A stretch of DNA of 40,838 nucleotides from Acidobacteriota bacterium (GTDB lineage: Bacteria; Acidobacteriota; Terriglobia; Terriglobales; Acidobacteriaceae), in assembly GCA_019243475.1 (NCBI GenBank), contig JAFAUE010000214.1:1-40838 (forward strand), in the 5' to 3' direction. The position numbers and the translations under genes are program-made. Below, piece after piece: positions 1 to 40,838 of this stretch. Under the pieces are notes generated by a model, which saw only the letters and a list, made by a program, of their open reading frames with translations, did not search any database and was not told where the DNA came from. Numbering within the stretch: position 1 is the stretch's first letter; each line of letters starts with the position of its first letter.

Positions 1-1035
1 CGCCGCGCCGCTCACGATCTCGATAATCTCTTTAGTGATCGATGCTTGCCGCACGCGATTCATGGTGAGCGTGAGCGAATCGATCATGTCTGAAGCGTTG
101 TTGGTGGCCGAGTCCATCGCCGTCATGCGTGCGGCGTGCTCGGCAGCAACTGACTCAAGCAGCGCGCGAAAAATGACAACCGCAACGTACCGGGGCAGCA
201 AATCACTGAAAAGCCGCTCCGGCGACTGCTCATAGATGTAGTCTCCACTCCCAAACTGTGCCAGTCGCTGATCTGTTTCCGAAGTATCTTTTGCCCGCAA
301 CCCGATGCCGGCCGTGGCGGCAGCCTGGGCGGCTTTTTGTCTCTCTTCCAAAGTGAACTGATCGGCCTGCTCGACGTCCTGCTCGCCTATCTTCACAATG
401 GGCAGCACGTGATCGACCACGAGGCGCTGAGCGATCACTGATTTGAACTCGTTGTACACGACGTATACCGAATCGACTTCGCCAGTCGCATAGCGTTTCA
501 CAACTTCATTGGCCAGATCGCGGGCCATGCCGAATTCCAGTTTGTTGAGTACTCCTACTTGCTCGCCGATAATTTCCGCCGACGCCGCACGGCGATATTC
601 GCCCTCTTCGCCGGCCTGCTGTGCGTAGGGAAAGCGCCGCCGCAGCAGATCGCGCCCCTTGCGGCCAATGGCGATAATGTCCACGTTCTTGCCCGCTTTC
701 GCTTCGAGAAAACGGCTCGCCGTCTTAAGAACATTGGCATTGAAGGCGCCGGCGAATCCCTTATCACCACTGATTACCACCAGAAGAATGTTCTTCTCTT
801 CACGACGTTCGAGCAAAGGATGATGCGGCTCGCCCGTTATGGGATCATAAATTTCGGCGCGCGCGACCAGCGATTTGAGGACGTTCACAAGCATTTGCGC
901 ATACGGACGGGCCGCCAGCGCACGCTCCTGAGCTCGCCGCAGCTTGGCCGCCGAGACCATCTTCATGGCGCCGGTGATCTGCTTCGTGTTCTGCACGCTG
1001 CGAATGCGCCGCCGTAAATCGAGAACGTTAGCCAT
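1..1035 (-). CDS. atpG: ATP synthase F1 subunit gamma (partial; C-terminus runs off the window start)
   Basis: Reverse-strand translation from ATG at 1035: MANVLDLRRRIRSVQNTKQITGAMKMVSAAKLRRAQ..., the classic gamma N-terminus; ends ...MNRVRQASITKEIIEIVSGAA at the edge. Confidence 0.95.
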   Translation of the reverse strand, partial: MANVLDLRRRIRSVQNTKQITGAMKMVSAAKLRRAQERALAARPYAQMLVNVLKSLVARAEIYDPITGEPHHPLLERREEKNILLVVISGDKGFAGAFNANVLKTASRFLEAKAGKNVDIIAIGRKGRDLLRRRFPYAQQAGEEGEYRRAASAEIIGEQVGVLNKLEFGMARDLANEVVKRYATGEVDSVYVVYNEFKSVIAQRLVVDHVLPIVKIGEQDVEQADQFTLEERQKAAQAAATAGIGLRAKDTSETDQRLAQFGSGDYIYEQSPERLFSDLLPRYVAVVIFRALLESVAAEHAARMTAMDSATNNASDMIDSLTLTMNRVRQASITKEIIEIVSGAA

Positions 1036-1060
1036 TTTGTAATGAAGTTCTGGATTCCTT

Positions 1061-3175
<2,115 letters not shown>

Positions 3176-3176
<1 letters not shown>

Positions 3177-4051
3177 CAGCCGCTCCCGTTCCTGCGTGAC
3201 GTCGCGGCAAGTTGAGCGGTGAAGTCATCGACCAAGCCCCGGTCCTCGGCGGCATCGACCCGCATTCCCTTTTCCGCCATCTCAATCGCGAGCGAAACCG
3301 CGTACTTCTGCAGGTCGCGGCGCGCCGCCGTCTCCGCCTGCGCAATCTCCTGCTTCGCCGCGTCGAGGATCTTGTGCTTTTCTTGTTCGATCGACCTGCG
3401 AATCCGCTCTTCTTCGGCTCGCGCCTCCGCCTCAGCGTGTTTCTGCATCTCCTCGATTTCTACGCTCATGCGCGCTAGCCGCTGCTCGATTTCTGCCAGC
3501 CTGCGCTGCGCGTCTTCTCCCGTGCGACGCGCCTGCTGCATATCCTGCTGAATCGATTGTGTGCGGGCGCGAAACATGCTCGGCAGATTGGACTTGAGGA
3601 AGAAGACAATAGCGACCGCGATGATGGCAAAGTTTATGACGACGCAGATCCAATACGCTGCAGTCAGCGACAGGCCAGTGATTCTTGCAATGCCGCGAAC
3701 GGCGGGCGAATGCTTAAACGCTTCGGTCTCGTCCTGATCAGCAGCTTCATTTGAGACATGCGCGAGCTCCTGATTCGCAGTGGCTGTGCTCTGCGCGAAC
3801 GCCGCTTCGGACCGGGAAGCGGGAGCCGATGAATTTTGAGATGGGGAAGCAGATGCCGGAGTCTGCTGTTGTGCAACGGCTATGCATGAGCAAAAAACCA
3901 ATATGCAGACAGCCAGGAATGTCGGCGCTAGTCTGGAGAGTGCGGCTACGCCTCGGAGAATGGCATTGCACGAGTTCAGCCGTGCGCTTCGTGATGATGC
4001 TGCGAACTTCCGCCAGCCTGGATTGCGACGTAGTAACAATGTGTTTCTCAT
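3176..4051 (-). CDS. atpF: ATP synthase Fo subunit b, with long N-terminal extension
   Basis: 291 aa; TM segment plus Ala/Glu/Arg-rich coiled coil; ATGA overlap with the upstream gene; between b' and delta. Confidence 0.88.
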
Positions 4052-4518
4052 CCGCGCTCTCCGACCGGCTGACGCGCGGAGCTGCGAAGAATGGTGCGGA
4101 TAATCTGCGTAGCGAGATTGCCACTGTCGGTCTGCACTCTCGCGCGGGCGGTTTCCAGGTCTTTCTGAATCTCTTTGCGCGCGGTGGTCACCATGGTTTC
4201 CGCGGCGGCGCGCGCTTCCGCGATCGCCAGCGTGCGCTGGTCGAGGATCTGCTGCCGGCGAAGCTCCTGAGTCTTGAAGACGTTCATGCGGGCTTCGTTG
4301 ATACGGTGTTCGTAGTCCGAGGTCTTTTGCTCAGCAGCCGCGACCTGCGCCTTGGCTTTTTCTATGGCGCCAACCGTGTGGGCGCGGCGCTCGGCAAGCG
4401 CGCGTCCCAGCGCGCCATGCAGGATCACGCGATACAGAATCCAAATGACGACAAATAGGACAATGGTCGGAATCGCTCCGAGCGCAAGTTCGCCTAGTTG
4501 CCTGAGTGTGTCGTCCAT
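4048..4518 (-). CDS. ATP synthase Fo subunit b/b' (second b-type subunit)
   Basis: 156 aa; N-terminal TM helix (IPTIVLFVVIWILYRVIL) plus long charged coiled coil; first gene of the b'-b-delta-alpha-gamma run. Confidence 0.88.
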   Translation of the reverse strand: MDDTLRQLGELALGAIPTIVLFVVIWILYRVILHGALGRALAERRAHTVGAIEKAKAQVAAAEQKTSDYEHRINEARMNVFKTQELRRQQILDQRTLAIAEARAAAETMVTTARKEIQKDLETARARVQTDSGNLATQIIRTILRSSARQPVGERG

Positions 4519-4840
4519 CTAAGTTGTGTGATTACTGTTCCGCCGGGATAAGGGAGACAACCTTCTAAGCTAACATTCGATTTTTCCGAGTGTCAAACCA
4601 GGTCGACTCGTGGAAACACTTGAAAAATCTAGGTGAAAATACGTGTCGCGCAGCTCTCGACGACGCTTGACAGCTTCGGGATATGGCGGGAGACTAGTCA
4701 GTATCACCTCCGATCCGATTCAGGATCGAATGGGCTCGTGGCCAAGGAATGTCACCGCTTCTCGGCCGCGGGCCTATTTAATTGTTAGCTGGAATTGAGA
4801 ACTCTTCGTAGTCGCGAGGCTTGCACCGGGTTCATTTGCC

Positions 4841-6235
4841 TTACCTGGAACGACCTCGGTTCTTTGCCTCGAACTTACGCAGATGGCGCACCAGCGAGCT
4901 CGCCCCTTCAACCGTGAGTTCGACCTGATCTTCTTTATATCGCTTCCGTAGCACCTTGCCGCGGGCGTCAATCATGGCGAGCAGTTTTCCTTCCCGTTGT
5001 GGGACACGAATCTCGACCGTCTCGACCGGATCAGCGGTCAGCATTGCATCCATCCGCTCCATGAGTTTCTCCAATCCGGCGCTTTGGATCGCGGAGACGG
5101 CGATTACATTGTCGGAGAGGGGCAGTGCGTTGCGTTGTTCTTTTGAAAGCAGATCGGTTTTGTTTAGCACATAAATCGTTGGCTTGTTGCGTGCTTCCAG
5201 CTCTGCCAGGACCTTTTCCACTTGCTCATGCTGTTCGCGTGCATTGGGGCTGGTCGCGTCGGAAACGTGCAGGATCAACGATGCGCGCTGCACCTCCTCG
5301 AGAGTCGCGCGAAATGACGTTACCAGCGTGTGCGGCAAATTGCGGAGAAATCCGACTGTGTCTGAGAGCAGAATCTTTCTTTTAGACGGCAGGGTAATGG
5401 CTCGCAACGTCGGATCGAGCGTGGCAAACATGCGCGACGAAGCCACGACGCCGGCATGGGTAAGAGCGTTGAACAACGTGGATTTTCCTGCGTTGGTGTA
5501 CCCAACCAACGCGACGGTCTCTACCGGCACTGATTCGCGCCGCTGCCGTTGTTGCGTCCGCACCCGCCGAACGTTCTCGAGCTGCTGTTGAACGTGCCTC
5601 ATACGGCGAAAAATCTTGCGGCGGTCAGTTTCGAGCTGGGTTTCGCCGGGACCGCGGGTACCGATGCCGCCGCCGAGCTGTGACATCTCCACCCCGTGTC
5701 CGGCCAGCCGCGGCATCAGGTACTCAAGTTGAGCCAGTTCCACCTGCAACTGGCCTTCGCGCGTACGCGCGTGGCGGGCAAAGATGTCGAGGATGAGTTG
5801 CGTTCGGTCGATAACGCGTGCGTGCAGTTCGCGTTCGATATTCCGTTGTTGCGAAGGGGAGAGGTCGTGATCGAAGAGTACGACGTCGGCGCGCGAACCG
5901 GCTACGGCGCCCGTAATCTCCTGCAGCTTGCCTTTGCCAATCATGGTCGCCGGATCGAGTTTGTCGCGCCTCTGCACGACCTCCCCAACCAGCTGCGCCC
6001 CTGCGCTCGTGGCGAGTTCGCGAAACTCCGCCATCGAGTCCTCGACAGTAAACGCACCCGAGGCCACGTCTCCGAATTTCGAGGGACTGCTGGCGTCTTT
6101 TTCTTTGTTAACTTCCGCGCGAGCAAATTCGCTGGCTCGCTTGGCCAGCCGTGCCTGGAAAGAAAGAGCAGATTGTTTGCCGCGAAGATCAATGCAGACG
6201 AGAAAAGCGCGCTCCGGTCCTGCCGCGCGCGCCAT
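4841..6235 (-). CDS. hflX: GTPase HflX (ribosome-associated)
   Basis: G1 [16 protein letters not shown]3 [12 protein letters not shown]4 NKTDL; HflX-specific [39 protein letters not shown]. The ORF is open to 6409, but that would overlap hfq; the start is uncertain (6235 [11 protein letters not shown] or 6325). Confidence 0.93.
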
Positions 6236-6290
6236 TCCTTCGCTGGTGTCAGATGGCCTTCTCGCCACGGTACTTAGATTCGAGCGGCCT

Positions 6291-6614
6291 TCATCCTTCG
6301 GAGGCCGCTGCCGGCTGGGTGGCATCGGAATGCGCCGCAGCACTGGCCGGCCGCTCCGAAGCCGGTGGACGATGTTCGGAAGCGGGTCGTTCCCCGTGGT
6401 GCGCAACACGCCCCATCACAACCGTGGAAATGGCGTGCTTGAAAATCAGCTGTTCCTGGTTGTTGGTGTCGAGTACGACCGAGTACTTGTCGAAGGAACG
6501 AATGCGACCGCTGAGCTTCACTCCGCTCATGAGGTAAATCGTTATCGGGGACTTGTCCTTCCGAGCAGTATTGAGAAAGGTGTCCTGAATATTCTGCGCC
6601 GGCTTGGTTTCCAT
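6291..6614 (-). CDS. hfq: RNA chaperone Hfq with low-complexity C-terminal tail
   Basis: [66 protein letters not shown]: Sm1/Sm2 motifs. ATG at 6614 is preferred over the longer ORF start at 6707. Adjacent to hflX as in many bacteria. Confidence 0.95.
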
Positions 6615-7029
6615 GTGCCGATCTCTCCTTGATCCAGAACCAGTATCGAACGTCAAAAACAACCGTTCAAAGATAGAACTCGGAGAGAGGTCTTGGCAAA
6701 TGGACATATTCCGTGATTTTCCCTATTTCGGGATTGGGTGATTAGGTTTTGAAACATTGTCGCGTACTCATTCAAGAGGGCACGGACCCCAGAATGTAAA
6801 GAGGGCGAACACCCAAAAGCAATTAGGGGAGCGTGTAATGTGGAAGCGTGAAAGCTTCAACAAGTTCGCGAAATAGCAAAATCGCAAAATGTCTTCGCTT
6901 ATGCCAACACGCGCCAGAGAGAAAAGTTGCTGGAAAGGAGTACGATGCTTCGCGCACCTATCGCCGATGCTGGCGCATCTACTTACTCGGATTTACGTTT
7001 AAGTAAATAAATTAGGGAGGCAAAGCTGT

Positions 7030-7593
7030 ATGAAGCTATTCGCAACTATTGCGCTGCTCTGCGCCTTTGCTTTCGGCCAGACAGAATCGGGAAATAACAC
7101 TCATCTCGCGATCCGGCCGGGAGCCCAGGACGCCAATGAGCAGCACATCGCCAAAGAAGTACGGCACGAGCTGCTGATGTTGCCGTACTACTCGATTTTC
7201 GACGATCTTGAATTCTCCGTGAACAACGGACAGGTAACTCTGCTCGGCTCAGTAGTGGATCCTGTGTTGAAGAAAGACGCAGAAAACTCGGTCAAGCGAA
7301 TCGAAGGCGTGACCGGAGTCAACAACCAGATCAAGGTTCTGCCGCCGTCGCCGAACGACGATCAGATTCGCCGCCAGGAGTTTCGCGCGATTGCCAACCA
7401 GGGATCGCTCTATCGCTACTTCATGGGTGCGGTCGGTTCCATCCACATCATCGTGGATAACGGCCATGTGACGCTGAAAGGTGTAGTCGACAATCAAGCC
7501 GACGACACCCAGGCGAAAATGGCTGCCAATCAAGTGCCGGGGGTATTCTCGGTCACCGACAATCTGATCGTAGCCAATCAATCGAAAAGATGA
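7030..7593 (+). CDS. Secreted protein with two BON domains
   Basis: 187 aa; signal-like N-terminus; two repeats of VTLLGSV...GVTGVNNQIKV / VTLKGVV...GVFSVTDNLIV; SD gggagg. Confidence 0.85.
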   Translation: MKLFATIALLCAFAFGQTESGNNTHLAIRPGAQDANEQHIAKEVRHELLMLPYYSIFDDLEFSVNNGQVTLLGSVVDPVLKKDAENSVKRIEGVTGVNNQIKVLPPSPNDDQIRRQEFRAIANQGSLYRYFMGAVGSIHIIVDNGHVTLKGVVDNQADDTQAKMAANQVPGVFSVTDNLIVANQSKR

Positions 7594-7599
7594 ACTCTA

Positions 7600-7627
7600 G
7601 GAGAGGCGCGGCAATCCGCGCCTCTCC
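7600..7627 (+). terminator. Perfect 12-bp hairpin after the BON gene (possible terminator without T-run)
   Basis: GGAGAGGCGCGG-CAAT-CCGCGCCTCTCC just after the stop. Confidence 0.55.
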
Positions 7628-7825
7628 ATCTTGAACGGTCGTCACCTTCCGATTGAGATTACGCCGTCTAAAGATTCATTCCTGAATCAAAAGTCTCATT
7701 GTTGCGCCGACCTGCTTTTCGATGGAAGAACCCCGGCCGTTACTGAACTCCCTTGCCGTCGCGACTTATTAGAAGAAGGGAAGATGTGGTCGCTAATTTA
7801 GGCAGATGAAGCAGGCGAAAAATGA

Positions 7826-7858
7826 GGGCTGGATGCTTGAATCCAGCCCCGCTTTTTT
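7826..7858. terminator. Bidirectional Rho-independent terminator
   Basis: GGGCTGGAT-gcttga-ATCCAGCCC followed by cgcTTTTTT on +; preceded by an A-run that gives TCATTTTT on the minus strand. Confidence 0.75.
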
Positions 7859-7875
7859 CCGTTAGTCAGGTTCAG

Positions 7876-8550
7876 TTAACGCGGATTGTTGTAGTCCCGC
7901 GGACGATCGTTCTGGTCCGGTGGCGGCAGCTCGCGGCCGTGTCCCTGGTATCCCTCATAGGGAGAAATGCGCACGTTGCGATCAAGACGGAAGTTCAGCT
8001 CGGTCTCAGCAGGAACATTGAGTTCCTTACCCTTCGTGAGAACCTGAGCCCCTGCTCCGGCGCCTGCTCCGGCAATCGCACCGATGGCCGCGCCTTTTCC
8101 ACCGCCGGCAAGCGCGCCGATCAGCGTTCCGGCAAGTGCTCCGCCGCCAACGTACTCACCCGTGCGCTTGTTGGCGCCGAGTCCGCCATTCTTGCTGCTT
8201 CCAGCTGCGCTCGTGTCTTGAGTATCCAGACGATAGTGACGTCCATTGATGTCGACCGAACGCAAGTCGAGCGTCATGTCATTGGCGTTATTGCCCGTTT
8301 GAACCACCGCGAGCTGTGCCGGTGCTCCGCGCGGGATAACGACGTTTCCGTTAGCGTCGGTAACGTCGCGCGAAACCGTTCCGGGAAACATCGCGCCGGC
8401 CGTTACGTTGCCCGATTTGGCATTGATGTCCTGGTCGACACGTACGTGAATTTCCGTACCCGACGGGACCATCGATGTATTCTGCGCTACCGCTCCAAAA
8501 GCGAACAGGAGCGATGCGCCCAACATGAATCGAGATGCGAGTCTTCGCAT
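7876..8550 (-). CDS. Exported glycine-zipper protein
   Basis: 224 aa; signal peptide; GGGALAGTLIGALAGGGKGAAIGAIAGAGAGAGAQ; SD GAGGAGG. Confidence 0.8.
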   Translation of the reverse strand: MRRLASRFMLGASLLFAFGAVAQNTSMVPSGTEIHVRVDQDINAKSGNVTAGAMFPGTVSRDVTDANGNVVIPRGAPAQLAVVQTGNNANDMTLDLRSVDINGRHYRLDTQDTSAAGSSKNGGLGANKRTGEYVGGGALAGTLIGALAGGGKGAAIGAIAGAGAGAGAQVLTKGKELNVPAETELNFRLDRNVRISPYEGYQGHGRELPPPDQNDRPRDYNNPR

Positions 8551-8697
8551 GAATTCCTCCTCAGAAAATCCTCAGCAGACACTTCCACTGTCTGACTTCG
8601 TCTGCTCTTTAAAGATGCAAGTTGTTGCCGTCGGGTGCGCCAATGGGCCGAGCGTGAAGGCAACCAAGGCATCTAAGAATCAGCTGCTCTCGATTAC

Positions 8698-9564
8698 TTA
8701 CGCGGTTGCTACTCTTCGGGTGAAGGCGCCGGCGTTAGCAACCAGGAACGCATTCAAGTTGCGTGGCGCGTGGCCGGTGATCTGCTGAATGTCATCCGTC
8801 AGCTCGCCGCCATTTCCTTCCACGTAGTACTCCTGCAGATCAAGCAGAGCCTGAGCCTGCCATTCGGGCATGCCCATCGCGAGCAGCGCCTTCTTCTGCT
8901 CCGCCATCGGAAGATCTACGTAACGGACCGTCCGACCGCAAACACGGGAGATGCGCTCCGCGACTTCCGCATAGGTGAGCGCCTCGGGGCCGTTCAGTTC
9001 ATAGACTTTGTCCGGAGCGTTGCCGGAAAGCAAGGCGGCGGCCACATCAGCAATGTCTGCGACATCCACCAGACTTGCCCGTGAATTGCCGACGGAGGAA
9101 TAGAACGCGTCCTGCGATTGGATGGTCGGTGCAAAGAACGCGACAATGTTTTGCATGAAAGTGTTGGGACGCAGAATACTGTAGCCGACTCCGGAACTTT
9201 GCAAGACCCGCTCGACCTCAGTGTGCCATTTTGGGAACGACTTCTCCCACGTTCCTGCCCCTCCTGCGGAGCTATAGACGATATGCTTCACGCCCTGCTC
9301 TTTGGCAACTGCGATCGCATTGCCTTCCAATTCGACGAGCTGTGGTATCGGCGAGCACACAAGAAACAGCCTCTCCACGCCTTCGAAGGCGCGTCGCAGG
9401 GAATCTCGGTCGGCAAAATCGGCAATTACCGCCCGAGCCTTCGGAGGCGAGTTTCGTGCGTCGGCCGGCGACCGATACATCGCTTTTACATCACTCCTAT
9501 GCTGCAGGATCTTTTGCAAGACCGTGCCGCCCACATTGCCCGAGGCTCCCGTTATCAGGATCAT
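8698..9564 (-). CDS. NAD(P)-binding NmrA/atypical-SDR family protein
   Basis: 288 aa; MILITGASGNVGGTVLQ Rossmann motif; YSSAGG; SILRPNTFMQN; SD GGAGG. Confidence 0.88.
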   Translation of the reverse strand: MILITGASGNVGGTVLQKILQHRSDVKAMYRSPADARNSPPKARAVIADFADRDSLRRAFEGVERLFLVCSPIPQLVELEGNAIAVAKEQGVKHIVYSSAGGAGTWEKSFPKWHTEVERVLQSSGVGYSILRPNTFMQNIVAFFAPTIQSQDAFYSSVGNSRASLVDVADIADVAAALLSGNAPDKVYELNGPEALTYAEVAERISRVCGRTVRYVDLPMAEQKKALLAMGMPEWQAQALLDLQEYYVEGNGGELTDDIQQITGHAPRNLNAFLVANAGAFTRRVATA

Positions 9565-9969
9565 TGCTTTCCTCCATCAGCCCACAAACGAATCTAAATC
9601 AGGAAGGTGAATGACAGAAGAATTGAAAGCTAGTAGCTGGGACGGGAGCGTGGCTTTCAACAGGAAAGGGAACCCGGGATTCACCAGCCTGAGCCGCAGC
9701 TGCAAACCTGTGTTTATCCCCCCGTTGCACTTTTCTCCGAGGCCAGTTTCGGGCGTTTTGGTCAGAATTTGTTATCTATGTGCGGAAATTCACGTTAAAT
9801 GCCGTGTTCTGACGCCGAAAGCACGATTCTGAGCCTGCGATCGGACCGTGCTATGGCACCACAATGTCCAAAAGTAACCACCCCACACGTCGCAGGTAAC
9901 CGCTAGGCCCCCGCTTTCTCTTTAGGCATTCCGCGGCTCTTGCTAAGGTCACACAAAGGTGGGACATCC

Positions 9970-10776
9970 ATGAGCACAGGTCCTGTGGTGGAACCGCGGC
10001 AGGAGACCGTCTACGACGGCCCTGAGGTTGACCTGTTTAAACCAAGGCACCTCAAGGATGACCAGCCTTTGCCCGAATCAGGCAAGGAAACCATCCACGA
10101 CGGCGAGGTACCCGAGTTCATTACTCGGCGCTTCAACGCCTCGCAGGTGGCCCAGCTGCAGAAGCCCCAGACTGAAACCGTCCATCAGGGTCAGATTCCC
10201 GAAATGTTTGCCAAGTTGGGGCGCATCGCGCATGACCTTGTCATGCCCGATCGGGAAACCATCTATAGCGGCCCTGATGTTCACGTAAAGAAAGTCGTCG
10301 ACGTCAGTTATCTTGAGAAGTCCGAAGCCGCCTCCGACAAGGACCAGCCGCAGAAGGAAACCGTATTCGACGAGACGACGTTCATTGCAAAGAAGCTCGA
10401 TACCACCGCCTCGCGAAGTCTGGTGACTCGGCTGGTGCAGCGGGCATCGGTTCGCTTCTTCGCAGTCGCAGCCCAGTCGCTGATCGAACTTTATATCTGC
10501 CGCGAAAATCTGCCGGTCGCCATCAGTGCCGGCATCATGTTTGTGACCTTTTCCATCGTTGGCTTTTACACGTTCAAAATGAATCTCAAGGCGTTGCTTG
10601 CGGCGATTGGGATTTATGCGTGCACCACTCTGTTTATGGCCGGGAACGCCATCATGACCGACAACATCTTCATGATGATGGTTCCCCTGTTGTCACGCGG
10701 ATTCATGATATATAACCTGCTCAGGACATACGGCCTGCTCGTCGATCTGCATTTGCTCGAAGCCGAAGCTTACTAA
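9970..10776 (+). CDS. Membrane protein with five N-terminal ET[IV]xxG-type repeats, unknown function
   Basis: 268 aa from ATG 9970 (SD aaggtggg); repeats QETVYDGPEV/KETIHDGEVPE/TETVHQGQIPE/RETIYSGPDV/KETVFDETTF; C-terminal half hydrophobic. Confidence 0.75.
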   Translation: MSTGPVVEPRQETVYDGPEVDLFKPRHLKDDQPLPESGKETIHDGEVPEFITRRFNASQVAQLQKPQTETVHQGQIPEMFAKLGRIAHDLVMPDRETIYSGPDVHVKKVVDVSYLEKSEAASDKDQPQKETVFDETTFIAKKLDTTASRSLVTRLVQRASVRFFAVAAQSLIELYICRENLPVAISAGIMFVTFSIVGFYTFKMNLKALLAAIGIYACTTLFMAGNAIMTDNIFMMMVPLLSRGFMIYNLLRTYGLLVDLHLLEAEAY

Positions 10777-10798
10777 CCACGAGCGGCCTCTTCCGCTC

Positions 10799-11152
10799 AT
10801 GACTCATTCACTCGTTCGTTGGCTTTTGATGTCGCTCAGCCTGCTGATCGTGTCTTATGTCGTTCCCGGCTTCTTCGTCACGGGAATTGGATCCGCGCTC
10901 ATCGCCGCCCTGATCTTCGGCTTCCTGAATGCCACCTTGGGCCTTGTGCTGAAGATCCTCACCTTCCCCTTTACCATTCTCACCTTCGGGCTGTTTTGGT
11001 TTGTCATTAACGCCATCATTCTGGAAATTACCTCAGCGTTCGTGCGCGGATTTTTTATCCGATCTTTCTTTTCCGCGCTGGTCGGCGCGATTGTGCTAAC
11101 GCTGGTAAATATGCTGCTGAAAACCTTGGTGGGCGAAGTAGAACGACCTTAG
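10799..11152 (+). CDS. YvlD/phage-holin-IV-like 4-TM membrane protein
   Basis: 117 aa; LLMSLSLLIVSYVVPGFFVTGIGSALIAALIFGFLNATLGLVLKILTFPFTILTFGLFWFVINAIIL is typical of the YvlD family. Confidence 0.85.
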   Translation: MTHSLVRWLLMSLSLLIVSYVVPGFFVTGIGSALIAALIFGFLNATLGLVLKILTFPFTILTFGLFWFVINAIILEITSAFVRGFFIRSFFSALVGAIVLTLVNMLLKTLVGEVERP

Positions 11153-11374
11153 TTTTGAGAGGGATGTGAGAAAAGTTTCAAGTGCTTAGGCCCGCACTTG
11201 CCGGTCATCAGTGCGGTGCGAAGGGAGTGCGGCGGTTTTCAAGTACGATTCTCGTTCCTACTTTGCAACTGCGAATGAGGAAGTTTCATCGTAATGGGCT
11301 GGCCAGAAATAGTCGCTTGACAGCGCATCTACTGAGGCTAAAATCAGCCGAACCGGACCTGAAATACCGGCCCT

Positions 11375-11578
11375 ATGAGCATCACCCATCCCATACCTCC
11401 CAAATTTCCACCTCAGAGCATCAGCATGGAACAAGTCTGCAAGCATCCTCGTGTGCGCGTGGTTGCGCGCGAGGAGGACGCGGAATTTGTAGAGTGCCAG
11501 GAATGCGGGGAAGTCTTCGATTCCAGTGAATTCAAAGACATGATGATCGAAGAAGAATCCCGCGCCGCCGAACTCTAA
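11375..11578 (+). CDS. Small zinc-ribbon-like protein
   Basis: 67 aa; CKHPRVRVVAREEDAEFVECQECGEVFD (CxH...CxxC); start may be the internal M at MEQVCKHP. Confidence 0.55.
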   Translation: MSITHPIPPKFPPQSISMEQVCKHPRVRVVAREEDAEFVECQECGEVFDSSEFKDMMIEEESRAAEL

Positions 11579-11663
11579 CTCGCCATCCAGTTCCGTCGCC
11601 GATTGCAAGCTGCTTAACCTTGACCGTCGAGGTGTGTCCGAACCTACACGCCGACTGCTCAGC

Positions 11664-14327
11664 TTAAGCGCGCAGAGCCTGTACCGGATTGGTGCGCGTG
11701 GCCCGCCAGGCCGGCACGAAGCAGGCGGCGAGTGCGGCTACTACCATGATTAACGTCGCGATGGCGAATGCCATCGGATCGCGCGGACTGGTCTTATACA
11801 GCAGGTAGCCGAGCAATCGCGACAGCACCACAGCCGCAAAGCCGCCGATCACGACTCCTGCCGTAGTAAGGAGCATGCCCTGTGAAATCACCAAGCGCAG
11901 CAAGTCGGAGGCCCGGGCGCCCAAAGCCATGCGCACTCCAAACTCGCGGGTGCTTTGCGTTACCGCATAGGACATCACACCGTAAAGCCCAACAGCGGCC
12001 AGCACAAGCGCCAGAGCTCCGAATGCGCCGAGCATGTTGACGGCAATCCGCTGCACTGCCGTAGAACGATCTACCTCTTCCCGCATGGTGAGAATTTCGC
12101 CGGGAGCGAGATTGTTATCCAACGCGCGAACCTCTCGCACCAACGCTGTGGATAGGGCAGAGAGCGGCAATGTACTCCGGATATACAAGTTGCTACCAGG
12201 CTGGCTTTGACGGATTGGCACGTAGAAAAACGGTTGCAGCGGTTCTATGAGGCTGCTGTACTTTGCCTGCTTTGCCACGCCGATCACTTGAAGCCAACGG
12301 CCTTTCACCTGAATGCGGCGTCCGATCGGGTCGGCGCCGTGCCAGAACTGCGCGGCCATGGCTTCATTGACGATGGCAACCGGCAGGGTATTTTGATCGT
12401 CCGCGCGAGTGAACTCCCTTCCCGACAAGACTGGGATTCCCATTGTGGTCAGATAGCCGGGACTCACCTCGTTGTAGTCCACAATTGGTTGTTCCCCGGG
12501 AGCGGCTACATACCCGTCCACGGCGATGGGCGAGGATGAATAAACCCCATAGCTAAACGCAGCAATTCGGGAAAACGCGGCCGACTGAATGCCAGGGACG
12601 GCTCGCAATCGATCGGCCAAGTCCTCTTCAAACGTGAGATTCCGGACCTTGTCATACCCGGCAACCCTTGTATCCACCCAGGTGCTGATCACGTCGCGCG
12701 TAGAGAATCCCGGATCGGTACTCTGCAGCGCGTGCAGACTCTTCAACAGCAAGCCCGATCCCACCAACAACATGAAGCTGAGCGCAACCTGAATTAGAAC
12801 CAGACTGGATTGCGCCAGCGCGCGCCGCCTGCCTCCCACAACGCCACCGGACTCGGCTTTTAGCGCCGAGGTCAGGTCAAGCTTCCTGGTATGCATCGCC
12901 GGGACAAGACCGAGCAGTACAGTGGCCAATAGGCAAACCGCTGTGCTCAAAACGAGCACCCGCCAATCAACCGCGCCGGGCAGATACATCGACGTGCCTC
13001 CGCGTCGCGGCTCGAGAAGCACAAGCAGGTTGCGGCACCAGCGCGCAACGAGTAAGCCGCCTGCCGCTGCGATGGTGGAGAGAATTAACCCTTCCGTCAG
13101 GAGTTGCTGTAGCAGTCGCCCGCGACGCGCTCCCAGGGCGAGCCGTACGGTCATTTCATGGCGGCGGCCGAAGGCCTTAACCAGCAGCAGATTGCTGACA
13201 TTTGCACAAACAATGAGGAGCACGAAAACTACTACTCCCAGCGCGATGCTTAGAGTCGGCAGCAAGGCCCCGGCATTGTTGAAAGGCGTTTCCCAGAGTG
13301 GGTAAAGCTTCACGCCGAAGCCGCGATTGGTCTCCGGATACTGGTCTTCCAGGCGCTTGGCTACAGCGGAAATCTCCGCCTGCGCTTGCGCCGCTGTGAC
13401 GCCTGGTTTGCGGCGCACGTAAGCTTCAATCCATCGCGCGCTACGATCCTCGAGCTTGTAGCCTCCGGGAACGAACCGTTCCTGCATCGAGACCGGCACC
13501 CAGAACTGCATCGCCCAGCCAACGAATGTGCCTTCAAATCCCTGGGGTGCTACTCCGACGATCGCGTGCGGCTGCCCGCCGAGCATCTGCGTTTTGCCGA
13601 TGATGTTGGGATCGCCGCGAAAGCGGTCCTGCCAAAGGTGATAGCTGATCACTACAACGGGATGGGCGCTACGTCCATAATCTTCCTCTGGGCGAAACCC
13701 TCGTCCCAAAATAGGACGAATGCCATAGGCATCAAAGTAATTCGACGAAACCAGACTGCCGGTAACCACCTGTGCGCGATCGCCGATGCTGAGAGTTGCG
13801 CCCATGATCTTGTCCACGACAAAGGCGTCGAACAGAGTGCAGTTGCGCTGGAGGTCCAGAAAATCCGGCCAGGATACCCCGTCGCGACCCGAAGTCGAAC
13901 GATTCGTGCCAGTCAATGCCATAAGCCGTTCCTGCCCGCTAACCATGGGGAATGGCCGCAGCAAGATACCTTCAATCCAGCTAAAGACAGCAGCGTTGGC
14001 GCCGATTCCCAAAGTGAGACATAGGATGGCGAGCGCCGAAAATCCCGGGCTCCGGCGCAACATGCGTATTCCGAAATGCAGGTCTTGTATCACGTTCTCG
14101 ATGAAGTTGACGTTACGCATTTCCCGACACTCCTCCTTCACCTGCTGGAATCGCCCCAAACTGTGCAAGGCTGCACTGCGCGCCTTGTCCGACGACATGC
14201 CTTCTTTTATGTATTCGGCGATCTGGAACTGCAAATGGAACTCGAGTTCGTCTTCAAGATCGCGGTCCGCATCCCCTTTGTGGAACAGCGACCGCAAACG
14301 GAGTGGCAATTTGTAAAGGAGACGCAC
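11664..14327 (-). CDS. ADOP-type (acidobacterial duplicated orphan permease) MacB/FtsX-like ABC permease
   Basis: Two MacB-PCD/FtsX modules (FGRRHEMTVRLALGARRGRLLQQLLTEG; QSTREFGVRMALGARASDLLRLVISQG); GTG at 14327 has SD AAGGAA; the ORF is open to 14480 but that overlaps the PadR gene. Confidence 0.9.
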   Translation of the reverse strand: MRLLYKLPLRLRSLFHKGDADRDLEDELEFHLQFQIAEYIKEGMSSDKARSAALHSLGRFQQVKEECREMRNVNFIENVIQDLHFGIRMLRRSPGFSALAILCLTLGIGANAAVFSWIEGILLRPFPMVSGQERLMALTGTNRSTSGRDGVSWPDFLDLQRNCTLFDAFVVDKIMGATLSIGDRAQVVTGSLVSSNYFDAYGIRPILGRGFRPEEDYGRSAHPVVVISYHLWQDRFRGDPNIIGKTQMLGGQPHAIVGVAPQGFEGTFVGWAMQFWVPVSMQERFVPGGYKLEDRSARWIEAYVRRKPGVTAAQAQAEISAVAKRLEDQYPETNRGFGVKLYPLWETPFNNAGALLPTLSIALGVVVFVLLIVCANVSNLLLVKAFGRRHEMTVRLALGARRGRLLQQLLTEGLILSTIAAAGGLLVARWCRNLLVLLEPRRGGTSMYLPGAVDWRVLVLSTAVCLLATVLLGLVPAMHTRKLDLTSALKAESGGVVGGRRRALAQSSLVLIQVALSFMLLVGSGLLLKSLHALQSTDPGFSTRDVISTWVDTRVAGYDKVRNLTFEEDLADRLRAVPGIQSAAFSRIAAFSYGVYSSSPIAVDGYVAAPGEQPIVDYNEVSPGYLTTMGIPVLSGREFTRADDQNTLPVAIVNEAMAAQFWHGADPIGRRIQVKGRWLQVIGVAKQAKYSSLIEPLQPFFYVPIRQSQPGSNLYIRSTLPLSALSTALVREVRALDNNLAPGEILTMREEVDRSTAVQRIAVNMLGAFGALALVLAAVGLYGVMSYAVTQSTREFGVRMALGARASDLLRLVISQGMLLTTAGVVIGGFAAVVLSRLLGYLLYKTSPRDPMAFAIATLIMVVAALAACFVPAWRATRTNPVQALRA

Positions 14328-14344
14328 GTCTTGGGTTCCTTGCG

Positions 14345-14674
14345 TTAGGTGGATTCGAGTACTAGATCGATGGCCCCTGACAGACGGTTCCATTGCGTTT
14401 GCTGCCGGCGAAGATATCGCGCACCATCTCGCGTGAGTGAGTAATATTTCGCGCGGCGATTGTTCTCTGATTCTCCCCATTCCGCTTCAATCCAGCCCTG
14501 CTGCTCGAGTCGGTGCAGCGCTGGATACAACGCACCCTGGTTCACTTGCAGAACTTCTTTTGAAACTTGCCGAATGCGCTGGGCGATGCCCCAGCCGTGC
14601 ATGGGCTGCAGAGCAAGGGTTTTTAAGATCAGCAGATCCAGAGTGCCTTGGACCAAATCCGTTGGTTTCGCCAA
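14345..14674 (-). CDS. PadR family transcriptional regulator
   Basis: 109 aa; LVQGTLDLLILKTLALQPMHGWGIAQRI...LYPALHRLEQQGWIEAEWGESENNRRAKYYSLT. Confidence 0.95.
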   Translation of the reverse strand: MAKPTDLVQGTLDLLILKTLALQPMHGWGIAQRIRQVSKEVLQVNQGALYPALHRLEQQGWIEAEWGESENNRRAKYYSLTRDGARYLRRQQTQWNRLSGAIDLVLEST

Positions 14675-15013
14675 GATCCATCGCTCCTGTAAATAGATGA
14701 CAAGAGCTTAATGAGAGCTCCTGTCAATAGTCAAGGAGAGGGCTGTTGCAGGCGCCGTCCAGTGTTAAGGCCCGATGAAAAGTTGCACAGCTCGAGCCAG
14801 CAGCCCACATCAGTTGGTAACTCTTTGGTGCCAGCCCCTCATCTCATGCATAGTCACAAGCGACAGAGGCAAGCACATGGAGATCATGAAACGACTGCGT
14901 GCATGGTGGGAGACAAACTGGCTGCGGTCCTGGACCCGAGTGCTGGCAGGCGAGTTGATTGCAGTAAGCCAGCCGAGAACTGACGCCAGAAGGTAGGTTC
15001 GCTCATGGAACAG

Positions 15014-15045
15014 GCCGCTCCTTGCGAGCGGCCCGTTTTTTTTGG
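15014..15045 (+). terminator. Rho-independent terminator on the + strand
   Basis: GGCCGCTC-cttgc-GAGCGGCC followed by cgTTTTTTTT; coordinates approximate by a few nt. Confidence 0.8.
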
Positions 15046-15064
15046 CAAGAATTAATACCGATGG

Positions 15065-15667
15065 TTACTTAAAGCGCTTGTTGATCTCGTCCCAATTGAC
15101 GACATTCCACCAGGCCGTCAGGTACTCCGGCCGGCGATTCTGGTACTTCATATAATAGGCATGCTCCCAGACGTCGTTTCCCATAATGGGATGATGGCCA
15201 TCTATCACTGGATTATCCTGGTTTGCCGTAGAAATCACTTCCAGCTTTCCCGCCTTACTGCGCACCAGCCACACCCAACCGCTGCCAAAGCGCTTGGTTC
15301 CGGCGTCGTTGAACTGCTTTTGAAAATCTTCAAAGCTGCCGAATGCCCGCTTGATCTCGTCCCCGACGCGCCCTGCAGGCGGTCCTCCGCCCTTTGGCTT
15401 CATGATTTGCCAAAACATCGTGTGGTTCATATGTCCGCCTGCGTTGTTACGGACCGCCGTGCGGATGTCCTCCGGAACACTGTTCAGATCGCGGAGCAGA
15501 TCTTCCACGCTCTTATTGGCAAGCTGCGGATGTTTTTCCAGCGCAGCATTCAAATTGTTCACGTATGCGGCGTGATGTTTGTCGTGATGCAAGGTCATCG
15601 TCTGCGAGTCGATATACGGCTCGAGCGCGGAATATTCATAAGGAAGCGGCGGAACTTGATGCGCCAC
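15065..15667 (-). CDS. sodA: Superoxide dismutase (Fe/Mn family)
   Basis: 200 aa; [54 protein letters not shown]. Confidence 0.96.
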
Positions 15668-15795
15668 GGCTTTCTCCTTTTCCTGTGGTCAATCGCCCAC
15701 GAAGGGCAACCTGCGATGATAAATGAAAATGGGAAGCGGCGTTTCCAGAGCGATGTCTTGCGGCCGCGTATGTTTCCAATCAGCAACCGTGACTA

Positions 15796-16521
15796 TCACC
15801 GCTGCGGTAGTGCAATGCTTCCAATGTCGGCCAACATCTGCAGGATTCGATCAACTTCGGCTTCACTCAATGCGCACCTTGCGGCAATTTCCCGCGACGT
15901 ACTTATGCCATCAACCGACGCGAACACGTTTGCAGTTAGAGAGTCCAACTCAGCTGCGTAAATCGTTCCATGTTGCGTGCGCGAGAACAGGAGGATGGAT
16001 TGTCCGCGAGAAATTGATTCGAGTTCCGCTTTGCCTCGGATTCGGCTGAGCAGCTCCGAAATTGGAATATCAAAAGCGTGGAGCACAGTCGAAAGCTGCT
16101 TGCGCGGGAAGGCCGCAGCAGGAGCAAACTCCGAGGTGGCCAGTTGCAGAAAGAAAGCTCGTTCGTATTCGAGCAGTTCACTCCACCACGGTTGTGGTTG
16201 AGCGGTGCGCAGTGCTGATACGGCAAATTCTGCAACTAGAGAAGATGTGTTGAAGGAACCGAGAACACATTCCCCAAGAATGGAGTCGAATCCGGGGCTG
16301 TCGATAAGTTGCTCAACTGAGAATTTTGGAATCAGCATTCGCACATATCGAAACCCTCGGCTGAGGCGGTCGCGGTAATAGCGGCGGGCGAGAAAGCGTG
16401 AAAAACGCCGTGCACGGTTGGCCTCCTCAGGGTCAAGGAGGATGATGTCGAAGTTCCGGAGGGAGCCGTCGCTGAGATATCGGATGACCTCATCCTGCAG
16501 ATCGCGGTCAGTGGATGCCAT
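15796..16521 (-). CDS. MNIO partner-type protein (HvfC/TglI/MbnC-like, C-terminal RRE/PqqD-like winged helix)
   Basis: 241 aa, starts 2 nt after the DUF692 stop; FGRxY-like N-terminal helical region, WWSELLEYERAFF like the LxxLARLEWA segment of HvfC partners; C-term LTANVFASVDGISTSREIAARCALSEAEVDRILQMLADIGSI resembles PqqD/RRE. Confidence 0.7.
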   Translation of the reverse strand: MASTDRDLQDEVIRYLSDGSLRNFDIILLDPEEANRARRFSRFLARRYYRDRLSRGFRYVRMLIPKFSVEQLIDSPGFDSILGECVLGSFNTSSLVAEFAVSALRTAQPQPWWSELLEYERAFFLQLATSEFAPAAAFPRKQLSTVLHAFDIPISELLSRIRGKAELESISRGQSILLFSRTQHGTIYAAELDSLTANVFASVDGISTSREIAARCALSEAEVDRILQMLADIGSIALPQR

Positions 16522-16523
16522 TT

Positions 16524-17354
16524 TCAGCTCGCTACGACCACCGCAGATTCGAAAGCCGCCCTGGTGCGGCGCATGCTTTCTTCCAGTTGCTGTGCAGTTA
16601 CAGTGGGGGAGAATACATCCACCGTGACGGCGCGTAGTTTGGGCGCGCGCTCCGCGACCGATTGCGCCAGGCGCAGAATGTCGTCATTCGGCGGTGTTGG
16701 CGCAATCCAGGGCGCATCGAGGTCGCAATCGTATTCGATGCCCGCGACATGAATTTCTACGACTTCCCGCAAAGGGAAATCCTCTATGTATTGGCGTGCA
16801 TCGACGTCGCGCTGGTGGGCGGCCAGCCAAATATGCGGGATGTCGATCAAAAAACCGCATCCGGTTTTGTCGAAGAAGCGGCACAAAAATTCTGCTTCGC
16901 TCATCTGCGCGTGCTTTACAGAGAAGAAGCCCGGAATGTTCTCCATCACCAGCGGCGCTTGAACTGCATCGCGCAGAACCGCCGCGTTTTCACAAAACCG
17001 GCTTAGGAACTCTTCGGTGTACAGGGGAGGAAAGACATAGTCCAGCGAGCGCGCGTGGTCCTGCGTGTGTAGACATTGGAAGTGCTCTGCCACCCACGGT
17101 GAGCGATAGCGCTCCTGGAGCCGGCGGGCGCGATCGAGCGCGAATTTACTCAGGGGATCGGAAAGTTGTCCCAAATAGTCGTGCAGCAGCAGCGGGTATT
17201 GCTGCTGAATGAGAGGAAAGAACTCGTCATCTGCATCTGGAGGATCGGCGATAGCCAAATGATCGATCAGCTCGGGATGCTCAAGCGTGAATGGTGCGAG
17301 ATGAGGATTGTAGAAAGTGCCGATGGAGAGTCGATCTGGAGGGATCGCTGGCAT
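16524..17354 (-). CDS. DUF692 / multinuclear non-heme iron oxygenase (MNIO) family enzyme
   Basis: DRLSIGTFYNPHLAPFTLEHPELIDHLAI...HDYLGQLSDP...RFCENAAVLRDAVQAPLVMENIPGFFS...SEAEFLCRFFDKTGCGFLIDIPHIWLAAH...VEIHVAGIEYD: DUF692 TIM-barrel with metal-ligand His/Glu/Asp motifs (MENIPG, LIDIPH, EIHVAG). ATG 17354 preferred over GTG 17366. Confidence 0.9.
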   Translation of the reverse strand: MPAIPPDRLSIGTFYNPHLAPFTLEHPELIDHLAIADPPDADDEFFPLIQQQYPLLLHDYLGQLSDPLSKFALDRARRLQERYRSPWVAEHFQCLHTQDHARSLDYVFPPLYTEEFLSRFCENAAVLRDAVQAPLVMENIPGFFSVKHAQMSEAEFLCRFFDKTGCGFLIDIPHIWLAAHQRDVDARQYIEDFPLREVVEIHVAGIEYDCDLDAPWIAPTPPNDDILRLAQSVAERAPKLRAVTVDVFSPTVTAQQLEESMRRTRAAFESAVVVAS

Positions 17355-17361
17355 AAGAGAA

Positions 17362-17474
17362 TTCACCGCGGAGGCACGGAGAACAGAAAGAACTTCTTAA
17401 GGATTTGCAGTTTCGCTAGTCGAAGCTAGCGAACTGCGCGCCGCCTTCCGTGCTCTAAGTGGCTCCGCGGTGAA
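17362..17474. repeat. Long palindromic intergenic element (REP/MITE-like hairpin)
   Basis: TTCACCGCGGAG (17362-17373) is the exact reverse complement of CTCCGCGGTGAA (17463-17474); nested GCACGGA/TCCGTGC and TTCGCTAG-tcgaag-CTAGCGAA pairs. Confidence 0.8.
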
Positions 17475-17482
17475 ACTCGGAT

Positions 17483-17623
17483 TCAGTGGCAGGTGGGGGC
17501 GACTTCCGTGCTCTCCACGAGTTTTACGTTGTTGTGGCAGGTCGGGGCCACTTCGGCGGTCTCAACCAGTTTTATGTTCGCGTGACAGGCCGGAGCTACT
17601 TCGCTAATTTCGAGAATCTTCAT
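17483..17623 (-). CDS. Putative RiPP precursor peptide, three 16-aa EVAPxCH repeats
   Basis: 46 aa from ATG 17623 with SD AAGGAG 7 nt upstream: MKILEISEVAPACHANIKLVETAEVAPTCHNNVKLVESTEVAPTCH; directly upstream of and co-directional with the DUF692 gene. Confidence 0.82.
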   Translation of the reverse strand: MKILEISEVAPACHANIKLVETAEVAPTCHNNVKLVESTEVAPTCH

Positions 17624-17788
17624 GCAGTTTCTCCTTTTTGCTAAGACTTCCGACAACGACTTATCTAGATGCCAGGGCCCTAAAACAGGAGGCACAAATT
17701 TTCTCAGATTCCGGAATCGTACGGCAATTCACCTCTCTCGCAGCGGCGCCAACTTCTGCCCCCAGTACAATTCGGGAAAGCTGAGATC

Positions 17789-18733
17789 ATGTCTTTCGGC
17801 ATTGACATATTCGTTCTCTTACGGGAAGAACAGATCCTCAAAGAGCTGCGGAAGGCCTTTGCTGAGCGTTACTTGCCAGAGCACCTGTTCTACTGGCTGC
17901 CCTCATCAATCCAGGCGTGGGTCGCTCTTTGCCGATCGACGGAATACAAGAATGCCAGCCGCGCTAGTGAAGTCCTGCGCCTGGCTGCGCCGGGCATCCG
18001 GCAGCGTTGCGAGGGGGGCACGACGCTCTGTGGTCTGGGTTGCGGAGAGGGCGGTAAAGACCTCGTGTTACTGCAGGAGTTCCATGATGCGGGCCAGCCG
18101 CTGAGATATATTGCCGCCGACTTCAGTCAGGCACTGCTGGAACTCGCGATCGATCAATCCCAGAAGCTAGTCAAGTCCGCTGCGGGTTTGAAGCTCAATG
18201 TCTTCGACGACGAACAGCTGGCGGTGGCAGGACGGCTGGCGCGCGAGGTTGGCGGTTGTGCAATATTTTCCGTTTTGGGAAATACGCTGGGCGCATTTGG
18301 TCCCCAGGCGTTCCCCAGCCGCCTTCGGCAATGCTGTGTCGCGCATGATTGTTTTCTTTTTGACGGCGAAATCTTCAGTGAGACGTCGCTGGCGGGCTAC
18401 GACAATCCAACGAACCGACGCTTCGCATGGGGCCCGCTGACCGGAGTGGGAATCACTGAAGAGGATGGCCGGCTGGAGTTCTCAACCGAAGCGCTGGATG
18501 ATGGACTCTTCGGCGTGTCCAAGCATTTTGTTGCCGGGCGCAATTTGCGAATCAACGTCGGCGGCGAATGGATTGACATTCGACGAGGCGAGACGCTGCG
18601 CATGAGCAATTCGATCAAGTATCGGAATGAGGCGACACTCCTCGGTTTCGTCGAACGAGCCGGGTTCAAGATTGAAATGAAATGGACGAGCTCTGATAAC
18701 CAATTTGTGCTTGCCTTCGCTAAGCCAAGCTAG
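17789..18733 (+). CDS. EgtD-like SAM-dependent methyltransferase (Methyltransf_33 superfamily)
   Basis: 314 aa; LCGLGCGEGGKDLVLL, YIAADFSQALLELA, FSVLGNTLGAFGP (cf. EgtD LGSTIGNF), RRGETLRMSNSIKY...FVERAGFKIEMKWTSSDNQFVLAFA. Confidence 0.75.
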   Translation: MSFGIDIFVLLREEQILKELRKAFAERYLPEHLFYWLPSSIQAWVALCRSTEYKNASRASEVLRLAAPGIRQRCEGGTTLCGLGCGEGGKDLVLLQEFHDAGQPLRYIAADFSQALLELAIDQSQKLVKSAAGLKLNVFDDEQLAVAGRLAREVGGCAIFSVLGNTLGAFGPQAFPSRLRQCCVAHDCFLFDGEIFSETSLAGYDNPTNRRFAWGPLTGVGITEEDGRLEFSTEALDDGLFGVSKHFVAGRNLRINVGGEWIDIRRGETLRMSNSIKYRNEATLLGFVERAGFKIEMKWTSSDNQFVLAFAKPS

Positions 18734-18834
18734 CGATGAGCGAACACGAAGATCCCGAAGTTTCGCAACAGCGGTTGCGCGCAGAGCTACTCTGTGACCG
18801 TCATTTTGAAGTGTGCCTTCGTGTTATCCCTTCT

Positions 18835-21033
18835 TTACTCTCCGCCGAACCGGAAGCGCAGGCCTGCACGGAAGTTTGCCTTCAGCGCAGGGAATCCCGC
18901 AGCTTCCTCATAGCGCTTGTTCAGCAGGTTCTCGACAGAGACAAACGCCGTGACGTGCCGCTGCAATTCATACCAGCCGCTGACGTCGGCACGGACGTAC
19001 CCGGCGGCGTGATCTACATGCGGTGTGAGGCCGAGAAAATCTGAATCCGTACGCCGCCCAATGCCGACAGCGCTCAAGTTTGCGCCCCAACGTGTGCTGA
19101 GGTAATTCACGGTTGCAGAGCCTGCGTGCTTAGGACGACGCAGCAAGGGCTGTCCTGCCGCCACAAGTGGGTCCGTCGCTAAGGGTGATTGCAGGATTTG
19201 ACTTGAGGTATACGTGTACGCGGCGTCGAGGCTGACGCGGTTCGCGGGCCGACCGTGAAATTCGATCTCAGCGCCGTGAGCTAATGAACGGTTGAGGTTG
19301 ATGAACTGAGAAATAAAAGTGGTTGGATCGAAGGTAGAGGTAATTTGGTCGCGGAAGAGGTTGTGATAGTAAGTTCCAGATAATGAATACCGATCTTTCA
19401 GAAAATTCTGGACGAACCCGGTTTCAATCGTCTGATTCCGCTCCGGCCTCAGCTTCGGATTGGGAATAATAAAGAACGACGCGGTGCCGAAACTCTCGTC
19501 CAGACTTGGCTCCTTGATGCCTTGTCCGTACGCGACGCGCAACCGCGTTGCTCCGACCTTCGCGCTTCCGCGGTGCGCCAAAAATGTGAGCGCCGCTCGA
19601 GGTACGCCCGTGTTTCCAAAGCTCTCGTTATGCACAAAGCGTCCGCCCGCTACCAATGTCAAGCGTGAGAAGGACAACACCTGCTCCGCGTAGAGCGCAT
19701 GGTTACGCCGAAGCCCATGTGTCAGCGGCAGGGCAGTCAGGTCTCCGATGAAGCCGTTTTCGTCTTCGAACTCGTAGCCGAAATTGGTGCGTGCCCATAG
19801 TCGCGGATCGTACTCGCCGTGATACATAAACCCGGCGCGGTTCAAGTCTGCATAACTATCGAAGGGAAAATCGAAATTACCGAAGGCCGGAGATTCGCGC
19901 CCGGGATCCATAAAATTGTCCAGGTTCTCGCGCACGTGGTGATACTCGTACCCGCTAAAGCTGTGGTTCCACTGGCTGCCCGTCTGAACCAACAGATCGC
20001 CACTGGCAAGAAAGTTGTTCTGCCGCGCCCGCTGATCGCTGTCTGGCGGGATCAGTTCCTGACCGTTGAAGTTGAAGAACGATTGCACGCCGCTGCGCTC
20101 AGTCGTGTGGCGCGTGCGAAAACGAAGGGCGACGCGGGAAGCGAGTTTCATGCCGATGTTCGCGCCTTCAGACGAATTCGAATAGGCATCATTGATGCCT
20201 TGGCCAAGCGAATTGAATTGCTCAGCAAACAGGTTGTAGTCGATGCGGCCAACGGCTCCCGCTACAGAGGCAGACCCGTCCGCCGTCGAGAATGTTCCAC
20301 CGTAAGAGGAGAGCGTTAACTCCGGAGTGCGCGTGGTGCCGGTGGCGCTGAACAACTGCACGACGCTGGTGAGCGCGTCAGAGCCGTACAGCACGCTCTC
20401 GGGGCCGCGGACAAATTCGAAGCGATCCCCGCCAATGGTCGGTACAACGCCGAAATCAAAAATCCCTCCGGGTTCATTTACCGGCACACCATCGACGATC
20501 ACCTTGTTGTAATCGGAGTCGCCTCCGCGGACGAAGAGTGACGCCAGGCCGCCGCGGCGTCCGTCAGTGTTGATTACCGCTCCGGCGAGATAACGAATGG
20601 CATCTGCCGCATCGACTGGTTGGCGATTGAGAAGGGTGCCGCGATCAACGGTTTCCACCGGTGCGCCGGTTTCATCGGCAGGAAGAGGAGTTTCCGTCGC
20701 GGTGACCACCACCGTTTCATTTCGGACTGCCACCTTTAGTTGGACATTTAAGTCCGCATTGCTCTGCTCACCGGTTTCCACGATCTTCTCGGCAAATCCC
20801 GGAGCCAGCACCTGTACGCGCCATGGTCCCGGTTGCAAAATGGGAAAGACGGCGGTTCCCGCCGCGCTGGTGTTTGCCGAGCCAACATTGGCGTTGTTCG
20901 ACAGACGATAGATGCGCACGCTAGCGCCCGCAACCGCGCTACCCGTGGCATCGGAAACATGAACGGTGAAGTCAGTTGCCGTCGCCAGAAGCGGCGAGGC
21001 GATTAGGAGCAAGAGACGAAAGCAATTCCGCAC
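18835..21033 (-). CDS. TonB-dependent outer-membrane receptor (BtuB-like, predicted cobalamin uptake)
   Basis: N-terminal carboxypeptidase-regulatory-like domain, plug (DAADAIRYLAGAVINTDGRRGGLASLFVRGGDSDYNKVIVDGVPVNEPGG), beta-barrel ending in ...GLRFRFGGE; preceded by a cobalamin riboswitch; GTG 21033 has SD AGGAGG. Confidence 0.92.
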   Translation of the reverse strand: MRNCFRLLLLIASPLLATATDFTVHVSDATGSAVAGASVRIYRLSNNANVGSANTSAAGTAVFPILQPGPWRVQVLAPGFAEKIVETGEQSNADLNVQLKVAVRNETVVVTATETPLPADETGAPVETVDRGTLLNRQPVDAADAIRYLAGAVINTDGRRGGLASLFVRGGDSDYNKVIVDGVPVNEPGGIFDFGVVPTIGGDRFEFVRGPESVLYGSDALTSVVQLFSATGTTRTPELTLSSYGGTFSTADGSASVAGAVGRIDYNLFAEQFNSLGQGINDAYSNSSEGANIGMKLASRVALRFRTRHTTERSGVQSFFNFNGQELIPPDSDQRARQNNFLASGDLLVQTGSQWNHSFSGYEYHHVRENLDNFMDPGRESPAFGNFDFPFDSYADLNRAGFMYHGEYDPRLWARTNFGYEFEDENGFIGDLTALPLTHGLRRNHALYAEQVLSFSRLTLVAGGRFVHNESFGNTGVPRAALTFLAHRGSAKVGATRLRVAYGQGIKEPSLDESFGTASFFIIPNPKLRPERNQTIETGFVQNFLKDRYSLSGTYYHNLFRDQITSTFDPTTFISQFINLNRSLAHGAEIEFHGRPANRVSLDAAYTYTSSQILQSPLATDPLVAAGQPLLRRPKHAGSATVNYLSTRWGANLSAVGIGRRTDSDFLGLTPHVDHAAGYVRADVSGWYELQRHVTAFVSVENLLNKRYEEAAGFPALKANFRAGLRFRFGGE

Positions 21034-21067
21034 GGCAATCCTCCTGGGCACGCGAGTGGGATTGGGT

Positions 21068-21275
21068 TGTACGGTTCGCGCCGGTCTCCTGACTTACGAG
21101 CGGCCCGGACCAGCCGGACCCGGATGCCCCCTTCCCATTCCGGAACACCGGAACAGTGGTTCTGGACATCCTTGAACTCGATTACAGTTGCGCGGCAGCG
21201 CGGGATTTGCACCCGCTTCCCTGATCCCGGCAAGCCGGGATCGCGCGATCCGCGTTCAGTTGTGAAGGTGAATGT
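21068..21275 (-). promoter_or_regulatory. Cobalamin (AdoCbl/B12) riboswitch
   Basis: Minus-strand GGGAAGCGGGTGCAAATCCCGCGCTGCCGCGCAACTGTAA ... GTAAGTCAGGAGACCGGC matches the conserved B12 aptamer core; directly upstream of the TonB receptor. Confidence 0.93.
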
Positions 21276-21429
21276 AGGGCTTGGATCGAGAGCTTGTCAA
21301 ACGACAAAGGACGTTTTCAGTTTTCAGTCCTCAGTTTGCGAACATTGAAACACAAAGCCAGAACACGGATGGGACGGATTGAACCAATCGGACAGATAGG
21401 CCGAAGATACACAAGCCAGGCCCGGGAAG

Positions 21430-22674
21430 TTACTGTTCCCAACGGCGGAAGATCAGCGACCCATTCGTTCCGCCGAACCCGAAAGAGTTTGAGAGTGCGA
21501 TGTTGACGCGAGCCTTGCGCGACCGGTTAGGGACGTAGTCCAGGTCGCATTCCGGATCGGGATTGTCCAGGTTAATGGTAGGCGGCAGATTCTGATCGCG
21601 CAGTGCCAAAACGGTAATCCCTGCTTCGAGCCCACCGGCCCCGCCCAGCAGATGGCCGGTCATCGACTTCGTGGAGCTCACTGCTAAGCCATTCTTTGCG
21701 TGCTCGCCAAACGCGCGCTTTATTGCTTTGGTTTCGAGCACATCGCCCAGCGGCGTCGAAGTGCCATGGACGTTGATGTAATCCACCTGCTCGGCTGTAA
21801 TATTCGCGTCTTTGAGGGCATTCACCATGACGCGATATCCGCCTTCGCCTTCTTCCGCGGGCTGGGTAATGTGATAAGCGTCAGCACTCATTCCATAGCC
21901 GATGATCTCCGCCATAATCGGAGCTCCGCGGCGTCGGGCGAATTCCAGCTCTTCCAGGATCAAAATGCCCGCGCCTTCGCCGATCACGAAGCCGTCGCGG
22001 TCCTTATCGAATGGCCGACTTGCCTTTTCGGGATCGCCGTTGCGCGTTGAGAGCGCGCGCATGGCGGCGAAACCGCCTACTCCCATCGGCGTGACTGCTG
22101 CCTCGCTTCCGCCGGCAATCATCACGTCGGCAGCGCAGCGTTGGATAATTTTGTACGCGTCGCCAATCGAGTGTGCGCTTGTGGTGCAGGCCGTAGCTGT
22201 AGCTTCGTTCGGCCCTTTGGCGTCGTAGCGGATGCTCACGTGTCCGGCGGCGAGATTAATGATGGCCGCGGGAATAAAGAAGGGAGATATCTTGCGCGGG
22301 CCGCCATTGATCAGATTCGAATGCTCCCGCTCGATGACGTCGAATCCGCCGATGCCGGAGCCGATGTGCACGCCTACGCGCTCCGAGATCTCCGGCGTGA
22401 TGTTCAAGCCGGACATCCTGATGGCTTCATCGGTGGCCCCCATGCAGAGATGAATGAAGCGGGCCATCTTCTTAACTTCTTTTTTCTCGATGAAGTTCAG
22501 AGGATCGAAGTTCTTCACTTCGGCGGCGATGGTGCACGCAAATCCGGTTGTGTCGAAGCCGGTGATGGTGGCAACGCCGCTCTTGCCGGCGAGCACGTTC
22601 GACCAGACTTCCGCACTGGTGTTGCCCACACCGCAAATCAGGCCCAGGCCAGTGACGACAACTCGACGGCTCAA
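21430..22674 (-). CDS. fabF: Beta-ketoacyl-ACP synthase II
   Basis: 414 aa; MSRRVVVTGLGLICGVGNTSAEVW; active site TACTTSAHSIGDA; NVHGTSTPLGDVLE; STKSMTGHLLGGAGG. Confidence 0.97.
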   Translation of the reverse strand: MSRRVVVTGLGLICGVGNTSAEVWSNVLAGKSGVATITGFDTTGFACTIAAEVKNFDPLNFIEKKEVKKMARFIHLCMGATDEAIRMSGLNITPEISERVGVHIGSGIGGFDVIEREHSNLINGGPRKISPFFIPAAIINLAAGHVSIRYDAKGPNEATATACTTSAHSIGDAYKIIQRCAADVMIAGGSEAAVTPMGVGGFAAMRALSTRNGDPEKASRPFDKDRDGFVIGEGAGILILEELEFARRRGAPIMAEIIGYGMSADAYHITQPAEEGEGGYRVMVNALKDANITAEQVDYINVHGTSTPLGDVLETKAIKRAFGEHAKNGLAVSSTKSMTGHLLGGAGGLEAGITVLALRDQNLPPTINLDNPDPECDLDYVPNRSRKARVNIALSNSFGFGGTNGSLIFRRWEQ

Positions 22675-22677
22675 AGC

Positions 22678-22923
22678 TTACTTGCCGCCTTTCGCGTGCG
22701 CGTTGATGTAATCGATGGCGTTCTTCACCGTTTTGATCTTTTCGGCTTCCTCATCGGGGATCTCGATGTCGAAAGCTTCTTCAAATGCCATTACTAATTC
22801 CACGGTGTCGAGCGAGTCGGCCCCGAGGTCGTCAACGAACGACGCATTGGGCGTGACTTCGCCTTCATCGACTCCAAGTTGCTCTACGATGATCTGCTTT
22901 ACCTTCTCGTCCACTGCGGCCAT
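22678..22923 (-). CDS. acpP: Acyl carrier protein (copy 1)
   Basis: 81 aa; [35 protein letters not shown]. Confidence 0.96.
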
Positions 22924-23028
22924 GCGCGTTCCTCGCTCTTTCTGGATTCACTGCAAAGGCTACAAAACTGCATTTCCAAATTTCAGGTTTTGAGTCGAGC
23001 TCACCTTCAGACCCGATCTTGCGAATGC

Positions 23029-23277
23029 CTATTGCTTGGCGATCTTGGAATTCTTTTCGATGTAGCTGACAGCGTCCTGGACAGTCTTTATTTTCTCGGC
23101 TTCTTCATCGGGGATTTCGAGGTCAAAGGCCTCTTCGAAGGCCATGATGAGTTCCACGCGATCGAGCGAGTCGGCGCCGAGATCGTCGACAAAAGAGGCA
23201 GTGGGTGTGACTTCGCTCTCCTCTACGCTGAGCTGGTCCACAATGATCTGTTTGACCTTGTCTTCGATCCCCGGCAT
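23029..23277 (-). CDS. Acyl carrier protein (copy 2)
   Basis: [63 protein letters not shown]...; SD GGAGGAG before ATG 23277. Confidence 0.95.
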
Positions 23278-23380
23278 CGAAACTCCTCCTGTCTGTGCGA
23301 GATGCACAGTACAAACTCCTCAGTCTAAATGGCGGTAGGAAAAGCTGGCAAGAAGGGAGCCGTAAGCTGGGGGCGCGCCC

Positions 23381-24682
23381 TTACCCGCCAACCTGAAGAG
23401 GAATCAATTGCGTGCGCGGCGGCGAGCTGTCGCGGCCTTTGCGTTTGCTGAAAGCCAGGCGGTACACGGCGTCGTACTGCGCGCCGACTACTTCCGGGCT
23501 TCGCGTTGCCAGGCAGTGCTCGCGCGCAGCGGCGCCAAGGGCCCGCCGGAATTGGGGATTGCCGGCAAGGAAGCTGGCGCGCTGCGTGATGTCTGAAACC
23601 TCACCGGGGCGGAACCACAGGCAGCCACGCCCATCCGAAGTGATTTCGCGATGTTGCTCAGTGTCCGCAGCCAGCAGCGCGCGCCCGCGAGCCTGAGCCT
23701 CCAGCGCAAAGCTTTGCCCTGACTGGTCGATGCCGCAGATCACCACATCGGCAGAAGCCATCGCCACCGGCCGCGCGTCGCTGGGAAGAATGCTCACCCA
23801 ATCCGACAATTGGCAGATCCCCGCCACTTCGCGTAGAAGGTCTTCAGCTTCTTCCTCGCACAAAAAGACAAACTTTACCGTGGGGTGCTGGTGCTTAAGC
23901 ACAGCCAGCACGCGCATCGAGCGCAGCACCGCATCGCGGCCAGTCCAGGATGCGGGACTTGGAACCGATGGAATCAGAAAGAAGATGCTTTCTGCGTTTC
24001 CTGACGCGGCCTGCTCCAGCCATTTCCGATCCGGCTTCGATTCAAGATAGTCCGATGGGATTGGTTCCGGTACTAGGAAAACGTTGTCCGCTCCCACTCC
24101 GCGATCGAGCGATGCAAGCCGCACGCTGTGGCTCTTGACTACGACTGCCGCAGCGCGCGTTAACACGAACTGCTCCGCGACACGAAAAGAGCGGGCCAGC
24201 CACGAGTTCTCATCGTGAGAACCGTCAGCCGCGGCTAATTTTTCGACGGGAAGATTGAATTGATAGACGACGCCAGAGCCTGAACGCACAGCTGCCATTC
24301 CCGAGGCGAATGAATGTGCGTGAATCACTTCCGCTGCGCTCTCCGCGGCAGCATCATTCAACAGCCTGCGCCAGTCACGCACATGGTTCCACATGCGCAA
24401 GAGAGAGATCTGAGACGCTTCCAACGACCTTCCGCTTTCCGCGAAGGCGCTGGGTAATCCGAACCCTGCGGGAGTTAGTAATTGCGGACGCATGCCCGCA
24501 GCCAGCTGTCCTTCTACCAGCGGAAGAACGTCGCGTGCCGCCTCGCACGCATGCACCACACTCCAGGGATGGCGTTTGTTTATGACGCGCGTGCCGAGCG
24601 GAGCGTTCGTTTGATCTGCACTCAGCGAGCGCTGAGCGGAACTTTTCATGGCGCGCTTGCCCGAGAGTTGGGCCGGGGACAT
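23381..24682 (-). CDS. GT4-like glycosyltransferase (putative)
   Basis: 433 aa; HPWSVVHACEAARDVLPLVEGQLAAGMRPQLLTP..., two-Rossmann GT-B-like layout with FALEAQARGRALLAADTEQHREI; start uncertain. Confidence 0.7.
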   Translation of the reverse strand: MSPAQLSGKRAMKSSAQRSLSADQTNAPLGTRVINKRHPWSVVHACEAARDVLPLVEGQLAAGMRPQLLTPAGFGLPSAFAESGRSLEASQISLLRMWNHVRDWRRLLNDAAAESAAEVIHAHSFASGMAAVRSGSGVVYQFNLPVEKLAAADGSHDENSWLARSFRVAEQFVLTRAAAVVVKSHSVRLASLDRGVGADNVFLVPEPIPSDYLESKPDRKWLEQAASGNAESIFFLIPSVPSPASWTGRDAVLRSMRVLAVLKHQHPTVKFVFLCEEEAEDLLREVAGICQLSDWVSILPSDARPVAMASADVVICGIDQSGQSFALEAQARGRALLAADTEQHREITSDGRGCLWFRPGEVSDITQRASFLAGNPQFRRALGAAAREHCLATRSPEVVGAQYDAVYRLAFSKRKGRDSSPPRTQLIPLQVGG

Positions 24683-24685
24683 CGG

Positions 24686-25789
24686 CTAAGAAACTTCCTT
24701 TCTTTGTTCCACCAGGAGTTGGGAATATGGCAGTACCTGGTTGCGACCGCGGGATTTGGCCGCGTAGAGCGCCGCATCGGCGTATTCAATCAGTTTCTGA
24801 CGGCAATCCGCATCGTGCCGGTACACTGCTATTCCGATGCTGATTGTGAGCCGCTCGTGGCCTTGAAGTCCTTCGATTTCAAAGTTGAAGTTCTGCACGG
24901 CTCGGCGCAGTCGCTGCGCGACGGTCATGGCTTCCTGCTCTGAGGCCTCAGGCAGAATGATGACAAATTCTTCTCCGCCATATCGCGCCACAGTATCCAC
25001 TTCGCGCATGTCCTTCACCAGAAGTGCCGTGACCTGCCGCAACACCTGGTCTCCGACGTGATGCCCGTAATTATCATTCAGCGATTTGAAGTGATCGATG
25101 TCCACCATCAGCAGTGAAAACTGTTCGCCTTTGCGATCAGAACGTTTTACTTCAAGATCGAGTTGTTGCTCGAAGTACCCGCGAGTTCGCAACCCAGTGA
25201 GATAGTCGGTGAACGCGAAACGCAGCAGTCCCTCGTTGGCTTGCTCGCGGGTCAGCAGATTTTCCGAAACGAGGGCGAGCGTCCACAGCAAGTGAGCATC
25301 TTCTTCAGTGAAGCCCTCACACTTGATGCAAAAGAGCTGCAGCGAACCGAGCACACGCCCTTTCACGAATAAGGGCACTACCAGCGCCGATTCCGCGCCT
25401 GCAGCTTTCAGTTCGAGATCCGCCTTTTCGTGCTTGCCGGGATAAATCAGCAGCGGCGTAGCTTGTTGTGTTACCCAGAAGTGCAGCAGATTCCCGCCCC
25501 ACGGAACTTGCGGAGTGTGCTCCATGCGCCCGCGCTGCAGGCGCAACTCCATTTTTTCTTGCGGCTCGTTCCAGAAATAAACGCACGCACTATCGAAGGT
25601 TGCGATCGCTGCCGCTACGTCGCAGATGAGATTGAGAGCCGGCCCCAGTTGCATCTGCGAGCCTGTCATCGTAGCCAGGCCGAGAATGGCCTGCACGCTA
25701 CGCCACCGTCTCCCGATAATCTCCGGGCTCAATTCGCCCCTCGCGGCGATGGCGAACTGCTCGATCTTGAAATCCGGGTCGGTTTGCAT
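24686..25789 (-). CDS. GAF-GGDEF diguanylate cyclase
   Basis: 367 aa; N-terminal GAF-like region; DYLTGLRTRGYFEQQLDLEVKRSDR...ARYGGEEFVIILPEA (GGEEF). Confidence 0.94.
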   Translation of the reverse strand: MQTDPDFKIEQFAIAARGELSPEIIGRRWRSVQAILGLATMTGSQMQLGPALNLICDVAAAIATFDSACVYFWNEPQEKMELRLQRGRMEHTPQVPWGGNLLHFWVTQQATPLLIYPGKHEKADLELKAAGAESALVVPLFVKGRVLGSLQLFCIKCEGFTEEDAHLLWTLALVSENLLTREQANEGLLRFAFTDYLTGLRTRGYFEQQLDLEVKRSDRKGEQFSLLMVDIDHFKSLNDNYGHHVGDQVLRQVTALLVKDMREVDTVARYGGEEFVIILPEASEQEAMTVAQRLRRAVQNFNFEIEGLQGHERLTISIGIAVYRHDADCRQKLIEYADAALYAAKSRGRNQVLPYSQLLVEQRKEVS

Positions 25790-26213
25790 GGGGAGAAACT
25801 GCCGAGCGACTAAAGTCTTCCTGCTACTTCAACCAGTCCTGCTGCTCCTAGGATGCTAAGAAGAGCATAGTCCGTGGTATCTACATGATTACGCTAATGC
25901 GTTGGCCTTTAGGTAATTCCACAAAACCACCCGAAATTCCGGAGAAACAGGGAAGATTTGCCTAAAAAAATGGCACTCCAAGACTCGATCGCCTGCCCGG
26001 TATTAGGGCATTGTCTGTAGGTCTAGTTAAATGAAGCACTTGCAAACGCATCTACTCCGGGTCTAGGATAGATCTCGCTGTGAACACGCTTGAACCCCCC
26101 AGAAGCGTGTCGCTCGCGTCGCCCGTTTTTCAACATTCTTTGAAGTCAGCGGTTTCCTAGCTCGTTTCCCGTGCTGGGACGTATTCGTCTCAACACGCCC
26201 ATGGAGAAGCGTT

Positions 26214-26954
26214 ATGGCTTGGTACGCGTACTGCATCACGGAACAAAAAGCCTTCCTCGGTTCCGCCCGCTCCCGTCGTCCCTTTCCAGTTGAAGGACTC
26301 AATGGTGTTCGTAGCAGTCAGGTGTTTGCTTATCCCAGTGGCGATCTCGCCGTGATCGTCAGCGAGTACGTAGCCGGCGATCTAACTCAGCAGGCCGTGA
26401 TCGAGCACGCGCGCGTAGTGAGCGAGTGCTTCCGCAACACGACAGTTCTCCCGTTCCGTTTCGGTACAGTCTTTGACAACGATGACGCGTTGCGGCGCGC
26501 CATACGCGCGAACCGGAAGGCATTTACGGATTCCGTCTCGCGGCTGAAGGGCAAGGCGGAAATGCATTTGAAGTTGGTCGTCAAAGACGGCTCGCTGCGC
26601 GAAGCTATGAACGATATCGAGTTGCCAAGTTCTGTCGGCGGCGAATACTTGTCGCGGTTGCGTGAGAAGGCCGCCCGCCATCGTGAACGTCAAACCAAGG
26701 CGCGCGCCCTTTCCGTCCAGGTAAACAAGCTCTTTCATCCGCTGGAAGAAGAAGTAAGCTGCCGCAAGAACGAAACCGGCGGCATGCTGATCGACATCGC
26801 TCATCTCATTGACGAGAAGTCGGTTGAGCGCTATCAGAACAGTTACAACAGCGCCATGCGCCAGCTAAAGAACTGCGAGATTCTAATCAGCGGACCGTGG
26901 CCTCCCTACCATTTCACGCCTGGCAAGCTCCGGACAGGAAGCACAAATAGCTAA
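26214..26954 (+). CDS. Gas vesicle protein GvpL/GvpF family protein
   Basis: 246 aa; MAWYAYCITE...VFAYPSGDLAVIVSEY...VIEHARVVSECFRNTTVLPFRFGTVFDNDDALRRAI...LKGKAEMHLKLVVKD: characteristic GvpL/F pattern. Confidence 0.88.
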   Translation: MAWYAYCITEQKAFLGSARSRRPFPVEGLNGVRSSQVFAYPSGDLAVIVSEYVAGDLTQQAVIEHARVVSECFRNTTVLPFRFGTVFDNDDALRRAIRANRKAFTDSVSRLKGKAEMHLKLVVKDGSLREAMNDIELPSSVGGEYLSRLREKAARHRERQTKARALSVQVNKLFHPLEEEVSCRKNETGGMLIDIAHLIDEKSVERYQNSYNSAMRQLKNCEILISGPWPPYHFTPGKLRTGSTNS

Positions 26955-26957
26955 GAC

Positions 26958-27018
26958 CGATAGGCATTAGGCATCGGTGAATCGACTAAGAAAGCCACCG
27001 ACTGCCTATTGCCTAACG
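26958..27018. repeat. Inverted repeat downstream of the gvpL/F gene
   Basis: CGATAGGCATTAGGCATCGGTG ... CACCGACTGCCTATTGCCTAACG, near-complementary arms. Confidence 0.65.
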
Positions 27019-27223
27019 CGTTTCCCATCGCGTTTCTGTTCGAAACTGGCTAATATAGGCATCCAAGTACCAATCTTTGGAATCTGAGTGCTAGGCTGAG
27101 TTCCGGGCCGGTGTTTCTTCTTCGCTCGCGCCGCGGATTACAGCAGGACAGCTGTGCGTCCTAAGTGCTTCAGATTTCTTGCCTTGGAGCACGTCCACCA
27201 GACTAGTTTGCGCGAGGGCCGGC

Positions 27224-28699
27224 TTGCAGTCTAAGACGCGGATTCTGATTGCGGATGATGACCCGGCAATGGCCAGATCGCTGGGTGACTTCCTCTCCCG
27301 TCGCAATTTCGAGTGTGCCTTCGCCGTAAGCCACGAAGAGAGCCTGCGCACCATGCGCTCCTTCGACCCCAGCGTTGTGTTACTCGACTACACCCTGCCT
27401 CCCGCAGATGGCAGTGAAACGCTGGAGCGCATTAAGCAAATGCGCCCGGACACCCCTGTAATTGTGTATTCCGGTGTAGAAGCTCCTGACGTCATCTTCC
27501 GCCTTTCCAAGCTGGGCGCCGAAGACTTCATCACCACGCCCTTTCAGCTGAATGAACTCGTCTCGCGCATCTCGCGCGCTCTAGAGAAAAACGGCGCCGC
27601 CGACGATGGGCAATTGCGCGATCGTGTCCGCCGCCAAAGCGATTTCTCCACGCTTTTCGGCACGAGCCCGCGCATGGAGGAAATCAAGAACACGATCGAG
27701 CAGGTGGCGGAAACCAGCGCCACAGTCTTGATACGCGGCGAGAGCGGAACCGGCAAAGAGGTGGTTGCGCGCATGATCTACGCGCAGTCTTTACGCCGCG
27801 AAAAGCCATTCGTGAAAGTAAACTGCGCCGCCATCCCCCATGAACTACTCGAGAGCGAGCTCTTTGGATACGAGCCGGGGGCGTTTACCGGCGCTAACCG
27901 GCAGAAGCTGGGAAAGTTCGATCAGGCAAATTACGGAACGTTATTTCTTGACGAAATCAGCGAGATGCATCCGGCGCTGCAAGCCAAGTTGCTGCACGTG
28001 CTGCAGGATGGACAATTTTCGCGTCTCGGCGGCAAGCGTGACATTGCTGTAGACGTGCGGGTATTGGCCGCTACCAATAAGTTTCTCGAGAAAGCGGTCT
28101 CGCAGGGTGCCTTTCGCGAGGACCTGTTCTATCGACTCAATGTCGTCACCGTGCACATTCCGCCTCTGCGAGAGCGCGGCGAAGAGATTCCCCTGTTTCT
28201 TGATTTCTTCTGGCGAAAGTACAGCGAGTTTTACGGCAAACAGCCTCCACCGTTCAGCGATTACGCGTTGTCGCGCATGATGGATTACGAGTGGCCTGGC
28301 AACATCCGGGAATTGGAAAACCTGGTAAAGCGTTACGTGATCGTCGGCAACGAATCCCAGATCATCCGTGAGATCTCGACACACAAACCGATCATCTCTT
28401 CCGGCGTTGCCAGTTCCGCCGTTACCAATTCAGCGGTTGCTTCTGCGCCACAGCCGAACAACTCGACGTCTCCCTCGAGTGGTAACTCGCAGCATGAAAC
28501 CGAGCGGCCCTCGCTACTCGAGATTGGACGCCGCGCCGCGCTCCTGGCCGAGCGTGAGGCGATCGAGAAGGTGTTATACGAGACACGTTGGAACCGCCGC
28601 CAAGCTGCGAAGATCCTGAAGATCAGCTATAAGGCTCTGCTCAACAAGCTGAAGGCGATGGAAGAGCAGAATGCCGAATCTAAGCAACCACAAGCCTAA
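27224..28699 (+). CDS. Sigma-54-dependent NtrC-family response regulator (REC-AAA+-Fis HTH)
   Basis: Receiver ILIADDDPAMARSL...VVLLDYTLP; AAA+ GESGTGKEVVARMIY, GAFTGA, GTLFLDEISEM; C-terminal Fis-type HTH; TTG 27224 has SD GAGGG (ORF open to TTG 27179). Confidence 0.95.
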   Translation: MQSKTRILIADDDPAMARSLGDFLSRRNFECAFAVSHEESLRTMRSFDPSVVLLDYTLPPADGSETLERIKQMRPDTPVIVYSGVEAPDVIFRLSKLGAEDFITTPFQLNELVSRISRALEKNGAADDGQLRDRVRRQSDFSTLFGTSPRMEEIKNTIEQVAETSATVLIRGESGTGKEVVARMIYAQSLRREKPFVKVNCAAIPHELLESELFGYEPGAFTGANRQKLGKFDQANYGTLFLDEISEMHPALQAKLLHVLQDGQFSRLGGKRDIAVDVRVLAATNKFLEKAVSQGAFREDLFYRLNVVTVHIPPLRERGEEIPLFLDFFWRKYSEFYGKQPPPFSDYALSRMMDYEWPGNIRELENLVKRYVIVGNESQIIREISTHKPIISSGVASSAVTNSAVASAPQPNNSTSPSSGNSQHETERPSLLEIGRRAALLAEREAIEKVLYETRWNRRQAAKILKISYKALLNKLKAMEEQNAESKQPQA

Positions 28700-28860
28700 A
28701 AGTGGAATCGCGATACCACATCGGTCTCTGAATCCCGAGTAGGTGAATTCAGTATTAGGGTATTGCAGCATTCGCCAAATATGCATCAATGCTGGTGTTT
28801 CTAAGTATCCCGTTTTCAACACCTAGCGCCAGCGGCTTTGGTTTTCTAAGTGCTTAAGGG

Positions 28861-29033
28861 AAGGACAAAGAAAGAGGCAACATACTTAAGACCTTATGGT
28901 CTGTCACGTTGGAAAAGCTTCTCTACTTTGCCTTTTGGCTGCTTTGCAGCCGGGCACCTTGCCTCCCCTGCCCTGAACGGTTCCCTCCATTTTGCCTCTT
29001 TGAAACGAGCCCTCAGCGATGAGGGCTTTTTTC
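28861..29033 (+). ncRNA. Candidate structured small RNA ending in an intrinsic terminator
   Basis: AAAGAGGCAA (28871-28880) pairs perfectly with TTGCCTCTTT (28992-29001); hairpins AGACC-ttat-GGTCT and GGCTGC-ttt-GCAGCC inside; terminator follows. Confidence 0.5.
29009..29033 (+). terminator. Rho-independent terminator
   Basis: GCCCTC-agcgat-GAGGGC followed by TTTTTTC. Confidence 0.88.
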
Positions 29034-29329
29034 TTAAGCGTCATCGTTGTTGGTTGGTTATAGGTTCGAGCTTGCGATCGGCGAAACAAATTCTGAGGCG
29101 TTCCATCCCTGTTGTTTTGCGCGCAGCAAATGCGGATTCTCGACACGCCACGATGATGTCGGTCCTGCATTGACTGGGCTGAATGATGAGCGCTGAAAAG
29201 TAGCGAGCGCATCGAAGACGCACCTGCCGCCTCGTTGACGCGCTGTTCTGCCCGAGCATATGATTTCTGTTTCCCCAAATCCCTCCTGCCGCATCTATGT
29301 ATGTTCGGCTTTTTGCGCGGGTAGCGGAA

Positions 29330-29710
29330 ATGCACACGACTATGGAAAAGAAGCGGGTCGAACAGTTCAGGAAGCAGCTCGAACAGCGGCAACAGGAGCT
29401 GCGTCGCGTAGTATCTCGCACTCAGGAAGATGGGCGCATCGCCGACGCCGAAGCTGCGCAGGACATTGCTGACCGCGCCGCTAACTCCTATACCAAGGAA
29501 TTCCTCTTCGCGCAGAGCAACAACGACCGCCAACTGTTGGGGATGGTTGAAACGGCCCTCGGCCGTATTCGTGATGGCAGCTTTGGCGAATGCATCCACT
29601 GCGGTAACGAGATCAACCCTAAGCGGCTCGAAGCCGTTCCCTGGACCCGGTACTGCATCGATTGCCAGGAAAAGATGGAAAAGGGCCTGCTCGAAGAGTC
29701 GCATACTTAG
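29330..29710 (+). CDS. DksA/TraR family C4 zinc-finger protein
   Basis: RIRDGSFGECIHCGNEINPKRLEAVPWTRYCIDCQEKMEK; CxxC...CxxC finger; start 29297, 29330 or 29342. Confidence 0.93.
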   Translation: MHTTMEKKRVEQFRKQLEQRQQELRRVVSRTQEDGRIADAEAAQDIADRAANSYTKEFLFAQSNNDRQLLGMVETALGRIRDGSFGECIHCGNEINPKRLEAVPWTRYCIDCQEKMEKGLLEESHT

Positions 29711-29816
29711 CGAACCGGCGATCACGGAAACAGAACTGCTGATCGATTATTTCCAGCCGTAACTCTCCTAGGTTCGGTACCCACCTTCCTCCCCGTTTCA
29801 CCGCAAATTTATGACG

Positions 29817-29834
29817 CTGTAACTCCGCTGTAAC
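29817..29834 (+). promoter_or_regulatory. Pho-box-like direct repeat upstream of pstS
   Basis: CTGTAAC-tccg-CTGTAAC: two identical 7-mers separated by 4 bp (11-bp period), 53 bp before the pstS start. Confidence 0.6.
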
Positions 29835-29886
29835 ACGCGCTCGTGAGGATGAAGTTCAAACCGAGAGCATTACAGGAGGAGAGACG

Positions 29887-30891
29887 GTGATTCGAGGTCT
29901 CAAATACGCGCTTGCGATTATCAGCCTCTGCGCGGGTTCCGCGCTGGCACAGACAACCCTGAATGGAGCGGGGGCGACGTTCCCCAATCCGATTTATTCA
30001 AAGTGGTTCGCCGAATACCACAAACAACATCCCGACGTAGAGATTAATTATCAGCCCATCGGCAGCGGCGGCGGGATACGCCAGCTAATTGCCGGCACCG
30101 TGGACTTCGGTGCCAGTGACGTCGGTATGACTGACGAACAGATAAAGCAGGCCAAAGGTCCGGTTCAGCTGATTCCCACGGTGATGGGCTCTGTCGTGCC
30201 GGCGTACAACATTCCCGGCGTCACCCAGGACTTGAAATTCACTCCGGAGATTCTGGCCGGCATCTTCCTGGGAAAGATTACAACGTGGAACGACGCTACC
30301 ATTCAGAAAGCCAATCCCGATGTGAAACTGCCAAACCAGAACATTAATGTGGTCCATCGTTCTGACAGCAGCGGCACGACTGGCGTCTTTACGGATTATT
30401 TGTCCAAGGTTAGCCCCGATTGGAAGAGCACAGTGGGCAGTGGAACTTCCGTCAAGTGGCCAGTGGGCATCGGCGGCAAAGGAAATGAAGGCGTCGCCGG
30501 AACGATCCGCGTAGTCGATGGAGCGATCGGCTACGTCGAGCTGATCTATGCGCTGCAGAATCACATCACCTTTGGTTCGGTTCGCAACTCATCTGGTCAG
30601 TTCCTTAAGGCTGATCTGGAGAACACCAGTGCGGCTGCAGACGGCGTGAAGATCCCTGACGACTATCGCGTGTCAATTACCAATTCTGCCAATAAGAATG
30701 CCTATCCCATCGCGACTTTCACTTGGCTCCTGGTTCCGAAAAAGCCCGCGGATCAGAACAAAGGAAAAGTGTTGAAAGACTTCCTCACGTGGATGATCAA
30801 CGATGGTGAAAAAATGACGGGCCAACTCGACTACGCTCCGCTTCCTCAGCCCCTGCAGGAGCGGGTAAAGAAAACCATTTCTTCGTTGTAA
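29887..30891 (+). CDS. pstS: Phosphate ABC transporter substrate-binding protein PstS
   Basis: 334 aa; signal peptide; LNGAGATFPNPIYSKWF...INYQPIGSGGGIRQLIAGTVDFGASD...VVHRSDSSGTTGVFTDYLSK. Confidence 0.97.
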   Translation: MIRGLKYALAIISLCAGSALAQTTLNGAGATFPNPIYSKWFAEYHKQHPDVEINYQPIGSGGGIRQLIAGTVDFGASDVGMTDEQIKQAKGPVQLIPTVMGSVVPAYNIPGVTQDLKFTPEILAGIFLGKITTWNDATIQKANPDVKLPNQNINVVHRSDSSGTTGVFTDYLSKVSPDWKSTVGSGTSVKWPVGIGGKGNEGVAGTIRVVDGAIGYVELIYALQNHITFGSVRNSSGQFLKADLENTSAAADGVKIPDDYRVSITNSANKNAYPIATFTWLLVPKKPADQNKGKVLKDFLTWMINDGEKMTGQLDYAPLPQPLQERVKKTISSL

Positions 30892-30933
30892 TCGGCATCT
30901 AGGCCTTCAACTCTATTCGGCCCCAAGAAAACG

Positions 30934-30967
30934 GCCTGGCTTCTATCTAGAAGCCAGGCGTTTTTTT
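30934..30967 (+). terminator. Rho-independent terminator after pstS
   Basis: GCCTGGCTTCT-atct-AGAAGCCAGGC-gTTTTTTT. Confidence 0.9.
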
Positions 30968-31033
30968 GGCTTCAGGGACAGCAGTGCCTGCGACGGTTGC
31001 TTGCTATGCTATGCTTGCTATTCGGAGCGAAGA

Positions 31034-31456
31034 GTGAAGACGCCAAGCGAAGGTCCCACGGTCAAGGTTCGGAACTATGTCCGGGAGCGCTATGTGCGTC
31101 CCGCGAGGCGAGAGAAGCGTGCAACATTCCGCGTGCAGGTTGGAGAGGTGCATCACGCTCTTCGGTTCGCAAATCGTGTGCCGTTAGTGTGCAACGCGCT
31201 TTCATCAAAAAAATTCCTCGAAGAAAATTGTCTTCGATTGATCCGTCGTACCGGACCTCCCTCCGGCCTAAGCACTACGGTCGAATTCACATATCAACTC
31301 CTGGATGGGCCGGGGGAGCAGCATCCTCTCGACGACCTCCTTAAACTGCGAGGGGCGTTCAAGAAGATTTTTGATGAGCTAGGCGGCGGAGAAAATTATC
31401 TACGCACGGAACGGAGCGAGTTCTACCACCAGGATGACCGGGGAAGAAACCGGTGA
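31034..31456 (+). CDS. Putative antitoxin-like partner of a PIN-domain protein
   Basis: VKTPSEGPTVKVRNYVRERYVRPARREKRATFRVQVGEVHHALRFANRVPLVCNALSSKKFLEENCLRLI...; stop overlaps the PIN gene start. Confidence 0.6.
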   Translation: MKTPSEGPTVKVRNYVRERYVRPARREKRATFRVQVGEVHHALRFANRVPLVCNALSSKKFLEENCLRLIRRTGPPSGLSTTVEFTYQLLDGPGEQHPLDDLLKLRGAFKKIFDELGGGENYLRTERSEFYHQDDRGRNR

Positions 31457-31872
31457 GTCGCGTCTATTGGGATTCCATGCTGTTCATCTATTTGTTCGAG
31501 AACAATCCTCGGTACGCGGACCGGGCAAGCCACATCATCAACCGCATTAAGGATCGAGGTGACGTACTCTGCACGGGCACGCTGACCCTCACGGAAGTTC
31601 TCACCGGCATGTATAGACGTGGGCACGAAGATGACGCCGCGCGGGCCCGCCAGGTTTTCGAAAGAATTGAAGTTCTACCGTTCACAGTACCGATTGCGGA
31701 CACATGCGCGCGCATACGTGCACGATTTGGGTTTTCGATCTCTGATGCTATTCACCTGGCCACGGCGGCCGACGCTAGAACCGATGTTTTTGTCACGAAT
31801 GACAATGCGCTGGTCGGAAAATCGGTACCCGGCGTGCAGTTTATTGTCCGCATTGACACCGACCTGTTCTAA
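31453..31872 (+). CDS. PIN-domain ribonuclease (VapC-like toxin)
   Basis: 139 aa; VYWDSMLFIYLFENN, TLTEVL, ISDAIHLATAADARTDVFVTNDNAL: the conserved acidic PIN residues. Confidence 0.88.
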   Translation: MSRVYWDSMLFIYLFENNPRYADRASHIINRIKDRGDVLCTGTLTLTEVLTGMYRRGHEDDAARARQVFERIEVLPFTVPIADTCARIRARFGFSISDAIHLATAADARTDVFVTNDNALVGKSVPGVQFIVRIDTDLF

Positions 31873-31924
31873 AGCGCCCAGCTGCATCTTTCCCTGTTTG
31901 GCATTAGCTTGTTAAATTTGATCA

Positions 31925-33112
31925 GTGATGCGCCGGTTCTGGGAAAACCTGATGTTCGCGTGGGAGACGCACTTAACTACCCGCGACACGAACAGGATTG
32001 TTCGTCCGTTGGAGTGGGGTATCGAATGGACGGGTGCCTGGCCGCAGGTGAACGGAAATTTTCCTTCGTCTTCTTCTCAGATGAGCGATGCCGACGCCGA
32101 GAAGTACTTCTCGAGTCTCAATCACGAGATCGTTGCCGACAGTGATCGTTTCTTCAGCTATGACGCGCCAAATGACTTCCGTCTCGAAGAGCGTCTGCCT
32201 GAGCTTTTTCCGACAAACACTCGTCAGCAGAAGCAGCTTGAAAAGCTGGAACGTTCATCCAAAAGCGGCAAGCTGAAGCCGGTGCCATTTCTGCGCTTCA
32301 CCTCTCCGGTACGCACGCCCTACCCGGAGAACGATGTTGTGAACGCGCGCTGGTTTCCCGCCTTCGATCGCGAGGGCCGGCCGAGCCGGAAGGCGGTTGT
32401 GGTTCTCCCACAATGGAACGCCGACGCTTTCAGCCACAACGCGCTTTGCCACGTCATGAACCGGTATGGGGTTTCGGCTCTGCGTCTCAGCAAGCCCTAC
32501 CACGACATCCGCCGCCCGGCAGAGATCGAACGCAGCGACTATGCCGTTTCCGCCAACATCGGTCGCACCCTGGACTCTTGCCGGCAGGGCGTGATCGACA
32601 TTCGTTGCTGTCTGGATTGGCTGCAGTCCCAGGGCTGCCGGAGATTCGGCATCCTGGGCACAAGTCTGGGCTCCTGCTACGCGTTCATCGCCAGCGCTCA
32701 TGATCCGCGGCTGGAAGTAAATGCCTTCAATCATGCCTCGACTTACTTTGGCGACGTGGTCTGGACAGGGCAATCTACGCGCCATATCCGCGCAGCGCTG
32801 GAGCCAGTGATGGACGCCGAGCGCTTGCGCCAGCTATGGCTGGCCATCAGTCCTGTGGCCTACATGAAGAAGTTCGCGTCGCACCGAAAAAAGGTGCTGG
32901 TGATCTACGCTAAATATGATTTGACTTTCCTTCGGCGGCTGTCTGAGGAAGTGGTGCGACTTTTTCGCGAATATGACGTCGATTTCAAGGCCGTTGCCTT
33001 GCCTTGCGGGCACTACACGGTAGGCGAGATACCCTTTAAATTCATCGACGGCTGGCACCTGGGTTGGTTCATCTATTCGGCCTTTAAGACCTTGGAGGCG
33101 AGCACGGTCTAG
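31925..33112 (+). CDS. Alpha/beta-hydrolase-fold protein (abhydrolase 18-like)
   Basis: 395 aa; LPQWNAD..., nucleophile elbow GILGTSLGSCYAF; late His in LPCGHYTVGE; start GTG 31925 or ATG 31928. Confidence 0.75.
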   Translation: MMRRFWENLMFAWETHLTTRDTNRIVRPLEWGIEWTGAWPQVNGNFPSSSSQMSDADAEKYFSSLNHEIVADSDRFFSYDAPNDFRLEERLPELFPTNTRQQKQLEKLERSSKSGKLKPVPFLRFTSPVRTPYPENDVVNARWFPAFDREGRPSRKAVVVLPQWNADAFSHNALCHVMNRYGVSALRLSKPYHDIRRPAEIERSDYAVSANIGRTLDSCRQGVIDIRCCLDWLQSQGCRRFGILGTSLGSCYAFIASAHDPRLEVNAFNHASTYFGDVVWTGQSTRHIRAALEPVMDAERLRQLWLAISPVAYMKKFASHRKKVLVIYAKYDLTFLRRLSEEVVRLFREYDVDFKAVALPCGHYTVGEIPFKFIDGWHLGWFIYSAFKTLEASTV

Positions 33113-33313
33113 GCGAAATTCATCCGGTAGGTATGTGCACAGTCAATAACCTGTGCGGCAGAATTCGCTGCTATCTCCCTGATCGTGCCCTGCGCCTGCC
33201 GACAATTCTGCAGATCGGGCAGAGACTTGTAACGTCTGCGCTAGTTAAAAAAATCCCTGCGCAGGGAAGCTGCGGGAATTTGCACTGCGAGGATGTCGGT
33301 TTGCGTGGCGACT

Positions 33314-33865
33314 CTACATCAGCAGTTCGCGGGTGCGATTGGCAATCGGGTGCTGCATAACGTCGAGCTCGTTCTTCACCATGTTCAGCCCGCAAACGCA
33401 GTCCTCGAAGCGCTCCGAGAGCTTGGCAAAAAGTGGGGCCGCATCCGCATACTCGAAGACGTCGAACTTCGAGACAATGTAGTAGCTTTCTTTGCCTGCG
33501 CGGATGAAATCCACCAGGTTTTCCAGCCGTTGGCGGCGCAGCCGGTAATGGTTGATGCTCTCGGGAAACATGCCGGCGAAAAACAGCGTGTAGTCGCCAA
33601 TGTGTCTGCGAACCTCGCGCTCCCGATCAAATGACGGCGCGGGACCATAGACGGGGTCAGATTCCAGCAGCATTTCGCCGACATCCGAGATTGAACGCCC
33701 GGCTGCATCGCGAATCTTGTAGACCTCTTCCGCCTGGCAGAAGCCGGCAAGCATGGCGGAAATGTAGCTAGTCAAGTCATGGTCCGTAAGACCAATCGTC
33801 GACGAGAAGGTCTGCGTGACCAGTCCGCCGAAAAATTCCTGCAGCAGCTTTGCTCCCGAGTCCAT
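33314..33865 (-). CDS. Conserved hypothetical protein
   Basis: MDSGAKLLQEFFGGLVTQTFSSTIGLTDHDLTSYISAMLAGFCQAEEVYKIRDAAG...; long uninterrupted ORF (open to 33916) in a region otherwise free of CDS. Confidence 0.7.
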   Translation of the reverse strand: MDSGAKLLQEFFGGLVTQTFSSTIGLTDHDLTSYISAMLAGFCQAEEVYKIRDAAGRSISDVGEMLLESDPVYGPAPSFDREREVRRHIGDYTLFFAGMFPESINHYRLRRQRLENLVDFIRAGKESYYIVSKFDVFEYADAAPLFAKLSERFEDCVCGLNMVKNELDVMQHPIANRTRELLM

Positions 33866-34333
33866 GCGACTCCCCCTTGCAGGCATTGCCGTCATCGTTC
33901 CTGAGACGACTATCACCTACGAACAACTGGGAATATCTAAACTATTGGAACACTACTTACATCGAGAGGTTTTCCCTTGCAATAACAATCAGTGCACCTA
34001 CTAAAGTTTGTTAGCACTGTTCTGGCGAGAGTGCTTACCAAAATGGGCCCAGCTCGTAGGGCAAAAAAACTCCGATGGCAAAACGGCGATCACAACCATT
34101 TACCGGCATTTAGTGCGGATAGAACTTGTCCAGGATTCAATCGCTCACGTTCCGAAATGAATCATTGAGATCAGCGCGAGAGCTTCAAAAGGGAACCAAA
34201 CTCGTCAAGAATGATCCTTAATATTTACTGATCTCCGCATGTCTCTCGCGTGAGTTTTTTTCTTGCGTCTGCCGGTGGTTTCGGTTCTGCTTTTGGTTTT
34301 CAGTCCCACCATCTAGAATGGCGCGTCCATTCC

Positions 34334-34732
34334 ATGTCACGCACGAACTATTCAAGCGGCACGCGCTGGGAGCCGGTAATTGGCTACTCACGCCTGGTGA
34401 AAGTTGGGCCGCAGATTTGGGTTTCCGGCACGACGGCCACCAACGAAGCTGGTGAGATAGTCGGCTTGGGCGACGCCGCTGCGCAGGCGCGGCAAACGAT
34501 TCGCAATATTGAAAGAGCTCTGGAGAAAGCAGGAGCGTCGATCAAAGACGTCGTGCGCACGCGCATGTTCGTCGTCCGTCACGAAGACGCTCAGGCGGTA
34601 ACACTCGTTCACGGCGAATTCTTCGGCGAGGTACGTCCGGCAACTTCGTTGCTGGTGATTTCAGCTCTGCTTGATCCGCGCATGTTGGTCGAGATTGAAG
34701 CAGAAGCTTTTGTTTCCGACGATGGAGGCTAA
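34334..34732 (+). CDS. RidA family (YjgF/YER057c) protein
   Basis: [69 protein letters not shown]...[25 protein letters not shown]. Confidence 0.93.
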
Positions 34733-34735
34733 TTG

Positions 34736-36076
34736 ATGAAGACAATGCAGGCTGTCTGCTGTGCCCTGCTGATTTGCGCCTATGCCCATTCGCAAACAAC
34801 TCCGAACTCTATGGGCACTCACGCGACCTCAGAAGCGAAGACCATTGTGATTCGCGCGGGTTCTTTAATCGACGGAGTGAGCGCGCAGCCGAAATCCAAT
34901 CAGGAGATTGTGATTCGCGGCAATCGCATTGTGAGCGTGGGCAATACCAGTTCGGGAAGAGCCCCCGCGGACGCCCAAGTGATCGACCTCGGTTCAGCCA
35001 CTGTGCTCCCCGGCCTCATCGACACCCATACTCACATCTTTCTGCAAGGCGAGGATCCTGCGCTCGGCGGCTATGACATTCAGCTGCTCAAGTTTCCAGC
35101 TTCGTATCGTGCTGCTCGGGCAACCGTATCGGCCCGGCGTGCCCTGGAACAGGGTTTCACCACATTGCGCGATCTGGAGACCGAAGGCGCAGGCTATGGT
35201 GACATTGGAATCAAACGCGCGATTCAGGATGGATATATTCCCGGTCCGCGTATGTTCGTTGTGACTCGCGCGATATCTACGACCGGGGGATATCCGCTCG
35301 AAGGCTACGCTCCGGAAGTCACCGTTCCGAAAGGTGCGCAGTTAATCGATGGACCAGTCGAGGCGCGAAAGGCAGCGCGCGAGCAGCTCGACAACGGCGC
35401 CGACTGGCTGAAGGTCTACATGACCCACCGCTCCTGGGTCGACGATCAGGGCAATCTTGTTTCGCAGCCGACGCTGACCGTGGAAGAACTGAAGGCGGTC
35501 GTAGATGAGGCGCACGGATGGCGCCGAAAAGTCGCGTGCCATGCCTATAACGGCATTGGTCTTCAGCGCGCGCTCGATGGTGGCTGCGATTCTATCGAGC
35601 ATGGCCTCGAAATCACCGACGCGCAAATCTCGCAAATGCTCAAGCAGGGCACGTGGTACGTCCCGACGCTTGCCGTTTATTACTACGATTGGGCGCCGGA
35701 GAATACAGACGATGGCCGGCGCGATCGTAAACGCGCCGCCGTCCACGGAACATCATTCAACAAAGCGCTGAAGGCTGGAGTGAAAATCGCGTTCGGTACA
35801 GACATGGGCGGGATTCCCTGGACGGATCCTATTGCCGAGGAATTCGGGCGCGAGGTTGAGTTTGGCATGACGCCGATGCAGGCAATCCAAACGGCAACTG
35901 GTCGGGCGGCAGAACTGCTAAGTATGGACGGCAAGATCGGTCTCATCGCACCGGGAGCATTCGCCGATGTGATCGCGGTTTCCAGCGATCCGCTGCGCGA
36001 TGTAAGCGCGCTGAAGAATGTCACTTTCGTGATGAAGGACGGCGAAGTGTTCAAATCCGCCTCTCCGGTACGGTGA
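34736..36076 (+). CDS. Exported metal-dependent amidohydrolase (imidazolonepropionase/prolidase-like)
   Basis: Signal peptide; [60 protein letters not shown] before ATG 34736. Confidence 0.92.
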
Positions 36077-36136
36077 TAGAGTGAGCTCACCGCGTTAAGA
36101 GTTTCCTTTTGCGCTGGGGCTTTCTTAATTTCATCC

Positions 36137-37339
36137 ATGTCTTCCACAAAAAAATTGCGCGTAGGTGTGCTCTTCGGCGGACGCAGCGGTGAGCACGAGG
36201 TTTCTCTGCTCTCGGCTGCATCCGTGCTAAATGCGATCGACCGCTCGAAGTACGACGTGGTTCCCATTGGCATCACTAAACAAGGCAGGTGGCTAACCTC
36301 CGGCGACTCGCAGCGCTTGCTGAAAGGCGAACAGCAGCCGGATAACCCTCGTCATCTGCGCGCTGGTGATCCGGAGAACACCCCCGGAGCCGCGGTTCTC
36401 GCTCGCGGTGACTCCGTTTTGGTCCCGCCCGAGCCGATGGGTGAGCATCACGCGTTAATTCCATTTGAAAGCGGCTCACCCGCTACAACTTCGGGCCACA
36501 CGCCCATCGACGTAGACGTGATTTTCCCGGTGCTGCACGGGACTTTTGGCGAAGACGGCACCATTCAGGGTCTGCTTGAGCTCGCCGGCATTCCTTACGT
36601 CGGCGCGGGCGTTCTCGGCTCCGCGGCGGGAATGGATAAAGACGTCATGAAACGTCTGTTCGCTGCTGCCGGTCTGCCCATTGTGAAGCATGTAACCGTA
36701 CTGCGCAGTCAATGGGAGAAAGAACCGAAGAAGGCTAGGAAGCAAATCGAGTCAAAGCTGAAGTATCCGATGTTCGTTAAGCCCGCGAACTTGGGTTCGT
36801 CCGTAGGAATTTCCAAGGTTCACAACGCCAAGGAACTCGCTCCGGCCATGGACCTTGCGGCTGGATATGACCGCAAACTGGTGATCGAACAGGGGGTCGG
36901 CGGGAAGAAGGACAAAGCTCGCGAATTGGAATGCTCGGTCTTAGGTAACGATGATCCTCAAGCCAGCATCGTGGGCGAGATTGTCCCAATTAAGGAATTC
37001 TACGACTACGCCGCCAAGTACCTCGACGAAGGCTCTGAACTGGTGATTCCGGCAAAGCTCTCAAAGTCTTTGACAAAGAAAGTGCAGGAAATGGCTGTCG
37101 GTGCCTTCAAAGCCGTTGACTGCGCTGGATTGGCGCGCGTCGATTTTCTTCTCGATCCCAAGAGCGAAAAGCTCTATTTAAACGAGATCAACACCATGCC
37201 CGGCTTCACCGCGATCAGCATGTATCCCAAGCTTTGGGCCTCGTCAGGCCTGGGCTATCCGAAATTGATCGACCGGCTGATCGAATTGGCTCTGGAACGT
37301 CATACGGAAAAGACCCGGACCAGCTATAGCCGGGAGTGA
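36137..37339 (+). CDS. ddl: D-alanine--D-alanine ligase
   Basis: 400 aa; [83 protein letters not shown]. Confidence 0.97.
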
Positions 37340-37356
37340 GCCCTTTTGTTCCCGAT

Positions 37357-37992
37357 TCAACCACGCGAAACAAACGGGTTCTGCGCAATGATGTAGCGCA
37401 GCGGCATCTCCGCAGACTTGGTAATACCCACCCGCATGGTTGTCCGGACCTCACCGGGAGTGAACCCATCTTCGACGATTTGCAAGCGGGAATCGCGCTT
37501 GTACAGTGCTTCGGCATTGAACCCAGTGCGTGTGATTCCAAGTGCCTGGCACAGCCGTCCGGGGCCGCTGGTAAGCAAGCGTAGTCCCGAAGTGGAACCG
37601 AGTCGGTCCTCGCTAATTCCACGGGCTTTGGCCATGGTCTCAATGCCTTCGAGTGGTTCCAGCGCGCGCAGCAGCACACACCCTGCATTGCCCTCCGGCA
37701 TGCAGGAAAAATTCAGGCAGTAGTACATTCCGTAGATGAAATAGACATAAGCGTGCCCCGGCGGCCCGAACAGCACCTGATTGCGTTCGGTCCTTCCCGC
37801 AGCGGAATGAGCAGCCAGATCGCCTTCGCCCAAATACACTTCCAGTTCCACGATCCGGCCGGCGAGACGCCGCTTCGTCGCACCTTGGGACGATGTACGA
37901 ACGAGAATTTTCCCCAGCAGGTCGCGTGCTACGATGCGAGGGTCGCGAGCGTAAAAGCTCTGCGGCAAGATGTGTTCTCGTTTTCCCGGCAT
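37357..37992 (-). CDS. 3-methyladenine DNA glycosylase, AAG/MPG family
   Basis: 211 aa; ARDLLGKILVR...GRIVELEVYLGEGDLAAHSAAGRTERNQVLFGPPGHAYVYFIYGMYYCLNF; LTSGPGRLCQALGI. Confidence 0.95.
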   Translation of the reverse strand: MPGKREHILPQSFYARDPRIVARDLLGKILVRTSSQGATKRRLAGRIVELEVYLGEGDLAAHSAAGRTERNQVLFGPPGHAYVYFIYGMYYCLNFSCMPEGNAGCVLLRALEPLEGIETMAKARGISEDRLGSTSGLRLLTSGPGRLCQALGITRTGFNAEALYKRDSRLQIVEDGFTPGEVRTTMRVGITKSAEMPLRYIIAQNPFVSRG

Positions 37993-38082
37993 TGATTTCC
38001 TAGATTACCCAATGCATCGCCACTCTCAATTCAACCGAGAATGGGGTGAATGTCGCCACTCGTCACTTCTTTGGAGGGAACA

Positions 38083-38640
38083 GTGAAAAAAACACTATTA
38101 AAGTTTGCTGCCATTTTGGCGCTTGGCGTGCCCCTGGCCGCAGCCACCATTCCGAATGGCACGCCGGTGACGATTCGCACCGGTTCCGCGCTGTCTTCGG
38201 GCACAGCCAAATCAGGCCAGACATTCAATTGCTCGGTGGCGAGGGATGTAGTGGTCGCAGGACAAACGCTGGCCAAATCTGGCGATGCGGCGAAATGCCG
38301 TGTGACATCTGCGAAGTCCAGCGGCCGTCTGCACGCACCCGGCGTCCTTTCCGTCAGGCTTGTAGAAGTTAACGGCCAATCCGTGACCACCACCTCGCAC
38401 ACCTTCCATGGCAAGAGCCACAAGAAAAGCAACGTCACCAAGATCGGTGGAGGCGCAGCGGCAGGCGCTCTGATCGGTGGCCTTGCCGGCGGCGGCAAAG
38501 GCGCGCTGATCGGAACCGGCGCGGGTGCAGCCGCAGGCACTGGCGTTGCTGCTGCAACCGGAAAAGAGGAAGCGGTAATTCCTGCTGAAACAGCAATGAC
38601 GTTTACCGTCGGCGGAGCGTCTGCCCGTCATCACAAGTAG
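38083..38640 (+). CDS. Exported glycine-zipper protein, related to 7876-8550
   Basis: GTG 38083 after SD ggaggg; signal peptide; GGGAAAGALIGGLAGGGKGALIGTGAGAAAGTG; PAETAMTFTV. Confidence 0.8.
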   Translation: MKKTLLKFAAILALGVPLAAATIPNGTPVTIRTGSALSSGTAKSGQTFNCSVARDVVVAGQTLAKSGDAAKCRVTSAKSSGRLHAPGVLSVRLVEVNGQSVTTTSHTFHGKSHKKSNVTKIGGGAAAGALIGGLAGGGKGALIGTGAGAAAGTGVAAATGKEEAVIPAETAMTFTVGGASARHHK

Positions 38641-38666
38641 AACTGCTGATCACGGAATTTGACGAG

Positions 38667-38701
38667 GCCGGCGTGCTTGCCTGGTAATTGGCAGCGCCGG
38701 C
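38667..38701 (+). terminator. GC-rich hairpin between the glycine-zipper gene and pyrR (possible terminator)
   Basis: GCCGGCG...TGCC-tggtaatt-GGCA...CGCCGGC followed by a pyrimidine-rich tract. Confidence 0.45.
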
Positions 38702-38798
38702 TTTCGTCATCCGTTTTCTAATCCCAATCTCTTTTCTCTCCCTTGCTTCCTATCTTCCTTCCCTCGTATCATTCTCAGTCCGTTTCTCCACCTCGTTC

Positions 38799-39377
38799 AT
38801 GACTGTCCCGAGCACAAAACCACAGGTTGTTCTGCGCGAAAAAACGAGGCTGATGTCTGCCTCGGAAATTGAGCGAACTCTGGTTCGCCTCGCCCATGAA
38901 ATTGTCGAGAAAAATAACGGCGTCGAGCGGCTTGGGTTTGTTGGAATCAAGCGGCGCGGAGTGCCTTTAGCGCGGCGGCTAGCTGACCTTGTAAATAAGA
39001 TCGAGAAGACCACCGTGGCTGTGGGCACGCTCGACATCAACCTATATCGCGACGACCTCTCGACTACGGGTCCCAAGCCCGTTGTCAACAAGATGGACAT
39101 CGGTTTCGACGTGACCGATAAGAACATCATTCTCGTCGATGACGTGCTCTATACCGGACGTACCATTCGCGCCGCTTTAGACGCTCTTTTTGATCATGGT
39201 CGCCCCGGCCGCGTGCAATTGCTGGTGCTCATCGATCGCGGCCATCGTGAGCTGCCCATCGAAGCTGCGTTTATCGGCCGTCACGTGCAGACAACTGAGA
39301 ACGAGATCATCGAGGTCAAGCTGCAGGAGATCGATCCCAGCGAACAAGTGCTCCTGGTGGAAAAGGTCTCTGCATGA
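38799..39377 (+). CDS. pyrR: PyrR bifunctional pyrimidine regulator / uracil phosphoribosyltransferase
   Basis: LREKTRLMSASEIERTLVRLAHEIVEKNNGVERLGFVGIKRRGVPLARRL...VILVDDVLYTGRTIRAALDAL; PRPP motif. Confidence 0.96.
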   Translation: MTVPSTKPQVVLREKTRLMSASEIERTLVRLAHEIVEKNNGVERLGFVGIKRRGVPLARRLADLVNKIEKTTVAVGTLDINLYRDDLSTTGPKPVVNKMDIGFDVTDKNIILVDDVLYTGRTIRAALDALFDHGRPGRVQLLVLIDRGHRELPIEAAFIGRHVQTTENEIIEVKLQEIDPSEQVLLVEKVSA

Positions 39378-40363
39378 CGCGAGGGGCGATCCCTCAGGCC
39401 TCCAGCAAAATTCAAAGTCGCAGCATTCGCTCTGCTTCGCTTCGCGCGTTCTCCCACCATTCGCGCTCCTTGCTCGATATCGAATCTCTGAGTGATGCGG
39501 ATATTCACTCTCTGCTTAAAGAAGCCGGAAGGTTCCGGCGTGTATCCATCCAGAAAGCTCCGCTCAAAGGACGGCATATCGCGCTGCTGTTTTATGAATC
39601 CAGCACGCGCACGCGCTGTTCGTTCGAGCTGGCGGCGAAATCGCTGGGCGCCTCCACGACGCTGGTAAGCGCCAGCGCGTCGAGCATCGAGAAGGGTGAG
39701 TCGCTCGTCGACACAGGAGCTACGCTAGCTGCGATGGGCGCGGACTGCATTGTCATTCGCCATCCATCTTCCGGCGCGCCGCATGTGCTCGCGCGGCATC
39801 TGCGCATTCCGATCGTCAACGCCGGAGACGGTATGCACGAGCATCCTTCGCAGGCGTTGCTCGACTGCTACACCATTTCGGAGCATCGTCAGTCCCTCAA
39901 GGGACTCCGGCTACTTCTGGTCGGGGATATCTATCACAGCCGCGTGGCGCGTTCGAATGCGCTGCTCTTATCTCGTTTAGGAGCTCAGGTCACATTCTGC
40001 GGACCACCTGCGCTGTTGCCGGAAGTGGCCGAAACCATCGCTCCCGGCGTGCGCGTAATGCGCGATTTCGATCGCGCGCTGCCCCAGGCGGACGTGATCA
40101 TGATGCTGCGCGTTCAGAAGGAGCGCCTTGCCGGCCTGCAAATTTCGGCTGACGAGTACGTTCGCGACTATCAGCTCACACCGGAGCGTCTTGCGCTGGC
40201 CCCCGCGAAGGCCCTGGTAATGCATCCTGGCCCAATGGTGCGCGGCATGGAACTAACCAGCGAAGTTGCTGATTCGGCGCGTTCGCTGGTGCTGGAGCAA
40301 GTGCGCAACGGTGTAGCAGTACGCCGCGCGATTCTGCTGCGCGCCTTGGGAGGCCGCGCTTGA
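39374..40363 (+). CDS. pyrB: Aspartate carbamoyltransferase catalytic subunit
   Basis: 329 aa; [54 protein letters not shown] overlap with pyrR. Confidence 0.97.
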
Positions 40364-40838
40364 GAAGAGCAGATGACCGCGCACTGCTGATTCGCAACGC
40401 CCGTATTTGCGCTGTCGGCAAGGCTGCGAACGAAAGGTTCGACATGTTGACCGATCAAGGTCGCATCGCCGCAATCGAGCCGCATGGAAAGATTCCCAAC
40501 AAGGATTACCAACTGATCGAGGCTGATGGTCTGATCGTCTCGCCTGGCTTCATAGACTTGCACGTGCATCTCCGGGAGCCGGGGCAGACACACAAAGAGA
40601 CCATCGCGACAGGCACTGCAGCGGCTGCCGCAGGAGGATTCACCACCGTTTGCGCGATGCCCAATACCAACCCTATCAACGATTCACCGGAAATTACGCG
40701 ATGGATGCAGGCGCCGGAACGCCGCGCAAAAGTAAAAGTCCGGCCAATCGCGGCTGCCACGCTGGGAAGCGAGGGCGAGCAACTCACCGATTTCCGGGCT
40801 CTGGTTGACGCTGGAGCGGCGGCTGTCACCGTCGATGG
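40360..40838 (+). CDS. pyrC: Dihydroorotase (partial, runs off the right edge)
   Basis: In-frame translation from TTG 40360 (SD GGGAGG, TTGA overlap with the pyrB stop): [13 protein letters not shown]...[49 protein letters not shown]. Confidence 0.92.

Follow-up and report, generated by a model that had tools for sequence, protein, structure and literature searches.

A family of MNIO peptide clusters with an EgtD-like methyltransferase and probable selenocysteine-containing precursors

What could be made by a gene cluster in which a very short peptide with repeated Cys-His pairs lies next to a DUF692 (MNIO) enzyme and a methyltransferase resembling EgtD? The question is raised by a locus in a stretch of 40,838 nucleotides of an Acidobacteriota bacterium (contig JAFAUE010000214.1), hereafter called the window. 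The original prediction described a minus-strand series of precursor, MNIO and partner with a divergent methyltransferase on the plus strand, and the gene coordinates agree with it in gene order, in the 46-residue repeat peptide and in the spacings of 2 nt (MNIO stop codon to partner) and 165 nt (precursor start to methyltransferase start). The features are as follows.

15065-15667, minus strand: Mn/Fe superoxide dismutase (Pfam), downstream of the partner on the same strand
15796-16521, minus strand: MNIO partner, 241 aa (AlphaFold2 and Foldseek)
16524-17366, minus strand: MNIO (DUF692) enzyme, 280 aa from GTG 17366 (PF05114)
17483-17623, minus strand: precursor gene, 46 aa (MKILEISEVAPACHANIKLVETAEVAPTCHNNVKLVESTEVAPTCH), ATG at 17623, stop codon at 17483-17485
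17624-17788, no strand: intergenic region of 165 nt, from the gene coordinates, with putative divergent promoters
17631-17635, minus strand: Shine-Dalgarno AGGAG of the precursor, upstream of its ATG
17789-18733, plus strand: EgtD-fold SAM methyltransferase, 314 aa (PF10017, AlphaFold2, Foldseek)

The 165-nt region should hold divergent promoters. Adjacency of the superoxide dismutase was found in four Acidobacteriales loci, the gene having a matching position in L020, L021 and L059 and not in other phyla, and it is possibly part of the operon in the lineage of the window.

The cluster and its relatives

The precursor of the window consists of three 16-residue repeats, with EVAP(A/T)CH in each; the Cys-His pairs are encoded by 17582-17587, 17534-17539 and 17486-17491, and the third pair is C-terminal. 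Since relatives preserve its frame, the three repeats and each of the three neighbouring genes, it cannot be taken as a chance reading frame; its matches in Pfam and NCBIfam (PRA-CH and MoaC) were weak and were judged to be due to chance. A scan of GTDB genomes yielded 43 related loci, from Acidobacteriota, Gemmatimonadota, Nitrospirota, Planctomycetota and Rokubacteria, with the precursor in 41, the partner in 39 and the methyltransferase in 37. These counts support the prediction of a complete RiPP pathway, for which an unconserved peptide, or related DUF692 loci devoid of it, had been named as grounds for rejection. By sequence comparison the cluster is a member of a widespread family, apparently undescribed in the literature, and the locus is very probably a RiPP system.

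Common to all related precursors is the core E(L/V)xP(T/S)-Cys-His, present in one to four copies per precursor, with His directly after Cys in every one of the 55 independent matches to the motif. The precursors are very short and leader-poor (18-65 aa), too small for a signal peptide plus core, and a strong Shine-Dalgarno sequence is kept ahead of nearly all of them. The motif had not been recognised from the described MNIO families; it was indeed not found in Pfam or NCBIfam, nor in the text of the published MNIO landscape paper. Beyond what the original prediction contained, the comparison brought up precursors of selenocysteine type, which occur in two lineages, an invariant His following the Cys, and a betaine-type ABC transporter.

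The assignment of the enzyme to DUF692 was upheld by its match to PF05114 (E = 6e-30, 104.8 bits, above the cut-off), of which it is the sole occurrence in the genome. The in-frame ATG at 17354 (276 aa) is a likelier start than the GTG at 17366, because the latter sits in a dispersed repeat. The best PDB profile match of the MNIO is TglH, and His61, Glu141, Asp174, His177 and His205, which we take to be metal-binding, are invariant, together with others, in 24 sequences of the family. The partner (AlphaFold2 model, pLDDT 93.6) comprises an N-terminal helical domain and a C-terminal winged-helix/RRE-like domain, and its best Foldseek match is TglI of TglHI (E 1e-6), followed by NGO1945 (3dee). 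Given this TglI/NGO1945 fold, and no match to DUF2063 in Pfam, the partner as modelled is a PME of type 2 by published criteria.

The methyltransferase, the only PF10017 protein of this genome (E = 1.4e-19), adopts in its model (pLDDT 95.6) the EgtD fold over the entire length, the top 15 Foldseek matches being all EgtD with a TM of about 0.8, and so the description of the enzyme as EgtD-like was correct. Within the family, the carboxylate ligands of EgtD are kept (Tyr56 in 38/38, Tyr206 in 37/38, Ser284 in 37/38), the alpha-amine ligand Asn166 is lost (Ala, Ile, Gly or Val instead), and on the imidazole side Glu282 is replaced by Asn or Ser and Thr213 mostly by Arg. It is therefore reasonable to speak of an EgtD-like fold and not of an EgtD; identity with a true EgtD was ruled out by the loss of Asn166 and Glu282. 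Genes of a betaine-type (OpuAC) ABC importer adjoin the methyltransferase in 24 loci of three phyla. EgtU belongs to the OpuC-like family, as does this importer, and was considered as a candidate; the binding protein scored higher with choline/betaine proteins (204 bits) than with the ergothioneine transporter EgtUC (149 bits), a ranking that gave no support to it. The parts shown by the comparison to be conserved are thus the predicted precursor, the MNIO, the TglI-like partner, mostly the EgtD-fold methyltransferase and, in three phyla, the importer.

TGA in place of the Cys codon

In 12 loci a TGA stands in frame at the Cys codon, aligned with the Cys of the homologues, and is always followed by CAC plus stop or by CAC-AAC/AAT plus stop. 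Two further TGA loci were found as a blind test after the prediction had been made, and the CAC plus stop pattern holds in 14 of 14. Were the TGA an ordinary stop, the peptide would end at ...LVPT, the CAC-stop would be a relic and selenium would be uninvolved. This is made easier to entertain by the fact that the selenocysteine reading is drawn from sequence, and that the general rules for bacterial SECIS elements (size of the loop, a G in it, spacing and energy) cannot tell the TGA sites from a GC-rich background, since they accept 11/12 TGA sites but also 39 of the 49 Cys sites and 89 of 180 random TGAs. As those rules did not discriminate in GC-rich DNA, a narrower criterion, set after inspection of the sites, was used: a GU-loop hairpin starting 18-25 nt downstream occurred in 12/12 TGA loci, compared to 147/2531 other TGAs (5.8%) and 2/49 Cys sites. 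Substitutions in its stem preserve pairing, as seen in a comparison of the two lineages that was anchored by hand because MAFFT misaligned them; minimum-free-energy z-scores downstream of the TGA were mostly unremarkable. This SECIS-like hairpin sits just past the true stop codon, on its 3′ side, a point that also favours an ordinary stop; bacterial SECIS elements usually lie within the coding sequence.

An ordinary stop nevertheless gives no reason why CAC plus stop should be kept, in frame with the Cys codon, in 14/14 loci, and the hairpin frequency is against it. The same can be said of the decoding genes: tRNA-Sec and/or SelB occur in 14/14 TGA-type genomes (a tRNA-Sec scoring at least 70 bits in 11/12 and 2/2 genomes, the twelfth having a SelB of 371 bits), SelA occurs in 9/9 TGA-type genomes sampled, and the Sec-decoding genes are absent in the Cys-only Nitrospirota. 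Furthermore, the MNIO tree requires at least two independent Cys/Sec switches. The ordinary stop is thus considered very improbable, and in all likelihood selenocysteine, read from UGA, replaces Cys in the TGA forms, which are probably selenocysteine RiPP precursors of 18-28 residues. We strongly infer this replacement in both TGA lineages, one of acidobacterial group 13 relatives and another of Planctomycetota/Rokubacteria. Sampling across the phylum to which the window belongs turned up just three close MNIOs, all of TGA type. No published system combining an MNIO with selenocysteine was found in the open-licence literature.

Possible products of the locus

Our best overall explanation of the locus and the family is put forward tentatively, as one that could well be wrong. 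According to it, the partner would bind the acidic VExxEL segment of the precursor and position the Cys/Sec thiolate or selenolate on the MNIO iron centre. Using O2, the MNIO would oxidise the Cys/Sec beside the invariant His, so that S or Se would be placed on the His side chain. The modified His unit would then be excised from the peptide and methylated by the EgtD-fold enzyme, which would use its free carboxylate-binding pocket for this. The product, an ergothioneine- or selenoneine-like antioxidant, would be recovered by the betaine importer. One unit would come from each repeat of a Cys precursor, which would account for the increased number of cores in the forms that need no UGA. EgtB/OvoA and SenA are enzymes that join S or Se to the His of small molecules. 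Release of a betaine-type thio- or seleno-histidine, ergothioneine- or selenoneine-like, by a ribosomal route is possible but doubtful, and transfer of S or Se by the MNIO from the encoded Cys/Sec to the adjacent His, leading to a histidine betaine with neither EgtB nor SenA, is somewhat unlikely. The absence of canonical EgtB from 32 of 33 genomes counts in favour of this explanation, and so do the kept carboxylate ligands of the methyltransferase, the importer genes beside it and the dismutase adjacency. On the other hand, neither a peptidase nor a C-S lyase was identified, the importer genes are not linked to the locus in the lineage of the window, and in four Rokubacteria with selenocysteine-type precursors no such methyltransferase was found near the MNIO or genome-wide; the loss of Asn166, Glu282 and Thr213 means that N-alpha trimethylation of His is not assured. 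We know of no MNIO that attacks His. In addition, the selenocysteine form of TglA inhibits TglHI (PMC9016710).

A different outcome would be that the MNIO cyclises Cys/Sec with the preceding residue, giving a thiooxazole on the peptide, or a selenooxazole where the codon is TGA, and that the methyltransferase caps S or Se. The modified peptide would then act itself, for instance by binding copper jointly with the adjacent His. All characterised MNIO-PME1 clusters yield 5-thiooxazole (PMC12668002), the radical SAM enzyme SbtM forms a thio(seleno)oxazole on the Cys/Sec of a selenobacteriocin (Lewis 2021, as cited in PMC13188914), and the repeated Cys cores recall the logic of bufferins. However, the partner is TglI-like and not of DUF2063 type, the signal peptide that most bufferins have is lacking, and the invariant His, the carboxylate pocket of the methyltransferase and the betaine importer would be left unexplained; so this outcome seems unlikely. 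Metal binding, raised in the original prediction, is possible as such, but simple metal binding is not what the neighbours suggest.

It could also be that the chemistry is Pearlin-like: the beta-carbon of a Cys/Sec near the C-terminus would be removed or rearranged by the MNIO, as with TglHI, and a small modified amino acid would be released and methylated. TglH and TglI are the best matches of enzyme and partner in sequence and fold, the precursor end LEVVETEELQPTCH resembles by eye the TglA substrate end DIEVIESKVFAC (PMC9016710), and the TGA-type precursors finish at Cys/Sec-His or one residue beyond. Yet no TglB-like ligase was seen among the recurrent neighbours of the family loci, the Cys forms repeat Cys-His internally, Tgl chemistry gives the invariant His no role, and the inhibition of TglHI by a Sec substrate weighs here too. 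Such a route is regarded as improbable.

To our knowledge, selenocysteine has been described almost exclusively at active sites, and a single selenocysteine RiPP, matured by a radical SAM enzyme, has been published. If the preferred reading of a ribosomal thio- or seleno-histidine route were true, selenocysteine would be a biosynthetic building block and not a catalytic residue. Precursors of 18-28 residues with selenocysteine, serving MNIO enzymes in at least three phyla, would turn genetically encoded selenium into the substrate of an iron oxygenase. A very short kind of selenoprotein would be added, one that annotation pipelines call truncated ORFs or miss. The question would be opened of a ribosomal route to ergothioneine- or selenoneine-like compounds in bacteria devoid of EgtB, and the Cys forms, including that of the window, offer an easy first test of the chemistry in E. 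coli, ahead of any work with selenium.

Comparison with known systems

The system resembles that of Pearlin/3-thiaglutamate (TglA, TglHI) in the MNIO and TglI-like partner, both with their best PDB matches there, and in a precursor that is short and acidic and has its target Cys near the C-terminus. It differs in that the Cys is encoded and not added by TglB, and in the invariant His after Cys, up to four cores, the EgtD-fold methyltransferase and the selenocysteine forms. Concerning aminopyruvatide (ApyA/ApyHI), within NCBIfam the MNIO scores highest with ApyH (108 bits against an equivalog cut-off of 400, with BufB next at 102 bits and also far below its cut-off), and the partner matches ApyI alone and weakly (25.7 bits against 200); here the target would be Cys/Sec-His and not a C-terminal Asp, and no P450 or radical SAM enzyme is among the recurrent neighbours. 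With bufferins and captophorins (BufA/BufB/BufC, HvfABC, fontiphorin) the family shares an MNIO that acts, or here would act, on the repeated Cys of a small peptide, but not the Sec-type signal peptide, the DUF2063 partner, DoxX or motifs such as EGKCG.

The pathways of ergothioneine and selenoneine (EgtD/EgtB, SenA) have in common with the present one the EgtD fold of the methyltransferase, the combination of Cys/Sec-derived S or Se with His, and a betaine-type importer, while here the substrate would be a ribosomal peptide and an MNIO would stand in place of EgtB or SenA; EgtB is absent, the methyltransferase has neither Asn166 nor Glu282, and by sequence score the importer is not nearest to EgtU. 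No described system joining EgtD or ergothioneine to a RiPP was found in the open-licence literature. Finally, as in the selenobacteriocin SbtA/SbtM (TIGR04081, Lewis et al. 2021), the only RiPP among 119 prokaryotic selenoprotein families (PMC13188914), the precursor encodes Cys or, in the predicted forms, Sec at the site of modification, a presumed one in the present family; the selenobacteriocin has a radical SAM maturase and an SGUG motif, and the family described here an MNIO and a PTUH motif.

Gene cluster and enzymes

The positions and strands originally reported for the four genes of the cluster were all confirmed:

17483-17623, minus strand: precursor gene, 46 residues
16524-17366, minus strand: MNIO (DUF692 enzyme)
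15796-16521, minus strand: partner protein, 241 aa, 2 nt from the MNIO gene
17789-18733, plus strand: methyltransferase, 314 aa

The precursor and methyltransferase starts are separated by 165 nt. HMM searches bore out the DUF692 identity of the enzyme (PF05114, 6e-30) and the EgtD-like identity of the methyltransferase (PF10017, 1.4e-19), these being the only PF05114 and PF10017 loci of the genome, and gave no Pfam match for the partner, which matched weakly the NCBIfam model of ApyI (6e-6). One of the 22 genome copies of a dispersed palindromic element (up to two mismatches allowed; 0 copies of the reversed sequence, used as control), CTCCGTGCCTCCGCGGTGA at 17363-17381, covers the GTG annotated as start codon of the MNIO gene, which makes the ATG at 17354 the better candidate for the start.

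The best PDB match of the MNIO profile was TglH, of the pearlin (3-thiaglutamate) system. The structure model of the partner (pLDDT 93.6) was closest to TglI of the same system (E 1e-6), followed by NGO1945; as a DUF2063 signature is also absent, the partner agrees with PME-type 2 as delimited in PMC12452194. For the methyltransferase, the model (pLDDT 95.6) matched EgtD over its whole length, and the 15 best matches were all EgtD. Considering the substrate-binding residues of EgtD, with Asn166 as the α-amine ligand (PMC8593015), the methyltransferases retain the carboxylate ligands (Tyr56 in 38/38, Tyr206 and Ser284 in 37/38 each), but carry Ala, Ile, Gly or Val at the Asn166 position and Asn or Ser at that of Glu282. 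These two changes rule out a true EgtD. So the enzyme has an EgtD-like fold, in which the carboxylate pocket is probably retained and the specificity altered.

Related loci and genomic neighbors

In a phylum sample of 396 genomes, only three close MNIOs (about 50% identity) were found. When 85,462 species genomes were searched with an alignment of four MNIO sequences, 43 loci (45-85% MNIO identity) were obtained, distributed over Acidobacteriota, Gemmatimonadota, Nitrospirota, Planctomycetota and Rokubacteria. The predicted peptide frame proved to be conserved: in 41 of the 43 loci, the MNIO gene is preceded by a short precursor gene in the same orientation; none was found in L037 or in L044, where the contig begins near the MNIO. 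Nearly all precursors start with ATG after a good Shine-Dalgarno sequence, as exemplified by MKIIEISEVAPTCHSNVKLVETAEVAPTCHNSVKLVESTEVAPTCH (Acidobacteriales), MQIVETQELVPSCHRPEIVETAELVPTCHS (Gemmatimonadota) and METKAINLEVVETEELQPTCHQLDIVDLEELVPTCHQ (Nitrospirota). The shared core is E(L/V)xP(T/S)-Cys-His; a motif search that left the residue after Cys open gave 55 matches, and His stands there in 55/55. MNIO RiPPs are an already known kind. The motif, earlier described as unfamiliar, is indeed absent from all the groups described in the text of PMC12452194.

An ABC transporter ATPase adjoins the methyltransferase in 24 loci (Gemmatimonadota, Nitrospirota, Acidobacteriota group 13), usually followed by a permease and an OpuAC substrate-binding protein that scores higher with choline/betaine proteins (204 bits) than with ergothioneine EgtUC (149 bits). 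The L046 locus has the uninterrupted run methyltransferase-ATPase-permease-binding protein-precursor-MNIO-partner. No betaine-type transporter occurs near the cluster in the lineage of the window, where a superoxide dismutase gene follows the partner (window, L020, L021, L059). In Gemmatimonadota (L026-L043, L062), an aldo/keto reductase, possibly an extra tailoring enzyme of that lineage, lies between precursor and MNIO (e.g., L027:4874-5986).

Of 33 genomes, 32 gave no canonical EgtB scoring above the cut-off. Only G408, which carries L020, differs: it has EgtB (470 bits) and, elsewhere, a true EgtD (354 bits), so both routes can coexist. Rokubacteria (L053, L063-L069) have a selenocysteine-type precursor, MNIO and partner, and no methyltransferase of this family genome-wide; the latter is thus not obligatory.

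Farther out in the window, a TonB-dependent receptor with a carboxypeptidase-regulatory domain (18835-21051, minus) is convergent with the methyltransferase and recurs at the edge of L020. Reading of translations gave two tandem acyl carrier protein genes (22678-22923 and 23029-23307, minus) with a ketosynthase downstream (21430-22674, minus), among otherwise ordinary fatty-acid genes, and a PadR-type regulator with, after it, a MacB/FtsX-type permease of 938 aa (11664-14674, minus).

Probable selenocysteine forms of the precursor

In 12 loci, each with a single core, TGA replaces the Cys codon and very probably encodes selenocysteine (U), as for instance in MEDDKKVIDLLPEEALVERESLVPTUH (L048), MDDLEVLVVETESLVPTUH (L051) and MPEIVLVDAVELVPTUHN (L047), and is directly followed by CAC-stop or CAC-AAC-stop. 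A UGA that takes the place of Cys at a functional, conserved position is the standard sign by which selenoproteins are recognized. In a blind test, VVPT-TGA-CAC-AAY-stop was present at the expected place in 2/2 further Rokubacteria genomes, found later by the MNIO profile. Mapping Cys or Sec onto the MNIO tree takes two changes, and well-supported branches by themselves force two.

A hairpin (at least 6 pairs, GU within a 3-5-nt loop, starting 18-25 nt after TGA) was found in 12/12 TGA-type loci, versus 147/2531 TGAs of the same loci and 2/49 Cys sites; since the definition was set after the hairpins had been seen, the 12/12 is partly fitted, while the background rates are not. Stem sequences differ between the two TGA-type lineages, with some pairs swapped and pairing kept. 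The distance to UGA agrees with the published 16-37 nt for bacterial SECIS. Most hairpins lie 3′ of the stop codon, which is unusual, as bacterial SECIS are normally inside the coding sequence (PMC13188914).

All 14 TGA-type genomes carry selenocysteine-decoding genes, with tRNA-Sec (at least 70 bits) or, in one, SelB (371 bits), and SelA occurs in the 9/9 sampled. Most Cys-type genomes also decode selenocysteine. The genome of the window, itself Cys-type, has SelA and SelB, with no tRNA-Sec found in an assembly 88% complete. Nitrospirota Cys-type genomes have neither tRNA-Sec nor SelB above the cut-off, and SelA was absent in 2/2 tested.

Possible product and comparison with known systems

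The acidic VExxEL unit, one per core, would be recognized by the RRE-like domain of the partner. The iron cluster of the MNIO would bind the Cys thiolate or Sec selenolate, using O2 for its oxidation, and the peptide would be a disposable scaffold for the product, like TglA in the making of 3-thiaglutamate. The leading candidate for the product, with clearly less than even confidence, is a betaine of thio- or seleno-histidine, a small molecule that would act as an antioxidant in the manner of ergothioneine or selenoneine. It is suggested by the His that invariably follows Cys, the methyltransferase pocket resembling that of EgtD, the importer of betaine type, the missing EgtB and, in the lineage of the window, the superoxide dismutase neighbor. 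Against such a betaine stand the loss of Asn166 in the methyltransferase, the Rokubacteria devoid of this enzyme, and the fact that no protease was identified in the system. The main rivals are a thiooxazole or selenooxazole formed on the peptide itself, and β-carbon chemistry of the Tgl type.

Categorically new chemistry is possible in this MNIO/Cys-or-Sec-His system. PMC13188914 lists 119 prokaryotic selenoprotein families; a single one of them is a RiPP, the selenobacteriocin that belongs with the radical SAM enzyme SbtM, and none is an MNIO substrate. In the Tgl system, a synthetic TglA analogue with Sec acts as an inhibitor of TglHI (PMC9016710); an MNIO with Sec in its natural substrate would therefore be a novelty.
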